From contig NZ_CP064048.1 in the NCBI RefSeq assembly GCF_020923495.1, forward strand, positions 2,435,501 to 2,499,500: DNA of 64,000 nt, in the 5' to 3' direction. Origin of the DNA: Brevibacillus sedimenti. Its GTDB lineage: Bacteria; Bacillota; Bacilli; Brevibacillales; Brevibacillaceae. Positions 1 to 64,000 of the stretch are shown here, piece after piece. How positions within the stretch are numbered: position 1 is the first letter of the stretch; each line of letters begins with the position of its first letter. The position numbers and the translations under genes were made by a program. The notes below the pieces were generated by a model that was given only the letters and a program-made list of their open reading frames with translations, did no database searches and had not been told where the DNA came from.

Positions 1-476
1 CGAGTCCGTCCCCGCAGATCGCACGCAGCGAATCGGGCGTAAAAGTGCGCGGCGTAGACAACCTGCTGGTGCGGATATCGCGATGTTGCACGCCCATTCC
101 GGGCGATCAGATCATCGGCTTCGTCACTCGCGGCCGGGGCGTATCGGTTCACCGGCGTGACTGTCCCAACGTATTGACGGAAGAGTGCCTGGAGCGGCTG
201 ATCGACGTGGAGTGGGATGCCGACGCCAAGCACAACTACAACGTGGACATCGAAATCACCGGTCAGGATCGCAGCGGCCTGCTCAATGATGTGCTGCAGG
301 TCGTGGCGGAGACCAAGACCAACATCGCCGCAGTCAGCGGCAAAGCGGACAAAAACCGTCTCGCTACCATCCACATGACGATTACGATAAGCAATGTGGC
401 CCACCTGCAAAAAGTGGTGGAGCGAATCAAAAGCATCAAAGACATTTATTCCGTGCGGCGGATTTTAAGCACCTGA
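1..476 (+). CDS. relA: RelA/SpoT-family (p)ppGpp synthetase, C-terminal part
   Basis: The reading frame is open from the window edge (first whole codon at position 3) to TGA at 474-476, so only about the last 157 residues are present. They contain the conserved RIS/zinc-finger region with a Cys pair (RCCTPIPGD) and the VHRRDC motif, followed by a C-terminal ACT domain (about the last 75 residues, [15 protein letters not shown]). These regulatory domains of long RSH enzymes contact the ribosome and tRNA; the hydrolase and synthetase domains lie outside the window. dtd follows 49 bp downstream, the same relA-dtd order as in Bacillus subtilis. Identification as RelA rests on these two domains plus synteny. 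Confidence 0.93.
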
Positions 477-525
477 TCGCGAGAGATTGGGTGCTCTTCA
501 TTTGAGAGAGAAGGGAGAATCATGC

Positions 526-963
526 ATGCGCGTAGTGGTACAGCGCTCCAAGGAAGCAAGCGTTACAGTAGGGGGAGAGATCGTCGGACAGATTGAGCAC
601 GGGCTTGTGCTCCTGGTCGGCATTACCCATGAGGATACCGAACAGGACGTGGAGTTTGTCGCCGAAAAAATCGCCCACCTGCGCATTTTTGAAGACAGCG
701 AGGGAAAAATGAACCACTCTGTACTGGAGCAAAAGGGACAGATTTTGTCCGTCTCCCAGTTTACCCTCTATGGAGATTGCCGCAAGGGCAGGCGGCCCAA
801 CTTCATGGCGGCGGCCCGCCCCGAACAGGCGGAACCGCTGTACGAACTGTTCAACGACAAGCTGCGGGAAAAAGGGCTGCATGTGGAGACAGGCCGGTTT
901 GGTGCGATGATGGAAGTGCGGCTGGTCAACGACGGCCCCGTCACGCTGATCGTGGAGTCGTGA
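526..963 (+). CDS. dtd: D-aminoacyl-tRNA deacylase
   Basis: A 145-residue cytoplasmic enzyme that hydrolyses D-aminoacyl (and Gly-tRNA-Ala) esters, protecting translation from D-amino acids. The family's two active-site signatures are visible: SQFTLYGD near residue 80 and the NDGPVTL Gly-cisPro motif near the C-terminus. The length matches the family (about 145-150). ATG 526 was chosen because the protein begins MRVVVQR as usual and an AGGGAGA-type ribosome binding site lies just upstream; an in-frame upstream extension to 487 has no family support. It follows relA with a short gap, so probably the same transcript. Confidence 0.96.
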
Positions 964-1021
964 CAATTCCACGGCGGAAGGTGCGGGTTAATCGCGAAGC
1001 GTACGGGAATCGGAGAGGGGG

Positions 1022-1576
1022 ATGGCGATGGGACGTGAAGCGTTGGTAATCGGCGGAAGCGGCATGCTGGCCGGGGTCTCGCTGTGGCTGCAGGAAGCGG
1101 GATACCATGTGGCCGTGATTGGGCGAGACCGGAAGAAGCTGCAGGCCCTGGTGGAGCGATCCGGCAGGCCGGAGGGGTTCTCCCTGCTGCCGGTCGATTA
1201 TCACCAGACGGACCGGTTTCGGGAAGTGGTCGCGTCATTGGTTCGCGAGCGGGGCGGAATCGATCTGGTGGTAGCCTGGATTCACTCGACCGCTCCCCAC
1301 GCGCTCCCGGCGGTTCAGCAGGAACTGTCGGCGCAACGCAGGACATGGCGGCTGTTTCACGTCTGCGGCAGCCGTGCCTACAAGGAACCGCCCCGCGTCG
1401 CCGACGTGCCCAACTGTTTGTACCGGCGGATTCTGCTCGGGTTTCGGCTGCAGGGAGACGATTCCCGCTGGCTGACCAACGAGGAGATCACCGTTGGCGT
1501 CCGTGCGGCGATCCAGGACGACCGGCCGTTCACGGTCGTCGGCCAGGTGGAGCCGTGGGACAGGCGGCCGGTCTGA
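1022..1576 (+). CDS. Short-chain dehydrogenase-like Rossmann protein
   Basis: A 184-residue protein starting with a nucleotide-binding loop (VIGGSGMLAG, residues about 8-17), then a typical beta-alpha-beta pattern with an NADP-type basic patch (GRDRKK). This resembles the N-terminal half of short-chain dehydrogenases, but the canonical catalytic YxxxK is not seen and the protein is short, so catalytic activity is doubtful. ATG 1022 and ATG 1028 are both possible; the GGAGAGGGGG ribosome binding site fits 1028 somewhat better (6-nt gap). It lies 58 bp after dtd on the same strand and ends in a bidirectional terminator. Substrate unknown. Confidence 0.75.
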   Translation: MAMGREALVIGGSGMLAGVSLWLQEAGYHVAVIGRDRKKLQALVERSGRPEGFSLLPVDYHQTDRFREVVASLVRERGGIDLVVAWIHSTAPHALPAVQQELSAQRRTWRLFHVCGSRAYKEPPRVADVPNCLYRRILLGFRLQGDDSRWLTNEEITVGVRAAIQDDRPFTVVGQVEPWDRRPV

Positions 1577-1584
1577 GAAAACGA

Positions 1585-1610
1585 AGCCGAGCCTAGCTCG
1601 GCTGTTTGTG
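1585..1610. terminator. Bidirectional terminator between convergent genes
   Basis: Perfect 8-bp stem AGCCGAGC / GCTCGGCT (1585-1592 and 1596-1603) with a 3-nt loop CTA. The loop is exactly the TAG stop codon of the minus-strand hydrolase gene. A T-rich tract follows on the plus side and an A-rich tract precedes (T-rich for the minus strand), so it can end both convergent genes. Confidence 0.7.
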
Positions 1611-2546
1611 TTTCAATACCATGTGCACAGCTTCCACCACGGCATCCGGACGCACATCCGGGATCATGTGGCCGGTGCCGGGGAGCACCACCAACCGGGA
1701 GTGGCCGATCTCCCGATGCAGGCGGCCGGCTTGCAGCTCGGGGTGGAACGGATCGGCATCGCCGACGACGATCACGACCGGCGTGCGAATCTCGGCGTAT
1801 TGCGGCTCCCACTGCGGGACCGTACGGACGTAGGCCAAAATGTCTTCGCGGTTGGCCCTCAACTGACCCGGTCTCGACCACAAGGCTCGGGCCTGTTCCA
1901 GGTAGCCCGGCGGCACTGGGTCAGGAGAAAATGTCGCCGTGACCATCGGTTTGGTGAGCAGCCGTGCCAACGGCGGAAGCACGGTGTTGGCCAGCAATTC
2001 GCCCAGCCAGGGAACGCGCAGCAGTCGGCCAATCAAAAGGTCCGCCGTTCCGGCCGGATAGGCGTCACCCGCGTAGGCCCCCGGTGCCAGGAGTACGAGA
2101 CCGGCGATCTCGTCGGGATAGGTCAAAGCATAGGAAAGCGCGAGCGACCCGCTCCACGAATGGGCCACCAGAATGGGGGATTTCACCTGAAGGACGGAAA
2201 GCGCCTCCCGCAGCAGGCGGGCCTGAACTGCCGGCGTCGACATGTCCCGCCGGGGCCGCTCGCTGTAGCCGTAGCCTGGCCGGTCAAACGCGATGGCCCG
2301 GAAGCCTGCTTCTGCGGCCAATTCCAATACCCCGGCGTAATCGCAGGCGGAGAGCATTCCGCCGTGCAGCAGCACGACCGGTTGTCCCGCCCCCTGACAG
2401 ACGTAGTGCAGGCGCAGTCCTTCCACCGTGACGAATGATCCGCGAGGAGGAAAGGCCATTTGGGCGCGGCGTACCTTCCGGTGGTTGTGCGCATGAAGCG
2501 CCACCATGACTGCTGTCGCCCCCGCGATCGCATAGATCTCCATCAT
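1593..2546 (-). CDS. Alpha/beta hydrolase
   Basis: About 317 residues. An N-terminal hydrophobic stretch (residues about 3-18) suggests membrane anchoring, followed by an alpha/beta hydrolase fold: oxyanion motif VLLHGG, nucleophile elbow VAHSWSGS (Ser in the HSW triplet; the usual GxSxG glycines are replaced by Ala and Ser), acid VVGDADPFHP and catalytic His in GTGHMIPD. The substrate cannot be told. The coding sequence opens with clustered ATGs (2555, 2552, 2546, 2543); an AAAGGG motif abuts the first, so the third ATG (2546) has the best spacing. The gene follows a TetR gene on the same strand and both promoters carry the same CATAC-N6-GTATG palindrome, so TetR control is likely. Confidence 0.85.
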   Translation of the reverse strand: MMEIYAIAGATAVMVALHAHNHRKVRRAQMAFPPRGSFVTVEGLRLHYVCQGAGQPVVLLHGGMLSACDYAGVLELAAEAGFRAIAFDRPGYGYSERPRRDMSTPAVQARLLREALSVLQVKSPILVAHSWSGSLALSYALTYPDEIAGLVLLAPGAYAGDAYPAGTADLLIGRLLRVPWLGELLANTVLPPLARLLTKPMVTATFSPDPVPPGYLEQARALWSRPGQLRANREDILAYVRTVPQWEPQYAEIRTPVVIVVGDADPFHPELQAGRLHREIGHSRLVVLPGTGHMIPDVRPDAVVEAVHMVLKHKQPS

Positions 2547-2573
2547 CTCCATCATCCCTTTCTATTCGTTTTA

Positions 2574-2589
2574 CATACGTAAACGTATG
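2574..2589. promoter_or_regulatory. Probable TetR operator, hydrolase promoter
   Basis: Perfect 16-bp palindrome CATACGTAAACGTATG, 19-28 bp upstream of the hydrolase start codons. It has the same CATAC-N6-GTATG design as the palindrome in front of the adjacent TetR gene (3469-3484). An extra GTATG half-site lies at 2608-2612. Confidence 0.6.
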
Positions 2590-2621
2590 AGAATAACGTA
2601 CCAATAAGTATGTGGTTGCTG

Positions 2622-2650
2622 AAAAAAACCCGTTTGCCTTTCAAACGGGT
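2622..2650 (-). terminator. Terminator of the TetR gene
   Basis: On the minus strand an 8-bp stem ACCCGTTT / AAACGGGT with a 7-nt loop is followed by seven T. The hairpin overlaps the TetR stop codon (2641-2643). Confidence 0.75.
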
Positions 2651-3441
2651 GCAGTGGCGTCGTCCACCGAGGGCTGCAGGCCTTCCCAGAGGACTCTCGA
2701 CAGCTCGGGCACCACCTGCTCAAAGCGGATGCGGTCCGGGTCAATCAGCCAGCCCAAGATCAGGCCGTTGATTAACGCCTGGAACAGAACTGCCAAGGAG
2801 TCCGGGGCGACATCGCGTTTAACGACGCCGCTTTCCTGCAGCTGCGCGAGGACGCCGCTGACGCCGTCGATGATTTTTCCGTACGCGTCCCGCAGAACTT
2901 CGCCGACCGCCGGATCACGGCTGGCGGTGACAAATTCGAAAAACAGCATCGGATTGCCCTGACCCTCTTCCACGCAGGCAAATTGCGACTGCAGCAAACG
3001 GGCGAGCCCCTGTGCGGGAACAGCCGAATTGAGGGCGGAACCCGCCTGTTGGGTAAGCATCTTGAGCTGCTGCGTGAGGTTTTTCTCGCACAAGGCGGCG
3101 AACAGATCGCTTTTGCTAGAAAAGTGCCAGTAGACGGCTCCCTTTGTCATCCCGGCGTCGGCGGCCACCTGTTCCAACGATGCTCCGGCATACCCCAGTC
3201 GGGCGAATACGCGGGCGGCAGCATCCAAAATGCGCGTCCGCGTATCGGCCAGTGACGGCACGTTGTCTTCCTGCTGTTGGGCCAGCCAGGCTCTCATCTC
3301 CTGCTTGCTGCCGAAGTGGCGTCTCACCGCTGTCCAGTGGACGCCGGCCGCTTTCGCCACATCGGCGAAACTGATTCTGTCAAAAGGGTGGCGGGCGGCC
3401 AACCGTCGGGCCGCTTCCATGATTCGTTCGCGTGTCGTCAT
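2641..3441 (-). CDS. TetR-family repressor with two tandem HTH domains
   Basis: A 266-residue protein (typical TetR proteins are about 190-210). It contains two complete TetR DNA-binding domains in series: residues about 2-55 (RERIMEAARRL ... FADVAKAAGVHWTAVRRHFGSK) and residues about 64-120 (TRTRILDAAARVFARLGYAG ... VAADAGMTKGAVYWHFSSKSD). A single ligand-binding domain follows. The second HTH is the more canonical one; the first may be a degenerate duplicate or contact extra DNA. The start has GGAGAG six bases upstream. The palindrome ahead of it and the matching one ahead of the downstream hydrolase suggest autoregulation and control of that gene. The ligand is unknown. Confidence 0.9.
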   Translation of the reverse strand: MTTRERIMEAARRLAARHPFDRISFADVAKAAGVHWTAVRRHFGSKQEMRAWLAQQQEDNVPSLADTRTRILDAAARVFARLGYAGASLEQVAADAGMTKGAVYWHFSSKSDLFAALCEKNLTQQLKMLTQQAGSALNSAVPAQGLARLLQSQFACVEEGQGNPMLFFEFVTASRDPAVGEVLRDAYGKIIDGVSGVLAQLQESGVVKRDVAPDSLAVLFQALINGLILGWLIDPDRIRFEQVVPELSRVLWEGLQPSVDDATAPV

Positions 3442-3468
3442 CGTATCTCTCCGACCATGTATTCATTC

Positions 3469-3484
3469 CATACTGATGAGTATG
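3469..3484. promoter_or_regulatory. Probable TetR autoregulatory operator
   Basis: 16-bp palindrome CATACTGATGAGTATG, 28 bp upstream of the TetR start codon; same CATAC-N6-GTATG layout and same total length as the one before the hydrolase at 2574-2589. Confidence 0.6.
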
Positions 3485-3549
3485 TCTTCAGCATAACGGT
3501 TGCATGAAATGGATGTCAAGGAAATGGTTTCCTTGCATCGCGGACGAAC

Positions 3550-3595
3550 GAAAAACCCCCTTGCTGTTTTCTCCATGGAAAACGGACAAGGGGTC
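3550..3595 (-). terminator. Terminator of the amidase gene
   Basis: On the minus strand CCCCTTG pairs with CAAGGGG, enclosing an inner hairpin (GTTTTC / GAAAAC around CCATGG-like centre), followed by a run of five T, directly after the amidase stop codon. Confidence 0.65.
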
Positions 3596-3601
3596 TTACG
3601 C

Positions 3602-5440
3602 TTATCCTCCCTGAACGTTTTGGGAGGCGAAGTACTGCAGAATGCCTTTGTACAGCCCTTCGGCGGCCAAATCCTGTTGTTTTTCGGAACGCAGCCGCAT
3701 CTCTTCGTTGTAGTTGGAGAGGAAACCGATCTCTGCCAGAATGGACGGAATCGGATTCTCCCGCAGGACGTAGTAATTGCCGAACCTGGACTGCAGGTCC
3801 TTGTAGTTGGTCGCCTTGACGATTTCGCTTTGCACCAGCGAGGCGAGCTTGCTCGAATTGCCCTGGTTGTAATAAAAGACGATCGTGCCGTTTGTCTGCG
3901 AGTTGGGATGGGTGTTGTGGTGAATGCTGACGAAAATGTCCGCATTGTTCTGCACGGCAATGTCCACGCGCTGCTGCAGCGTGAGCTTGCGGTCGTCACT
4001 GCGGGTCATGATCACCTTGGCTCCGGCTGCTTCCAGCTTGTTTTTCAGCAGCAGCCCCACCTGCAGGTTGACCGTCTTTTCCTGTGTGGAAAAGCTGGAA
4101 CCGGTCGCTCCCGTGTCGTTGCCGCCGTGGCCGGGGTCGACCACGATCACCTTGCCGACCAGTTCATTGCCCTTGATGACGGGAGGCATGCCCTGCGGAG
4201 ACACCAGCCATCCGGCGACGTAGCCTGTCGAACCGTCGCTCAAGGTGATTTGGAACCAGTCTCCTTCTTTTTTCACGATCGCGTATTTTTCCCCGGTCTG
4301 TACCCGTTTGATGATGTCGTACTGGGTGCCGGGACCGGAGCGAATGTTGGTGTCCGGATTCAATATGGTGACGTGCGGACCGGACATGGCCGGTTGCTGC
4401 ACGCTGATGAGCCAGCCGGCCACCCAGCCGGTTTTGCCGTCCGGCGTCTGGACGCGGTACCAATCGCCCTGCTGTTCCAGAATGGTCAGCGTGGTCCCCA
4501 GCTTTAACGTTCCCAGGATGGGACTGTTCGTGCTGGGCTGGCCGCGCAGGTTGAGACCGTCTGTCTGGACCGTGGCAGTCCGCTTTGCGGGAGATTGCGG
4601 CTGGCCGGAGCTGGGCGCACCGGCGTTCGGAGCAGGCTGCGGCGGATTCGGATTTGGCTGGCCGCTGCCGGCTGGAGCCGGAGTCTGGCCCGTTCCCTGT
4701 TTGGGTATCCAGGCGTTGACGCCGTTGTAGGGAAACTGGATCCACCCGTTTTGTTCCGTCAAAACGGTGATGATCTCGCCGTTGTGGAGCTGTCCGATGG
4801 CTGGCTGCGCGTAGTCCGGTACGGGGTAGACGTACGGCGCGTAGTCCAGGATCAGCTCGCGCCCCTGCTGATTTGTCTGTCCGGCGGGAGACGTCGCCGG
4901 CGTGCTGCCGTTAGCTTGTCCGCCGCTAACGCCGCCGGGCGCCGTCGTCCCTTGATCGGCAGCGCGGTGCTCAGTGACCAGCCAGCTGGCCACCCACCCT
5001 TTTTTCTGTGAGGGCAGCTCAATCATCAGCCAATCCCCACTGCGCTGCACGATCGGATAGCGCGTACCCGGATTAATGGTCTGAATGACGGAATACGTCA
5101 GGCCGGGACCAGTACGCACGTTGAGGTTGGTCGTTTGGCTCTCCGCCAGCAGTCCTGTGTTCGCTTGGGCTGTCGGTTTGACCAGCCAGCCGGCCACCCA
5201 GCCGGTGCGGCCGTCGGGAAGCCGGACGTTCAGCCACTCGCCTTGCTCGGCAAGGACCGGCAGGACGCTGTTGACGGGCAGCGTGGTAAGCACCTGATCC
5301 TGCAGGCTTGGCCCGGATCGAACGTTCAGCTTGTCCACGCTGACCTGGACGGAACTCTCCGCCTTTGCGGCCGATACGGGAAGCGATACGATGCAGACCG
5401 CCGCCATAATGGTCCGCAGAATCTTTTGTTGCTGAAACAC
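3602..5440 (-). CDS. N-acetylmuramoyl-L-alanine amidase with five SH3b repeats
   Basis: A secreted cell-wall hydrolase of about 612 residues that cleaves the amide bond between MurNAc and the stem peptide. A signal peptide (to about residue 26, ending SAAKA) is followed by five bacterial SH3 repeats with the LNxRxGPS...GWVAGWL pattern (the third, around the YAPYVYPVPD segment, is degenerate), Pro/Gly/Gln-rich linkers, and a C-terminal Amidase_3 domain. Zinc and catalytic residues are visible: His in VDPGHGG, Glu in QEKTVNL, His in SIHHNTH and Glu in LAEIGFL. GTG 5440 was chosen because AAAGGA lies 8 nt upstream and the signal peptide then begins normally; ATG 5449 has the Shine-Dalgarno motif touching it. 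An amidase follows relA-dtd in B. subtilis too (yrvJ). Confidence 0.92.
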   Translation of the reverse strand: MFQQQKILRTIMAAVCIVSLPVSAAKAESSVQVSVDKLNVRSGPSLQDQVLTTLPVNSVLPVLAEQGEWLNVRLPDGRTGWVAGWLVKPTAQANTGLLAESQTTNLNVRTGPGLTYSVIQTINPGTRYPIVQRSGDWLMIELPSQKKGWVASWLVTEHRAADQGTTAPGGVSGGQANGSTPATSPAGQTNQQGRELILDYAPYVYPVPDYAQPAIGQLHNGEIITVLTEQNGWIQFPYNGVNAWIPKQGTGQTPAPAGSGQPNPNPPQPAPNAGAPSSGQPQSPAKRTATVQTDGLNLRGQPSTNSPILGTLKLGTTLTILEQQGDWYRVQTPDGKTGWVAGWLISVQQPAMSGPHVTILNPDTNIRSGPGTQYDIIKRVQTGEKYAIVKKEGDWFQITLSDGSTGYVAGWLVSPQGMPPVIKGNELVGKVIVVDPGHGGNDTGATGSSFSTQEKTVNLQVGLLLKNKLEAAGAKVIMTRSDDRKLTLQQRVDIAVQNNADIFVSIHHNTHPNSQTNGTIVFYYNQGNSSKLASLVQSEIVKATNYKDLQSRFGNYYVLRENPIPSILAEIGFLSNYNEEMRLRSEKQQDLAAEGLYKGILQYFASQNVQGG

Positions 5441-5666
5441 GTCAGACATCCTTTCCATGATAGTAAAAGTCGATCGCATGCATGATTTGCCAAGTTATAC
5501 CTTCGGCCTTTCCCCTGCTTTTTCCTGCATTATCCGACAAACTTCTTTTGCAATTGCGAATCGTTGCGCTCAAAACGGCACACCTGGCTCCGCCTCGCTT
5601 ATGCTTTTCTCCGGACGCGGCCATACTAGGGATTGGAGCATACATCGAGAAAGCGAGGAGAACAAA

Positions 5667-5840
5667 GTGAGACAATCCAACAAGGAAGCATTTGCCCAGG
5701 AAGCCAATCGGCGTCTGTTTTCTGTCGATTTCCACGATTTTCTGGAGAAAGAATCCGCGCTCACCGACGTGGAATTGTCGAGGGAATTCGACATCAGCGT
5801 GCGGGATGTACGGACATTGAGGCGAAAGCTGCACTCATGA
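5667..5840 (+). CDS. Small HTH-like protein upstream of hemZ
   Basis: 57 residues from GTG 5667, with GCGAGGAG six bases upstream. Acidic and basic residues alternate, and the C-terminal half (LTDVELSREFDISVRDVRTLRRKL) looks like a helix-turn-helix of the sigma region 4 type. The open frame reaches back to 5457, but the ribosome binding site favours GTG 5667. A small gene (yrzK) occupies the same place between the amidase and hisS in B. subtilis; orthology is only inferred. Its function is unknown; DNA binding is a guess from the HTH-like pattern. Confidence 0.7.
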   Translation: MRQSNKEAFAQEANRRLFSVDFHDFLEKESALTDVELSREFDISVRDVRTLRRKLHS

Positions 5841-5868
5841 CGCGACGTTTTTGCACCGGCCGATTCGG

Positions 5869-5897
5869 TTGACCCGGCTTTTCAGGTCGGATAAGAT
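5869..5897 (+). promoter_or_regulatory. SigA-type promoter of hemZ
   Basis: TTGACC (5869-5874), 17-bp spacer, TAAGAT (5892-5897), 34 bp before the hemZ start codon. Confidence 0.65.
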
Positions 5898-5930
5898 GAA
5901 GGGTGGCATACTGAAAAGCAGGTGGAACCG

Positions 5931-7454
5931 ATGATACAAGTCAAATGTGAAGGACACGCATTCGAGCGGGAAATCGCCTTGATTCTCGCTTTGTTTTACG
6001 AAGACCCGGAGATCGCCTACGTGGACGAATGGAGCGGCGATGAGGGGGTACGCATCCGGATTGCTCTGTCAGACAGGGACGGCAGTGTATCGGCGGAGGG
6101 CGAGCTGTTGGCCGGAGGGCGCCGGTTTGTCCACAGCGCTGAGAGACAGACTGCCGGCCTGGATGAGATAGGGAAGCGGAAAGTCGCCAAGCAGGCGGTC
6201 AGCTACGTCCTGCTGGTCATGCTGGAGGAGTTCACCGGCATGGAGCAGGGCTGGGGCATCCTGACCGGCATCCGCCCCACCAAGTTGCTGCATCATCTGC
6301 TCTCTTCCGGCGCCAGTCAGGAAGCAGCACACCGCCGGCTGCGGCAGGACTTCATGGTCCGGCCATACAAGCTCCGCCTGCTGCAGGAGATTGTCGACCG
6401 GCAGCTGCAGGTGGTGCCTGATTTGTACCGGATCGACCGGGAGCTGTCCGTCTACATCGGCATCCCGTTTTGTCCCACCAAGTGCGCCTACTGCACCTTT
6501 CCCGCCTACGCCATCCGCAGCCACACCGCCTCCGTCAATCCGTTTCTGGAAGGATTGCATTACGAGATGGAACGGCTGGGCGAGTGGCTGAAGCGGCATG
6601 ACATGCGGATCACCTCCGTGTACTTTGGAGGCGGCACGCCGACCAGCATTACAGCCGAAGATCTGGATCAGCTGTTCGACAAGATGCACCGCTCGTTTCC
6701 GCACATGGCGGATGTGCGCGAGCTGACTGTGGAAGCGGGACGGCCCGATACGATCACGCGGGAAAAGCTGGCGGTGATGAAGCGCTGGAACGTGGACCGG
6801 ATCAGCATCAACCCGCAGTCGTTTACCCAGGAGACGCTCCATGCAATTGGCCGCCACCACACGGTCGAGGAGACAATTGAAAAGTACCATCTCGCCATGG
6901 AGATGGGGCTGACCAACATCAACATGGACCTGATCATCGGCCTGCCCAACGAAGGACTGGCCGAGCTGGAACACAGCCTGCGGGAAGTGGAAAAACTGAT
7001 GCCCGCCTCGCTGACGGTGCACACCCTCTCGTTCAAGCGGGCGTCCGAGATGACGCAAAACAAAGAGCGCTACAAGGTAGCCAGCCGGGAGGAGATCAGC
7101 CGGATGATGGAGCTGGCGTCGGAGTGGACGAAAGCCCACGGCTACCATCCGTACTACCTCTACCGGCAGAAAAACATCCTCGGCAACCTGGAAAATGTCG
7201 GCTACGCCCTTGACGGCCGGGAGAGCATCTACAATATCATGATCATGGAAGAAGTTCAGACTATCCTGGGGCTGGGTTGCGGCGCCGTGTCCAAGCTGAT
7301 GGCGCCCGGCAGCGGCAAGCTGACGCGCTGGCCCAATCCCAAAGACCCCAAGACGTACAACGAAACCTACCGGAAACTGACGGAAGAAAAGCTCCGTGAT
7401 CTCGATCAGGTCTACTTTGGGACCGCAGCCGCACCTGCGCAGCAGGCGGAGTAG
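5931..7454 (+). CDS. hemZ: Coproporphyrinogen III dehydrogenase-like radical SAM protein HemZ
   Basis: A 507-residue radical SAM protein of the HemN/HemZ group, assigned to oxygen-independent coproporphyrinogen III to protoporphyrinogen IX conversion. The iron-sulfur Cys triad CPTKCAYC lies near residue 181, followed by the SAM-binding FGGGTPT motif; the extra N-terminal domain of about 170 residues is typical of HemZ rather than HemN or HemW. ATG 5931 was chosen over GTG 5922 because AGGTGG sits six bases ahead of it. A promoter is visible at 5869-5897. It is followed by the hisS T-box leader, so it is a separate transcription unit. HemN-like proteins are easily confused with HemW; residues beyond the triad favour HemZ. 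Confidence 0.88.
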   Translation: MIQVKCEGHAFEREIALILALFYEDPEIAYVDEWSGDEGVRIRIALSDRDGSVSAEGELLAGGRRFVHSAERQTAGLDEIGKRKVAKQAVSYVLLVMLEEFTGMEQGWGILTGIRPTKLLHHLLSSGASQEAAHRRLRQDFMVRPYKLRLLQEIVDRQLQVVPDLYRIDRELSVYIGIPFCPTKCAYCTFPAYAIRSHTASVNPFLEGLHYEMERLGEWLKRHDMRITSVYFGGGTPTSITAEDLDQLFDKMHRSFPHMADVRELTVEAGRPDTITREKLAVMKRWNVDRISINPQSFTQETLHAIGRHHTVEETIEKYHLAMEMGLTNINMDLIIGLPNEGLAELEHSLREVEKLMPASLTVHTLSFKRASEMTQNKERYKVASREEISRMMELASEWTKAHGYHPYYLYRQKNILGNLENVGYALDGRESIYNIMIMEEVQTILGLGCGAVSKLMAPGSGKLTRWPNPKDPKTYNETYRKLTEEKLRDLDQVYFGTAAAPAQQAE

Positions 7455-7483
7455 CCGGTGGAAAAAGTTTTACCGAGCGCCTG

Positions 7484-7512
7484 TTGACGGCGGATTGGCG
7501 GTTTGCTATGAT
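7484..7512 (+). promoter_or_regulatory. SigA-type promoter of the hisS-aspS operon
   Basis: TTGACG (7484-7489), 17-bp spacer, TATGAT (7507-7512). Transcription would begin near 7519, just before the T-box leader. Confidence 0.8.
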
Positions 7513-7518
7513 TTTCAT

Positions 7519-7836
7519 TAAGCTTTCACGATAGATCAATTGTCTGATCTGATGACGGGAACAAGTACCCAGGAGACGGATAGCCAGAGAGGAAGCGCCG
7601 CGGCTGAGAGCGTTTCTCTATAACGGCCTGGCGAATGACATCCCCGAGGACCGTCGGTGAACGGAAAAAACGGCGCAATTTCGGCCGCCATCCCAGTAAC
7701 CGGCAGGCGTACGCCGGCGTTAACGGCCAACAAGCGGGACTCCCTGTCGGAGTCCAATCAGGGTGGCACCACGGGAAAACCATCTCTCGTCCCTGACATG
7801 TCCGGACGGCATGTCGGGCGGCGGGAGATTTTTTAT
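7519..7836 (+). promoter_or_regulatory. T-box riboswitch of hisS-aspS
   Basis: A long leader with the stem I loop E motif AGTA (7563-7566), the AGAGAGGAA distal motif, and the T-box sequence AGGGTGGCACCACGG (7760-7774). The T-box is followed by a terminator (7784-7836) made of CCTGACATG / CATGTCGGG arms and TTTTTT. The leader reads through when uncharged tRNA binds. The specifier region is GAA-T-GAC-A-T. In the same register as the alaS leader of this window (GAA-N-codon-A), the codon is GAC for Asp (7637-7639); CAT for His overlaps it at 7639-7641. Confidence 0.93.
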
Positions 7837-7886
7837 TTTGCTTACCAACGTTCCTGCGGGAACAGACAATGGAGGTTTCAGGCAAG

Positions 7887-9167
7887 ATGACAAGGATTCA
7901 AATTCCCCGCGGTACGCAGGACATCATGCCCGGTACCGTGGAGCTGTGGCAGTACGTCGAGGCCAGGGCCCGCGACCTTAGCCGCCGCTACAATTATCAG
8001 GAAATCCGCACGCCGTTGTTTGAGAGCACGGAGCTGTTTCAACGCGGCGTGGGCGAAACCACGGACATCGTGGAAAAGGAGATGTACAGCGTCTCCAATC
8101 CGCGAAGCGACGACGCGCTGACACTCAGGCCGGAAGGGACGGCCGGCGTGGTGCGCGCCTATGTCGAGCACAAGCTGTACGGGCAGCCCAACCAGCCGGT
8201 GAAAGTGTACTACCTGGGCCCGATGTTTCGCCATGAACGTCCCCAGGCCGGACGCTACCGCCAGTTTGTCCAGTTTGGGGTGGAGGCGATCGGCTCCAGC
8301 GATCCGGCGATTGACGCGGAAGTGATCGCGCTGGCGATGCGATTCTACCAGGAGATGGGACTGACGGGCTTGAGCGTGGAGCTGAACAGTGTCGGCACCC
8401 TTGAGGACCGCGCCCGCCACCGCGAGCACCTGCTCGCCCACCTGAACGGCGTCCGCAGCGAGCTGTGCGCCGACTGTCAATCCCGCATTGACCGCAACCC
8501 GCTGCGCGTGCTGGACTGCAAAAACGAAAAATGCCGGACGCTGACCAAGGACGCACCGTCCATTCTCGACTACCTGAGCGACGAGTCCGCTGCCCACTTT
8601 GAGGCGGTCAAGGGCTATCTGAGCGCGCTCAACATCCCGTACACGGTCAATCCGCGGCTGGTGCGGGGACTGGATTACTACACCCTGACGGCATTTGAGA
8701 TCAAAATGGCGGAAATCGGCGCTGTCGAAACGCTCTGCGGCGGCGGCCGTTACAACGGGCTTGTGGCCGAACTGGGCGGCGAAGACATGCCGGGCATTGG
8801 CTTTGCGCTCAGCATTGAGCGGCTGCTGCTCGCGCTGGAAAAGCAGGGCGTCCAGCTGCCTGTGAGTGGGGGGATTGACTGTTTCGTGGCGATCCAGACC
8901 CCTGATGCAAAGCAGGAGGCATTCATCCTCGTCGACGAGCTGCGCCGCGCCGGGGTGTCCGCCGATCTGGACTACCTGGATCGCAAAATGAAGGCGCAGT
9001 TCAAGCAGGCCGACCGGCTGGGTGCCGCTTATACGGCGATTATCGGCGAGGCGGAGCTGGCAAACGGCACGGTCGTCCTCAAGGAGATGGCGACCGGCGA
9101 ACAGCAGGAAGTAAAGCGCGACCAGGTCGCCGCCGTGCTGGCCGAACGACTGGCGGCACGCGCATAA
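7887..9167 (+). CDS. hisS: Histidyl-tRNA synthetase
   Basis: A 426-residue class II aminoacyl-tRNA synthetase that charges tRNA-His in the cytoplasm. Visible signatures are the N-terminal IPRGTQDIMPG, motif 2 (YYLGPMFRHERPQAGRYRQF), the histidine-binding LVRGLDYYT and GGGRYNGL, and motif 3 (MPGIGFALSIERLL), then the C-terminal anticodon-binding domain. ATG 7887 is used because the family begins MTRIQIPRG and GGAGG lies 11 bp upstream; ATG 7869 has no ribosome binding site. First gene of a T-box-controlled operon with aspS 51 bp downstream. Confidence 0.97.
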   Translation: MTRIQIPRGTQDIMPGTVELWQYVEARARDLSRRYNYQEIRTPLFESTELFQRGVGETTDIVEKEMYSVSNPRSDDALTLRPEGTAGVVRAYVEHKLYGQPNQPVKVYYLGPMFRHERPQAGRYRQFVQFGVEAIGSSDPAIDAEVIALAMRFYQEMGLTGLSVELNSVGTLEDRARHREHLLAHLNGVRSELCADCQSRIDRNPLRVLDCKNEKCRTLTKDAPSILDYLSDESAAHFEAVKGYLSALNIPYTVNPRLVRGLDYYTLTAFEIKMAEIGAVETLCGGGRYNGLVAELGGEDMPGIGFALSIERLLLALEKQGVQLPVSGGIDCFVAIQTPDAKQEAFILVDELRRAGVSADLDYLDRKMKAQFKQADRLGAAYTAIIGEAELANGTVVLKEMATGEQQEVKRDQVAAVLAERLAARA

Positions 9168-9218
9168 CAAAATGGTTCAGTATAATTCGCAGAGATGAAG
9201 AGTGGAGGAATACCGAAG

Positions 9219-11006
<1,788 letters not shown>

Positions 11007-11054
11007 GCGTACTTGCACAGGCGCATTCGCCTCTGATACATTGGTTATACTGAA

Positions 11055-11245
11055 GAATAGCCCTGCGATGCCCGTGACTTCCGAATAGTTTTGAGCCACA
11101 AACACATTCATGGGAGTCTGCCGTCCCACCCGCGAGGACACGCCTCCATCGAGTGGACGTCCGGAACGGTTGGGCGAGACACCCACCTGCCAGGCGCAGG
11201 TTCAAAACTTCAGGAGCTGCACGGCATTATGGGGCTCCTTTTTTG
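11055..11245 (+). ncRNA. ssrS: 6S RNA
   Basis: About 190 nt between aspS and tcdA, the position of 6S-1 RNA (bsrA) in B. subtilis. The two ends pair (GCCC...TGCCCGTG with CACGGCA...GGGGC), an inner stem pairs AGTTTTGA with TCAAAACT, and a large open central bubble lies between. It ends in a terminator (AGGAGC / GCTCCT then TTTTTT). TATACT at 11046-11051 could be the -10 box. 6S RNA binds housekeeping RNA polymerase and mimics an open promoter. Exact ends were estimated by eye. Confidence 0.85.
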
Positions 11246-11339
11246 CCCGGGATTCCTACTTTTCCGATGATCATTACAGCGGGCAAGAGGGAGAAGCCGG
11301 GTCGTACAGATCGTGTGAGAGGAAGAGGTTGACGGAAAC

Positions 11340-12092
11340 ATGCTTCATCAATTTTCCCGTTGTGAGCTGGCCTTCGGTCCCGAGGGCTTGGAAAAAATGA
11401 AAAACAGCACCGTCGCCGTGCTGGGCATCGGCGGCGTCGGTTCGTTTACGGTGGAGGCATTGGCCCGCACTGGCGTCGGCAAGCTGGTGCTGGTGGACAA
11501 GGACGTGGTGGACATCACCAACATCAACCGGCAGATTCACGCCACCCTGCATACCATCGGCCAGCCAAAGACCGAGCTGATGAAGGAGCGCATCGCTGCG
11601 ATCAATCCGGAGTGCGAAGTGGTCACACTGAACATGTTTTACAACCAGGAGACGGCCGATCAGCTTTTCGCCCACAAGCTGGATTACATCGTTGACGCGA
11701 TGGACCTCATGACGGCCAAGCTTCACGTGATCCAGGAGGCGAAGCGGCGCGGCATTCCGATCGTCTCCAGCATGGGGGCGGCGAACAAGATGGACCCGAC
11801 CCGGTTCGAAGTGGCTGACATTTCCCAGACCAGCTACGACCCGATCGCCAAGGTGATCCGGCGCGAACTGCGGAAAAAAGGCATCCACAAAGGCGTCAAA
11901 GTGGTGTATTCCAAAGAAATTCCGGTAACGATCCGCGAAGACGTGCGTACCCAGATTGCCGATACCAATTCGCCGATCAGCAAGGCACGCCGTCCCCCAG
12001 CAAGCAACGCGTTTGTGCCTTCCGTTGCGGGGCTGATTCTGGCCAGCGTCGTCGTCCGCGACATACTGGACTGGCAGCCGGCAAAAGGATAA
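11340..12092 (+). CDS. tcdA: tRNA threonylcarbamoyladenosine dehydratase
   Basis: A 250-residue E1/ThiF-superfamily enzyme (YgdL/CsdL/YrvM group) that uses ATP to cyclise t6A to ct6A at position 37 of tRNAs. The ATP-binding loop VLGIGGVGS is near residue 30, followed by the DKDVVDITNINRQIHA motif and the conserved MGAANKMDPTRFEVADI segment. Length and location after aspS and 6S RNA match B. subtilis yrvM. Two consecutive hairpin terminators follow. Confidence 0.93.
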   Translation: MLHQFSRCELAFGPEGLEKMKNSTVAVLGIGGVGSFTVEALARTGVGKLVLVDKDVVDITNINRQIHATLHTIGQPKTELMKERIAAINPECEVVTLNMFYNQETADQLFAHKLDYIVDAMDLMTAKLHVIQEAKRRGIPIVSSMGAANKMDPTRFEVADISQTSYDPIAKVIRRELRKKGIHKGVKVVYSKEIPVTIREDVRTQIADTNSPISKARRPPASNAFVPSVAGLILASVVVRDILDWQPAKG

Positions 12093-12102
12093 CCCAAGGA
12101 AA

Positions 12103-12134
12103 AGCTGCTGCGAAAATGACGCAGCAGCTTCTTT
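12103..12134 (+). terminator. Terminator of tcdA
   Basis: 10-bp perfect stem AGCTGCTGCG / CGCAGCAGCT (12103-12112, 12120-12129), 7-nt loop, then TCTTT. Confidence 0.8.
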
Positions 12135-12154
12135 GACTGCAGACATAATGATAC

Positions 12155-12187
12155 AAAACCCACTACCAGCTTTCGGTAGTGGGTTTT
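12155..12187. terminator. Bidirectional terminator between tcdA and the redoxin gene
   Basis: 13-bp inverted repeat AAAACCCACTACC / GGTAGTGGGTTTT with a 7-nt loop; T-rich on both strands. It lies just before the end of the convergent redoxin gene. Confidence 0.8.
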
Positions 12188-12196
12188 GTTCATTCA

Positions 12197-12760
12197 TCAT
12201 TCAGGCTGCTTCCACTTGATATTGCAGCCAAGACTCGGTTTTTGCGGGACGGTTACGGGCTCGCCTTTGAGCAGTTGATCCAGAGCAGCGCGGATGGACG
12301 CGCCGGTGACAGGAATGTCGTTGCCTGGACGGGAGTCGTCCAATTGACCGCGATAGGCGCATGCCAGATTGCCGTCGAACACGTAAAAGTCGGGTGTGCA
12401 CGCGGCCTGATAGGCGCGAGCGACCTCCTGCGTTTCGTCGTACAGGTACGGGAAGGGATACTTCCATTCTTCTGCCACCTGCTTCATCCGCTCGGGCGAA
12501 TCGTCCGGATAGGCGGCAGCGTCATTGGAACTGATCGCGATGAAGGAGACGCCCTTGGGAAGGTAGTCGTTCGCAAGGCGTACCAGTTCCGCTTGTACGT
12601 GTTTGACAAACGGGCAGTGGTTGCAGATGAACATGATCACCGTCGCCTGTTTGGAGGCAAGCTCGGAAAGCGACATGACCTTGCCGGTTACCGTGTCCGG
12701 CAGTGCGAAGTCAGGTGCCTTTTGACCGAGCGGGAACATCGTGGATTCTGTCCGGGCCAT
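12197..12760 (-). CDS. Thioredoxin-like/AhpC-TSA family protein
   Basis: A 187-residue cytoplasmic protein of the redoxin (peroxiredoxin-like) superfamily: LGQKAPDFALPDT at the start, then a CxxC in FICNHCPFVK near residue 48 and the conserved ACTPDFYVFD segment with its cis-proline region. The NHCP form groups it with uncharacterised thioredoxin-like proteins, so a thiol reductase or peroxidase role is likely but the substrate is unknown. ATG 12760 is preceded by AAGGAGAGGAG; the upstream in-frame extension to 12826 is unlikely. It is transcribed towards tcdA and shares a bidirectional terminator with it. Confidence 0.88.
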   Translation of the reverse strand: MARTESTMFPLGQKAPDFALPDTVTGKVMSLSELASKQATVIMFICNHCPFVKHVQAELVRLANDYLPKGVSFIAISSNDAAAYPDDSPERMKQVAEEWKYPFPYLYDETQEVARAYQAACTPDFYVFDGNLACAYRGQLDDSRPGNDIPVTGASIRAALDQLLKGEPVTVPQKPSLGCNIKWKQPE

Positions 12761-12874
12761 GTTGATTCGCTCCTCTCCTTGGATATCGTTTCCGTCTACT
12801 ATAGCGCATCTCCTTTTCCTGATCAACGGTATTGCGCGTTTTGCTTACAAACCACTCGCAATACACGAATATTT

Positions 12875-12903
12875 TTGACGGTCGTAAGCAAAATGCTTAT
12901 CAT
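12875..12903 (+). promoter_or_regulatory. Promoter of the DeoR/dehydrogenase operon with overlapping palindrome
   Basis: TTGACG (12875-12880), 17-bp spacer, TATCAT (12898-12903). The palindrome TAAGCA-AAA-TGCTTA (12885-12899) covers the spacer and the start of the -10 box. A similar arm TTTTGCTTAC is found at about 12838-12847. This is a good candidate for autorepression by the DeoR-type protein encoded next. Confidence 0.65.
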
Positions 12904-12936
12904 AGAGATAACTTTTCCGTAAACGAGGGAGTTACC

Positions 12937-13722
12937 ATGCAGCAAGAAGAACGTCTAGCCGCTGTCCTGCGCCATCTGCAGCGACACCAGCGGATCACTG
13001 TGGAGCAAATGTGCGACTGGTTTGGCATTTCCCGCGACTCGGCCCGCCGCGACCTGGTCAAATTGGAGGAGCGAGGGGAAATCATTCGCGTCCGCGGCGG
13101 AGCAGTGCTGCCCACCTTGACCAAGCATGTGCAGAGCTACCAAGAGCGATTGAACAACCCCGCTGGCAAACGGGAGATAGGCAGGGCGGCTGCGTCGTTG
13201 ATCCGCAGCGGTGACTATCTTCTGTTGGATACGGCCACGACGGTGCAGTTTGCGGCGGAATGCATGTCAGCCGAACAGTGCGTAATCGTCACCAACTCCA
13301 TTGACGTGGCCGACATTTTCAGCCGGAAGCGGTCGGCGGAAATACATCTGCTCGGCGGTCAGCTAAACGTCTGGCACCGCGGCTTGTTTGGGCCCAAGAC
13401 GATCGCCGATCTGCACGAAATGCGCGTAGACAAACTGCTGCTCGGCGCGTGCGGCATCACGTCGGAAGGACTGACCGCCCAAACGGTGGACGAAGCGTAC
13501 GTGAAAAAGGCAATGCTGGCATGCGCCGATCAGGTCATCGTGCTGGCCGATTCCAGCAAGTTTGGCAAGCGGCTGTTTCACAAGGTGTGCAGCCTGGACA
13601 AAATCGACATCGTCGTCACCGACGCGGAGCCGGCGGAAACGGTTCGGGGCGCATTGGAGCAGGCGGGCGTGGAGCTCTTGGTCGCTTCCCGTTTGACGGA
13701 GCAAGGGGGAGGAACATTGTGA
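12937..13722 (+). CDS. DeoR-family transcriptional regulator
   Basis: 261 residues: N-terminal DeoR-type winged helix (RITVEQMCDWFGISRDSARRDL, then VRGGAVLP) and a C-terminal sugar-phosphate-sensing DeoR domain (LLLDTATTVQF ... HLLGGQLNVWHRGLFGPKT ... LADSSKFGKRLF). Such repressors release DNA on binding a phosphorylated sugar. ATG 12937 has GGGAG upstream; in-frame sequence to 12832 is probably untranslated. Its TGA overlaps the GTG start of the dehydrogenase gene, so the two are translationally coupled and probably functionally linked. Confidence 0.93.
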   Translation: MQQEERLAAVLRHLQRHQRITVEQMCDWFGISRDSARRDLVKLEERGEIIRVRGGAVLPTLTKHVQSYQERLNNPAGKREIGRAAASLIRSGDYLLLDTATTVQFAAECMSAEQCVIVTNSIDVADIFSRKRSAEIHLLGGQLNVWHRGLFGPKTIADLHEMRVDKLLLGACGITSEGLTAQTVDEAYVKKAMLACADQVIVLADSSKFGKRLFHKVCSLDKIDIVVTDAEPAETVRGALEQAGVELLVASRLTEQGGGTL

Positions 13723-14762
13723 AACAGGTAAACGTCGGGTTGATTGGATATGGATTATCGGGCCAGGTCTTTCATGCGCCGGTGATTCGGGCAGTGCCGG
13801 GATTAAAACTGGCGAAGGTCGTCTCATCCCGTCCGGAAAAGGTGCGTGCCGACCTGCCCGAGGCAGAGGTGGTCGCCAGCGTGGATGATCTTTTGTCTGA
13901 CGATCAGATTGAACTGGTGGTCGTTGCCGCGCCAAACACCTCCCACTACCCGTACGCCAAGCAGGCGCTTTTGGCAGGCAAACATGTCGTGGTGGAGAAG
14001 CCGTTTGTGATCCGCTCTTCGGAAGCGGAAGAGCTGATCCGGCTGGCCGAGTCGCGCGGGCGCGTGCTCAGCGTCTACCACAACCGCAGATGGGACAACG
14101 ATTTTTTGACGGTGAAACACCTGCTGCAAACCGGTGCATTGGGGGAGGTTTTCCTGTATGAAGCGCACTACGACCGTTACCGTCCGGAGGTGACCGACCG
14201 CTGGCGGGAGCGGGATTTGCCCGGTTCCGGCATTCTGTACGACCTGGGTTCCCATCTGATCGATCAGGCGCTTCATCTCTTCGGTCTGCCGCAGACGGTG
14301 ATGGCCGATGTCGGCGCGCAGCGTCCCGGAGCCAGGGCGACGGACTTTTTCCACATCGTGCTCGGATACGGGGCGCTGCGGGTGATTTTGCACGCCGGTT
14401 CGCTGGTCCGTCAGCCTGGTCCCCGATTTATGATTCACGGCGACAAGGGCAGTTTCATCAAGTACGGTTTGGACCCGCAGGAAGACGCGTTGCGAGCGGG
14501 ACAGATCCCGGGAGGACCTGAGTGGGGCAGGGATCGCAAAGAGACGTATGGACAGCTCACGCTGAGCGTGGGAGAACTGAACGTGAGCAGCAGCGTGGAA
14601 ACCATTCCCGGCGCGTATCAGACGTACTATCAACAGATGTACGAAGCGATTGTGTCCGATACACCGGCGCCTGTTTCACCTGTGGATGCGATGAACGTGA
14701 TTCGGGTGATTGAATGGGCGGAGCAGAGCAGCCGGGAACAGCGTGTGATCTCGGTTCGGTAG
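13719..14762 (+). CDS. Gfo/Idh/MocA family NAD(P)-dependent oxidoreductase
   Basis: 347 residues from GTG 13719, which overlaps the stop of the DeoR gene (GTGA) and has GGGGGAGG ten bases upstream. The N-terminal Rossmann domain shows GLIGYGLSGQVFHAPVI and the conserved EKP of HVVVEKPF (catalytic Lys); the C-terminal alpha/beta domain contains YNRRWDND-like HNRRWDND and DLGSHLIDQALHLFG with the usual catalytic His. Family members oxidise or reduce sugars, inositols or related cyclic polyols. The neighbouring DeoR regulator suggests a carbohydrate substrate, which cannot be named. Confidence 0.9.
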   Translation: MKQVNVGLIGYGLSGQVFHAPVIRAVPGLKLAKVVSSRPEKVRADLPEAEVVASVDDLLSDDQIELVVVAAPNTSHYPYAKQALLAGKHVVVEKPFVIRSSEAEELIRLAESRGRVLSVYHNRRWDNDFLTVKHLLQTGALGEVFLYEAHYDRYRPEVTDRWRERDLPGSGILYDLGSHLIDQALHLFGLPQTVMADVGAQRPGARATDFFHIVLGYGALRVILHAGSLVRQPGPRFMIHGDKGSFIKYGLDPQEDALRAGQIPGGPEWGRDRKETYGQLTLSVGELNVSSSVETIPGAYQTYYQQMYEAIVSDTPAPVSPVDAMNVIRVIEWAEQSSREQRVISVR

Positions 14763-14911
14763 TGGGGCATATCCGGCAGGGGGACTTCGCTGCTATAGGC
14801 ACATGACCTGCCGACTCGCCTGAGCGATGAATGGTTGCTTGCCAATGCACGTTTGTTTCCATTATGCTATGATATTGAGACAACCCCATTAACATGAAAG
14901 GGTATGTAGTA

Positions 14912-16240
14912 ATGGATCTTTTTTCATTCGCATACGAACAGCACGATTCGGGCAAACTCCAGCCGCTGGCGGCGCGGATGAGGCCGCGGACCGTGGATGA
15001 GGTGCTCGGACAATCACATATTTTGGCACCAGGCAAGCTGCTCAGGCGAGCGATCGAGGCCGACCAGGTCTCTTCGCTCATCTTTTACGGTCCGCCCGGG
15101 GCGGGGAAGACGACATTGGCGAAAATCATCGCCAACACGACCAAATCCCATTTCGCCGAACTAAACGCGGTGACGGCAGGAGTCGCCGACATCCGCCGCA
15201 TCGTGGACGAGGCCAAAGACCGTCTGGTTATGAACGGTCAGCGCACGACGCTGTTTATCGACGAGATACACCGCTTCAACAAGGCGCAGCAGGATGCCCT
15301 GCTCCCTTGTGTGGAGGATGGGACCATTATCCTGATTGGGGCGACAACGGAAAATCCGTTTTTTGAAGTAAACGCCGCCCTGCTCTCCCGTTCGCAGATA
15401 TTTTCGCTCCATCCGCTGAACGAGGAAGAACTGCGGCAGGTGTTGGAGCGGGCCGTTACCGACCGCGAACGGGGCCTGGGAGAATTGAACGTCACGGTCA
15501 CGCCCGAGGCTGCTGATCATCTGATCCGGTACGCCGAAGGAGATGCGCGCAGACTGTTGAACGCACTGGAACTGGCCGTGAAGACGACGCCTCCGGATGA
15601 ACACGGCGTGATTCGCGTCACGCTGGAAGTAGCGGTGGAGTCCATCCAGCGGCGCGCTGTTCGCTACGACAAAAGCGGCGACAACCACTACGACACCATA
15701 TCCGCGTTTATCAAGTCGATTCGCGGCTCCGATCCGGACGCCGCCCTGTACTGGCTGGCGCGGATGATCGATGCGGGCGAAGACCCCCGGTTTATCGCCC
15801 GCCGGCTGGTGATCTCCGCCTCGGAAGACATCGGCAACGCCGACCCGCAGGCGATCACTGTCGCTGTTTCCTGCTTCCAGGCGGTGGAGTTGATCGGCAT
15901 GCCGGAGGGACGGATTCCCCTGGCCCAGGCGACCACGTACCTGGCGACGGCGCCCAAGAGTAACGCCGCCTACAACGGGATCAACCAGGCGTTGGCCGCG
16001 ATCAGGAGAGACGGGCACAAACCGGTGCCGCTCCACCTGCGCGACGCCGCCTACAAGGGTGCGTCCCGGCTCGGCCACGGCAAAGGATATCTCTATCCGC
16101 ACGAATATCCCGGCGGATACGTCCCGCAGCAGTATTTGCCGGACGGGACCGACTACACGTTTTATCAGCCGAAGCCGATCGGCTACGAGCAGGAAATTCG
16201 CTGCAGACAGGCAGAGCGCTTACAGATGCCCAGACCGTAA
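14912..16240 (+). CDS. rarA: Replication-associated recombination protein A (AAA+ ATPase)
   Basis: A 442-residue RarA/MgsA-family ATPase (Mgs1/WRNIP1 homologue) acting at stalled replication forks. The AAA+ core has Walker [10 protein letters not shown], Walker [12 protein letters not shown], sensor 1 GATTENPFF and the [12 protein letters not shown] sensor 2 region; the C-terminal tetramerisation domain follows ([17 protein letters not shown]). ATG 14912 gives the usual MDLFSF start with AAAGGG about nine bases upstream. Position after tcdA and before cymR matches B. subtilis yrvN. A 10-bp hairpin (16242-16266) follows the stop codon. Confidence 0.95.
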
Positions 16241-16241
16241 A

Positions 16242-16266
16242 CGTTCCCCCGGGTGGCGGGGGAACG
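16242..16266. terminator. GC-rich hairpin between rarA and the small minus-strand gene
   Basis: 10-bp perfect stem CGTTCCCCCG / CGGGGGAACG with a 5-nt loop. It lacks a good T run on either side, so termination is only probable; position between two convergent genes supports the call. Confidence 0.45.
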
Positions 16267-16271
16267 AGCGA

Positions 16272-16445
16272 TCAGGTACGGGCGGTTCCGCCCGGTTTGT
16301 TGGGAAGATCGCCGTTTTCGTTCGGCTGTTTGCTCTGCTCGCTGGCTCCGAATCGCGCCTTGTGGGCGATCGTGCCGGCTGGATGGTCGTACAGCGCCGC
16401 AGAGGGATGGTTTTTTCCGTCTACCGCTTTTTGATTGGTGGCCAT
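16272..16445 (-). CDS. Small hydrophilic protein of 57 residues, function unknown
   Basis: A 58-codon reading frame between rarA and cymR on the opposite strand. The start ATG 16445 has GGGGTG seven bases upstream. The product is highly hydrophilic, rich in Asn, Gly, Lys and Pro, with no Cys or Trp; it begins MATNQKAVDGKNHPSAALYD and ends NKPGGTART. Composition recalls small spore or stress proteins, but no family was recognised. The frame has a clean ribosome binding site and a facing hairpin, which argue that it is a gene rather than chance. Confidence 0.6.
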   Translation of the reverse strand: MATNQKAVDGKNHPSAALYDHPAGTIAHKARFGASEQSKQPNENGDLPNKPGGTART

Positions 16446-16555
16446 GTGCATTCACCCCCTGCAACGTAGTGTGTCCCCAACCGCCCGTCTCATGTAGGTC
16501 AATGGTCATGGAGGAGGTGGGCAGGGAGCGAGAGGAAAAAAGGAGAGTTGGTACC

Positions 16556-16975
16556 GTGAAAATTTCGACGAAAGGACGTTACGGCCTGACCATTATGATG
16601 GAATTGGCCAACCGCTTTGGCGAAGGCCCGATTTCGCTGCGGAGCATTGCCCAGCGGCACGATTTGTCCGAACATTACCTGGAGCAGTTGATCGCGCCGC
16701 TCCGCAATGCCGGACTGGTGAAAAGCATCCGCGGCGCATACGGCGGGTATGTCCTGGCAAAAAAGCCGGATGAAATCTCCGCCGGCGACATTATCCGCGT
16801 GTTGGAAGGGCCGATCAGCCCGGTGGAGTTCACCGAGGAGGAAGACCCGGCCAAGCGCTATCTGTGGCTGCGCATCCGCGACAGCATATCTGCCGTCCTC
16901 GATTCCACGACGCTGCAGGATTTGATCAGCTACAAGGATGAAGGACAGACGGACGGCTACATGTTCTACATTTGA
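16556..16975 (+). CDS. cymR: Rrf2-family regulator CymR
   Basis: A 139-residue Rrf2-type winged-helix protein (MKISTKGRYGLTIMMELA ... SLRSIAQRHDLSEHYLEQLI). It has no cysteine at all, so unlike IscR/NsrR it cannot hold an Fe-S cluster; this fits CymR, the repressor of cysteine and sulfur uptake genes that works with CysK. GTG 16556 follows AAAGGAGAG by about nine bases; the long in-frame upstream extension has no start support. The cysteine desulfurase gene lies 36 bp downstream, the conserved cymR-iscS pair of Bacilli. Confidence 0.93.
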   Translation: MKISTKGRYGLTIMMELANRFGEGPISLRSIAQRHDLSEHYLEQLIAPLRNAGLVKSIRGAYGGYVLAKKPDEISAGDIIRVLEGPISPVEFTEEEDPAKRYLWLRIRDSISAVLDSTTLQDLISYKDEGQTDGYMFYI

Positions 16976-17011
16976 CGCAACAGCGTACGAAGCAAAAAAG
17001 GAGAGCGCGAG

Positions 17012-18145
17012 ATGATCTATCTGGACCACGCCGCCACGACCCCTGTCCATCCGCGCGTGGCGGAAGCGATGCACCCCTATCTGACGAACGTATACGGCAA
17101 TCCCTCCAGTCTGCACGGCTTTGGCCGGGAGGCGCGCATGGGCCTGGAACGTGCGCGTGACCGGATCGCTCACATTCTCGGTGCCGAACCGCAGACGATC
17201 GTCTTTACCAGCGGCGGGACGGAGGCGGACAACATGGCGATCATCGGGGGAGCGATGGCCCAGCAGGATCGAGGGCGGCACGTCATTACGTCCAGCGTGG
17301 AGCACCACGCCGTCCTGCATGCTTGCGCGCACCTGGAGCAGTTGGGATTTGAAGTGACGTACCTGCCGGTGGATGAGACGGGCATGGTCAGCCCGGAGGA
17401 ACTCAAACAGGCGGTCCGACCGGATACCGTGCTGGTCTCGATCATGTACGGCAACAACGAAGTGGGGACGATCCAGCCGATCGAGGAGATTGGCCGGTTT
17501 CTCCGCGAACGGAACATCGTGTTTCACACCGACGCGGTGCAGGCATTCGGCGTGATGCCCCTCAACGTCAGCGAACTGCCGGTGGACATGCTCTCCGTCT
17601 CCGCCCACAAGATCAACGGCCCGAAAGGCGTAGGGGCCCTGTACCTGGGACGGAAGGTGCCGATTCAGCCGCATCTGCACGGCGGTAAACAGGAGCGGAA
17701 TCGGCGGGGCGGCACGGAAAACCTGGCCGGCATCGTCGGCTTTGCAGAGGCGGCGGAGATCGCGGCCAGGGAGATGGAGGAGCGCGTCGCCAAGTACCGG
17801 CAGATGCGCGAAGCGATGCTTGCCGTCTGGCGGGAGGCGGGCATCGCGTATCACGTAAACGGTCACCCCGAACGGCATTTGCCGCACATCCTCAACGTCA
17901 GCTTTCCGGGCGTCCATACCGAGACGATGCTGATGAACCTGGATCTGGCCGGCATTGCCGCCGCCAGCGGCTCCGCCTGCACGTCGGGTTCGCTGGAACT
18001 GTCCCACGTTCTGCAGGCGATGTGCCTGGACGATCCGGTCATGCGTTCGGCTGTTCGCTTCAGCTTTGGCATCACCAACACGGTGGAAGAGGTGAAGCAG
18101 GCGGCGCAAACGACGGCGGACATCGTCAAACGGGTGGCGCGGTAA
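17012..18145 (+). CDS. iscS: Cysteine desulfurase
   Basis: A 377-residue class V PLP-dependent enzyme that releases sulfur from cysteine for tRNA thiolation and cofactors. It shows YLDHAATTP at the N-terminus, the PLP-binding Lys in SVSAHKINGPKG and the sulfur-carrying Cys in SGSACTSGSLE near residue 328, with the longer loop of IscS-type enzymes. Co-transcription with cymR is likely (36-bp gap, AAAGGAGAG site). In B. subtilis the paralogue yrvO is followed by mnmA (trmU); here mnmA is absent and a terminator follows 70 bp downstream. Confidence 0.94.
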   Translation: MIYLDHAATTPVHPRVAEAMHPYLTNVYGNPSSLHGFGREARMGLERARDRIAHILGAEPQTIVFTSGGTEADNMAIIGGAMAQQDRGRHVITSSVEHHAVLHACAHLEQLGFEVTYLPVDETGMVSPEELKQAVRPDTVLVSIMYGNNEVGTIQPIEEIGRFLRERNIVFHTDAVQAFGVMPLNVSELPVDMLSVSAHKINGPKGVGALYLGRKVPIQPHLHGGKQERNRRGGTENLAGIVGFAEAAEIAAREMEERVAKYRQMREAMLAVWREAGIAYHVNGHPERHLPHILNVSFPGVHTETMLMNLDLAGIAAASGSACTSGSLELSHVLQAMCLDDPVMRSAVRFSFGITNTVEEVKQAAQTTADIVKRVAR

Positions 18146-18214
18146 TCTTTTCAGACAGCTGCAGACGGTTGCGGCCGATGAGCCTGGGCCGGACCGATTC
18201 ACAGAAGTCACAAC

Positions 18215-18251
18215 AACCAGCAAGCGCACGAGGACGCTGCTGGTTTTTTTC
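18215..18251 (+). terminator. Terminator of the cymR-iscS operon
   Basis: AACCAGCA / TGCTGGTT stem, extended inward by AGCG / CGCT, followed by eight T. Confidence 0.8.
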
Positions 18252-18294
18252 TTGCCAATCGACGTGAAGGACGGCCCGTTTGCCGTCGGCGCGG

Positions 18295-18324
18295 TTGTCA
18301 GAGCTGGCAGAACGATTTTATAAT
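18295..18324 (+). promoter_or_regulatory. SigA-type promoter of recD2
   Basis: TTGTCA (18295-18300), 18-bp spacer, TATAAT (18319-18324), about 57 bp ahead of the recD2 GTG. Confidence 0.7.
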
Positions 18325-18380
18325 CGAACAAGAGTTTCGGGGGAATCCCGCGGGATTTTCCCATCCGGGAGGCGTGTGCG

Positions 18381-20637
18381 GTGTCACAGCAGACACTTTC
18401 CTTGTTTGCCGAACCTTACATACGCGGCTATGTCGCGCAAGAAATTTTTTACAATGAAGAAACGTGGTACGGTGTCATTCGTCTAACAGTGGAGGAGACT
18501 ACAGAACCGGTGAAGGATGCCGAGGTCGTGGTCGTCGGGAACTTCCCCCGGCCGCATCCGGAGGAGCTGTACACGTTTTACGGTGAGTGGAAGACGCATC
18601 CAAAGTTTGGGCAGCAGTACGCAGTCAACAGGTATGAACGGGAAACGCCCAAGACCCGGGCAGGAGTGGAGCGCTATCTGGCCAGCGGACTGTTTCAAGG
18701 CATCGGCAAGACGAGCGAAACGCATCGTGCAGCATCTGGGCGTAGAGGCGCTCACAATCATCGCCGAGCAGCCGGAGCGGCTCGTGGAGGTGCCGGGTAT
18801 CTCGGAGACGCGCGCCAAGCAGATCTACGAGTCGGTGATGGAACACCGCTCCCTGGAGCGAGCGATGGTGTTTCTCTACGAGTTTGGCATCGGCGTCCAG
18901 TTGGCGCTGCGGATTTATCAGACGTACAAGCTGGAGACGATGACTGTCCTGACGGAACAGCCGTATCGGCTGATCGAGGATGTCGCGGGCATCGGGTTCA
19001 AGCGGGCGGACGAAATCGCCCGGGCTACGGGAATTGCCGCTTCCTCGGAGGAGAGGGTCAAGGCGGCAGCCCTGTACGTTTTGCAGGAAGCCTGCTACTC
19101 CGAAGGACACGTGTTTCTGCCGGCGGACGAGCTGTGTGAAAAAACGCTGCGCCTGTTGGACGAGTGCGGGGGACACCGCTTTCAGCCGGAGGAGATTGCG
19201 CTTGCCGTGGAATCGCTTTTTGTCGAGAGCAAAGTGGTCTGGGACGAAGACCGGGTCTATCTGCCTTCGCTGTTTTTTGCGGAAATTGGGCTGGCCAAGC
19301 GGCTGCGCTACTTTGCCGAACGGGACGAGTTTGGCGCCTTTCCCGCTTCGGAGTTTTACCGGGCGCTGGGCGCAGTGGAAGAAGAGCTGGGCATCACGTA
19401 CGCCCAAACGCAGCGGGATGCGATCGAGCAGGCGATCAAATCCGGACTGATGCTCTTGACCGGCGGTCCCGGCACGGGGAAAACGACGGTGATTCGCGGG
19501 ATCTGTCGCGTGTTTGCCCAACTGCACGGCATTTCGCTAGACCTGAAGACCTACGACGAAGAAAATCCCTTCCCCATCCTGCTGGTCGCTCCCACCGGTC
19601 GGGCAGCCAAACGCATGTCGGAGACAACCGGTCTGCCAGCGATGACCATTCACCGCCTCCTCGGTTGGAAAGGGGACAGCTTTCAGCACGACGCGGAGCA
19701 TCCGATCCGGGGACGGCTGTTGATCGTCGACGAGATGTCGATGGTGGACGTCTGGCTGGCCAATCAGCTGTTTCGCGCCGTGCCGGACGAGATGCAGGTG
19801 ATTATGGTGGGCGACCCGGATCAGCTGCCGTCGGTCGGCCCCGGCAACGTGCTGCAGGACATGATCCGCTCGGGTCTGTTGCCGCGCGTACAGCTCAGCG
19901 AGATTTACCGGCAGGCGCAGGAGTCCTCGATCATCCGGCTGGCTCACGATGTCCGCAAGGGATTGGTCCCGTCCGATTTGTTGGCCACGACGCCTGACCG
20001 TCGATTTTTCACAAGTTCGCCACAAGATGTGGTGGAAGCGGTGAAACAAATCTGCGCCGGAGCCGTAAAGAAAGGGTATACGGCCAAAGATGTACAAGTC
20101 CTCGCTCCCATGTACAAGGGAAATGCCGGAGTAAACCGGCTGAACGAAGAGCTGCAGCAACTGTTCAATCCCAAGACTGAACAGAAGCGGGAGGTGACGT
20201 TTGGCGACACCGTCTTCCGCACCGGGGACAAGGTGCTGCAGTTGGTCAACAACGCCGAGGAACAGGTGTTCAACGGCGACATGGGAGAAATTGTCGCCAT
20301 TTTTTACCCGAATGAAAACGCAGAGAACACCGAGATGATGGTCGTTTCCTTTGACGGCCGGGAAGTGGTGTACAAGCGTCCGGAGTATCACCAGCTCACA
20401 CTGGCCTACTGCTGCTCCGTGCACAAGTCGCAGGGCAGCGAGTTTCCCATCGTGGTCATGCCGTTTGTCCGCAGCTACCACCGCATGCTGCGGCGCAAGC
20501 TGGTGTATACGGGAATTACCCGCAGCAAGTCGTTTTTGATCATGTGCGGGGAGCCGGATGCGTTTCGCCTCGCGGTAGAGACCGACGAAGAGGGCGTGCG
20601 CTACAGCTATCTGGAAGAGCGATTGAAGCAAGGGTGA
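18381..20637 (+). pseudogene. recD2: RecD2-like ATP-dependent DNA helicase, frameshifted
   Basis: A 5'-3' SF1B helicase gene broken by one frameshift. The first frame, from GTG 18381 (GGGAGG upstream), encodes the N-terminal OB domain up to FQGIGK at about 18710; the continuation AKRIVQHLGVEALTII is found in another frame from about 18715 to TGA 20637. The family reads GIGxxxAKRIV here, so loss of two bases around 18711-18716 would explain the break and keep the spacing. Downstream parts are intact: helix-hairpin-helix repeats, Walker A GGPGTGKTT, Walker B DEMSMVD and the C-terminal UvrD-like motifs. Total would be about 752 residues. It could be a real mutation or a sequencing/assembly error. 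Confidence 0.88.
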
Positions 20638-20714
20638 GCCTTGGAACAAGTTGTTCCGCATGGATCGTCCCGCACCGCTTGATACTAAAGAAAGCGGAAG
20701 GGGGATGTCCCGAC

Positions 20715-21212
20715 ATGCGCAAGGCATTGGATGTAATCGGCTTGCCGATCGTCTGCCTGGAAACGGGGGAAGAGATCGGCACGGTCCGTGACATTCTCTG
20801 TGACTCCGCCTGGCGTGTAAGGGGGGTCTTGCTGAGCGAACAGGGCTGGTTCCACCCTGGCACCTGCATTCCTTCCGAACGCATCCACGCGGTAGGGGAA
20901 TCCTGCCTTACCGTGACGGGCAAAGACGCCATCACCTCCCTTGACCGTCTCGCCGACCTGCCGCTCACCGGCATCCTGACGGGCAGAACAAAGCTGAAGG
21001 GGAAAACGGTCATCACCGCTTCCGGGGAACGCTTGGGCATACTGGAAGATGTTTACTTCTCTGCGGATTGGGAGAAACTTGTAGGGTACGAACTATCGAA
21101 CGGTTGGCTTGCGGACATTACCGAAGGGCGCAAACGCCTGTCCGCGCCACCTTCCGTCATCGTCGGGGAAGAAAACCTGATCGTGCCGGACTGGGTTCGC
21201 AGCCAGGCGTGA
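20715..21212 (+). CDS. PRC-barrel domain protein (YrrD-like)
   Basis: 165 residues with two PRC-barrel modules: residues about 1-75 (DVIGLPIVCLETGEEIGTV) and about 85-160 (LKGKTVITASGERLGILED). PRC barrels are small beta domains used for RNA processing factors and photosynthetic reaction centres; this group is of unknown function and often sits next to recD2 in Bacilli (yrrD). ATG 20715 is preceded by AAGGGGG about ten bases upstream. It lies 77 bp after recD2 and 16 bp before the next gene. Confidence 0.82.
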   Translation: MRKALDVIGLPIVCLETGEEIGTVRDILCDSAWRVRGVLLSEQGWFHPGTCIPSERIHAVGESCLTVTGKDAITSLDRLADLPLTGILTGRTKLKGKTVITASGERLGILEDVYFSADWEKLVGYELSNGWLADITEGRKRLSAPPSVIVGEENLIVPDWVRSQA

Positions 21213-21228
21213 AAGGGAGGAATTGCGT

Positions 21229-21438
21229 GTGATGCGTGTCATATGCCCGAACTGCGGTTCCAAAGACATCGGCAAGATTGGAACCACGCAGTATTACTGT
21301 TGGAACTGCTTCATCGAGATGAGCGTCGACGGCGACCAGATCGCTTCCGTCTACCAGGTGGAAGAGGATGGCTCGCTGCATTCGCTCAACGACCTGTTTA
21401 TCGACGACCAGAATGTTTCCGCCCAGTTGAACATGTGA
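21229..21438 (+). CDS. Small zinc-ribbon protein
   Basis: 69 residues with two Cys pairs, CPNC and CWNC, that fit a zinc ribbon, followed by an acidic tail (VEEDGSLHSLNDLF). Function unknown. GTG 21229 is eight bases after AAAGGGAGG; ATG 21232 is also possible. It lies between the PRC-barrel gene and a small membrane-protein gene, all in the same direction, so they probably form one operon. Confidence 0.75.
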   Translation: MMRVICPNCGSKDIGKIGTTQYYCWNCFIEMSVDGDQIASVYQVEEDGSLHSLNDLFIDDQNVSAQLNM

Positions 21439-21473
21439 ACAGACGGCCCATTACCCGAGGAGGTGTCATCGGC

Positions 21474-21662
21474 ATGTCCGGACGCAATCTGATTGGCGTG
21501 ATTGCCGCCAGCGGTCTGATCGCGGCGGTCGGGTTTATGGTCTCACCGCGGCGGCGCAAACGGCGGTTTGGGATTCGGGTCAACCGTATGCCCGTTTCGC
21601 TGCGCAACATGATGAACGTGATCAACATGAGCCGCTCGCTGCTTCGCGCCGTCGCCCGTTAG
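21474..21662 (+). CDS. Small basic membrane protein
   Basis: 62 residues: one probable transmembrane helix (LIGVIAASGLIAAVGFMV, residues about 6-23) followed by a strongly basic stretch (PRRRKRRFG) and a second amphipathic segment. GAGGAGG lies about ten bases ahead of ATG 21474. No family recognised. It is the last gene of the recD2-side cluster before a strong terminator. Confidence 0.65.
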   Translation: MSGRNLIGVIAASGLIAAVGFMVSPRRRKRRFGIRVNRMPVSLRNMMNVINMSRSLLRAVAR

Positions 21663-21698
21663 CCGGTGTCACATGGCAAGCGGAAAAGTCCATGAAGA

Positions 21699-21736
21699 CA
21701 GCCCGAACGGTCCACTGCCGTTCGGGCTGCTTTTTT
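21699..21736. terminator. Bidirectional terminator between the small-protein genes and terC
   Basis: 12-bp perfect stem CAGCCCGAACGG / CCGTTCGGGCTG, 7-nt loop, then CTTTTTT on the plus strand. It faces the end of the minus-strand terC gene. Confidence 0.85.
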
Positions 21737-21740
21737 GCGG

Positions 21741-22427
21741 TTACGATTGTTCCGCCATGCGCTTTTGCTGTTGATTCCTGATGCGGCCAATCAGCAGTAC
21801 GCCGACGACCACGGCCACGATGAAGATCCATTTCAGGATCACGTGAGCGGTGAAGAAACCGGCCAACAGTTTCTCGCTCGTGATCATGCTGCCCGCGGTG
21901 TAGGCCAAGATGGCTGCCCCGATGTAGATGACGGCAGGGAAGCGCTCCATCAGCTTCAACACCAGGGTGCTGCCCCACACCATGACCGGTACGCTGATCA
22001 AGAGACCGACCACGACGAGCAGAAAGCTGCCGTGTGCGGCCCCTGCGACTGCGATCACGTTGTCCAGACCCATCACGGCGTCTGCGACGATGATCGTCCA
22101 GATGGCCGAGACCAGGCTCGTTCCCGCTTTCACCGTCTCGTGCCCATCGTCCTGCACCAGCAGTTTCAGGGCGATCCAGATCAGCATTAATCCGCCGACG
22201 AACAGCAGCCCCGGGATTTTCAGCAGCCAGACAACCGCCAGCGTAGCGGTGGCTCGAATCACAATCGCCCCGATCGTTCCCCAGATGATCGCCTTCTTTT
22301 GCTGATGGGACGGCAGGTTGCGTGCGGCCATCCCGATTACGATTGCGTTGTCGCCCGCCAGTACCAGATCAATTACGATGATCGCTAACAGTCCAGACCA
22401 GAATGCGGGGGTAAACAACACGTCCAT
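21741..22427 (-). CDS. TerC-family membrane protein, probable Mn2+ exporter
   Basis: A 228-residue integral membrane protein with about seven helices. The TerC signature residues are visible in VIDLVLAGDNAIVIG near the N-terminus and ADAVMGLDNVIAVAG in the middle; these acidic residues bind the metal. The YjbE/YkoY group of Bacilli is linked to manganese export or metal loading of secreted enzymes. AAAGGAGG precedes ATG 22427. The gene lies under a yybP-ykoY manganese riboswitch (22523-22686), which strongly supports a manganese role. Confidence 0.93.
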   Translation of the reverse strand: MDVLFTPAFWSGLLAIIVIDLVLAGDNAIVIGMAARNLPSHQQKKAIIWGTIGAIVIRATATLAVVWLLKIPGLLFVGGLMLIWIALKLLVQDDGHETVKAGTSLVSAIWTIIVADAVMGLDNVIAVAGAAHGSFLLVVVGLLISVPVMVWGSTLVLKLMERFPAVIYIGAAILAYTAGSMITSEKLLAGFFTAHVILKWIFIVAVVVGVLLIGRIRNQQQKRMAEQS

Positions 22428-22522
22428 TTGTCTCTACAACCTCCTTTAATGCGGACATTTCTCGTAAAGGCCGGCGTCCTCCTTCGAACAGACATGCGCT
22501 ATGTAGTCTGCGTCAAGGGGAG

Positions 22523-22686
22523 GAAAACAAAACGACCTTTACCTCAACGGGTAAAGGTCGTATGAACAGAAAAGACCCTTACCCATCACTCGGCAAAGGT
22601 CTTGCTTACAACATTACGTTGCCAACAAAGCCGGGGATTGCTCCCGTAATGACGACTTTGCTGTGACAAGCTACTCCCCTTTGGAG
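22523..22686 (-). promoter_or_regulatory. yybP-ykoY manganese riboswitch with terminator platform
   Basis: On the minus strand the aptamer (about 22686-22592) carries the family hallmarks: CAAAGGGGAGTAGC at the 5' side, AAGTCGTCATTACGGG, CCCCGGCTTTGTTGGC and the 3' side CCTTTGCC. The expression platform has four segments: GACCTTTGCC, GGGTAAGGGTC, GACCTTTACCC and GGTAAAGGTCG followed by TTTTGTTTT (22523-22560). Segments 1-2 and 3-4 can pair to give the terminator; segments 2-3 can pair to give the antiterminator. Mn2+ binding would hold segment 1 in P1 and turn the gene on. Confidence 0.92.
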
Positions 22687-22707
22687 AATATATCCGTTTG
22701 TAGTATC

Positions 22708-22736
22708 ATCGTACACCGGTGCCGCACGCATGTCAA
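22708..22736 (-). promoter_or_regulatory. SigA-type promoter of the Mn riboswitch-terC unit
   Basis: On the minus strand TTGACA (22736-22731), 17-bp spacer, TACGAT (22713-22708). It overlaps a plausible divergent promoter for the next gene (TTGGAG 22681-22686, 17 bp, TATCAT 22704-22709). Confidence 0.65.
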
Positions 22737-22802
22737 TACCGTACATGAAATTCCGCGACTTGCACACGCTAACAGATACGAATCAGAGGGAGGAGGGGCA
22801 GG

Positions 22803-23867
22803 GTGGAGGATCTTCGCCGCAGCCGCCTGTTTGCCGCGGCCGTCTGGGCGATTGTGCTGCTGGTCATCGGCAATCTGCTCTGGCTGCTGCGCCCTGTGGT
22901 CACCAAAACGTTTCACTTGCTGTCGGAGATTGTGATGCCCTTTCTCGTCGGCCTGCTGATCGCCTACGTGCTGCATCCGATCGTGCAGGCGCTGGAAAAC
23001 AGGCGAGTGCCGCGCATGGTGGCCGTGCTGCTGATCTACGCGGGGTTCGTGCTGATCATCACCATCGGGATTGTCAATGCCATTCCCATCTTTGCCCGCC
23101 AGCTCGCGGAGCTGTCCGACGATCTGCCGCGCCTGACGGAGTGGTACCACACGTGGATGCGGGAGTGGGAAGCGTACAAGTACTTTTTGCCGGACAGCAT
23201 CTCGCTGGGGGTGGACCGGGTCATTATCCAGTCCCAGGAACGGATGTCCCATTCGATCACACTTTTGGTCGACAATGCGCGCAATACGCTGGGCAAGCTG
23301 CTCGCCTACGCAGTGGTTCCGTTTATCGCCTTTTACCTGCTCAAGGACATGAAAGACCTGCACCGCACAGGCATGTCCATCATCCCGGCGAAATACCGCA
23401 AGCAGGTGCTGGCCGTTCTGCGCGACGTCAACGAGTCGCTCGGCAATTACATACACGGCCAAATGACCGTGGCCCTGATCGTGGGCGCCTGCGCATGCGT
23501 CGGTTACTGGCTGATCGGCATGCCGTATCCATTCGTGCTGGCCACGTTTGTCAGCCTGACCAACGTCATTCCCTACATCGGCCCGATCATCGGCGCTGCT
23601 CCCGCCCTGATCGTCGCCCTGACGATCTCCATGAAAATGGCGCTCATGGTGCTGGCCGTCAACATTGTCATTCAGATCTTGGAGGGCAACATTCTCTCGC
23701 CCAACATCGTCGGCCGCTCGCTTCATCTGCATCCGCTCCTGATCATCATGGCCCTGCTGGCCGGAGAGGCGGTGGGCGGCATCATCGGTCTGATCGTCGC
23801 TGTTCCGGTGCTGGCAGTATGTAAAGTGGTGATCAGCCGGATTGCCCTGATGATGCACGAAAGTTGA
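22803..23867 (+). CDS. AI-2E family transporter (YrrI-like)
   Basis: A 354-residue membrane protein of the AI-2 exporter superfamily (PF01594). It has paired N-terminal helices (AAVWAIVLLVIGNLLWLL; VMPFLVGLLIAYVLHPIV), a long central soluble segment, then PFIAFYLLKDM and the TNVIPYIGPIIG signature followed by three helices. Despite the name, most members have unknown substrates; some move Na+ for H+. GTG 22803 follows GGGAGGAGGGGCAGG. Position upstream of alaS matches B. subtilis yrrI. Confidence 0.85.
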   Translation: MEDLRRSRLFAAAVWAIVLLVIGNLLWLLRPVVTKTFHLLSEIVMPFLVGLLIAYVLHPIVQALENRRVPRMVAVLLIYAGFVLIITIGIVNAIPIFARQLAELSDDLPRLTEWYHTWMREWEAYKYFLPDSISLGVDRVIIQSQERMSHSITLLVDNARNTLGKLLAYAVVPFIAFYLLKDMKDLHRTGMSIIPAKYRKQVLAVLRDVNESLGNYIHGQMTVALIVGACACVGYWLIGMPYPFVLATFVSLTNVIPYIGPIIGAAPALIVALTISMKMALMVLAVNIVIQILEGNILSPNIVGRSLHLHPLLIIMALLAGEAVGGIIGLIVAVPVLAVCKVVISRIALMMHES

Positions 23868-23893
23868 CAGGTTTCGGCAAACAATTTTATAAT
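23864..23893 (+). promoter_or_regulatory. SigA-type promoter of alaS
   Basis: TTGACA (23864-23869), 18-bp spacer, TATAAT (23888-23893). The -35 box overlaps the stop codon of the upstream transporter gene. Confidence 0.82.
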
Positions 23894-23899
23894 ACGAAT

Positions 23900-24157
23900 A
23901 ATGAAAAAGAGCATGGATCGATGAAGGAATGAGTACGCTGCAGCCCTTCTCCAGAGAGGACGCTCCACAGGCTGGGAGAGCGGCCAGAAGAAGTGCAGCG
24001 GAAGGCTACTCCCAAGACCGGGCAAAAACCGGCGGTTCGACACCGTTATCTGTCCGCAAGCGAGCGACAGGCAGATTCGTCTGATCAGGCTGCCTGTAAG
24101 CAGGGTGGTACCGCGAGACAAGTTCTCGTCCCTGAGGGGATGGGGACTTTTTTTTCG
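23900..24157 (+). promoter_or_regulatory. T-box riboswitch of alaS
   Basis: Leader with AGTA (23931-23934 region), AGAGAGGA distal motif, specifier GAA-G-GCT-A with the alanine codon GCT at 24005-24007, T-box sequence AGGGTGGTACCGCG (24102-24115), and a terminator with arms GTCCC / GGGAC plus AGT / ACT and eight T (24119-24157). Uncharged tRNA-Ala should stabilise the antiterminator and allow alaS transcription. Confidence 0.93.
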
Positions 24158-24243
24158 CGCAGGTCCGTCGCTTCGTCCGGGAGGGAGCGACCCTTTTTCC
24201 GATCATGTACGCGTTTCACACTCATTTTTTGGGAGGATTTTCG

Positions 24244-26892
24244 ATGAAGAAACTGACTGGCAGCCAAATCCGCCAAATGTATCTCGATTTCTTCAAAAGC
24301 AAGGGACACCACGTGGAGCCGAGCGCGCCGCTGATTCCGCACGACGACCCGTCGCTTCTGTGGATCAACTGCGGGATGGCACCGCTGAAAAAGTACTTTG
24401 ACGGCCGAGTCGTGCCGGACAACCCCCGAATTGTCAACTCGCAAAAATCGATCCGCACCAACGACATCGAAAACGTGGGACGCACGGCTCGTCACCACAC
24501 GTTCTTTGAAATGCTGGGGAACTTCTCCATCGGCGACTATTTCAAAGAAGAGTCGATCACCTGGGCATGGGAATTCCTCACCAGCCCGCAGTGGATCGGA
24601 TTTGAACCGGAGCGTCTGTGGGTTACGATTCACCCCGAGGACGACGAGGCGTTTGACATCTGGCACAAAAAAGTGGGCATTCCCGAAGAGCGGATCATTC
24701 GCCTGGAAGCCAACTTCTGGGACATCGGCGAAGGCCCCTGCGGTCCCAACTCCGAGATTTTTTACGATCGCGGGGAGCGGTTTGGCAACGATCCCAACGA
24801 CCCGGAACTGTACCCGGGCGGCGAAAACGAGCGCTTCCTGGAAGTGTGGAACCTGGTCTTCTCGCAGTATAACCACAACCCGGACGGCAGCTACACGCCG
24901 CTGCCGAAAAAGAACATTGACACCGGCATGGGGCTGGAGCGGATGGCGTCCATCATCCAGGACGTGGACAACAACTTTGAAACAGACCTGCTGTTCCCGC
25001 TGATCGAGGCGACCAGTGCCATCTCCGGCGTCGCCTACAAGCAGGACCCGGACCTGGACGTGGCGCTGAAGGTGATCGCCGACCACGCCCGCACCGTCGT
25101 CTTTGCCATCAGCGACGGCGCGCTGCCTTCCAATGAAGGGCGCGGCTACGTCATTCGCCGCCTGCTGCGCCGTGCAGTGCGGATGGGCAAAAAGCTGGGC
25201 GTGGAGCAGCCGTTCCTCTATCGCCTGACGGAAACGGTCGGCAGGATGATGGGCGATTTCTATCCGGAAGTGGTGGAGAAGCGCGCCTTCATCGAAAAAG
25301 TGATCCGCGCCGAAGAGGAACGCTTCCACGAAACGTTGAACGACGGCCTCGCCATTCTGGCCGAAATGGTGAAAACGGCAAAGGCGGAAGGCAAGAGCCA
25401 ACTGTCCGGCCAGGACGTCTTCAAAATGTACGACACCTACGGGTTCCCGGTTGACCTGACCGAAGACTTTGCCGGCGAACAAGGGCTGACGGTGGACCGC
25501 GAAGGATTCGAGCGGGCGATGGAGGAACAGCGCGAGCGTGCCCGTGCCGCCCGCCAGGACGTGGACAGCATGCAGACACAGGGCGGCCCGCTTGCCGATT
25601 TGACGGTTACGAGCGAATTTGTTGGGTATACTGAATTGGTAGCGAATGGCAAGGTGGAGGCGATCATCGCCAACAACCAGCTGGCTGACGAGGCGGAAGA
25701 AGGACAGACTGTCCAGGTCGTCTTGAGCCGTACCCCGTTTTACGCGGAAAGCGGCGGTCAAATCAACGACGAGGGCCTCATCATTTCCGACTCCGTCAAG
25801 GCGCGCGTCACCGACGTGCAAAAAGGGCCGATGGGCCAACACGTGCACACCGTCGTTGTGGAGGCAGGCACACTGCGCGTCGGCGAAGAAGTCCGCGCCG
25901 AAGTGAACCGGAATGCCCGACTCGACATCACCAAAAACCACACGGCCACACACCTGCTGCACCAGGCGCTCAAAGACGTGCTGGGCACGCATGTCAACCA
26001 GGCCGGTTCGCTGGTGGCGCCGGATCGCCTGCGGTTTGACTTCACCCATATCAGCGCGGTGACTCCGGAAGAACTGGAGCGGATCGAAGCGATCGTCAAC
26101 GAAAAAGTGTGGGCCAACCTGAACGTAGACATCTTCCACAAGTCCCTTGACGAAGCGAAGGCGATGGGAGCGATGGCGCTGTTCGGTGAAAAGTACGGCG
26201 AGATCGTCCGCGTGGTCAAGGTGGGTGACTACAGTCTGGAGCTGTGCGGCGGCTGCCACGTGTCCAACACGGCGGAAATCGGCCTGTTCAAGATCGTCAG
26301 CGAGAGCGGCATCGGGGCGGGCACGCGCCGGATCGAAGCAGTGACGGGACGCGGCGCCTACCACTACCTCAACCAGCAGCTGAGCACGCTGAAAGAGGTG
26401 GCCAACGCACTCAAGGCACCGGTCCTGGCAGAGACGCCGGCCCGCATCGAGGCGCTCCAGCAGCAGTTGAAGGACGTGCAGCGCGAAAACGAATCGCTGC
26501 GCGCCAAACTGGGCAACATCGAAGCAGCGTCGCTGACCGACAAGCTGAAAGAGGTGGAAGGCGTCAAGGTGCTGGCTGCCCGCGTCTCCGCGACCGATAT
26601 GGATAACCTGCGCGGCATGGTAGACGAGCTGAAAAACAAACTGGGATCGGCTGTCATCGTCCTTGGTGCGGTGGACGGCGAGAAGGTCAACCTGGTGGCC
26701 GGCGTGACCAAAGACCTGATGGACAAGGGCTTCCATGCAGGCAAACTGATCAAGGAAGTGGCCACCCGCTGCGGCGGAGGAGGCGGAGGCCGTCCTGACA
26801 TGGCCCAGGCGGGCGGCAAGGACCCTGCCAAGCTGCAAGAGGCGCTGGAATTGGTCTACGATCTGGTGAAAGGACAGGCGGTGGCGAAGTAA
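24244..26892 (+). CDS. alaS: Alanyl-tRNA synthetase
   Basis: An 882-residue class II synthetase with N-terminal catalytic domain ([54 protein letters not shown]), the editing domain with zinc ligands HTATHLLH and CGGCH, and the C-terminal C-Ala domain containing the Gly-rich [18 protein letters not shown] 24244 has TTGGGAGG upstream and gives the family start; the extension to 24205 has no such site. Controlled by the T-box ahead of it. Confidence 0.97.
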
Positions 26893-27025
26893 CGCCGCCG
26901 TCTTTCCTCGCCACGTATTGCCTGACAAGAAAAGTGTTCGATCGACAAGGAATCGGCCGTTTTGAGGCGAATACACATGTGAAGAGCGAATGCGGAAGAG
27001 TCTCAGAGGAATCGAGGTGTTGATC

Positions 27026-27289
27026 GTGAGTTCGATGGATAAAACCATGAAGTTCACGGTGCCCAAGGAAAATAATACGGTGGAAGTGCGGGAGACGCTG
27101 ACAGAGGTCTACAAGGCCCTGCAAGAGAAGGGGTACAACCCGATTACGCAGATTGTCGGCTACCTGCTTTCCGGTGATCCGGCATTCATTCCCCGCCACA
27201 ACAATGCGCGCAGCCTGATCGGCAAAATTGAGCGGGACAGAATTATTGAAGAGCTGGTAACCGTCTACTTGTCGGAAGAACGCAAGTAG
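27026..27289 (+). CDS. ireB: IreB-family regulatory phosphoprotein
   Basis: 87 residues of the UPF0297 (YrzL/IreB) family: SSMDKTMKF at the start, then [22 protein letters not shown] in the middle. In Enterococcus, IreB is phosphorylated by the PASTA kinase IreK and modulates cephalosporin resistance; the role in Bacilli is unclear. GTG 27026 was chosen because GAGGTG lies six bases upstream and homologues start MSSxDKTMKF; ATG 27035 is too far from the site. It precedes ruvX by 13 bp, the conserved alaS-yrzL-yrrK-yrzB order. Confidence 0.93.
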
Positions 27290-27302
27290 GTGTGTGCAGG
27301 CA

Positions 27303-27719
27303 ATGGCACGAATTCTGGGATTGGATGTGGGCGAGAAAACCATCGGCGTGGCCGTCAGCGATGAGCTGGGCTGGACCGCCCAAGGGGTGGAGACGATCAG
27401 GCGCCAGTCAAAGGAGAAGGATCTCGCTCGCTTGAAAGAATGGATACAATATTATCAGGTCGGCGAAATTGTCGTGGGCCTGCCCAAAAATATGAACGGC
27501 ACCATCGGAGCGCGCGGGGAAAGCTGCCAGGCGTTTGCCCGTTGGCTCGAGGAACGGACGGGGCTGCCTGTACGTCTTTGGGACGAACGGCTGACCACCA
27601 TGGCCGCGGAGCGAATGTTGATTACTGCCGATGTCAGCCGGCAAAAACGCAAAAACGTGATAGACAAAATGGCGGCCACATTAATCCTGCAGGGTTACTT
27701 GGACGCAAAATCGAGGTGA
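27303..27719 (+). CDS. ruvX: Holliday junction resolvase-like protein RuvX/YqgF
   Basis: A 138-residue RNase H-fold nuclease: [18 protein letters not shown] at the N-terminus with the first catalytic Asp, [10 protein letters not shown] in the middle, [11 protein letters not shown] with the second acidic site, and [15 protein letters not shown] with the last Asp. The family takes part in 16S rRNA 5' maturation or Holliday junction processing. It lies 13 bp after ireB and 7 bp before the DUF1292 gene in a tight operon. Confidence 0.94.
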
Positions 27720-27726
27720 CCGAGAT

Positions 27727-28017
27727 ATGAGCGAAGAACTGTTTGATGAGTTTGAAGTCGGGGATGTGATCGCACTGACCGAAGAAGGCGATGACAACCC
27801 GCGTGATTTCCGCATCATGTACATTTTTGACATCGAAGACCGCACGTATCTCGTGCTGGTTCCCGTCGACCAGGAAGATGAAGAGGAGTACGAGGTTCAC
27901 TTCCTGCGCTACGACGGCACTGACATGCTCCAGCCAATCGAGGACGATGCGGAGTGGGAACAGGTGGAGGCGACGTTCGAGACCCTGATTGCCGACCTGG
28001 AAAAAGAAGAGCTGTAA
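27727..28017 (+). CDS. DUF1292 family protein (YrzB-like)
   Basis: 96 residues, very acidic, with the DUF1292 pattern (FEVGDVIALTEEGDDN ... YLVLVPVDQEDEEE ... VHFLRYD). Function unknown. It is the last gene of the alaS-side cluster ireB-ruvX before a terminator, the same arrangement as yrzL-yrrK-yrzB of B. subtilis. Confidence 0.9.
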   Translation: MSEELFDEFEVGDVIALTEEGDDNPRDFRIMYIFDIEDRTYLVLVPVDQEDEEEYEVHFLRYDGTDMLQPIEDDAEWEQVEATFETLIADLEKEEL

Positions 28018-28026
28018 GAGCAATAA

Positions 28027-28057
28027 CGGGAGGGCGATGCAGCCCTCTCGTTTTTTT
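28027..28057 (+). terminator. Terminator after the ireB-ruvX-DUF1292 cluster
   Basis: Stem CGGGAGGGC / GCCCTCTCG (one G-T pair), 6-nt loop, then seven T. Confidence 0.85.
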
Positions 28058-28117
28058 GCCCGTGGCGTTGCGCTCCGCCTGCATGATGTGCCCAAAAACT
28101 GCATGGATCACGTGCTG

Positions 28118-28146
28118 ATGACAGCAGGACATGCCTTGGGTATAAT
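28118..28146 (+). promoter_or_regulatory. SigA-type promoter of mltG
   Basis: ATGACA (28118-28123), 17-bp spacer, TATAAT (28141-28146). The 100-nt leader to the mltG GTG contains a GGGAC / GTCCC hairpin. Confidence 0.65.
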
Positions 28147-28246
28147 GGAAAAGATGCAGGGACGAGCCCTCTTTGGGGTCCCAGGTGCCGCGTGTCGAAA
28201 TCAATGGATTGGCAGCGAGGCACCGCGAAAAAAGGAGGACTCTGTC

Positions 28247-29341
28247 GTGAATCATCTGTCACTGAAACAAGATCGCAGCGCCGAATGGCCGCCGCCCAAG
28301 CGGCGCAGGCGCGGCCGCCTGTTTCGGTTGGGGGTCGCGCTGTTCTGTCTGCTGATCGCGGCGGGAGGAGCGGCATTTTACGTGTATCAAGGGCTGCAGC
28401 CGCCAAATGGCGAGCGCACAGTTAAAACGGTAACCATTCCGTCCGGTTCGTCGGTGCGGGAGATCGGCCGTCTGCTGGAGGAGCAGGGGCTGATCCGCAA
28501 CGCCGACCTGTTTGCCTACTATGCCAAATACCAGGGGATCGGCTCCCGCCTGCAGGCCGGGACCTACCAGTTTCAGACGGGTGCCACCGTCGATGAGATC
28601 CTGCTAGCCATGGCGCAGGGCAAGATCGTGGTGAACTCCGTTCGCTTTACCGTGCCGGAGGGCTGGAACGTGGAGCAGATCGCCGATCATCTGGCCCAAA
28701 AAGGACTTGTTGACAAGGCGGAATTTTTGCGGGAAGTGGAGCAGGGAAGCTTTCCGGAGTTTCCGTTTGTCGCGGCCATTCCGAAAACGGAAGGGCGAAA
28801 ATACCGCCTGGAGGGCTACCTGTTCCCCGAGACGTACGAAGTGAAAAAGGGGGCCAGCGCGCACGAGATCATCGCCAAGATGCTCGCCCAGTTCCAAAAG
28901 GAATGGCAACCGGAGTGGACGGAAACGTTGAAGCAGAGGAACATGACCATGGATGAGGCAGTCCGCCTGGCGTCCATCGTGGAGCGGGAAGTCGTGGTGG
29001 ACAAGGAGCGGCCGATCGTGGCCGGCGTCTACTACAACCGGCTGCGTGAAGGGTGGCTGTTGCAGGCCGACGCCACCGTCCAGTTTGTTCTCGGCAAGCA
29101 GCGCGACCGGCTGACGTATGACGATCTAAAGGTAAACAGTCCGTACAACACGTACAAGCATCCGGGACTGCCGCCCGGGCCGATCGCCAACCCCGGCCGG
29201 GCGTCGCTGGAAGCCGTCGTCCATCCGGCCCAACACGATTATTTCTTTTACGTGACCAAAAAGGACGGTTCGTCCGAGCATTACTTTTCCCGCACGCTGG
29301 CCGAGCACCAGGCCAACGATGCGAAAAGCAGAGGGAACTGA
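28247..29341 (+). CDS. mltG: Endolytic murein transglycosylase
   Basis: A 364-residue YceG/MltG-family enzyme that cuts nascent glycan strands and sets their length. A basic cytoplasmic N-terminus (PPKRRRRGR) is followed by one transmembrane helix (LGVALFCLLIAAGGAAFYVY), a LysM-like segment (IPSGSSVREIGRLLEEQGLI) and the catalytic domain with the Glu in LASIVERE and the YNTYKHPGLPPGPI motif. GTG 28247 has AAAAAAGGAGGAC seven bases upstream; the in-frame extension to 27989 crosses a terminator and is not coding. A terminator overlaps its stop codon. Confidence 0.94.
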   Translation: MNHLSLKQDRSAEWPPPKRRRRGRLFRLGVALFCLLIAAGGAAFYVYQGLQPPNGERTVKTVTIPSGSSVREIGRLLEEQGLIRNADLFAYYAKYQGIGSRLQAGTYQFQTGATVDEILLAMAQGKIVVNSVRFTVPEGWNVEQIADHLAQKGLVDKAEFLREVEQGSFPEFPFVAAIPKTEGRKYRLEGYLFPETYEVKKGASAHEIIAKMLAQFQKEWQPEWTETLKQRNMTMDEAVRLASIVEREVVVDKERPIVAGVYYNRLREGWLLQADATVQFVLGKQRDRLTYDDLKVNSPYNTYKHPGLPPGPIANPGRASLEAVVHPAQHDYFFYVTKKDGSSEHYFSRTLAEHQANDAKSRGN

Positions 29342-29361
29342 CGCGGTTTCCTCTGTTTTTT
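29329..29361 (+). terminator. Terminator of mltG overlapping its stop codon
   Basis: CAGAGGGAAC pairs with GGTTTCCTCTG (G-T and one bulge), loop includes the TGA of mltG (29339-29341), followed by TTTTTT. Confidence 0.7.
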
Positions 29362-29372
29362 GCCCGCGGGTA

Positions 29373-29381
29373 TGCTATAAT
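29373..29381 (+). promoter_or_regulatory. Extended -10 promoter of trmR
   Basis: TGC-TATAAT (29373-29381) forms an extended -10 element; the -35 region at 17 bp (CTGTTT) is weak and lies in the terminator's T run. Position 30 bp before the trmR ribosome binding site. Confidence 0.55.
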
Positions 29382-29413
29382 GATCCGGTTGTTAGGTTAG
29401 GGAGCGTGATGTG

Positions 29414-30082
29414 ATGATTACCAATCCGGCGATTGATGCTTATGTGACGGGGCTGATCCCGCCGCGTTCCCCGCTGCTGGCGCGATTGGAGCGGGAAGCG
29501 GCGGAAGAGGGCATTCCCATCGTCCAACTGCCGACAGCGCAGACGATCCGGATGTTGCTCCAGCTTCACCGGCCGCAGTCGATTCTGGAAGTGGGGACCG
29601 CCATCGGTTATTCCACCATCTGGATGGCGGAGGCGGCACCGGAAGCCCGTATCGTCACGATGGACATCGACGAACAGCGTCTGGAGCGGGCGCGTGCCAA
29701 CATCGCCGAAGCCGGGTTGTCAGAGCGGATCGAGATTCTCAATAGAGACGCCACGCTCGGTCTGCCGGACACGTACCAATTTGACTGTCTGTTTATCGAC
29801 GCCGCCAAGGGACAGTACCGCACGTTTCTCGATCTCTACCTGCCGTTGTTGCGCGAAGGAGGGCTGGTGCTGTCTGACAACGTCCTGTTTCGCGGGCTGG
29901 TGGCGGCGCCGGAAGAAGCGGGAAAACGACAGCGGCCGCTGGTGGACAAGCTGCGGCAGTTCAACACCTGCCTGGCGCAGCATCCGCAATTGGAAACGAC
30001 GTTTGTTCCGGTGGGCGACGGCCTGGCCGTCAGCCTGAAGCGGACAGCCGATTACACAACTGAGAACGGTCCCCGGCTGTAA
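29414..30082 (+). CDS. trmR: tRNA 5-hydroxyuridine O-methyltransferase TrmR (YrrM)
   Basis: A 222-residue class I SAM-dependent methyltransferase of the COMT-like family: SAM loop [16 protein letters not shown], acidic [13 protein letters not shown], metal-binding [10 protein letters not shown] and [11 protein letters not shown]. In B. subtilis, YrrM at this locus makes 5-methoxyuridine at tRNA position 34; synteny (mltG-trmR-udk) supports the same role. ATG 29414 follows GGGAGCGTGAT; GTG 29411 is an alternative. B. subtilis has peptidase genes yrrN-yrrO after it; they are missing here. Confidence 0.86.
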
Positions 30083-30117
30083 GGCCAGGGAGTAGCAAGA
30101 GGAAGGAGACATGGAGC

Positions 30118-30759
30118 ATGGGTCACCCCGTATTGATTGGGGTCGCCGGGGGCAGCGGCTCCGGCAAAACTACCGTGGCGCGGGAACTGTTTCGCCAGTT
30201 TCAAAACGACAGCGTCGCCATGATTGAGCAGGATTCGTACTACAAGGACCAGAGCCACCTCAGTCTGGAAGAGCGTGCGATGACCAATTACGACCACCCG
30301 TTTGCGTTTGACAACGATCTGCTGCTGTTTCACCTGCAGGAGCTGATGCAGCGCCGACCGATCCAAAAGCCGATTTACGATTTCAAGGTGCACAATCGGA
30401 AAAAGGAAACAGTGCTGGTGGAGCCGAAAGACGTGATTATTCTGGAAGGCATGCTGATCCTGGAAGATCCCCGCATCCGCGACCTGATGGACATCAAGGT
30501 GTTTGTCGACACTGACGCGGACGTGCGCATCGTCCGGCGGATCATGCGCGACATCGAAGAGCGCGGCCGTTCGCTTGAATCGGTGGTCAACCAGTACCTC
30601 AACGTCGTACGGCCGATGCACCTGCAGTTTATCGAGCCGACCAAGCGGTACGCCGACGTGATCATCCCGGAAGGCGGCTACAACCGGGTTGCGCTCGATC
30701 TCCTGTCGACCAAGATCCGCAACATCCTGCTGGAGAAACAGCAGCTCTCCAACGCGTAA
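30118..30759 (+). CDS. udk: Uridine kinase
   Basis: A 213-residue P-loop kinase that phosphorylates uridine and cytidine in pyrimidine salvage. Walker [12 protein letters not shown], the EQDSYYKDQ segment, the [12 protein letters not shown] motif and [16 protein letters not shown] are all as expected, and length is typical. GGAAGGAGAC lies about eight bases ahead of ATG 30118. Its terminator (30879-30908) is followed at once by a group II intron. greA, which follows udk in B. subtilis, is not here. Confidence 0.95.
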
Positions 30760-30878
30760 GCGACGTCAGCCAGGCCGGGAAAAAGATCGCTGCCTTGCCG
30801 GGCCGATCGAAGCCGCAGGCAGCGTGACCGGCTCAGTCAGGGACATCACCGCACGTGAATATCTGAACCGATACGCGA

Positions 30879-30908
30879 GCGCACCGCTAACTAGCGGCGC
30901 GCTTTTTT
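30879..30908 (+). terminator. Terminator downstream of udk, target of the group IIC intron
   Basis: GCGCACCGCT pairs with AGCGGCGCGC (one mismatch), loop AACT, then six T. The intron's 5' GTGCG begins at 30911, two bases past the T run. Confidence 0.85.
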
Positions 30909-30910
30909 CA

Positions 30911-32800
<1,890 letters not shown>

Positions 32801-32887
32801 TGCCTGAGCTGTGAAAACGAAGGGTCCCATCAGGTTTTCCCGCCACCTTCTCCGGCAATACTGGAAAAAAAAGGCGGGGGATTGCGC

Positions 32888-34714
32888 ATGGACCTGGAAC
32901 GACGGGTGAAACGGCGCCACTTTCTCGTGCTGTTGTTCATGACGCTGGTGTGGGCCGGGCTGTTGGTCCGCCTCTGGTGGATACAACTGTGGGCATCGCA
33001 CCGCTTCTCCAAACACGGCATCGATTTGGTGAAAAATGCGGTCAAGCAGCGGCAGCAGAGTATCGTGTTAAACAGCGGCCGGGGCGACATCCTCGACCGA
33101 AACGGCTACCCCTTTACAGGAGAGGAACAACTCGCCCTGCTTTTGTTCCCTTTGGCGAGGAGCAGCCTGCAGGACAACGGCGTTTGGAAGCGGCTGGCGG
33201 AGATCGTGCAAGTGCCGAAAACGATGCTGACAGACGTGATGACCAAAGCGAAAGCTCCGATCATGCTGAGGCAGACAGACGGCAGGCTGGTCCCATTGAG
33301 CGAGCGGCAGGCGGATCAGGTAAACGCGCTGGGGATTCCCGGCGTCCTCGCCCTGAAGGTGACGGAGCGCTATCGGACGGACGAGGTGGCCAAGCACGTG
33401 ATCGGCTACATCCACCGCAATCCCGATCTGGTCCGCAAGCTCTATCCGGACGAGTGGGCGGAAGGAAAAATGAACGCGGACAGCACGGTCGGCGCGTCCG
33501 GCCTGGAACGCAGCTTTGACCGGTTTTTGCAGGGCGTGGAGCCGTCCGTGCTCTCCTACTATGTGGACGGCGAGGGAAAGCCGCTCAAGGGTCTGGACAT
33601 CCGCTACACGCGGCAGGAAAACGAGTACTACCCGCTGTCGCTGGTCACCACGCTGGACGCCGACCTGCAGCGCCGCTTGGAGCGGGCGGCGGACAGCGCC
33701 GGTATGCAAGAAGGGGCGATCGTCGTGCTGGATGCCGAACACGCAGACGTCCTGGCGATGGTCAGCCGGCCGCAGTACGACCAGACGAAGGTGGACGTGC
33801 AGCAGGGGGCGTGGCGAAACCGCGCTGTCAAGCAGTACACTCCCGGTTCCGTATTCAAGACGGTTGTGGCCACGGCTGCCCTGGCGGAGGGGCTGGTTTC
33901 CCCCACCGAGCGGTTTGTCTGCCGCGGCAGTTATGGCAAATACGGCTTTTCCTGCTGGAAGCGGGACGGTCATGGTGCGCTGACAATGGAGGAGGCGTTT
34001 GCCCAGTCCTGCAACATCACCTTTGCCGAAATTGCCAAACGGATCGGCGGGGACAAACTGGAAGACTACGCCCGCCGTCTGGGCTTGTCTTCTCCGGTGG
34101 GCCACGTCACGCCGCACCTGTTCAAACTGGACGGTTTTCGGCAGATGGACGGCGAGGAGCAGGGACGGGTGTTCGCCGAGTCGGTATCCCGCCAGGATGA
34201 AGGTGTATTGATCCAGACAGCGATCGGCCAGCGGGATGTGCGGATTACGCCGCTGCAGGCCGCCAATCTGATGGTGACCATCCTGCGGGGCGGGCAGCCC
34301 GGCCAGGTGCGGTTGGTGAGTGAGATCGCGTATCGAAACGGTCAGACGTTTTACCGCTTTCCGGAGCACCGGCTGCCGGAGTCGGGGATTGACTATGTGA
34401 CAGCCAAAAAAATGAGGCGCCTGCTGCGCCTCGTCGTAACCGAAGGAACGGGCCGGCTGCTGCTGCAGGCGCCGTGGCCGGTGGCGGGCAAAAGCGGCAC
34501 CGCGCAGACGGGGGCTGGCGACGGCAGCAACCACCTCTGGTTTGTCGGCTACACGCCGGTCGACACCCCCCGGTACGCCATTGCCGTCGTCGCGGCAAAC
34601 CAGCCAGCCGGGGAGTCGACCAAGGCTATGGAGATTTTCCGTCGCGCTGTCGAAGCGATCGCCGAGTGGCAAGCTCAACCTTCTCCACTTCGCGCAGGGA
34701 GTTTTCCAGAATAA
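32888..34714 (+). CDS. Class B penicillin-binding protein (PBP2-like)
   Basis: A 608-residue transpeptidase. A basic N-terminus and one transmembrane helix (HFLVLLFMTLVWAGLLVRLWW) are followed by the PBP dimer domain (SGRGDILDRNGYP; GASGLERSFDRFLQG) and the transpeptidase domain with all three motifs: SVFK (about residue 320), SCN (about 374) and KSG in GKSGTAQTG (about 534). B. subtilis pbpI (yrrR) lies in the same region, so it is the likely relative. ATG 32888 has a GGCGGGGG site eight bases upstream. Its last 89 bp overlap the end of the convergent JAMM gene. Confidence 0.92.
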   Translation: MDLERRVKRRHFLVLLFMTLVWAGLLVRLWWIQLWASHRFSKHGIDLVKNAVKQRQQSIVLNSGRGDILDRNGYPFTGEEQLALLLFPLARSSLQDNGVWKRLAEIVQVPKTMLTDVMTKAKAPIMLRQTDGRLVPLSERQADQVNALGIPGVLALKVTERYRTDEVAKHVIGYIHRNPDLVRKLYPDEWAEGKMNADSTVGASGLERSFDRFLQGVEPSVLSYYVDGEGKPLKGLDIRYTRQENEYYPLSLVTTLDADLQRRLERAADSAGMQEGAIVVLDAEHADVLAMVSRPQYDQTKVDVQQGAWRNRAVKQYTPGSVFKTVVATAALAEGLVSPTERFVCRGSYGKYGFSCWKRDGHGALTMEEAFAQSCNITFAEIAKRIGGDKLEDYARRLGLSSPVGHVTPHLFKLDGFRQMDGEEQGRVFAESVSRQDEGVLIQTAIGQRDVRITPLQAANLMVTILRGGQPGQVRLVSEIAYRNGQTFYRFPEHRLPESGIDYVTAKKMRRLLRLVVTEGTGRLLLQAPWPVAGKSGTAQTGAGDGSNHLWFVGYTPVDTPRYAIAVVAANQPAGESTKAMEIFRRAVEAIAEWQAQPSPLRAGSFPE

Positions 34715-35117
34715 AAGCGCGCGCCTGCAGCTTGTCTTGTCTGTTCAGTCCGACAATCAGCATGATCGGCGATGAAGACATGTAGAGGGACTGATTTGCC
34801 TTCGTCCAAATCGTACGGCGGTCTCCCTTGCTGGGCGTCAGCCTTTTGATGGTGTGGCTGTGCCAATCTCCGATGTACTGCCAGCGCTGCCGTCGGCTCA
34901 ACTTGCGCACCAGCCTGCGCAGGTGGTCGTCGTCAAACAAGATGGCGTTGGGATGACGAACGGCTTTGGGACCGGGATCGCTGGCATAGGTAATCAGCCA
35001 CTCTTTATCGTTTAACGCGTATCCCATCAATATCCCTCCCGTTTCCAGGGAGGGATTATTTCTGACTGAAAGTTCGATCTGCTTCCACGCCTTGGGCGTG
35101 ATATACAGCGAGGTCAT
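34626..35117 (-). CDS. JAMM/MPN-family metalloprotease-like protein
   Basis: 163 residues with a complete JAMM zinc motif: Glu in SLETGGILMGY near residue 30 and HSH-(7 residues)-S-K-G-D near residue 86-100. Members cleave isopeptide or small-protein conjugates, but stand-alone bacterial forms are mostly uncharacterised. ATG 35117 is preceded by AAGGAGG with good spacing. The 3' end (89 bp) lies inside the 3' end of the PBP gene on the other strand, which is unusually long for convergent genes. Next gene on its upstream side is the divergent HD-GYP gene. Confidence 0.85.
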   Translation of the reverse strand: MTSLYITPKAWKQIELSVRNNPSLETGGILMGYALNDKEWLITYASDPGPKAVRHPNAILFDDDHLRRLVRKLSRRQRWQYIGDWHSHTIKRLTPSKGDRRTIWTKANQSLYMSSSPIMLIVGLNRQDKLQARAFILENSLREVEKVELATRRSLRQRDGKSP

Positions 35118-35225
35118 GGCCTGGTTACCTCCTTGACTCAACCTCCACAGGTCCGCCATTTATCCTATGCTGCAGCATGCCAATGTGATTGTGACTTTTG
35201 TCATGCGACTATTGTCGAAAAAAGG

Positions 35226-35255
35226 TTGTCAGAAAAAGTGGTTGTTTTCTATAAT
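35226..35255 (+). promoter_or_regulatory. SigA-type promoter of the HD-GYP gene
   Basis: TTGTCA (35226-35231), 18-bp spacer, TATAAT (35250-35255), 37 bp before the start codon. Confidence 0.75.
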
Positions 35256-35292
35256 TTAGAAAAAATATGAATGCTAGGAAAGGTTTGATGCT

Positions 35293-36357
35293 ATGCCAAT
35301 GGCTTCTGTAAATCCTGAACTGGTCGGCAAAGTGCTGGCCGAGGATCTCTATTCGGATGCCGGTGTGCTGCTGTTGCCTCGGCGAACCGTACTGACAGCC
35401 GCTCACGTGAATTCGCTGCGCAAACAGCGCATCACGCGCGTCAGCATCGCAGAAGACCTGTCTGAGGGGAATGGCGAAAAGATCTCCGCCCAGCTGCTGG
35501 ACAAGGGTGGGGACCGGGAGATTGTGGTCTGCTACCTGGAAGCGATGGAGCAGACGAGGCGGCTGTTTGAGCGCGTGGACATTGGACAGATGCCGAGCCT
35601 GCACGAGTTCTGCCAGGCGTTTCAAACGCTGGCGGATCAGGTGGGGGAGCGGCTCGGGCTGTTTCGATCCCTGTACGTGCTGGAAGGTGCGGACAGCTAC
35701 ACGTACCGCCACTCCCTCAACGTTGGGATTCTCTGTACGCTGATCGCCCGCTTGTTGAAATGGGACGAGGAGCGTATCTCGTTGATGGGAGCGGCCGGTT
35801 TTCTGCACGATATCGGCAAAACGCGCGTGCCGCGGGAAATCCTGCTCAAACCCGGCAAGCTGACGGACGAGGAATTTGCCGAGATGAAGCGGCACACCGT
35901 GTACGGGTACGAGATTCTCAAGCAGATGGAGGACGCTCACGAAACACTCGCGATTTGTGCCCTGCTGCACCACGAGCGGCTGGACGGCTCCGGCTATCCG
36001 GACGGGCGGAAGGATGAGCAGATCCCGCTGGAGTGTCAGGTGGTGGCAGTTGCCGACATGTTTGACGCAATCTGCTCCGACCGCGTCTACAAGCAGCGGA
36101 CGTCCCCGTTTGAAGCGGCCCGCATGCTGTGGAAGGAGGCGTGCGACGGTCTGCTCAACATTGAAATCGTCTCCCCGTTCGTCCACTACATCGCCCAGCT
36201 TTACGTGGGAGCCAAGGCGCGGCTCAACAACGGCGAAGAGGTGCAAGTGATCCTGATTCACCGGGATGAGCCGATGCGTCCGTTGGTTCGCCGGCAGGGA
36301 GAGTTTGTCGATCTTCGCAACCACCGCCAGTTGTGCATCGATAAAATGCTGGGATAG
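35293..36357 (+). CDS. HD-GYP domain protein, probable cyclic-di-GMP phosphodiesterase
   Basis: 354 residues. An N-terminal region of about 110 residues (DUF3391-like or unrecognised) precedes an HD-GYP domain with FLHDIGKTRVP (HD) and HHERLDGSGYPDG (GYP) plus the DMFDAICSDR motif, all metal ligands being present. These enzymes linearise c-di-GMP, so a role in signalling is likely. No membrane segment or receiver domain is seen. ATG 35293 and ATG 35299 are both possible. Divergent from the JAMM gene. Confidence 0.88.
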   Translation: MPMASVNPELVGKVLAEDLYSDAGVLLLPRRTVLTAAHVNSLRKQRITRVSIAEDLSEGNGEKISAQLLDKGGDREIVVCYLEAMEQTRRLFERVDIGQMPSLHEFCQAFQTLADQVGERLGLFRSLYVLEGADSYTYRHSLNVGILCTLIARLLKWDEERISLMGAAGFLHDIGKTRVPREILLKPGKLTDEEFAEMKRHTVYGYEILKQMEDAHETLAICALLHHERLDGSGYPDGRKDEQIPLECQVVAVADMFDAICSDRVYKQRTSPFEAARMLWKEACDGLLNIEIVSPFVHYIAQLYVGAKARLNNGEEVQVILIHRDEPMRPLVRRQGEFVDLRNHRQLCIDKMLG

Positions 36358-36707
36358 CCGCCGTTGGCCGGTCGTCGTGATGCCCATTGCCGGAAGCCGA
36401 CGAGGCCAATCGTCGCGTCCCGGTCATGTACGGTCATGGTAAAGGTACGACCATCAATATCCGTAATAACCGATACCTTCCGCATGCCCGCGGTATCCGT
36501 TTCCAAGCCCCGGGGCAAGGCGGGAGGTGTTTGTTCTTGTAAAAAAACAAAAGCATTCCTGTCCGTTATGGGAAGCGGAAGAAACGATCTGATGTTGATA
36601 TGCCAAAATTGTGGGAGTAAAATAACAAGAAAAAGCAATTAAAATCGTATGAAATATGTTGCAAATCAACCGGTTGACAAGACAAACAAAAGGAGGAACT
36701 GCGTGTC
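36358..36707. other. Intergenic region ahead of the sugar operon
   Basis: 350 bp without a supported gene. The last part is AT-rich and holds the ribosome binding site AAAGGAGG of the regulator gene, a TTGACA at 36674-36679 too close to the start to serve as its -35, and the 10-mer GACAAACAAA (36681-36690) that is repeated at 37611-37620 ahead of the kinase gene. A minus-strand frame here is discussed under rejected items. Confidence 0.5.
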
Positions 36708-37472
36708 ATGTTGGTTTCAAAAAGGCAGCAGGAGATTCTCGAACTGCTGGAACAGAAGGGACACGTCTACGTATCCAACTTGAGCAAGCAGTTTCAGGTG
36801 ACGAAAGAGACGATACGCCGCGATCTGGAGGCATTGGAGAAACAGGGATTGATTCACCGCACGCACGGCGGTGCAGTGATGAACCAGCGGGAAAAAGAAG
36901 TATCGCCGCTCATACAGCGCGAAGTCGCCCATCTGGAAGCGAAGCGGGAGATCGCCAGGGAAGCGGCCAAAGGCATCCAGGACGGGGACATCATCGCCCT
37001 CGACTCCAGCGACGTCTCCTTTCAGTTGGCCCGGCTTCTGGGCGAGCGGGAGATCACCGTAATCACCAATTCCATCGCCGTCACCCTGGAGTTTCTCCGT
37101 CAGGACAAGGTAAAGGTGATCACCGTCGGCGGCTACTTGAACAAGGACTCCACCTCGTTTTTCGGAACGATGACGGAAAAGTCCATCGAAGGTTACCACG
37201 TGGATAAGTTCTACTTCTCCTGCCACGGGGTTCATCTGGAACACGGCATATACGAGAACAACGAGATGGAAGCGCAGGTCAAACAGAAGTTTATCTCAAT
37301 CTCCGACCGCTTGATCCTGCTGGCCGACCACACGAAGTTCGGGCAGAAGTCGCTGACCAACCTGCTCTCCCTGGACAAGGTGGACCAGATCATCACGGAT
37401 CACGGATTGCCGCTCAACCAGTTGTCCGCTTTCAAAGCAGAGGGGTTGAATATACAACTCGCCCAGTCGTAA
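36708..37472 (+). CDS. DeoR-family regulator of the sugar operon
   Basis: 254 residues: DeoR winged helix (KRQQEILELLEQKGHVYVSNL ... QVTKETIRRDLEALEKQGL ... RTHGGAV) and the DeoR sugar-phosphate domain (IALDSSDVSFQLARLL ... VITVGGYLNKDSTSFFG ... LLADHTKFGQKSL). It precedes two kinases and an ABC importer, so it most likely represses them and is released by a phosphorylated intermediate. The decamer GACAAACAAA ahead of both this gene and the kinase gene is the best operator candidate. A terminator follows, so the kinase-transporter genes have their own promoter. Confidence 0.92.
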   Translation: MLVSKRQQEILELLEQKGHVYVSNLSKQFQVTKETIRRDLEALEKQGLIHRTHGGAVMNQREKEVSPLIQREVAHLEAKREIAREAAKGIQDGDIIALDSSDVSFQLARLLGEREITVITNSIAVTLEFLRQDKVKVITVGGYLNKDSTSFFGTMTEKSIEGYHVDKFYFSCHGVHLEHGIYENNEMEAQVKQKFISISDRLILLADHTKFGQKSLTNLLSLDKVDQIITDHGLPLNQLSAFKAEGLNIQLAQS

Positions 37473-37518
37473 AAGGTGGGTTCTTTTCTGTTTTCCAACC
37501 CAACATTTTCGCCTGGAA

Positions 37519-37566
37519 AAGAGAAGCAATTCCGCAAAATCGTGTGGGATTGCTTCTCTTTTGTTG
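37519..37566 (+). terminator. Terminator after the DeoR regulator
   Basis: AGAGAAGCAATTCC pairs with GGATTGCTTCTCT, 14-nt loop, then TTTTGTT. It separates the regulator from the kinase-transporter genes. Confidence 0.8.
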
Positions 37567-37577
37567 GTTTCGGAATA

Positions 37578-37606
37578 TTGAAAAAGCAAAAAAATGCGGA
37601 TAATAT
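37578..37606 (+). promoter_or_regulatory. Promoter of the kinase-ABC operon
   Basis: TTGAAA (37578-37583), 17-bp spacer, TAATAT (37601-37606), immediately followed by GACAAACAAA (37611-37620), a decamer also found ahead of the DeoR gene and so a likely operator at the transcription start. Confidence 0.65.
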
Positions 37607-37647
37607 GTGGGACAAACAAAGCATCAATCGATTCAGGAGGAGCCGAG

Positions 37648-39321
37648 ATGCAGAACAAGCTGGTGTTTGGAATTGATTTTGGAACGGAATCGGCTCGCGC
37701 CGTTCTAGTGGATGCAGCAAACGGAGAAGTGAAAGCGATTGCAACCAAACCGTACACCCACGGCGTAATCGTGGAGACGCTGCCGGGTACGTCGGTTCGG
37801 CTGGACAGCGAATGGGCGCTGCAGGACCCTCAGGATTACCTGGATGCGCTGGTGGATACGATCCGAGCCTGCATGAAAGAGGCCGGGGCCAGACCGGAGC
37901 AGGTGATCGGCATAGGGGTGGACTTTACCGCCTGCACGATACTGCCGATCCGCGCTGACGGAGAACCGCTCTGCGCCGATCCCGCCTTTCGCGGCAACCC
38001 GCACAGTTGGGTGAAACTGTGGAAGCACCACGCAGCAGAACCGGAAGCAAACGAGATCACCGCGCTGGCACGGGAGCGAGGAGAAGCGTTTCTCCGCTAT
38101 TACGGCGGCTCCCTCTCGTCTGAGTGGCTCCTGCCCAAAGTACTGCAGATTCTGCGCGAAGCCCCCGAGGTGTACCATGCGGCAGACCGCTTCGTGGAGG
38201 CGGGGGACTGGATCGTCCAGCAGTTGACGGGCGAATTGAAGCGCAACTCCTGCGCGGCGGGGTACAAGGAAACCTGGAACAAACGGAACGGCTACCCGCC
38301 GTCTGATTTTTTGAAAGCCCTTCATCCGGACATGGAGCATTTTGTCCGTGACAAGATTGCCACCCCGATCTGCCCGGTCGGCACCTACGCCGGCCATCTG
38401 ACGGAAGAGATGGCCCGTCGGCTGGGCCTGACGGAACAGGTGGCTGTCGCCGTGGCCACGATAGATGCCCATGCGAGCGTGCCTGGGGCGGGGATCGTCG
38501 AACCCGGTCAGATGCTGATGGTGATGGGAACGTCCATCTGCCACATGGTGATGGCGGAAGAGGAACTGTTTATCCCGGGGATAAACGGCGTTGTGGAAGA
38601 CGGGATTCTCCCCGGACTGTATGGATACGAAGCTGGGCAGGCTGCCGGAGGCGACACGTTGGCCTGGTTTATCCGTCACGGCGTGCCAGCTGCCTATCAC
38701 CAGGAAGCGGAACAGCGGGGCATGTCCCTGTACGCCCTCATGGAAGAAAAAGCGAGGGCGATCAAGCCGGGAGAGAGCGGGCTCATCGCGCTGGATTGGC
38801 TGAACGGTAATCGCTCCGTGCTCAACGACGCCTCCCTGTCCGGCCTGATCGTCGGCATCCGGCTGGAGACGAAGCCGGAAGAGATTTACCTTGCCCTGAT
38901 GGAAAGCCTGGCGTTTGGCACGCGCACCATCATCGAAGCGTTTGAAAACGGGGGCCTCCCCATCCGCAAGCTGTACGCCTGCGGCGGTTTGTCCGTCAAC
39001 AACCGCCTGCTGATGCAAATTTTCGCCAACGTGACAGGCAAGCAGGTGGAAGCAGTTTCGAGCCCCAATGCTTCCGCGCTGGGCGCCGCCATGTTCGGCG
39101 CGGTCGCTGCAGGGGCAAACGCCGGCGGCTACGATTCGATCATGGAAGCGGCCAGCCAGATGAAAGACGGCCACTCCGTCGTCTACCGGCCGGATGATCA
39201 GGCGCGTCAGACGTACGACCGGCTCTACCGGCTGTACAAGGAGCTTCACGACACCTTTGGACGGGGAACCCTGATGAAGGAATTGAAATCGGTAAAAAAA
39301 TGGACGGAGCGTTTGACATGA
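37648..39321 (+). CDS. araB: FGGY-family kinase, ribulokinase-like
   Basis: A 557-residue carbohydrate kinase. The N-terminal ATP-binding fold shows GIDFGTESARAVLVD and IGVDFTACTILPI; the C-terminal half has GGDTLAWF-like motifs and the FGGY signature region (LYACGGLSVNNRLLMQIFANVTG). Length and N-terminal motifs match ribulokinase (AraB), which makes ribulose-5-phosphate; the true substrate may be another ketose. ATG 37648 has AGGAGGAG upstream. Its TGA overlaps the ATG of the next gene (ATGA), so they are co-translated. No isomerase or epimerase is nearby. Confidence 0.85.
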   Translation: MQNKLVFGIDFGTESARAVLVDAANGEVKAIATKPYTHGVIVETLPGTSVRLDSEWALQDPQDYLDALVDTIRACMKEAGARPEQVIGIGVDFTACTILPIRADGEPLCADPAFRGNPHSWVKLWKHHAAEPEANEITALARERGEAFLRYYGGSLSSEWLLPKVLQILREAPEVYHAADRFVEAGDWIVQQLTGELKRNSCAAGYKETWNKRNGYPPSDFLKALHPDMEHFVRDKIATPICPVGTYAGHLTEEMARRLGLTEQVAVAVATIDAHASVPGAGIVEPGQMLMVMGTSICHMVMAEEELFIPGINGVVEDGILPGLYGYEAGQAAGGDTLAWFIRHGVPAAYHQEAEQRGMSLYALMEEKARAIKPGESGLIALDWLNGNRSVLNDASLSGLIVGIRLETKPEEIYLALMESLAFGTRTIIEAFENGGLPIRKLYACGGLSVNNRLLMQIFANVTGKQVEAVSSPNASALGAAMFGAVAAGANAGGYDSIMEAASQMKDGHSVVYRPDDQARQTYDRLYRLYKELHDTFGRGTLMKELKSVKKWTERLT

Positions 39322-40271
39322 AAATTTGCGTGGTTGGCAGTTTGAACACGGATATGGTAATCAGGACCAAGACGTACCCCCGCAGAGGGGAGACGCTGTT
39401 TGGCGAGACGTTAGACATCCTCCCGGGCGGCAAGGGCGGCAACGCCGCGACCGCGATCGCCCGGCTGGGCAAAAAGGTGCTGCTGGTCGGATCGGTCGGA
39501 CAGGACTCGTTTGGCGATCGGCTGCTGGCGGAGCTCAAGGCCAACGGCGTCGACGTGTCGGGGGTGAAGCGCAGCGCAGCGGCCAAGACCGGGACGGCGA
39601 TGATCACGATTGACGCCTACGCGGAAAACACCATGCTGGTGGTGCGCGGGGCCAATGCGGACCTGGCACCGGAGGACGTCGACAAGGTGCTCCCCGAGCT
39701 CCAGTCCTGCCGCATCCTGCTGACGCAGATGGAAACGGGCGAGCGGGCGGTCGTCTACGCGATGCAGAAGGCCAAGGAGAACGGCAGTCTGGTGATTCTC
39801 GACCCGGCGCCGGCGGAAGGCATCACGATGCGGGCGCTGCAGTACGCTGACATCGTCATTCCGAACGAGCAGGAGACGAAGTACATGACCGGCATTGAGA
39901 TTGATGGTCCCGACGACGCCCGGCAAGCGGCCCGGTACTTCCAGTCGCTCGGCGTTTCCCGGTCGATCATCAAGATGGGGCAGCGGGGCTGCCTGGTCTT
40001 CACCCCGGAACGCTCGGAGTACATCGAAGCGATTCCGGTTCAGGCGGTGGACACAGTCGTCGGTGACACGTTTTCCGGCGCGCTGGCCTGTGCGCTGGCC
40101 GACGGAAAAGACTTGTTTCAGGCAGCCCGTTTTGCAAGCGTTGTCAGTGCGCTGAAGGCAACCCGTTTCGGCGCCCAGGTGGGCATCCCCACACTGGCGG
40201 AAGTGCGGTCCTTCATCGCCGAACGCGGACTGCGCGAATATTTGGACGGGACAGCCGCGGCACATGACTGA
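39318..40271 (+). CDS. PfkB-family sugar kinase, ribokinase-like
   Basis: 317 residues. The ribokinase N-terminal signature (VVGSLNTDMVIRTKTYPRRGET) and GGKGGNAATAIARLG are clear, and the C-terminal anion-hole motif reads VVGDTFSGAL, with the catalytic Asp present but GAGD replaced by VVGD. It overlaps the FGGY kinase gene by four bases. Having two sugar kinases in a row suggests either two related sugars or a two-step phosphorylation of one. Confidence 0.88.
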   Translation: MKICVVGSLNTDMVIRTKTYPRRGETLFGETLDILPGGKGGNAATAIARLGKKVLLVGSVGQDSFGDRLLAELKANGVDVSGVKRSAAAKTGTAMITIDAYAENTMLVVRGANADLAPEDVDKVLPELQSCRILLTQMETGERAVVYAMQKAKENGSLVILDPAPAEGITMRALQYADIVIPNEQETKYMTGIEIDGPDDARQAARYFQSLGVSRSIIKMGQRGCLVFTPERSEYIEAIPVQAVDTVVGDTFSGALACALADGKDLFQAARFASVVSALKATRFGAQVGIPTLAEVRSFIAERGLREYLDGTAAAHD

Positions 40272-40285
40272 CGGAGGTGTGGACG

Positions 40286-41815
40286 ATGCAGCCGTATTTG
40301 TTGGAAATGAAACACATCAGCAAGACGTTTCCGGGGGTGAAGGCGCTCGACGACGTGCAGTTGGCGGTGCGTGCAGGTGAAGTGCACGCCTTGATCGGAG
40401 AGAACGGGGCGGGCAAGTCGACGCTGATCAAAATCCTGGCAGGCGTGTATCACCCCGACCCCGGAAGCCGCTTTTTCTTTGACGGCAAGGAAGTGGAGAT
40501 CAAAAAGCCGCTGGACGCGACCCTGCAGGGCATCTCCATCATTTATCAGGATTTGAGCCTCTTTCCCAACCTGAGCGTGGCGGAAAACATCTGCATGGGC
40601 CGCGATGCCGGAAAAGGACCATTTCGCCTGGTCAAGCGGAAAGAAAAGAGGGAGCTGGCCGCCCGCATCCTGAACGAATGGGGGTTTGGCATTGATCCTG
40701 ACGCCCGCCTGGACACGCTGAGCATCGCAAAGCAGCAGCTCGTCGCCATTGCCAGAGCGATTGCCTTCGAGGCCAAGCTGATCATCATGGACGAGCCCAC
40801 CTCGTCGCTCTCGTCCGGCGAAGTGGAGCTGCTGTACAAGGTGATTGACGACTTGAAACGAAAAGGCATCGCCATCCTGTTTGTCAGCCACAAGATGGAG
40901 GAGTTGTTCAAGGTGTCGGACCGGTTCACCGTGCTGCGGGACGGGAAGTACGTCGGCACGTACGCCAGGGAAGAGCTAAACGAAGATAAGCTGATCGCAC
41001 TGATGGTCGGACGAAAAGTGGAGGCGGTGTCGAGGCAGGAGACGCAGCCGGGCGAGCCGGTCCTGGAAGTCGTCTCGCTGTCCAAGCGGGGCCATTTCAA
41101 GGACGTCTCGTTTACCCTGCGAAAAGGGGAAGTGGTCGGCATCACCGGGCTGGTCGGTTCGGGCAGAACGGAGCTGGCGCATGCGTTGTTCGGCTTGCAG
41201 CGGCCGGACGCGGGCGAGATCAGGTTGAACGGAAATGTGGTGAACATTTCATCCACAGCGGAGGCGGTAAAACTGGGCATCGCCTATGTGCCGGAAAGCA
41301 GGCAGCGGGAAGGACTGATCCTGCAGCAGTCGATCGTCCGCAACGTCTCCCTGCCGATCCTCAAGCAGTTGAAAAACCGCCTGGGGTGGATCGACGGAAA
41401 TCAGGAGGCAAAACTGGCCGAGGGATACATCCGCTCGCTGGACATTCGCCCCGCCATCCCGGAGATGGCCACCGGCAACATGTCAGGCGGAAACCAGCAA
41501 AAAGTGGTCATTGCCAAATGGCTGTCGACAAACCCGCGCATCCTGATCGTCGATGAACCGACCAACGGGATCGACATCGGGGCGAAGACGGAAATTCACA
41601 AACTGATCCGCTCTCTGGCTGCCAACGGGCTGGCGGTGATTGTCATCTCGTCCGATTTGCCGGAAGTGCTGGCCGTCAGCGATCGCGTGCTGGTCATGCG
41701 AAAAGGGACGATTAGCGGGGAACTGTCCATAAAGGAAGCGACCCAGGAGAAAATCATGAACCTGGCTTTGATCGGGCGACCAAAGGCAAAAGGAAATGAG
41801 GCGGTCGGATTATGA
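40286..41815 (+). CDS. Sugar ABC transporter ATP-binding protein (two NBDs)
   Basis: A 509-residue RbsA/LsrA-type protein with two nucleotide-binding domains. NBD1 (residues about 8-240) has Walker A GENGAGKST, signature LSIAKQQ and Walker B LIIMDEPTSSL; NBD2 (about 260-495) has the usual degenerate Walker A GLVGSGRTEL, signature MSGGNQQ and Walker B ILIVDEPTNGID. It drives import through the two permeases encoded next. GGAGG precedes ATG 40286 by 8 bases. The last bases overlap the first permease gene. Confidence 0.94.
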   Translation: MQPYLLEMKHISKTFPGVKALDDVQLAVRAGEVHALIGENGAGKSTLIKILAGVYHPDPGSRFFFDGKEVEIKKPLDATLQGISIIYQDLSLFPNLSVAENICMGRDAGKGPFRLVKRKEKRELAARILNEWGFGIDPDARLDTLSIAKQQLVAIARAIAFEAKLIIMDEPTSSLSSGEVELLYKVIDDLKRKGIAILFVSHKMEELFKVSDRFTVLRDGKYVGTYAREELNEDKLIALMVGRKVEAVSRQETQPGEPVLEVVSLSKRGHFKDVSFTLRKGEVVGITGLVGSGRTELAHALFGLQRPDAGEIRLNGNVVNISSTAEAVKLGIAYVPESRQREGLILQQSIVRNVSLPILKQLKNRLGWIDGNQEAKLAEGYIRSLDIRPAIPEMATGNMSGGNQQKVVIAKWLSTNPRILIVDEPTNGIDIGAKTEIHKLIRSLAANGLAVIVISSDLPEVLAVSDRVLVMRKGTISGELSIKEATQEKIMNLALIGRPKAKGNEAVGL

Positions 41816-42795
41816 ACAAAATCCTGAAATCAAGCGAGTTTGGAATCGGAGTCATCCTGCTGCTGCTGTCCGCGGCGCTGGCGGTCACCAGTCCCGTCTT
41901 TTTGACGGCGGACAACATCCTCGACATCTTGAAGGGCAATGCCGTGCTGGGAATCCTCGCAATTGGGATGACGCTGGTGATCATCACCGGCGGGATTGAC
42001 GTCTCCGTCGCTGCAGTGACGGCCGCCATCACCGTCATCATCGGCAAATTGGCCGTTTCGCTGCACGACAGCGGATGGAGTCTGGCCGCCATTTTTCTCG
42101 CCGCGCCGCTCGAGGGAGTGCTGTTCGGCCTGGTAAATGGGCTGCTCGTCGCCAAAACAAAGATTCCACCGATCGTGGCCACGCTGGGCACCAAAAGCAT
42201 CCTGGCCGGTGCCACGCTGTACGTCACAAACGGGGCGTACATGAACAGCAGCGATTTGCCGGAAGCGTTTCTCCGCTTCGCCCAATGGAAACCTTTCGGG
42301 GTATCGGTTCTCATCCTCATCTTTTTTGCGGTCGCGCTGTTTACCTGGTTTCTGCTGAATCACACCGTCATCGGCCGCTCGGTCGTGGCGATGGGCGGCA
42401 ATCCGGTTTCGGCAATGCGGGCGGGGATTCACCTGCAGTCCGTACAGTTGTTTGTATACGCTTACATGGGCTGCCTGGCGGGCATTGCCGCGATCGTGCA
42501 AACCGCGTACACCAAAGGGGTGGACCCGAACGGGTTCAACGGCTTCGAGCTGACCGTTATCGCCGCCGTCGTCCTGGGCGGGGCCAACATCATGGGCGGC
42601 TACGGTTCCATCCCGGGAACGATCCTGGGTGTGCTGCTGCTCGGTGTGATGCAGAACGGTCTGATCCTCGCCCATGTCGATACATTCTGGCAGGATATCG
42701 TGACCGGCGCGATTATCTTGATCGCCGTCACCTATGACGTGATCAAGCGGAAGCGCGAGGAAGCCAACCGGGCAAAAATCGAGATCGAGGCGTAG
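41812..42795 (+). CDS. Sugar ABC transporter permease 1
   Basis: 327 residues, RbsC/LsrC family, about nine to ten transmembrane helices; typical motifs include ILAIGMTLVIITGGIDVS and the C-terminal VLGGANIMGGYGSIPGTILG coupling region. It starts on the ATGA overlap with the ATP-binding protein. With the second permease 15 bp downstream it should form a heterodimeric channel, as in Lsr and Rha transporters. Confidence 0.93.
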   Translation: MNKILKSSEFGIGVILLLLSAALAVTSPVFLTADNILDILKGNAVLGILAIGMTLVIITGGIDVSVAAVTAAITVIIGKLAVSLHDSGWSLAAIFLAAPLEGVLFGLVNGLLVAKTKIPPIVATLGTKSILAGATLYVTNGAYMNSSDLPEAFLRFAQWKPFGVSVLILIFFAVALFTWFLLNHTVIGRSVVAMGGNPVSAMRAGIHLQSVQLFVYAYMGCLAGIAAIVQTAYTKGVDPNGFNGFELTVIAAVVLGGANIMGGYGSIPGTILGVLLLGVMQNGLILAHVDTFWQDIVTGAIILIAVTYDVIKRKREEANRAKIEIEA

Positions 42796-42810
42796 GAGCG
42801 GGGTGAGGAC

Positions 42811-43752
42811 ATGAATTTTCTCTCGAAAGAATGGATTCTCGGCTACGTGTTTGCGGGACTGTTTCTGTTGATGACGCTGTTTGTCCCGGGATTTTTTGAC
42901 ACGTACAACCTGATCAACATGCTGTTTCAACTCCCCGAACTGGGCATATTGTCGCTGGGAATGATGGTCGTGCTGCTGACGGCGGGGATCGATTTGTCGA
43001 TCACCTTCCTGGCGGCGCTGGCTGGCGTGATCGTGGCAATGCTGCTGACCAACGGGTATTCCGTGCCGGTTTCCATCCTGGCCGGCTTCGCCACTGCGCT
43101 GGCCGGGGGGCTTCTCAACGGATTTTTCATCGCCGTCGTCGGCGTTTCCCCTATTCTGGTCACGCTGGGCACGATGACTTTGTTTGAGGGGATTGTCCTG
43201 CTGCTGACAAAAGGCAACAGCATTTCCGGCTTTCCGGAGAGCTACTCACTGATCGGCAACGGCCTCTTGGGAGTCGTTCCGATTCCGATCCTGATCTTTG
43301 CGGTGATTGCCGTGATCCTGTCCATTCTGCTGAACAAGACAGCGTGGGGCCGCAGCGTCTACATGTTCGGCAACAACCCGACGGCGACGCTGTTTTCCGG
43401 GATTAACACGACCCGGGTCGTCCTGTTGGTCTACCTGTTTGCCGCATTAATGACCGCGGTGGCGGCCATCATCATGACCAGCCGCTACAATTCTGCCAAG
43501 GTGGACATCGGCAGCTCGTACCTGCTGCAAAGCATCGCGGTCGCAGTCCTGGGCGGCACCAGCATTTCCGGCGGGTACGGCAAAGTGATCGGAGTCGTGC
43601 TGGCCGTGGGGATTTTCCAGATCATCTCCAACGGGCTGAATCTGCTGGGCGTCTCCAGCATGGTCATCGACATCCTGATGGGCACCATCCTGATTGGCGT
43701 CCTGCTGATCAACTATGTCTCAGCAAAGCGCAAGCAAAGTCAGACCGCGTGA
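42811..43752 (+). CDS. Sugar ABC transporter permease 2
   Basis: 313 residues of the same RbsC/LsrD family: LSLGMMVVLLTAGIDLSITF and VAVLGGTSISGGYGKVIGV are diagnostic; about nine helices. ATG 42811 has a GGGTGAGG-like site. Its pairing with a non-identical first permease distinguishes this importer from the single-permease ribose system. Confidence 0.92.
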   Translation: MNFLSKEWILGYVFAGLFLLMTLFVPGFFDTYNLINMLFQLPELGILSLGMMVVLLTAGIDLSITFLAALAGVIVAMLLTNGYSVPVSILAGFATALAGGLLNGFFIAVVGVSPILVTLGTMTLFEGIVLLLTKGNSISGFPESYSLIGNGLLGVVPIPILIFAVIAVILSILLNKTAWGRSVYMFGNNPTATLFSGINTTRVVLLVYLFAALMTAVAAIIMTSRYNSAKVDIGSSYLLQSIAVAVLGGTSISGGYGKVIGVVLAVGIFQIISNGLNLLGVSSMVIDILMGTILIGVLLINYVSAKRKQSQTA

Positions 43753-43846
43753 AGGGAGGGATGCTGCCGAACCTATAAAGTCATCCGCTTCTTTCACCTT
43801 ATGTCCAATACAAAATCTCTGATCAAGAGACACAGGGGGAGTTTTG

Positions 43847-44890
43847 ATGAAAAAGATGAACAAAATGCTGTCTGTTTCCGTCTCCGTTTTGCTGACACTG
43901 GGCTTGATGACGGGCTGTGCCGTACAGAAAAATCCGGCCGCTCCTGCTGATGGCGCGGCAGGGGGGAAAAGCGACGGCAAGCTGACAATCGCCGTCGTTC
44001 CCAAACTGGTCGGTATCCCGTACTTCAACGCGTCGGAAAAAGGGGCAAAGCAGGCAGCAGACGCACTGGGCGTTGAGCTGATCTACACCGGCCCGACCCA
44101 ACCGGACGCCGCGCAGCAGGTGAAGGTGATCGAGGACCTGATCGCCAAAAAGGTGGATGTGATCGCCGTCGCGCCGAACGACGCCGCCGCGCTGACGCCG
44201 GTGCTGAAAAAGGCGAAGGATCAAGGCATCAAGGTGATGGACTGGGACACGCCAGCCGATCCTTCGGTGGTTGAACTGTCCGTCCATCAAATCGACGACG
44301 AAGTGTACGGACGCCACATGGTTGACCTTCTTTTCCAGGCGATGGGCACCGACAGCGGTAAAGTGGCGATCGTGACGGGCGGCTTGTCGGCGCAAAACCT
44401 GAACACCTGGATCGACTGGTCGAAAAAGCAGATTGCCGAGAAGTACCCCAACCTGCAGATCATCGGGGACAAGATCGGCACGGACGAGAAACAGCAGGTG
44501 GCGTACCAAAAGACGCTTGACCTGCTGAAGGCCAACCCCGACCTGAACGGCATCCTGGCCTACTCCACGGTGGCGCCGCTCGGTGCAGCTCAGGCGATCC
44601 AGGAAAAAGGCCTGCAGGACAAGGTGTCGCTCGTAGGCGTGGCGCTGCCCAAGGACTCGAAACCGTTCCTGGAAGACGGATCGCTCGATACGGCGACGCT
44701 GTGGGACCCGGTGAAACTGGGCTATTTGACCGTCACCCTGGCCAAAGACCTGGCGGAAGGCAAGAAGCCGACCGACGGCCAGGAGGTGGCGAACGTCGGC
44801 AAGATCGAAGTGAAGGAAGACGGCAAAACCGTCATCATGGGACCGCCGAGCGACTTCACCAAGGAAAACGCCGGCAACTACGATTTTTAA
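43847..44890 (+). CDS. Sugar-binding lipoprotein, LsrB-like
   Basis: A 347-residue periplasmic-binding-type protein (family I) anchored as a lipoprotein: signal peptide with lipobox LMTGC (Cys 24), a Ser/Ala/Gly linker, then KLTIAVVPKLVGIPYFNASEKG. The C-terminal half resembles LsrB/RhaS (LPKDSKPFLEDGSLDTATLW; GPPSDFTKEN). This suggests a furanone-like or deoxy-sugar ligand, but ligand residues cannot be judged by eye. It lies 94 bp after the permeases, starting just behind AGGGGGAG, and ends before a terminator. Confidence 0.88.
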   Translation: MKKMNKMLSVSVSVLLTLGLMTGCAVQKNPAAPADGAAGGKSDGKLTIAVVPKLVGIPYFNASEKGAKQAADALGVELIYTGPTQPDAAQQVKVIEDLIAKKVDVIAVAPNDAAALTPVLKKAKDQGIKVMDWDTPADPSVVELSVHQIDDEVYGRHMVDLLFQAMGTDSGKVAIVTGGLSAQNLNTWIDWSKKQIAEKYPNLQIIGDKIGTDEKQQVAYQKTLDLLKANPDLNGILAYSTVAPLGAAQAIQEKGLQDKVSLVGVALPKDSKPFLEDGSLDTATLWDPVKLGYLTVTLAKDLAEGKKPTDGQEVANVGKIEVKEDGKTVIMGPPSDFTKENAGNYDF

Positions 44891-44922
44891 TCAGAGCCGC
44901 ACAGACGCTGTCAACAAACGGA

Positions 44923-44952
44923 GGCTGCCTGTATTCAGGCAGCCTTTCGTTT
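44923..44952 (+). terminator. Terminator of the sugar operon
   Basis: Stem GGCTGCCTG / CAGGCAGCC with loop TATT, followed by TTTCGTTT. Confidence 0.8.
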
Positions 44953-45140
44953 GCTCCGATGGAACTGTTCTTCCAACCGGAGCCAATCGCTTTCCGGCAG
45001 CCCCCGGAGTTATATCTCCAAATTAGGTTTTCTTGGAGATCGTTACCCGAGAGAGGTTCAAAGGTAAGCTGCTCTCCAAACTCTATGTTGAACTTCTTCA
45101 AGCCATGGCTGGTAATTTGTTATCTATAGTCATACATGCA

Positions 45141-45305
45141 TTATTGAGAATGTTTTGTAATAATATAAAAACAAACTAAAGAACCAAGAGCCCCTCCGGC
45201 AAGTAAGACTAGTACGGGAAGAGGAACATCCAAAAAAAACATTCCGATCACTTGCGAGATAAACAAGATTAAGATAGTGATTTGTAAAACAACTTTCTTA
45301 TCCAT
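45141..45305 (-). CDS. Small two-helix membrane protein
   Basis: 54 residues from ATG 45305 (AGGTG site just upstream): two hydrophobic helices (VLQITILILFISQVIGMFFL and PVLVLLAGGALGSLVCFYII) joined by a short PLP turn, with a short basic tail. The region is AT-rich compared with the rest of the window, as in the neighbouring IS element, so it may have been acquired with it. Function unknown. Confidence 0.5.
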   Translation of the reverse strand: MDKKVVLQITILILFISQVIGMFFLDVPLPVLVLLAGGALGSLVCFYIITKHSQ

Positions 45306-45365
45306 TTTCGCACCTCGATCCATAGTCGTTGAAGGTTTAAAAAAGCCATTGTCCATACTAGAGTG

Positions 45366-45428
45366 CACCCCTTAAAGTAGACATTGGAAAAACCCCTTGG
45401 GATAACCGATGTTACTTTAAGGGGTGAA
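45366..45428. repeat. Large inverted repeat at the IS left end
   Basis: CACCCCTTAAAGTA (45366-45379) and TACTTTAAGGGGTG (about 45413-45428, with one extra base) form a near-perfect stem extended by ACAT / ATGT. The right arm contains AAGGGGTG, the ribosome binding site of orfA. RNA made from outside the element would fold this site away. Confidence 0.7.
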
Positions 45429-45434
45429 TTTTTT

Positions 45435-45731
45435 ATGGCTATCAAAGGTCAAAAGTTCAAGCATTATCCTTTGTCGTTGAAAATGGAGGCAATACGATTG
45501 CATGTAGAGGAGAAGTGGACATACAGACGTATCACTGAGCATTTAGGAATCCAGGATAAGGATCGAGTAAAAAAATGGATGCGGAAATACAAACAACTTG
45601 GGGAGTTCGGTCTTTTGGATCAGCGTGGACGACGTCCAGAGTACATCGATCAAGATCGACATGTGAAAAAATTGAAACGGGAGAACGAAATTCTAAAAAA
45701 GTGTTTGGAAATCTGGATGCGGGAGGTGTAA
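45435..45731 (+). CDS. IS3-family transposase OrfA
   Basis: 98 residues: N-terminal helix-turn-helix (YPLSLKMEAIRLHVEEKWTY ... ITEHLGIQDKDRVKKWMRKY) and a C-terminal leucine-zipper-like helix (DRHVKKLKRENEILKKCLEI). It binds the IS ends. The AAAAAAG heptamer at 45695-45701 near its end is a typical -1 frameshift signal that would produce the OrfAB transposase. Confidence 0.88.
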   Translation: MAIKGQKFKHYPLSLKMEAIRLHVEEKWTYRRITEHLGIQDKDRVKKWMRKYKQLGEFGLLDQRGRRPEYIDQDRHVKKLKRENEILKKCLEIWMREV

Positions 45732-45748
45732 GAAAAAAGTATCGTGTG

Positions 45749-46594
45749 ATGGAGAATGTGGCAGCATTGTACCCGATTACCGAACTCTCCAAACTTCTTG
45801 GTGTATCGAGGAGTGGGTATTATCGGTATCTTGCACAGAAGGAGTGGGATAGAGACGGAGAACTGAAACAGCAGATTCAAACCATCTATGATGAACGAAA
45901 AGGAATATATGGGTATCGAAGAATTCAAGCGGAACTCTTTCGTCAATACGGCAAGGTTGTGAATCATAAGAAGGTGTTACGACTCATGCAAATTCTTGGG
46001 CTGAAAGCCATTATTCGTGGCAAGCGAGCGTATCGGAGCACGTATCGAGCGGCTGAATCAGATGGTCGTGTTGCCGAAAATTTGTTGAAGCGTGACTTCA
46101 CAGCCGAGAAACCGAACCAGAAGTGGGTCACCGATGTTACCCAGTTTCGTGTAGGAGATCAACGTATCTTCTTATCTGCGATTAAAGACTTGTTTCACAA
46201 CGAAATCGTGGCGCACCATGTGAGCTTACACAATGACAATGTCCTTGTCCTGGAGACGTTTCGGAAAGCATTTGAAAAGCATAAGGACGTGACTGGACTG
46301 ATCGTACACAGCGATCAAGGCTTCCAGTACACGTCCCATGCATACCACGACATGCTGCAAAAGGTTGGCGCCCGAATCAGCATGTCCCGAAGGGGCAATT
46401 GTTTAGACAATTCCCCTATGGAGAGTTTCTTCTCGCACTTAAAGGCAGAAGCTCTCTATCCTTATGATATTCGAAGTTTGGATGAGGCGCAAAGACGAAT
46501 TGAGGAGTACATTCGTTTTTACAATGAGGAGCGTTTGCAAATCAAATTAAATAAGCTGACGCCAGTCGAGTACAGGCGTCAGCATGCGGCCTAA
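45749..46594 (+). CDS. IS3-family transposase OrfB (DDE integrase)
   Basis: From ATG 45749 about 281 residues; the frame is open from 45575 and is normally expressed as an OrfAB fusion by -1 frameshifting at 45695-45701. The HTH_21 region (YPITELSKLLGVSRSGYYRY; GIYGYRRIQAEL) precedes the rve core with the DDE triad: Asp in WVTDVTQF, Asp in IVHSDQGFQYTS and Glu in NSPMESFFSHLK. No disruption is seen. Confidence 0.9.
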   Translation: MENVAALYPITELSKLLGVSRSGYYRYLAQKEWDRDGELKQQIQTIYDERKGIYGYRRIQAELFRQYGKVVNHKKVLRLMQILGLKAIIRGKRAYRSTYRAAESDGRVAENLLKRDFTAEKPNQKWVTDVTQFRVGDQRIFLSAIKDLFHNEIVAHHVSLHNDNVLVLETFRKAFEKHKDVTGLIVHSDQGFQYTSHAYHDMLQKVGARISMSRRGNCLDNSPMESFFSHLKAEALYPYDIRSLDEAQRRIEEYIRFYNEERLQIKLNKLTPVEYRRQHAA

Positions 46595-46666
46595 CGGCCG
46601 GGGGTTTTTTAAGTGTCTACAAAATGGGGTCTTGACCATACAGACTAATGGCTTTTTTCTTATTAT

Positions 46667-46924
46667 TTAATATCCACTCACTAAAGTAAACTTCGTATTC
46701 GTCCAATTTTTGTAATTCATCACTTTCTGGGCTGAGGCAAGGTTGGCAGCAACTTCTGCACTCGCTTGCAGACGAGAGTAGGTTGCATACGCATCTCCAG
46801 TGATACCCGCTAGCGTAGTCACAGTTGCAGCCCCTGCAAGAACCGCTTGCGCCAATCCTGCGGCGCCAGCCGGGAAACCTGCTACAATGCAGAAAAAGGA
46901 TGTGATTGATTTTCTGTCAATCAC
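46667..46924 (-). pseudogene. Orphan 3' gene remnant between the IS and sigK
   Basis: An open frame of 85 codons, Ala-rich (AGFPAGAAGLAQAVLAGAAT) then polar, ending VSGY. Its only start codon lies inside the sigK terminator hairpin, so it has no credible translation start; it looks like the 3' end of a gene whose front was lost, perhaps when the neighbouring IS element or other DNA moved in. No family recognised. Confidence 0.35.
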
Positions 46925-46935
46925 ATCCTTTTTCT
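46891..46935. terminator. Strong bidirectional terminator of sigK
   Basis: 19-bp perfect inverted repeat AGAAAAAGGATGTGATTGA / TCAATCACATCCTTTTTCT with a 7-nt loop, directly after the sigK stop codon (46937). Confidence 0.85.
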
Positions 46936-46936
46936 C

Positions 46937-47309
46937 CTACCTGCCCTGCGTCTGCTTCGTCCGATAAAACTCATTAAACAACTTCATCAATGCCCGCTTC
47001 TCGATCCGCGACACGTACGAACGGGAAATGCCCAGCTCGCGGGCGATTTCCCGCTGTGTCTTCTCTTTGTCCTGGTCCAGACCGAACCGGCCAATGATCA
47101 CTTCTTTTTCCCTCTCATCGAGGATGTGGATGTGCTGGTAGATCTTGTTTGACTCCAGCTTGAGCTGCACGGTGTCCACGACCTCGTCAATCTCCGTGCC
47201 CAGCACGTCGATCAGGGTGATTTCATTCCCTTCCTTGTCGGTTCCGATGGGGTCGTGCAGCGACACGTCCTTTTTGGTTTTTTTCAAACTGCGCAGATGC
47301 ATCAGAATC
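46937..47309 (-). CDS. sigK: SigK exon 3 (C-terminal part of sigma-K)
   Basis: The last 124 codons of the mother-cell sigma factor of late sporulation. Sequence from [20 protein letters not shown] onward covers the end of region 2, region 3 and region 4 ([20 protein letters not shown], the -35-binding HTH). It corresponds to B. subtilis spoIIIC, the 3' part of sigK split by skin. The exon begins behind the GA crossover core (47310-47311) of element A. As the DNA stands, translation could only begin at ATG 47302 and the product would lack the core-binding regions. Confidence 0.93.
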
Positions 47310-47330
47310 TCGAGTTTACTGTCAAACGTA
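47296..47330. other. Attachment site of element A, sigK exon 3 side
   Basis: Minus-strand order: arm TTGACAGTA (47325-47317), AACTC, core GA (47311-47310), then sigK exon 3 GATTCTGATG. The arm is the mirror of TACTGTCAA at 50075-50067. Confidence 0.8.
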
Positions 47331-47406
47331 TGCGGACCGTCGTATGTGGCAGCGGCGGGTGCCGCTTGTTGGCGTGCAATCCGTGACTGGTGTGTCTGTG
47401 TTGTGC

Positions 47407-48183
47407 TTATCTCCTCAACGTCACATTCTCTCGCCAGCCGAGCTCGTACGAAATCCGTCTGACAGTCTCCTTAAGCACCTGGATTAATTCAGGCAGCCGC
47501 TCGTCGCCGAATCGAACATCCGGACCGGCAATGCTTAATCCGGCACAGATGCGGCCGAGATGGTCAAAAATGGGCGCCGCCACCGCCGCGGTGTTTTCCT
47601 CCAGTTCCGAATAGCTGACGGTATAGCCGTTTTTCCGCGCTTCGGCGAGTACGTCCCGGAGCCGCTGCTTGTCCGTAATGGTTCCGGAAGCGTATGGAAC
47701 CAGCGTGGTCGCGTTTATATACTGTTCACGTTCCTGTTCGTCCAGAAAGGCGAGGATGATGCGGGAACAGGCTCCCGCGTAGAGTGGGGATCTTCTGCCA
47801 ATTTTCGTATAAAGCCGGACCGGATGCAGTGTGTCCAACTTCTCAATATACATGGCCTGGTCCCCGTCGCGAACGATCAGATTGACAGCCTCGTCCACCT
47901 GATCCCGCAAGGTTTTCATCAATGGCAACGCGATTTGGCGGATATCCAATCGCTCGGCCACCAATTGGCCGAACTGCAGGAATGTCAACCCCAGCGAGTA
48001 GCTGCCGTCTTCGTTTTTCTGTAAGAATCCCATCTCTTCCAGCGACCCTGTCATGCGGTGAATGGACGTTTTGGGCATGCCCGACAGTTCTACCATCTCA
48101 TTGAGGCTTAGTTTCGCGTGTTGGAGAAACAGATTCAGCACTTCCATCGATTTGACAAGTGTCTTGTTCTTGTGTTGTACCAT
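47407..48183 (-). CDS. IclR-family transcriptional regulator, cargo of element A
   Basis: 258 residues: N-terminal winged helix ([16 protein letters not shown] ... [21 protein letters not shown]) and C-terminal IclR effector domain ([14 protein letters not shown] ... [19 protein letters not shown]). Effectors and targets are unknown. ATG 48183 has AAGGGG close and GGGGAGG further upstream. A perfect palindrome TACTAT-TATG-ATAGTA (48308-48323) in its promoter region may be its operator. It is excised with the element and so would be lost only from the mother cell. Confidence 0.88.
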
Positions 48184-48550
48184 GAGCCCCTTGATCCTCC
48201 CCAGCCAATCAAAAGATGGACCCCAACGACTACGGGTGAAGATTTGGTCATGCACAGACCGCCGCAGAGTGGTGTTCCGTATTTCAGAACATTCATTTCA
48301 AAATTGTTACTATTATGATAGTATTTCGTAAATGAGAAAATCAACATGTACATTTTGAAAATGGACGAGGGCTGGCAGTCCAATTTCGCTTTGTTTGCCA
48401 ATCCGCTACTTTTGACAAGCCCAAGCCGCATACCTTCTGACAGGGAGGGATGTGCGGTGCGTGTACAGCTCATACCTGGAGATTCTGCTCACAGTCTCCG
48501 ATCCGCCTGTTATCAGTACTTGTCAGGAAAATACAGGAGGGAGAAGCTGA
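48184..48550. promoter_or_regulatory. Divergent intergenic region of element A
   Basis: 367 bp between the IclR gene (left) and the recombinase gene (right). It holds the palindrome TACTAT-TATG-ATAGTA (48308-48323), an inverted repeat TGTTC-N9-GAACA around 48272-48290 and the recombinase ribosome binding site GGAGGGAG. The CATACCT sequences at about 48429 and 48471 recall sigma-E -10 boxes, but no matching -35 was found. Confidence 0.45.
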
Positions 48551-50050
48551 ATGGTCGGGATTTACGCCAGGGTGAGTACGGAGGAACAAGCGAAAAGCGG
48601 ATTCAGCCTCAACGACCAAATCAGGGAGTGCCGGAAGAAAGCGGGGACCTGCGAGGTGGTCGAATACGTCGATGACGTATCGGGTGAGTTTCTCGACCGG
48701 CCTGCCCTCACCAAACTGCGGCATGATGTAAAAGAAGGCTTGATTACAAAAGTAATCTGCCTGGACCCGGACCGGCTTTCGCGCAAGCTGATGAACCAGC
48801 TGATCATCACGGATGAATTTGACAAACGCGGGGTTGAGCTGGTGTTTGTCAATGGAGAGTACGCCAAAACGCCGGAAGGGCAGCTGTTTTACAGCATGCG
48901 CGGGGCCATCGCGGAATTTGAAAAAGCCAAGATCAATGAGCGGATGAGCCGGGGACGGAGGGAAAAGGCGCGGCAAGGTCGAGTGCTGCGGGATTTTAAA
49001 ATCTACGGATACGGCTATGATCCCGCCACCGAGCAATTGGTGGTGAAAGAGGACGAGGCCGTGGTGATCCGGCTCATCTTTGATCTTTTCACACAGCCCA
49101 ACGGCCTGGTGCAGGGCATCAATGGAATTGCAAAGTACCTGACGGACAAGGGAGTGCCGACAAAACGGGGAGCGAAAGTGTGGCACCGGCAAGTGGTTCG
49201 GCAGATTCTGATGAACGAAGCGTACATCGGGAAATTTTATCAAAATCGCTGGAATACGGAGGGGATGCTGGGAAACAGGTTTCGTTCGCCCGAGGAGAAA
49301 GTCCGGATGAGACAGCGGCCAAAAGAAGAGTGGATTTTACTCCCGTGCCCTGCGATTGTCGATGAATCCACCTTTGCGCTGGCACAAAAAATGCTGAAGG
49401 AAGCGCGGAGGCGATGGGCCGGCAGACGGCTTCATTCCTATTTGTTAAGCGGGTTGGTCCGCTGCGGCGACTGCGGCAATACGATGACCGGGCGAAAGAC
49501 AAAGCATTGGGGGAGGGACGTCTACGAGTACACGGACATCAAAAACACGGCGGGAGCCAAACACCGCGGCTGCGGGCGGCGCGTGAAGTGCGACGAGCTG
49601 GACCGGGAAGTGTGGGAAACCATCCGAACCTGGCTGAATCAGCCGGAGGAAATGGCGGCAGCCGTTGAGCAGCGCGACGAACCCTCGTTTGAGCAAGCTG
49701 AAATGGACCGGCTGACGAAAGAGTTGAACAAAACCAGAGTCGGCCGCAAGCGGTTGCTGAAGCTGTTTGCGTCAGGGGAAGATGCACTGGGAGAAGAGGA
49801 GCTTCGCCAGGAACTGCAAGAGCTGAAGAACAAAGAAGAGCGATTGGTGCAGCAGCTTGCAGAATGGCAGGAGCGGGTGAAACGCATGGAGGAAACGGGG
49901 GAGAACCGGAATGTCCTTTGGGAAGCGGCCAACTACTACTTGTCCAAGGCGCCTGAGGAGCTTACGTTTGAAGATAAACGGGAACTGATTCGCCATGTCG
50001 TACGCGAGGTCAAGGTCTTTCAGGATCACATCGCCGTCTACACCTTCTGA
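48551..50050 (+). CDS. spoIVCA: Large serine recombinase of element A (SpoIVCA-like)
   Basis: 499 residues, close in length and sequence to the B. subtilis skin recombinase. The resolvase domain starts [19 protein letters not shown] with catalytic Ser in RVST and [13 protein letters not shown]; the recombinase domain contains [16 protein letters not shown], identical in style to SpoIVCA; the zinc ribbon has [15 protein letters not shown] and RGCGRRVKC; a coiled coil (about residues 390-450) follows. GGAGGGAG precedes ATG 48551. It ends 31 bp before the core site of its own element. It should excise element A in the mother cell. Confidence 0.94.
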
Positions 50051-50059
50051 TTCAGATGC

Positions 50060-50100
50060 ATCCCGATTGACAGTAGGAGATCATTTTCAATGCAGCGGGC
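50060..50100. other. Attachment site of element A, sigK exon 2 side
   Basis: Minus-strand order: sigK exon 2 ATTGAAAAT, core GA (50082-50081), TCTCC, arm TACTGTCAA (50075-50067). Confidence 0.8.
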
Positions 50101-50220
50101 GGCATACGTCGCCAGTTTGGTCCCTTTTTCTACCTGGTAGCTCTCGATGGCTTTGATCAGTCCGATCGTCCCGATGGAAATCAGGTCTTCGCTGTCTTCG
50201 CCGGTGTTTTCAAACTTTTT
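50081..50220 (-). CDS. sigK: SigK exon 2 (middle part of sigma-K)
   Basis: 140 nt encoding [20 protein letters not shown] and onward to ARCIEN, the sigma region 2 core that includes -10 recognition and core polymerase contacts. It is flanked on both sides by recombination cores, AA at 50219-50220 (element B) and GA at 50081-50082 (element A). Reading past the exon on the minus strand, the frame ends at TAG 50038 inside element A. Upstream it runs without a proper start into element B, so this exon cannot be expressed until the elements leave. Confidence 0.93.
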
Positions 50221-50240
50221 GAGGATGTGAACACAATTCG
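50205..50240. other. Attachment site of element B, sigK exon 2 side
   Basis: Minus-strand order: arm GTGTTCACA (50234-50226), TCCTC, core AA (50220-50219), then exon 2 AAAGTTTGAA. The stop codon of recombinase B (50210) lies beyond the core, inside sigK. Confidence 0.8.
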
Positions 50241-51850
50241 ATGCCATTTCCAGATGAAAGGAACTGCTGCCGCTTCAACTCGTCAAGGGCGCCGACGGCC
50301 GTGACTTGCACTTCGTCGCCATCAAAGCGGATCAGGATCTCATCAACCAACGTTTCCACGATATGGCGCTTATCCGCAAAGCTGAGTTGATCGCCGCCGC
50401 TCTCTACAAACGTTCGAATCGTTTGCGTCAGCTGAGCCGCTTGGGTGGCGGAAAGCTTTCTTTCCAACACTTCGGACAGTTGCTTTTCATAGCCGGAGAG
50501 TTCTTGCTTTAGCGACGTTAACCCGGCGTTGATGTGCCGCATTTCGTTGAGCATCTCTTGTTCGTCGATGACTTCTCGCTTGAACATGAGTTTAATCTTT
50601 TCTTTTTCCTTTTCTTTCTGCTCGATTTGCCGTTTGATATTCTCCGCAGCAGACTGCAGCTCCATATGAAGCTCTGTCGATCGGTTTTGCAACCGTTCGA
50701 TGTAATCAGCGGGATTGGACAGCGTTTCCAGGACTAACCGCCATACGAAATCGTCGAGCATATCGGCGCGCAGCGTTCGGGTTGGACACTTTTCGACGCC
50801 TTCGCCATACCGCTTTGGAGTTTTGTTTGGACAACGATAACACGTGTAACGGATCTTTTCCCCTGTCTCTTTATGAGTTCGCCCGCTATACGTCGTTGCC
50901 TGCCACATCCGGCCGCAATGTCCGCAACGGATCATGGATTTTAACAAGTAATCATATTTGACGTTTCCCGATTTCTTTTTGTTTTTCTCTCTCCGCGACT
51001 GCGCCAGGGCGAAAACCTGCGGGTCAATGATGGGAGGAACCTCGACCAGAATCCAGTCATTTTCATCGCGGAACGTAACCGTTTTTTTGGGGTTCCCGTT
51101 CTTCGTTTTTTCTCCGCGGATTTTGCGTGTTTCCCGCCGATTGTAATAAAACCTGCCGATATACACTTCCGACGTTAACACGCGCCGAATGGAACTGGCA
51201 CTCCAGTTCCGGCTTTCACCGCGTTTCGGCACGGCTCCGAGCGAATACAGACGTTCCCCGATCTCCCGCAGCGTATAATGATCATAGACATACCAGTGAT
51301 ACATTTTGCGGACAAATTCTGCTTCCTCCTCATTGATCACCAACGTATGCCCGCTCAGGTCATAACCGTACGGAGCCGTCCGCATCGGCATAATTTTTTT
51401 CTCTTTCTCCACCGCTTTGAGTCGGCCGCGCACCGTCCGTTTTTTAATCAACGACAACTCGTACTGGGCAATGGAGCTCATGAGATTGAAAAAGAGCTGT
51501 CCCTCCGGAGTGTTTCGGTACTCCGTATCCACGAAGATGATCTCAACATCGCTTCTCTCCAATTCTCGGCAGAGGATTAATTTATCGGTCAAATCTCTGG
51601 TCAATCGGTCGGGATGTGTAACAATCAATCGATTGATGATTCCCTGCGCGACATCCTGCCTTAAGTCATTCATCGCCGGTCGGTCGATGTCCTCGCCCGT
51701 AAAACCTTCTTCGCGATATACCTTTAGCATCTTTTCGGAAAGCCCCATGTCTCTCGCTTTTCGAATGCAAATCTCAACTTGCGCATCAAGACTGGTTCCC
51801 TCAGACGCCTGCATGCCCGTTGAAACCCTTGAGTAGATTGCGGTGTACAT
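50210..51850 (-). CDS. Large serine recombinase of element B
   Basis: 546 residues, clearly different from the element A enzyme. Resolvase domain: [20 protein letters not shown] with catalytic Ser, and [14 protein letters not shown]; recombinase domain: [14 protein letters not shown] and [20 protein letters not shown]; zinc ribbon: [12 protein letters not shown] and YTCYRCPN; then a long coiled coil (about residues 400-480). ATG 51850 was chosen, with GAAGGGAG ten bases upstream. Its last codons (SHPQKV) cross the attachment core into sigK exon 2, so excision changes its C-terminus. Confidence 0.93.
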
Positions 51851-51906
51851 GATGAAACAGGCTCCCTTCAATCTTTGCTAATACAACCAATGACACCCGA
51901 AGCAAC

Positions 51907-51934
51907 AAAAAAACCGGCTTATTCAGTCGGTTTT
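51907..51934 (-). terminator. Terminator upstream of recombinase B
   Basis: Minus strand: ACCGACT / AGCCGGT stem (one mismatch), loop GAATA, then seven T. It separates recombinase B from upstream transcription within the element. Confidence 0.6.
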
Positions 51935-51948
51935 AAAAATCAATCGTT

Positions 51949-52056
51949 TTAAGATATAGTCGATAACTGCGTATTTGGCCTCGTTGGCGGATAAGGCGCT
52001 CGAGGGGGGGGAACCGCAAAAGGCTGCGGCACATATACGATTTTGATGGTCGACAT
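51949..52056 (-). CDS. Possible Pro-rich peptide of 35 residues
   Basis: ATG 52056 lies about nine bases after GAGGAG, and the frame ends just before a terminator. The product is MSTIKIVYVPQPFAVPPPRA followed by more Pro/Thr-rich sequence. No family recognised; the start site, ribosome binding site and terminator make a small gene plausible. Confidence 0.35.
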   Translation of the reverse strand: MSTIKIVYVPQPFAVPPPRAPYPPTRPNTQLSTIS

Positions 52057-52184
52057 TCGTCCCATGCTCCTCACCTCAATACACCTTATTCCGCCGGTCG
52101 ATTGTCCTAACACAACCGATCGATGTTTTCGACAAAGGTGCATTTCTCTTTCCTCAATAGGTCAGGGGAGCGGAGTTGCCGCGG

Positions 52185-52334
52185 ATGGCGCTATCGGACG
52201 GAATGTCACAAACCTGTGCCTGTGTTGTGATAGCCGGAAAAAAGCTGCGCGTTGAGAATCTCATCCGCCAGGAGAAGATCACGGAAGCGTATCTGATCCG
52301 CCTGGTGGATGAAGTTTGCTGCCGGTTTTTTTGA
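52185..52334 (+). CDS. Possible small protein of 49 residues
   Basis: ATG 52185 follows GGGGAGCGGAG by about ten bases. The C-terminal half (KLRVENLIRQEKITEAYLIR) looks like a structured helix pair, which is why it is listed; the N-terminal half is not convincing. It may be a remnant. No family recognised. Confidence 0.28.
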   Translation: MALSDGMSQTCACVVIAGKKLRVENLIRQEKITEAYLIRLVDEVCCRFF

Positions 52335-52414
52335 GAAGAGCGCAAACGACATGCCAGTGTGGCAGAGGTGAACGGCAGGTGGGCAACGTTATTGGACTGG
52401 CTCCGCTCATGGTA

Positions 52415-52462
52415 TAAAAAACCGGTAACACTCGTTTTTCGCGAGTTGTCACCGGTTTTTTC
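52415..52462. terminator. Terminator of the element B ABC operon
   Basis: AAAAAACCGGTaACACTCG pairs with CGAGTTGTcACCGGTTTTTT around a T-rich loop; both strands T-rich. Confidence 0.8.
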
Positions 52463-52472
52463 AAGGCACCGA

Positions 52473-53624
52473 TTATCCGAGCGCCGTTTTCAGGAAAGCT
52501 TTAAATCGCAGCAGCGCTACCGCAAGTCCCGCCAACGCGACAGCCGCCAGTACGAGCAGCGATTGCCATATGTCTGCGGTGTGCATGCCGCGAACGATGA
52601 TGTCCTGGAACGCCTTCTGCGCCCAGAATTGCGGCGTGAAATGACCGATCGCGCGCATCGTGGACGGCATAAGGTCGATCGGGAACCAGAGACCGCCGAG
52701 CACAGCCCCGCCCATCGTCAACAACTGCGTGAGTGCCATTCCCTGGTTTTCGCTCCTGACCAGCATTGACAGTGCGAGGCCAAGCCCCGTTCCGCACAGC
52801 GCAAGCGCGAACACCAGCAAGGCGATTGCAGTGATGTCGCCGAGCTGCAAGCCGTAAACCCAGTGTCCGAACAACAGCAGCACCGTGCATTGGATCAGCG
52901 CCACCGCGAGATAGGCCAGCCACATGCCCGCCAGGTAGCTGATCGGCTTGATCGTCGTGCTGCGCATACGCGCGATCATGCCCGATTCCTTGTCGCTCAT
53001 AAACCGCCGAATCATCGAAATGATGACGAAGAAGACGAACATGACGGTATAGCCGGGTACATATTGCGAAATACTGCTGTTGGTCAAAGCGTTTTCCGGT
53101 CTGTCGTCGATGCGGAACGGCGCGGCCATGACCTGCTCCTGCCACGACTTGGACCGCGCCGTCGCCTGGAGAGCGGCTTTCACCTTGTTGTCCCGATAAC
53201 CGTTCGCCAGGTTTTCAAGAATGGCGAGCAGGGGGCCGGCAGCAGCTTCGGCCGCGGCGTCGCGATAGACCGTTACCGATGTCTGCTTTCCTTCTTGGGA
53301 CTCGATCCCTTGCCCGAATTTTCTTGGAATGACGAGCAGCACCGTTTCCTTGCCGTCGCGGATTTGTTGAATTTTGTCCGCCATCTCGCTCTCGACCGCC
53401 TCAACCATCTTGTAGCCGCCGGCGTCTTCGATTGCCTGAATGAACGCCCTGGAGGCGGTTGTCTGATCAAGGTCAATGTAGGATATCTTGAGGGACGTAT
53501 TGCCGGCGCCGTTGAAGATGGTGCCAAACAATACGATAAAGGCAATCGGCAGTACGATCAGCCAGAAAAACAACCCTTTCTCTTTAAGCAGCAGCTTCCA
53601 TTCTTTGCGTGCTACATTCCACAT
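52473..53624 (-). CDS. ABC-2 type transporter permease
   Basis: 383 residues. One N-terminal helix (GLFFWLIVLPIAFIVLFGTI), a large extracytoplasmic loop of about 150 residues, then five helices in the C-terminal half, the typical ABC2_membrane_3 layout of drug or bacteriocin exporters. The ATPase gene lies 25 bp upstream, so they form one exporter. Last gene of the element B operon. Confidence 0.88.
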   Translation of the reverse strand: MWNVARKEWKLLLKEKGLFFWLIVLPIAFIVLFGTIFNGAGNTSLKISYIDLDQTTASRAFIQAIEDAGGYKMVEAVESEMADKIQQIRDGKETVLLVIPRKFGQGIESQEGKQTSVTVYRDAAAEAAAGPLLAILENLANGYRDNKVKAALQATARSKSWQEQVMAAPFRIDDRPENALTNSSISQYVPGYTVMFVFFVIISMIRRFMSDKESGMIARMRSTTIKPISYLAGMWLAYLAVALIQCTVLLLFGHWVYGLQLGDITAIALLVFALALCGTGLGLALSMLVRSENQGMALTQLLTMGGAVLGGLWFPIDLMPSTMRAIGHFTPQFWAQKAFQDIIVRGMHTADIWQSLLVLAAVALAGLAVALLRFKAFLKTALG

Positions 53625-53649
53625 TGTAAGATCTCCTTTCAGGTTCCAC

Positions 53650-54573
53650 TCAGGAATCGCGCAGCGTCGTTCCGGTCAACGCCAGAAACACGGTCTCCAA
53701 CGATGGACGGACGACTTCCAGCCGTTTGACGTTGAGCGATCGCTCTTTGCATGCGGAAGCCCAGCAGGCGAGCGCATCGAGCGGCGCCGCCGTTTCCAGC
53801 AGCCAGCCGCGCCCTTGCGCCGCCGGTTCGTCGAAGCCCGGAAGCGCCGGCGGCCGTTCGCCTTCCGCCAGTTCCAGGTAGACGGCCTGTGATCCAAATC
53901 GGTCGAGCACCTCGTTCAATTCACCTTGGGCGATGACGCTGCCGTGGTCGATGATGGCCAAGCGATCGCACAATGCTTCAACTTCTTCCATATAGTGAGT
54001 GGAGTACAGCACCGTTACGCCCTCCCGCTTCAAAGAGCGAATCATTTCAAAAATGTGGTTCCGTGATTGCGGGTCGATGCCTACGGTCGGTTCGTCCATA
54101 ATGATCAGCTTCGGTTTGTGCAGCAGTGCGGCGGCGATGTTGATCCGGCGTTTCATCCCGCCGGAGAAGGAAGCGATCGGATCTTTTGCCCGGTCTGCCA
54201 GGCCGACTTGCTCCAGCACCTCACGAATCCGTTTCTTCAGTTCGCCGCCCCGTACTCCGTACATTTCCCCGAAATAGGTCAGGTTGTCCAGCGAGTTCAA
54301 CTTCTCGTACAGCGTAATCGATTGCGGCACATATCCCAGCTTTGCCTTGATCCGGTCGCCGGAACGGCGAATGTCTTCGCCGAGCACCTTCACACCTCCC
54401 GCGTCGAATTCGAGCAAACCAGCCAAAATTTTCATCGTCGTCGATTTGCCGGCGCCGTTTGGACCGAGGAGACCGAAGCAGCTTCCTTCCCGGACGGTGA
54501 ACGAAATGTCTTTGAGCGCCATTTTGCTGCCGTATGATTTACCGAGACCGTGTATTTCAATTGCAGGTTTCAA
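53650..54573 (-). CDS. ABC transporter ATP-binding protein (exporter type)
   Basis: 307 residues: Walker A GPNGAGKST, Q-loop YVPQS, signature FSGGMKRR, Walker B LIIMDEPTVGID and H-loop STHYMEE, followed by a C-terminal accessory domain of about 85 residues (DUF4162-like). The FSGGMKR type is found with ABC-2 permeases that export antibiotics or polysaccharides. ATG 54573 has AAGGAGG upstream. The permease gene follows at once. Confidence 0.92.
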   Translation of the reverse strand: MKPAIEIHGLGKSYGSKMALKDISFTVREGSCFGLLGPNGAGKSTTMKILAGLLEFDAGGVKVLGEDIRRSGDRIKAKLGYVPQSITLYEKLNSLDNLTYFGEMYGVRGGELKKRIREVLEQVGLADRAKDPIASFSGGMKRRINIAAALLHKPKLIIMDEPTVGIDPQSRNHIFEMIRSLKREGVTVLYSTHYMEEVEALCDRLAIIDHGSVIAQGELNEVLDRFGSQAVYLELAEGERPPALPGFDEPAAQGRGWLLETAAPLDALACWASACKERSLNVKRLEVVRPSLETVFLALTGTTLRDS

Positions 54574-54585
54574 AGGAATTCCTCC

Positions 54586-55320
54586 TTAAAATCGTAAATG
54601 TCGGGAAACGATGCGAATTGCACCCGTTAAAGTCAGCCCTGCCAACGCCCAGACGAGCGGAATCGCCGGGTAGATCCATCCGGGCAAAACTGCTGACACC
54701 CAAGCATCCGGTTGCTTGGAGAGCACGTTTCCGGCCACCCATGTCAGCGTGTTGGCTGACAGACCGAACAGGATCCACAGAAGCGGCGTCAACACTACCC
54801 AGCGTGAATGGGCGACTGCCGCCGTCAGCAGGCCAAGCGCCAGCATGAACGGGGCCAAGCCCAACAGAACGGTCGCGAAGACTGCTTCACCAGCGAACAA
54901 GTTGTGCAGCGGCGCGGTTCCAAGCCCGTGAACCGCTGCGTTGTAAAGGACAAGAAGCGTCAGGCTTCCGAAAAACAGCACGTAGACGAGCAGCATGTGC
55001 AGGAATGCGGCGCCAAATTTGGCCAGCAGCAGTGTGGAGCGGGAATAGGGCAGCGTAATCCACCAGCCGACAGTCCCGTTTTTCCACTCCCGCAGCAGCA
55101 CCCGGAACGAAATCATGAAGGTCAGGTAAGGAAGCATATAGGCCAAATACAACAAATACTCCGTCCGAAAACCTCCCCGTTCTTTCCAGACAGTCAATGC
55201 CGCCGCCAACAGCAGGACGATGACTCCGCCATACTTCGCCATCCATTTCTTCTGGAAAAACTTCCGCAATTCCAGGCGGAATTCGTGCCGAAGCAAATAA
55301 CGAAACGTGTTTTCGCTCAT
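54586..55320 (-). CDS. ABC transporter permease, YtrC/D-like
   Basis: 244 residues with six hydrophobic helices and a short basic N-terminus (LLRHEFRLELRKFFQKKW); the segment WKNGTVGWWITLPYSRSTLLLAKF is typical of ABC-2 permeases paired with YtrB/BcrA-type ATPases. ATG 55320 has AGGGGGAC seven bases upstream. It lies 13 bp after the ATPase gene at 55334. Confidence 0.84.
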   Translation of the reverse strand: MSENTFRYLLRHEFRLELRKFFQKKWMAKYGGVIVLLLAAALTVWKERGGFRTEYLLYLAYMLPYLTFMISFRVLLREWKNGTVGWWITLPYSRSTLLLAKFGAAFLHMLLVYVLFFGSLTLLVLYNAAVHGLGTAPLHNLFAGEAVFATVLLGLAPFMLALGLLTAAVAHSRWVVLTPLLWILFGLSANTLTWVAGNVLSKQPDAWVSAVLPGWIYPAIPLVWALAGLTLTGAIRIVSRHLRF

Positions 55321-55333
55321 ATATCCGTCCCCC

Positions 55334-56041
55334 TTAATCACCGAACAGTTGGCGATAAATGTCCCGCATCGAGCCCCGCTGCGCCCGAAGCTCCTCCACT
55401 TCGCCGCACAATACGGCCCGACCGTCCTGAATGAACACCGCATAGTCGAACAGACTTTCCGTTTCTCCGATTTCGTGCGTGCTGATCAGCACTGTCTGCT
55501 TCCGTTCGCTGAAGGCATCGATCAGGGACAGCACGATCTGCTCCCGCGAGATCATGTCGATGCCCGAGAACGGTTCGTCCAGCACAAGCAGCGGCACGTC
55601 GCGAGCCAGACACAGCACGAGCATCAGCCGAGCCTCCTGGCCTCTGGACATGCCTTCGACTTCCAGTTCCACGTCCAGTTTGAAATCACTCGCCAGTTGG
55701 TGAGCGCGATCCCGGTTGAATCCCGGAAGCAGCCGTTCTCCCCACTCCAAGGCGTCTGCCACCGTGTGGCCGCCGTACCATCGCGCCCGGTCGGGCAGGT
55801 AGGCGATCAAATGGTTACGCTCCCACCCGGGCTGCCGGCCAAACACGTTCACTGTCCCCTGATCGGGAACCGTCATTCCCGCGATGATGCGCATCATTGT
55901 CGACTTCCCGGCCCCGTTCGGCCCAAGAATCGCCGTGATGCTTCCTTCAGGAATCGCAAGAGTCAGTTCGTTCAGCCCGCGGCGTTTGCCGTAGTACTTC
56001 GTCAATCTGTCGAAGACAATCGCGTTAGCTGTCAAGCCCAT
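55334..56041 (-). CDS. ABC transporter ATP-binding protein, YtrB-like
   Basis: 235 residues: Walker A GPNGAGKST, signature-type MSRGQEARL (SGGQ degenerated to SRGQ, as in YtrB-like proteins), Walker B LLVLDEPFSGID and H-loop STHEIGE. AAGGAGG lies three bases ahead of ATG 56041. The start overlaps the end of the GntR gene by 17 bp, indicating coupled expression. Confidence 0.9.
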   Translation of the reverse strand: MGLTANAIVFDRLTKYYGKRRGLNELTLAIPEGSITAILGPNGAGKSTMMRIIAGMTVPDQGTVNVFGRQPGWERNHLIAYLPDRARWYGGHTVADALEWGERLLPGFNRDRAHQLASDFKLDVELEVEGMSRGQEARLMLVLCLARDVPLLVLDEPFSGIDMISREQIVLSLIDAFSERKQTVLISTHEIGETESLFDYAVFIQDGRAVLCGEVEELRAQRGSMRDIYRQLFGD

Positions 56042-56423
56042 CGTCCTCCTTCTCGTGCAACAAACGCAGTATTTCATCCTTTGTCAGTCCGAGACTTTTC
56101 ATTTTGTTCAAAAAATCCGTCGTTGCCTGCTCCGCCAACATTTGGCGAACTTCCGCGACCCGATTCGCATTGTTTGTTATAAACGTTCCCTGTCCCCGCC
56201 GCGTCTCCGTCAACCCGTCACGCTCCAGTTCCTGGTAAGCGCGCAACACTGTATTCGGGTTGATTTTCAGCGCCTGCGCCAGTTCCCGAACGGAAGGTAT
56301 TTTTTCTCCCAAAGCGATTTCTCCCCTTGCAATGGAATTGCGGAACTGTTCCAGCACTTGCTCATATAAAGGCTGGCTGTAGTCCAGCACAAACCGAATC
56401 GGACCGTACCGAAATTCATTCAA
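56025..56423 (-). CDS. YtrA-like GntR-family regulator
   Basis: 132 residues: the GntR winged helix (PLYEQVLEQFRNSIARGEIA ... IPSVRELAQALKINPNTVLRAYQELERDG ... RRGQGTFI) with only a short C-terminal tail, the YtrA subgroup that controls adjacent ABC transporters, often in response to cell-wall antibiotics. TTG 56423 was chosen because GGGGGGAG lies five bases upstream and the protein then begins like YtrA. A promoter is visible upstream (56485-56512). It should repress its own operon. Confidence 0.88.
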   Translation of the reverse strand: MNEFRYGPIRFVLDYSQPLYEQVLEQFRNSIARGEIALGEKIPSVRELAQALKINPNTVLRAYQELERDGLTETRRGQGTFITNNANRVAEVRQMLAEQATTDFLNKMKSLGLTKDEILRLLHEKEDDGLDS

Positions 56424-56484
56424 ACGTCTCCCCCCCTTTCCGGTCGAAACGGCTGCAGCTACTCTAAGCAATCGTTCTGAGTGT

Positions 56485-56512
56485 ATTATATCACTTAAGA
56501 CACTTGAGTCAA
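56485..56512 (-). promoter_or_regulatory. Promoter of the GntR-ABC operon
   Basis: Minus strand: TTGACT (56512-56507), 16-bp spacer, TATAAT (56490-56485). The spacer carries the repeats CACTTAAGA and CACTTGAG, possible GntR operator halves. Confidence 0.7.
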
Positions 56513-56854
56513 TAAAGAGATTTCTGGGACAAGCGTGTAACAAAGGAACTGATCATTCGAATGAATGTGACTTAACCGTGGGGAGGGGAAAGGGGAGAGA
56601 GGGAGAACAACGCAGACAAGACAGCTGAGGAAATCCGGTGGGAGAGCCTGAAGCAGCCGCGGATGAATGCTGCCGCAGGGGCCGAATTCATCAAGATGCC
56701 GGGAGCAAAAAAAAGCAGCATTCACGTGATAACGCCGCCGCCCTCGACCTTTTCGCTGACCAGGGAGGAATATGTACGCATATACCGAATACAGGAGCAG
56801 ATTGCAAACGGTTGAAGCAGCCGGCTGGCGACCTAATGCTCGTTTCCGAGGATC
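56513..56854. other. Gene-free end of element B
   Basis: 342 bp between the GntR promoter and the attachment site next to sigK exon 1. I see purine-rich tracts (GGGGAGGGGAAAGGGGAGAG) and short open frames but no supported gene. It may hold recombination-directionality sequences. Confidence 0.4.
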
Positions 56855-56885
56855 GTGTTTACAACGTGTTGACAATGTGGGCCAC
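56850..56885. other. Attachment site of element B, sigK exon 1 side
   Basis: Minus-strand order: sigK exon 1 GCCCACATTGTC, core AA (56870-56869), CACGT, arm TGTAAACAC (56863-56855). CACAT-N2-TCAA is shared with the other end. Confidence 0.8.
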
Positions 56886-57068
56886 AAGCCGCAGATTGTG
56901 CTCGATCAGTTTGTTGCGCGCGTACGGGTCCCCTTCTGCCATCAGCTTCAGGTATTTTTCCTCTTCTGTATCGGGCAGTGGCTGGGGAAACGCGTTGTTC
57001 TTGACGTAGGCCACAAACAGCATGAGTTCCTTGAACAACAGGGAAAGCGCCGCTAAGATGCTGGACAC
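56859..57068 (-). CDS. sigK: SigK exon 1 (N-terminal part of sigma-K)
   Basis: GTG 57068 with GGAGGTG upstream; 66 sigK codons (57068-56871) from [20 protein letters not shown] to LRLVAHIV, followed after the AA core by a short tail NTL and a stop (TAA 56859) that come from element B. Contains the pro-sequence-like hydrophobic N-terminus and the NNAFPQPL and [11 protein letters not shown] parts of sigma region 2. Corresponds to the front of B. subtilis spoIVCB. The truncated product cannot work as a sigma factor. Confidence 0.93.
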
Positions 57069-57261
57069 GTCTGCCACCTCCACGTCTGGATGCTTACTCC
57101 TATCCATATGTGGGCGGCTGCCCATGCGTGCCTGTACGGGAAAAAGGACGGCGCGAACGGAACGGCTGGGGAACCGTGATCGGCCAGGGGGTGATCTGAA
57201 GCCTTTAAGCCAAAGTGACGCCCCGGAACGCGTCGCCGGGGCTGGAAAAGGTGCATGCCGA

Positions 57262-57444
57262 TCATTGGGCGTCGGTAATGCGCAGATAGGAAATGTTTTG
57301 TACGTTGATCACGATGTCATCGTATTGAAGCCACCCGTCGCTGAGGTTGGCAATCATCTGGACGATCTCTTCCGGTTCGCTCGACCGGATGGTAACGGAT
57401 TCGCCTCCGGAAAAATAAAAGGTGATGTTTTTTACCGCCTTCAT
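57262..57444 (-). CDS. Small hypothetical protein of 60 residues
   Basis: ATG 57444 has AAAAGGAGA about ten bases upstream. Sequence [20 protein letters not shown] ... suggests alternating beta strands and a short helix ([14 protein letters not shown]). No family recognised. It lies upstream of sigK on the same strand with about 190 bp between. Confidence 0.65.
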
Positions 57445-57691
57445 CTGTACCAGTCTCCTTTTCGCAGCTTGCCACTGAGGCAGGGTGTTCACGGGAACGA
57501 GGACTTCGGTTCAGGTGCCGCGCGCCTCCTTCCCTACACCTCATGTATCGGTAAAATCACGAAATTCTGAAAGTGCCGGTTGAGAAGGATTTCGTTGGTT
57601 TATGTGTTCGCGTCGCATTTGCCAGGATGCCGGAGACGATAGAATGGAATTGGATGGCTTGTTTATGAAAATCATGCAGGGAGAGGTTCGT

Positions 57692-58318
57692 ATGAGTGAT
57701 GTATTCCGTTACGTGCCCAATCATGCGGAGATTGGCGTTGGACTTGCGCTGCTGGATGAACAGGAAAACTATGTGTTCTTTCTAGCTGGAACAAGACACA
57801 AGTTCACTTCAAATGAATTATTTTACGCTGGAATTGGCGGTCATCTGGAACCAGGAGAAGATTTGCTGTCGTGCGGAAAAAGAGAAGCGATGGAAGAAAT
57901 CGGAGCGGAGGTGCACATACAGTGTTCACCCGTAAATCCGGTGTACATCTCCAAAGACAAGGAAATCCGGACCATTACCATGACAGATGAATGCAAACCG
58001 CTGGCCATTTATGAAATGATACATCCGAGCGGTAGTCCCAGGGAAGGGGAGATCTATTACCTGGTCATCTATCAGGCAACATTGAGATCGTCACTCACAC
58101 ACTTGAAAACAGATGAAGTATCCGGGGTCATTGCCATGAAGAAAGAGCAGGTCAAGAAAGGGGTTTTCCGCAGAGCCACCCTGCAAACGCTTGTGGACGA
58201 AGGGGCTCGCCTGATCGCAAGCAGTCCCCACATCCAGCCTGATGTGATTGTCTATCCGATCGGAACGGCTGAGGCATTGTCATACTACTTGAATTACATG
58301 GAAAGCAATCAACGTTGA
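57692..58318 (+). CDS. Nudix hydrolase
   Basis: 208 residues with a full Nudix box (G-HLEPG-E-7 residues-REAMEEIGAEV, near residues 48-72), which binds Mg2+ and cleaves nucleoside diphosphate derivatives. The C-terminal 80 residues are an additional alpha-rich region. Substrate unknown. ATG 57692 has GGGAGAGG five bases upstream; upstream in-frame ATGs have none. GC content is lower than its surroundings. Confidence 0.85.
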   Translation: MSDVFRYVPNHAEIGVGLALLDEQENYVFFLAGTRHKFTSNELFYAGIGGHLEPGEDLLSCGKREAMEEIGAEVHIQCSPVNPVYISKDKEIRTITMTDECKPLAIYEMIHPSGSPREGEIYYLVIYQATLRSSLTHLKTDEVSGVIAMKKEQVKKGVFRRATLQTLVDEGARLIASSPHIQPDVIVYPIGTAEALSYYLNYMESNQR

Positions 58319-58376
58319 TGACCGTTTGTGTACTTTAAGGACTTCCACCATACCTTCCACATATGAACAAGAGCGT

Positions 58377-58415
58377 GAGTCGAGCCATGTCCGAATCGTG
58401 AAAATGGCTCGACTC
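58377..58415. terminator. Terminator between the Nudix and LOG genes
   Basis: 12-bp stem GAGTCGAGCCAT / ATGGCTCGACTC with a 15-nt loop; T-rich CTTCTATTCTTT follows on the plus strand. Confidence 0.7.
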
Positions 58416-58434
58416 CTTCTATTCTTTCATTTCC

Positions 58435-59016
58435 CTATTCGTCTTTTTGCCCCCACTTGTTCGACAGTTCCGGCCGTTGATAGGCGGCCAGTTTGTCCAG
58501 CAGGCGGGCCGGGTCGCTGTCGCTGACGAGCAGGTCGGCGTGGGAGGAGGGCATGAACCCGGCGCTTACGGCGTTCCCAATCATCTGCAGGAGCGGCGTG
58601 TAGTACCCGTTGACGTTGAGAATGCCCACCGGTTTTTGGTGGATGCCCAACTGGCACCAACTGACGGCTTCAAACAGTTCTTCCCACGTACCGTAGCCGC
58701 CGGGGAGGGCGATAAAGGCATCCGACAGCTCCGCCATTTTCGCTTTCCGCCCGTGCATGTCAGCCACTTCGTAGAACTGGCTCAATCCCGTGTGGGCCAT
58801 TTCGCCGCGAAACAATCCGCGCGGCATCACTCCGATCGCTGTGCCTCCAGATTCCAGCACGGCATTTGCGGTGCAGCCCATCAGCCCCAGGTTGGAGCCG
58901 CCGTAGACCAACCCCAGTCCCCGCCGGGCAATCTCTTGGCCAAGTTTTCGGGCCGTCTCGGCGTACACTGCATCGACGCCCGGATTGGAGCCGGCGTAGA
59001 CACATACATTGTTCAT
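58435..59016 (-). CDS. LOG-family protein (TIGR00730, YvdD-like)
   Basis: 193 residues of the lysine-decarboxylase-like/LOG family: nucleotide-binding VYGGSNLGLMG (residues about 38-48) and the diagnostic PGGYGTWEE (about 104-112). Characterised members hydrolyse nucleoside 5'-monophosphates to base and ribose-5-phosphate (cytokinin activation in plants, purine nucleotide nucleosidases in bacteria). GGAGGG upstream of ATG 59016. Stand-alone gene. Confidence 0.9.
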   Translation of the reverse strand: MNNVCVYAGSNPGVDAVYAETARKLGQEIARRGLGLVYGGSNLGLMGCTANAVLESGGTAIGVMPRGLFRGEMAHTGLSQFYEVADMHGRKAKMAELSDAFIALPGGYGTWEELFEAVSWCQLGIHQKPVGILNVNGYYTPLLQMIGNAVSAGFMPSSHADLLVSDSDPARLLDKLAAYQRPELSNKWGQKDE

Positions 59017-59103
59017 GATTTCTCCCTCCTGTCTCTCTGATTGACTCTCTTTTCACCACCGTATAGTATACCAGCGATTGCAGAAAAAGGAAGGAAGAGG
59101 AGC

Positions 59104-59322
59104 ATGACCATTGTCGAGCTTCAGCAATGGGTTTCCCGGTTTCACAGCAGTCGCTGCTGGACGGAGTACGGACCGTTTATCCGGACCGGTTTTTTAATGG
59201 AAGAGTGGGCGAGCTGGCACGAGCCGTCCGCGCCGCGGAAATCCGCCGGGATCGTCCGGACGAGTCGCCGAAACAAACTGCTGAACAGGTTTAACAGCCA
59301 GTCTGACAAAGCAGGCTCATAG
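59104..59322 (+). pseudogene. MazG-like nucleotide pyrophosphohydrolase, frameshifted remnant
   Basis: Starts MTIVELQQWVSRFHSSRCWT ... FIRTGFLMEE, a typical MazG-like (COG1694) start with GAAGAGGAG just upstream. After GFLMEE the frame breaks at about 59205: one extra base would give EVGELARAVRAAEIRRDRPD, the expected continuation. That second frame also ends early (TAA at about 59292), so the C-terminal half with its catalytic EED helix is missing. The gene is therefore broken at least twice. Confidence 0.72.
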
Positions 59323-59473
59323 CAGAAGCAGATGCCGCCGCATCGGTGGAGCTTGGTGTGGAACGATGTTACATTACCTCAGTCGGATGGGTGCCTTGCG
59401 GGGATAATCATGCGGGTGTGCGGGAAATGTAACCATATCGACAAGACTATTTCACGTTCGGTATGGAGGATCA

Positions 59474-61099
59474 ATGGTGTTGCGAAAAACATGTGTCGCA
59501 CTGCTTGTCACTGCCCTGATGTCCCTCTCAATTGTCTCCTGCGGCGGTCCGCATGCGGACGAGACGCCCCAGCCCCGGACAGCCCGTCTCCAAGCGACTG
59601 GCGATCGCCCAAAGGTCATCGTCCTGCTGGTCGATTCCCTGCTGTCCTCGTCAATCGACCGGCTGCTCGCCGCCAACAAGCTACCGGCGCTCCGGTTTCT
59701 CATCGAAAACGGCGTCTACAAGCGGGATGTCATCAGTTCTTTTCCCACCATGTCACTCACCGTCGACAGTTCGCTGTTGACCGGAACCTATGCCGACGGG
59801 CACGGAATTCCCGGACTGCTCTGGTATCATTCCGCGGAAAAGCGGATCGTCAACTACGGCGACGGCTCGCGTGTCGTGTGGCAGTACGGTCCCCGGCAAC
59901 TGCTGACGGACAGCTTGTACAACCTGAATCAGCAGCATCTCTCCAAGCGGGTTGAGACGCTGCATGAAGAGCTGGATCAGGCGGGACTCACCTCCGCCTC
60001 CATCAACGGTCTGATCTATCGGGGCAACGTTCCGCACGAACTGATCCTGCCGGCCAATCTGGCCAAGCTCGTCCTGAACACACAGAAGATTTCCGTCAGG
60101 GGGCCGCATCTGCTCGGCTTCGGGACGCTGTCCAGTGTAACGCGTCAGCCACTGCCGGAGGGGCCGCTGCAGGCGTTCGGCTTTAACGATGCCTACACCG
60201 CGCAGAGCCTCGTCAGCCTGGTGGGTGAGGGCCGGCTTCCGGATGTGACCGTTGCCTATTTTCCCGACATGGACGGCCGGCTGCACAAAAACGGCCCCGA
60301 TGATACGTCCGGCGTAGAAACCTTGGACCGGCAGCTGCAGATCATCCTCAATGCGTTCGGCGATTGGCGGCGGGCGCTGGAACACCATGTGTTTGTCGTC
60401 ATCGGCGACAGCGGTGTGGCAGCGACGGCAGCGGACAGGACGGCTGCCGTCATCGAGCTGGACAAGAAGTTGACCGCAGCCGGGTATCGCGTCCTGCCGT
60501 TGGGAAGGCAGGCAGACACCCAAGACGATGTCGCAATTGCCGTCAACGGCCGGATGTGTTATGTATACGCCTTGTCGCCGCAAGCGACGCTGTCCGGGTT
60601 GCTCAACGCCTTGGGCAACGAACCGCGGATCGATCTGATCGCTTGGAAGGAAGGAGAGTGGGTACAGGTCCAACGCGGCGGCAGCGGCAACCGTCTGCGC
60701 TTCCGGCTTGGCGGAACGCACCGGGACCCGTACGGGCGCACATGGGACGTCGAGGGGGACTGGGCGGTGCTGGGCCTGGCCCGCGATGGCGTCACCGGGC
60801 GCATCCATTCACGGGCATACCCTGATGGCTTGAGCCGCCTGCATGGCGCGCTGCATTCGCATCCCGGCAAGTACCTGGTCGTGACGGCCGTTCCAGGTGC
60901 CGAATTTCACGCCAACGGATCGCCCAACCATCCGGGCGGAGGCAACCACGGGGGACTGCATCGCGAGGACTCCCTGGTTCCCTTCATCGCAGCGGGGAAA
61001 GGGAGGCTGCCCGCACCGCCCGCCCGCATCGTGGACGTGAAGGCGTACCTGCTGTCGCTCATTAAGGCGAACCGCGGGCAGATCAAAACAGGCCGTTGA
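59474..61099 (+). CDS. Alkaline phosphatase-superfamily lipoprotein (phosphodiesterase-like)
   Basis: 541 residues. Lipoprotein signal with lipobox SIVSC (Cys 23), then a type I phosphodiesterase/nucleotide pyrophosphatase fold: metal Asp in VLLVDSLL, nucleophile region SSFPTMSLTVDSSLLTGTYA, then YFPDMDGRLHKNGPD with Asp and His, VIGDSG, and a final GGGNHGGLHRED His. The normal DHG in the last Asp-His pair is replaced by GDSG, so one metal ligand seems altered. GGAGG lies four bases ahead of ATG 59474. Extracellular phosphoester cleavage is likely; substrate unknown. Confidence 0.85.
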   Translation: MVLRKTCVALLVTALMSLSIVSCGGPHADETPQPRTARLQATGDRPKVIVLLVDSLLSSSIDRLLAANKLPALRFLIENGVYKRDVISSFPTMSLTVDSSLLTGTYADGHGIPGLLWYHSAEKRIVNYGDGSRVVWQYGPRQLLTDSLYNLNQQHLSKRVETLHEELDQAGLTSASINGLIYRGNVPHELILPANLAKLVLNTQKISVRGPHLLGFGTLSSVTRQPLPEGPLQAFGFNDAYTAQSLVSLVGEGRLPDVTVAYFPDMDGRLHKNGPDDTSGVETLDRQLQIILNAFGDWRRALEHHVFVVIGDSGVAATAADRTAAVIELDKKLTAAGYRVLPLGRQADTQDDVAIAVNGRMCYVYALSPQATLSGLLNALGNEPRIDLIAWKEGEWVQVQRGGSGNRLRFRLGGTHRDPYGRTWDVEGDWAVLGLARDGVTGRIHSRAYPDGLSRLHGALHSHPGKYLVVTAVPGAEFHANGSPNHPGGGNHGGLHREDSLVPFIAAGKGRLPAPPARIVDVKAYLLSLIKANRGQIKTGR

Positions 61100-61113
61100 C
61101 ACGGAATGCACAC

Positions 61114-61149
61114 GGAAAAGAAAAGCGGCCATCCTTTGCCGATGGCCGC
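61114..61149 (-). terminator. Terminator of the GreA-like gene
   Basis: 9-bp perfect stem GCGGCCATC / GATGGCCGC, 7-nt loop, and on the minus strand TTTTCTTTTCC follows. Confidence 0.8.
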
Positions 61150-61196
61150 AGTCTATGAACTGTATATACACGGCGGAAGTGCCGTTGTTTTCCACG

Positions 61197-61634
61197 TTAC
61201 CAGTCGACGAAGCGGACGGCGCGCACGATCACCTCTGTCGTGCCCATGGGCATTTCCAGGCGCAGTGTGTCGTCTACGGCCTGCATCAGCAACTGTCGAC
61301 CGAGGGGCGACAGGAACGAGATGCGTCCCGCATCCGGATCGGTCTGTTCCGGGAAGCAGATCGTCAACTGCTCCTCGTATCCATCTTCAACATAGTGCAG
61401 CGTTACTTGTGATCCGATCACCACTTTGGGCAGATCGGACGTTGTGTTCCCGGCTGTCTCTTGCAGCAGGGATTCCACTGTCGATACGTACAGATCCAGC
61501 CACTGGCTGGCTTTTTGGCGTTCGGCCGGTTTTCCGGCAAAATGCAAATCCAGGAATGGAGTGCGCTGTTCGTCAAAATAGACAAGCTGCTCCACCAGTC
61601 GGCGGTGCAGGGGGGTGAGGGTGCTATGGTTCAC
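61197..61634 (-). CDS. GreA/GreB-like protein
   Basis: 145 residues. The C-terminal half has the GreA/GreB FKBP-like pattern (VVIGSQVTLHYVEDGYEE ... DAGRISFLSPLGRQLLMQAV). The N-terminal coiled coil is shortened and lacks the acidic tip needed for transcript cleavage, so it may bind polymerase without stimulating cleavage. GTG 61634 is eight bases after AGGAG; ATG 61643 touches the same site. The true greA, next to udk in Bacillus, is not in this window. Confidence 0.75.
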   Translation of the reverse strand: MNHSTLTPLHRRLVEQLVYFDEQRTPFLDLHFAGKPAERQKASQWLDLYVSTVESLLQETAGNTTSDLPKVVIGSQVTLHYVEDGYEEQLTICFPEQTDPDAGRISFLSPLGRQLLMQAVDDTLRLEMPMGTTEVIVRAVRFVDW

Positions 61635-61643
61635 CGTAATCAT

Positions 61644-61845
61644 CTCCTATTCGTATTGGAATGGACCACCGTTCAGCAAAGGTTGTGAGTCGCCAGGGCG
61701 TTCGCCTCATCTTCATACTGCAATCTCCTCCGAATAAAAGAATGTGGCCCCCTGCTCAAACGCATGGGACCTTGCTTCCATTTTACCTTATTTGAGGAAA
61801 AATACAACATGCTTTCCAGTGACACTTAGGACTTTGCCTGCAACA
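61644..61845. other. Gene-free stretch
   Basis: About 200 bp between the GreA-like gene and the terminator of the FixH-like gene. No gene, repeat or RNA signal was recognised. Confidence 0.4.
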
Positions 61846-61875
61846 CGAAAACCCTTGCACCTGCAAGGGTTTTCG
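61846..61875. terminator. Terminator of the FixH/YtkA-like gene
   Basis: 13-bp perfect stem CGAAAACCCTTGC / GCAAGGGTTTTCG with loop ACCT; T-rich on both strands. Confidence 0.85.
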
Positions 61876-61881
61876 CTGCGA

Positions 61882-62670
61882 TTATCGGACGTGGAGGGTG
61901 TACTCCTTGTGGTCGTGGATCGTTTCGTCTTTTTCCACGTGGACGTTGACCGTGTAGTCACCGGAAGCGGGCAGGGTGACGGATGCGCTGTATACGCCCG
62001 GCTGCGTTTCCGCGGCGTCGACAAACTGATGGCGTTCTTCGCCTGCGCGCCAGTATTCAAAACGTACCGCGGCTTTGCTAAGCGGCTGGTTGTCTTTTGT
62101 CAGGCTGACGGTCAAAGCGGCCGTTTCGTTGGCTGTGAGCGTGTCAGCTGCTTGAAAGTGATAGTTGATGCCACTGGTGTGCTGGTGGTCCGCGCCGTGT
62201 TCACCGCCGTGCTCGTGATTGACGGCTTGTCCGTTGCCGTGACCGTCATGGTTCTCCGGTTGAGACGTGGGTTGGTCGCTGCCGGCTGCCTTGACCGTAA
62301 AAGGATGCTTCTGCATGTTGTGGAAGTCACGCGCGGTCACGTGGTACATCACGTAGTAGGAGCCGGGTTCGGCAAATGATGTTTGCGCCGTGTAGACGCC
62401 GTCTTTTGCCAGCGTCGCGGGGATCGTTGCGTGCTGTTCCTGCCCGTCTTTCCACAGTTCAAACTCCACGCTGCTGGCGTCGTTGACGGGAGCGCCGTCC
62501 TGTGTCACCGTGACCGCAAAGGTGATCGCTTCTCCGGCGACCGGTTCCTTCGGCGTGAGCGCCAGCACCACCTCCACCGGACTGGCGGACGGCACGGCTT
62601 CTTCCTGGCCGCCGCAGCCAGCGGCCATCAGAGCCAGTGCCCCGATCAACGCGGCTATGTATCGCTTCAT
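61882..62670 (-). CDS. Lipoprotein with two FixH/YtkA-like domains and a His-rich linker
   Basis: 262 residues: lipobox LMAAGC (Cys 19), first YtkA-like domain (residues about 30-130, AGEAITFAVTVTQDGAPVND ... GVYTAQTSFAEPGSYYVMYH), a His-rich linker (ENHDGHGNGQAVNHEHGGEH) and a second copy of the domain (residues about 170-262, TANETAALTVSLTKDNQPLS ... GVYSASVTLPASGDYTVNVH). Such proteins are tied to metal, chiefly copper, delivery outside the membrane. GGGGT precedes the ATG. The neighbouring thiol-disulfide genes suggest extracytoplasmic redox or metal maturation. Confidence 0.85.
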   Translation of the reverse strand: MKRYIAALIGALALMAAGCGGQEEAVPSASPVEVVLALTPKEPVAGEAITFAVTVTQDGAPVNDASSVEFELWKDGQEQHATIPATLAKDGVYTAQTSFAEPGSYYVMYHVTARDFHNMQKHPFTVKAAGSDQPTSQPENHDGHGNGQAVNHEHGGEHGADHQHTSGINYHFQAADTLTANETAALTVSLTKDNQPLSKAAVRFEYWRAGEERHQFVDAAETQPGVYSASVTLPASGDYTVNVHVEKDETIHDHKEYTLHVR

Positions 62671-62879
62671 GCTGAATGACCCCTCTTTCTTCCTGTTCCC
62701 GACGGGTTGTCAGACGCCGTCGGATGATCGCTTTTACTCAGAGACGAGGCTCGATTGAGGATGACCCACCTCCCTCAATTATAGGCAAGAACAGGGAAAA
62801 GCCTAATGGCTCGAACGGGCTATTTCCGGACAGATGGATGGATCGTTCACACAACTGCCATTTTTATGGCCAACAACAC

Positions 62880-62904
62880 GGAAAAACCTCCCGCGGGGGG
62901 AGGC
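62880..62904 (-). terminator. Terminator of the thioredoxin-like/DsbB operon
   Basis: Minus strand: CCTCCCCC / GGGAGG stem followed by TTTTTCC, just after the thioredoxin-like gene. Confidence 0.7.
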
Positions 62905-62909
62905 TCATG

Positions 62910-63377
62910 TCATTTCGTTTGCTCCTGGAACCAGGATTTCAGCTGCTCGCCGGTTTGTCCGCCGACGAGGCGGGAGACTTCCTTGCCGTCCTTGTAGTGG
63001 ACCAGGGTAGGGGTATACTCGATGCCGTACGCGTCCCAACTGGCGCTGAATTCCAGCAGGTTGTGCTTTTTGACGTCCACGTTCAGCTCTTTGGCCACCG
63101 GCACCAGGACGGGCGTGGTAGCCCGGCAGTGCTCGCAGGTGGGGCTGTAAAAGTAGACGAACAGTTCCTCTTTTTCGTCCAGCTTTGCTTTCAGTTGATC
63201 CGGGAGAATCTGGTTGTCGTAAAGCGGATCGTTTAGTTGTTCGATCGTGGCCGGATGTAGGTTGGCTTTGCCGAAGGGATTGCCTTCCGCTGCCTTTTTG
63301 TTCGCGATGTCGGAGTAGACAATTGCGGCGATCAACAGGGCGGCCACAATGACTGAAAGAACAATGACCTTTTTCAT
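62910..63377 (-). CDS. Membrane-anchored thioredoxin-like oxidoreductase
   Basis: 155 residues: uncleaved signal anchor (VIVLSVIVAALLIAAIVYSD, residues about 4-23), then a thioredoxin fold with active site SPTCEHCRATTP near residue 80 and cis-Pro in IEYTPTLVHY. The CEHC centre and co-transcription with a DsbB-like gene suggest an oxidase for secreted proteins (BdbA/BdbD-like role). It starts 3 bp after the dsbB-like gene ends. Confidence 0.9.
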   Translation of the reverse strand: MKKVIVLSVIVAALLIAAIVYSDIANKKAAEGNPFGKANLHPATIEQLNDPLYDNQILPDQLKAKLDEKEELFVYFYSPTCEHCRATTPVLVPVAKELNVDVKKHNLLEFSASWDAYGIEYTPTLVHYKDGKEVSRLVGGQTGEQLKSWFQEQTK

Positions 63378-63380
63378 GAC

Positions 63381-63809
63381 TTAGCACTCCTTTTCGTATC
63401 TGCGAATGTAGATTTGCAGCACAGCAATCATGATGAAGGCGACCAGGGCGAGAAAAGGTATGGTGATAAAGCCAAACCAGTTGATATAGTCCGTGTTGCA
63501 GGGAATGATGCCGCAAGCATTACCCAGATCGTTCAGAGCGGGCACTTTTTGAATCAGATAGTGGTACAGGGAGATGCACCCGCCGATGACAGAAAGGATC
63601 AAGGCGTATGATGACATGCGGTAATCTTTTTTTACGGCGGCGACTCCCAACAGAATGACCAGCGGGTACATGAAAATCCGCTGGAACCAGCACAGTTCAC
63701 AGGGAATGTATTTCATCACCTCCGAAAAAAACAGGCTTCCAGCTGTAGCGATGAGTGATACCACCCATGAACCGAACAGCGCGTATTCTTTTATTTGTTC
63801 TCGTCGCAT
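63381..63809 (-). CDS. bdbC: DsbB-family disulfide bond formation protein
   Basis: 142 residues with four transmembrane helices. The two redox Cys pairs are present: CELC after the first loop (residues about 37-40, followed by WFQR, the quinone-binding Arg region) and CGIIPC in the second loop (about residues 99-104). It passes electrons from the thioredoxin-like partner to quinone, as BdbC does. First gene of the two-gene unit. Length matches BdbC. Confidence 0.92.
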   Translation of the reverse strand: MRREQIKEYALFGSWVVSLIATAGSLFFSEVMKYIPCELCWFQRIFMYPLVILLGVAAVKKDYRMSSYALILSVIGGCISLYHYLIQKVPALNDLGNACGIIPCNTDYINWFGFITIPFLALVAFIMIAVLQIYIRRYEKEC

Positions 63810-63894
63810 ATCAACACCTCGTCCTCATCTTATCACACATTACGAATGGGAAGTAACTTATTTAAAGTAATTTTTTTGAAAGACATTGATTGCC

Positions 63895-63925
63895 CAAAAA
63901 AGCGACGCCGGCAGTTGTCGGCGGC
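63895..63925 (-). terminator. Probable terminator of the next minus-strand gene
   Basis: Minus strand: GCCGCCGACAACTGCCGGCG hairpin (CGCCG / CGGCG) followed by TCGCTTTTTT. Confidence 0.55.
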
Positions 63926-63962
63926 GGGATGGCTTGTCCCGGTTGCTGCCCTGTGCAGCGGA

Positions 63963-64000
63963 TCAAAATTCCAAAGACACGCGCAAAAAAGCCGCCGAAA
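63963..64000 (-). CDS. Possible 3' end of a gene running off the window
   Basis: On the minus strand the frame SAAFLRVSLEF ends at TGA 63965-63963, about 40 bases ahead of a terminator hairpin. Only 11-12 codons are visible, so no function can be given. Confidence 0.3.
   Translation of the reverse strand, partial: SAAFLRVSLEF

What the first reader, a model, noticed from the sequence alone, without database searches (positions are those of the whole stretch)
50219..56870. Element B uses a new insertion point in sigK with the same 9-5-2-5-9 att geometry
Joining its ends gives GTGTTCACA, 5 bp, AA, 5 bp, TGTAAACAC; arms match at 8 of 9 positions. The shared AA restores HIV-KKFEN. The site is 138 bp away from the skin-type site, inside the codons of sigma region 2, and the recombinase is only distantly similar to SpoIVCA. 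This looks like independent domestication of a second element by the same gene.
Basis: partly seen in the sequence, partly recalled or inferred. Interest (0 to 1): 0.85.

Follow-up and report, generated by a model that had tools for sequence, protein, structure and literature searches.

The report
Second excisable element inside sigK gene
In this Brevibacillus the gene for a late spore-forming switch protein is cut into three pieces by two different, probably removable DNA elements, and related bacteria carry one, two or even three such elements at three fixed places in the same gene.

Summary
sigK lies in three pieces. Element B (6,650 bp) sits exactly between HIV and KKFEN. Its joined ends give 9-5-2-5-9 arms (8/9), and leaving out both elements gives one open, conserved sigK.

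The insertion point is not unique. Four other Brevibacillus genomes use it, as do 35 of 53 examined named loci. A published B. cereus biovar anthracis island at nt 195 of sigK very probably uses it too.

Recombinases at three sigK sites form separate clades. The B clade has its own small upstream protein, a candidate directionality factor (40 of 50 loci), and moves between genera: window RecB is 88% identical to a Paenibacillus homologue but 79% to B. invocatus, while sigK is 75% and 95%. A Paenibacillus contig holds the joined attP with perfect arms.

Several genomes carry two elements in sigK; an Aneurinibacillus (G180) carries three on one contig. My searches found no report of this.

Caveat: the window's candidate directionality factor breaks frame at an 8-G run, so excision of B in this strain is not assured. 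'Domestication' is unproven.

The parts
56871..57083 (-). sigK piece 1 (residues 1-71 of the compared protein, ends ...LRLVAHIV); the true start codon may lie up to 57125
   Evidence: tblastn with sigK
56869..56870 (-). crossover AA of element B at the sigK 5' side
   Evidence: comparison of five elements
50219..56870 (-). element B, 6,650 bp between crossovers; no phage gene among the proteins scanned
50210..51850 (-). recombinase B, large serine recombinase (Resolvase, Recombinase, Zn ribbon), 546 aa from the ATG; its last codons lie in attL and its stop codon in sigK sequence
   Evidence: Pfam; tree; relatives at 78-79% and up to 88%
51922..52065 (-). candidate recombination directionality factor gene; both halves recognisable but in different frames
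52004..52011 (+). run of eight G at which the frame of the candidate directionality factor breaks; one of four G/C runs of 8 or more in the genome
52473..56543 (-). cargo of B: GntR-type regulator (56025-56543), ABC ATPase (55334-56077), ABC permease (54586-55443), ABC ATPase (53650-54573), ABC-2 permease (52473-53624)
   Evidence: Pfam, NCBIfam; the set was not found in the related loci searched
50081..50220 (-). sigK piece 2 (KKFEN...CIEN) between elements B and A, with the B core AA at 50219-50220 and the A core GA at 50081-50082
47310..50082 (+). element A, 2,771 bp; joined ends give TTGACAGTA-5-GA-5-TACTGTCAA, arms 9/9
48551..50050 (+). recombinase A, large serine recombinase, same clade as the integrase of Alicyclobacillus phage MMB025
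48346..48675 (+). small ORF overlapping the start of recombinase A in another frame, the arrangement of skr/spoIVCA in B. subtilis skin; conserved from about residue 38 on
   Evidence: skr as described in PMC6957869 (passages)
47407..48255 (-). cargo of A: IclR-family regulator, 88-90% identical in the A element of G022
46940..47309 (-). sigK piece 3 (ILMHLRSL... to the C terminus)

Best explanation
Element B is a small integrative element of the sporulation-gene-intervening ('skin-like') kind. It belongs to a recombinase lineage that recognises the HIV|KKFEN codons of sigK. The unit consists of attL, a serine recombinase, a small directionality-factor gene just upstream, variable cargo and attR. 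RecB inserts the circular element by attP x attB at the AA dinucleotide. In the mother cell, RecB plus the small protein would excise it again so that sigK pieces 1 and 2 join; element A must be excised by its own unit to join pieces 2 and 3, so functional sigma-K needs both events. Shown: site, core, arms, in-frame restoration, recurrence, three site-specific clades, a conserved small protein next to recB, a natural attP, and conservation of all sigK pieces. Inferred: that the small protein is the directionality factor, that excision occurs and is confined to the mother cell, and that it works in this strain despite the frame break in the candidate directionality gene.
For: Crossover and arms. 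One open, conserved frame when pieces are joined. Same site in G007, G009, G011, G016. Uninterrupted sigK copy in 11 of 26 Brevibacillus. A RecB-type recombinase beside a sigK piece at this codon in 35 of 53 named loci examined (78 returned). A, B and C recombinases are three clades, 4 label changes over 5 groups (the least possible), 0 of 200 shuffles as low. Small upstream protein near recB in 40 of 50 loci (39 relatives and the window) and at no other place among 6,037 small ORFs of those loci. Natural attP. Cross-genus transfer: RecB 88% with sigK 75% in P. ginsengihumi, RecB 79% with sigK 95% in B. invocatus.
Against: The candidate directionality factor of this genome is out of frame and no second copy was found in the genome, so excision of B here may fail unless the run is misread or varies. 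The small-protein profile was trained only on hits near recB, so 40 of 50 flatters its sensitivity; 10 of 50 loci gave no hit, though one of these, L104, carries it in a longer ORF. No sigma-E-like promoter signal exceeded shuffles upstream of the small gene or recB; the positive control upstream of sigK failed too, so the test says little. G007 breaks the 9-5-2-5-9 layout (3/9). In G009 the two sigK pieces face opposite ways, so simple excision would not restore the gene there. Nine of 53 named loci have the recombinase 0.4-1.5 kb away from a sigK copy or piece, and one (L138) runs into other sequence.
Confidence: 0.8

Rival explanations
1. Selfish elements on a safe site: sigK region 2 is merely a highly conserved target that several unrelated mobile elements share, and excision in the mother cell is a harm-reduction trait of the element, not control adopted by the host. 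The mechanics are the same as in the best explanation; the benefit differs.
For: Cargo and size change while the recombinase stays (B 4.6-65 kb in 12 measured, A 2.8-105 kb in 11). RecB crosses genera. A clade-A member is the integrase of an infectious phage whose 105 kb matches the gap in the sigK of G316. Eleven of 26 Brevibacillus have an uninterrupted sigK copy.
Against: Repeated double and triple occupation, and elements of little more than a recombinase, suggest long retention; they do not exclude the selfish reading.
Confidence: 0.5
2. Locked, decaying element: in this strain B can no longer excise because its directionality gene is broken, so sigK is permanently disrupted and late sporulation is lost or depends on a frame change.
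For: Frame break relative to 14 aligned relatives, all with the small ORF in frame; each half matches in its own frame. In L145 the recombinase itself matches in two separate parts, so such units do decay.
Against: RecB, both att sites and all sigK pieces are intact, and sigK is conserved. Both halves of the small gene keep their sequence (77% over residues 16-46), so the break is recent, variable or a reading error at a long G run.
Confidence: 0.3
3. Chance or assembly artefact: the split and the arms are accidents of assembly or of searching for symmetry.
For: 18 of 63,970 window positions have arms as good as these in the same layout.
Against: One contig of 3.93 Mb; the same junction in independently sequenced genomes; joined attP seen in another genome.
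Confidence: 0.01

Closest known systems
Island IV of Bacillus cereus biovar anthracis (22 kb in sigK at nt 195; PMC10745906, sections 3.1 and 3.5 read, other passages)
   Same: Excised during sporulation to give an intact sigK; non-prophage; 545-aa recombinase 31% identical to SpoIVCA; inserted at codon 65, which is HIV|K by count (66 codons in three related SigK proteins).
   Different: Recombinase gene beside the 5' piece and opposite in direction; different cargo (restriction-modification); only one element in sigK. Its sequence was not fetched, so homology of the recombinases is not tested.
skin element of B. subtilis (SpoIVCA + Skr; PMC6957869, passages)
   Same: sigK interruption, serine recombinase, small directionality protein directly upstream; the window's element A has the same layout of an overlapping small ORF plus recombinase.
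   Different: B has another site than A, another recombinase clade (31% to A) and a different, non-overlapping small protein. SpoIVCA itself was not compared and its exact site was not checked.
Alicyclobacillus phage MMB025 integrated in sigK (PMC13141910, one section and passages)
   Same: Top-ranked phage-database match to RecB (29%); sigK target; arms around a short core.
   Different: Its integrase falls in clade A (50% to recombinase A), and the 105 kb gap in the sigK of G316 lies at the A site; infectious phage.
gin in B. cereus gerE (PMC5595907, passages) and SP-beta in spsM (PMC4191935, listing only)
   Same: Sporulation-gene-intervening elements with serine recombinase plus small directionality factor; gin also lacks phage genes.
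   Different: Other target genes; a single element per gene as far as I read.

Membership tests
Sporulation-gene-intervening (skin-like) element | Splits the coding region of a sporulation gene that becomes one open frame when the ends are joined | tested here: met
Sporulation-gene-intervening (skin-like) element | Encodes its own site-specific recombinase next to one end | tested here: met
   Pfam; position
Sporulation-gene-intervening (skin-like) element | Short shared core flanked by inverted arms in attP | tested here: met
   one relative (G007) has arms in another layout
Sporulation-gene-intervening (skin-like) element | Small directionality-factor gene | tested here: inconclusive
   Conserved candidate in relatives but out of frame in the window; function not shown
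Sporulation-gene-intervening (skin-like) element | Excision limited to the mother cell during sporulation | not testable with these tools
   A promoter scan gave no signal and its positive control failed
skin-type unit (SpoIVCA/Skr) | Element B: recombinase in the clade of the A-site recombinases | tested here: not met
   Separate clade; SpoIVCA itself was not in the tree
skin-type unit (SpoIVCA/Skr) | Element A: small ORF overlapping the recombinase start in another frame | tested here: met
   15 of 15 A-type loci (14 genomes or records), overlap 60-124 nt; skr overlap of 101 nt from PMC6957869
Prophage | Phage structural or replication genes within the element | tested here: not met
   Five cargo proteins of B are a regulator and ABC transporter parts; other short ORFs were not scanned and PHROGs was not used
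B. cereus biovar anthracis island IV type | Same insertion codon in sigK | tested here: inconclusive
   Published nt 195 equals codon 65; HIV ends at codon 66 in L179, L180 and L183 and at 65 in a B. cereus-like sequence typed from recall. The A and C sites would lie near nt 333-336 and 417-420
B. cereus biovar anthracis island IV type | Homologous recombinase of clade B | not tested
   Its sequence was not fetched

The most novel reading that the evidence does not exclude
sigK of many Bacilli is a multi-lock gene: up to three unrelated site-specific recombination units, each faithful to its own codon and carrying its own recombinase and (for A and B) its own small partner protein, sit in one coding sequence and must all be excised in the same mother cell before sigma-K can be made, an AND gate built from DNA excisions.
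Probability: 0.5. Interest if true: 0.88.

Novelty: new variant of a known kind. Interest (0 to 1): 0.72.

Why it matters
sigK is the classic case of programmed DNA excision in bacterial development, usually told with one element per gene. Here one gene carries two, in relatives three, separate excision units. This asks how several serine recombinases are timed to finish in a single terminal cell, makes sigK a natural test bed for orthogonal recombinase/directionality pairs, and offers a compact two-gene module (small protein plus RecB) whose candidate directionality factor can be tested directly. It also bears on whether such elements control sporulation or merely hide in a gene that the next generation never needs to read in their host copy.

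Tried and rejected
Promoter test: a sigma-E consensus (recalled) was scanned upstream of the small gene (35 loci), of recB (35) and of the skr-like ORF (10). None exceeded shuffles, and the positive control upstream of sigK (7) did not clearly do so either (10.71 vs 10.46, sd 0.24). I draw nothing from it.

That the window's small ORF 51949-52143 is an ordinary intact gene was rejected when the alignment showed the 14 relatives continuing in another frame. A second copy of the small gene in the genome was not found. Whether the 8-G run is a reading error could not be settled: only four G/C runs of 8 or more exist in 3.93 Mb; two of the others lie at the edge of or between open frames and one near the end of an overlapping frame.

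phiS63 of C. perfringens (PMC3442830) is not held, and the C. difficile skin site could not be placed; PMC5025042 says only that it differs from B. subtilis. Which of the A and C sites B. subtilis skin occupies was not tested; calling A 'skin-type' rests on the skr-like layout.

Rows dropped: the G016 row (misaligned by a codon in my script); 25 of the 78 loci (L153-L177, weak matches) were not examined. In one search the A junction was sliced one base off and three loci were missed by the count; one search corrects both. In one search one locus (L148, Alicyclobacillus suci, 34% recombinase) was let in by its own rule.

Papers: PMC10745906 (two sections, passages), PMC13141910 (one section, passages), PMC5025042, PMC6957869, PMC5595907, PMC10747680, PMC5553647, PMC12453123 (passages), PMC4191935 (listing only). 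'No report of several elements in one sigK' rests on searches of an open-access library only.
Full report
WHAT IS THERE. The window is bases 2,435,501-2,499,500 of a single 3.93 Mb contig. sigK lies on the minus strand in three pieces: 57083-56871, 50220-50081 and 47309-46940. Between pieces 1 and 2 sits element B (6,650 bp), between pieces 2 and 3 element A (2,771 bp). With both left out, the three pieces translate as one frame without stops. Against G022 there are 35 synonymous and 4 non-synonymous codon changes (5/3, 6/0 and 24/1 in the three pieces); against the intact gene of G041 there are 104 and 11.

THE JUNCTION. Joining the B ends gives GTGTTCACA-5-AA-5-TGTAAACAC, arms 8/9; joining the A ends gives TTGACAGTA-5-GA-5-TACTGTCAA, arms 9/9. 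In the window 18 of 63,970 positions reach 8/9 in this layout. The same reconstruction for four Brevibacillus relatives gives 9/9 (G016), 8/9 (G009), 7/9 (G011) and 3/9 (G007); the last has a 12-bp inverted repeat further out, so the layout is usual, not universal. In G016, G009 and G011 the bases beside AA differ between the two ends, which marks AA as the core; in the window itself TCAA is shared. A contig of Paenibacillus naphthalenovorans (L100) carries the joined, un-inserted form with perfect arms, a natural confirmation of the predicted attP.

HOW WIDESPREAD. Of 26 Brevibacillus genomes, 11 have an intact sigK copy, 4 are split at the B site only, 10 are split at the A site (two of these, G022 and G004, also at a third site C, KEG|NEIT), and the window's genome is split at B and A. 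A profile of the five B recombinases found 18 relatives over 650 bits among 398 genomes of the class, the five of the profile included. In the named collection 78 loci were returned and 53 examined: 35 have a sigK piece at the recombinase's att end (32 the KKFEN side, 3 the HIV side, one of these from the separate Alicyclobacillus lineage). Of the other 18, four contigs end within about 210 bp of the match, nine have a sigK copy or piece 0.4-1.5 kb away, one is the attP contig, one (L138) runs into other sequence, and three have a broken or weak recombinase. Hosts include Paenibacillus, Aneurinibacillus, Thermoactinomyces, Shimazuella, Lihuaxuella, Croceifilum, Halalkalibacter and a few Clostridia bins.

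SEVERAL ELEMENTS IN ONE GENE. G180, of the same genus label as Aneurinibacillus aneurinilyticus (G090), has B, A and C elements: four sigK pieces, same strand, one contig, with gaps of 15.3, 4.0 and 68.2 kb. G153, G393 and G264 show the same four pieces over more than one contig; G279 has them on one contig but with the last piece on the other strand. The bin L111 shows two pieces (69-133 and 115-150) consistent with B, A and C. Doubles: B+A in the window, G090 and G139; B+C in G296, G195, G287, the viral contig L078 and, up to a contig end 83 bp on, L102; A+C in G022, G035 and G004.

THREE CLADES, THREE SITES. A tree of 49 recombinases puts the 20 B, 14 A, 5 C and 8 Alicyclobacillus sequences each in one clade; the labels need 4 changes, the minimum, and 0 of 200 shuffles did as well. 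Two other rows, on long branches, are poorly placed, and how B, C and the Alicyclobacillus clade join is weakly supported (86/55). Site choice thus goes with recombinase lineage. Window RecB is 88% identical to the recombinase of P. ginsengihumi but 79% to that of B. invocatus, while sigK is 75% and 95%: the B unit has crossed genera.

THE SMALL PROTEIN. Upstream of recB lies a conserved small ORF (39-83 aa from the first start in the hits) whose end in the closest relatives reads like EAKNAVIDYILKRLILKPTE, followed there by a terminator-like hairpin and T run before recB (seen by eye, not run through a tool). An iterated profile finds it near recB in 40 of 50 loci (39 relatives and the window) and at no other place among 6,037 small ORFs of those loci; the profile was trained on hits near recB only, and L104, counted as lacking it, has it inside a longer ORF. 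By position it resembles known directionality factors, such as skr just upstream of spoIVCA (PMC6957869, passages). The A units have a different small ORF overlapping the recombinase start in another frame in 15 of 15 loci (14 genomes or records), phage MMB025 included, which is the skr arrangement. In the window the B small gene breaks frame at a run of eight G; both halves are still recognisable and no other copy was found in the genome. Such runs are rare in this genome (4 runs). Reading error, slippage variation and true loss all remain possible.

KNOWN OR NEW. Published work places island IV of B. cereus biovar anthracis at nt 195 of sigK with excision shown, and other B. cereus strains at nt 423 (PMC10745906). 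By codon counting these are sites B and C (with one codon of doubt in N-terminal length). Phage MMB025 (PMC13141910) matches the A site through a 105.2 kb gap in the sigK of G316. So each site has a precedent. What I did not find in print is more than one element in the same sigK, the agreement of recombinase clade with site, or the B-clade small protein.

MECHANISM. Most likely, RecB integrates the element at AA, and RecB plus the small protein excises it in the mother cell; A is removed independently; only then is sigma-K encoded. Integration and excision chemistry are inferred from the family; developmental timing is inferred from relatives in the literature; whether B still leaves in this strain is open. 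Whether the host gains by it is not shown.

Noticed in passing
L064, L066-L068, L070-L075 (genomes of family f7, Alicyclobacillus by the match of G227 to A. suci): In 10 of 10 such loci a recombinase lies between a sigK-like N piece ending LVAHV and a piece starting KKFD, the pieces 2.4-2.6 kb apart. Of the six of these genomes searched for SigK, five have a separate intact SigK gene and the sixth (G316) has it split at the A site, so the split copy looks like a paralogue.
   Followed up: partly
G009:C1:2922183-2922707 (+) and 2956756-2956974 (-); G279:C1:373658-373930 (-): sigK pieces facing opposite ways about 34 kb apart; recombination between the two att sites would restore sigK by inversion rather than excision. 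In G279 the last of four pieces is also on the other strand.
   Followed up: partly
G085 (L094), G371 (L095), G019 (L035, L036), G012 (L037, L038), G007 (L032), G258 (L089): Full sigK copies or duplicated sigK fragments lie near sigK-associated elements, as if some lineages had regained an uninterrupted gene beside the element.
   Followed up: partly
L100 (P. naphthalenovorans contig NZ_FNDY01000056.1), about 11578-11720: Un-inserted attP of a B-type element; the same contig holds a helicase gene similar to BrxH/SngC-type helicases of the defence library. The same genome has another B-type recombinase at sigK (L102).
   Followed up: partly
L138 (Paenibacillus cookii), after 11638: A B-type recombinase whose att end continues into sequence that is not sigK after the first bases; possibly a secondary site or a later deletion.
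   Followed up: no
window 45384-46594 (+): A transposase with an integrase core domain (HTH_21, rve; ORF 45575-46594 scanned) just beyond the 3' end of sigK.
   Followed up: no
window 50210-50245 (-): The last codons of recB lie in attL and its stop codon lies in sigK sequence, so excision would change the C terminus of RecB; relatives also read into sigK.
   Followed up: partly
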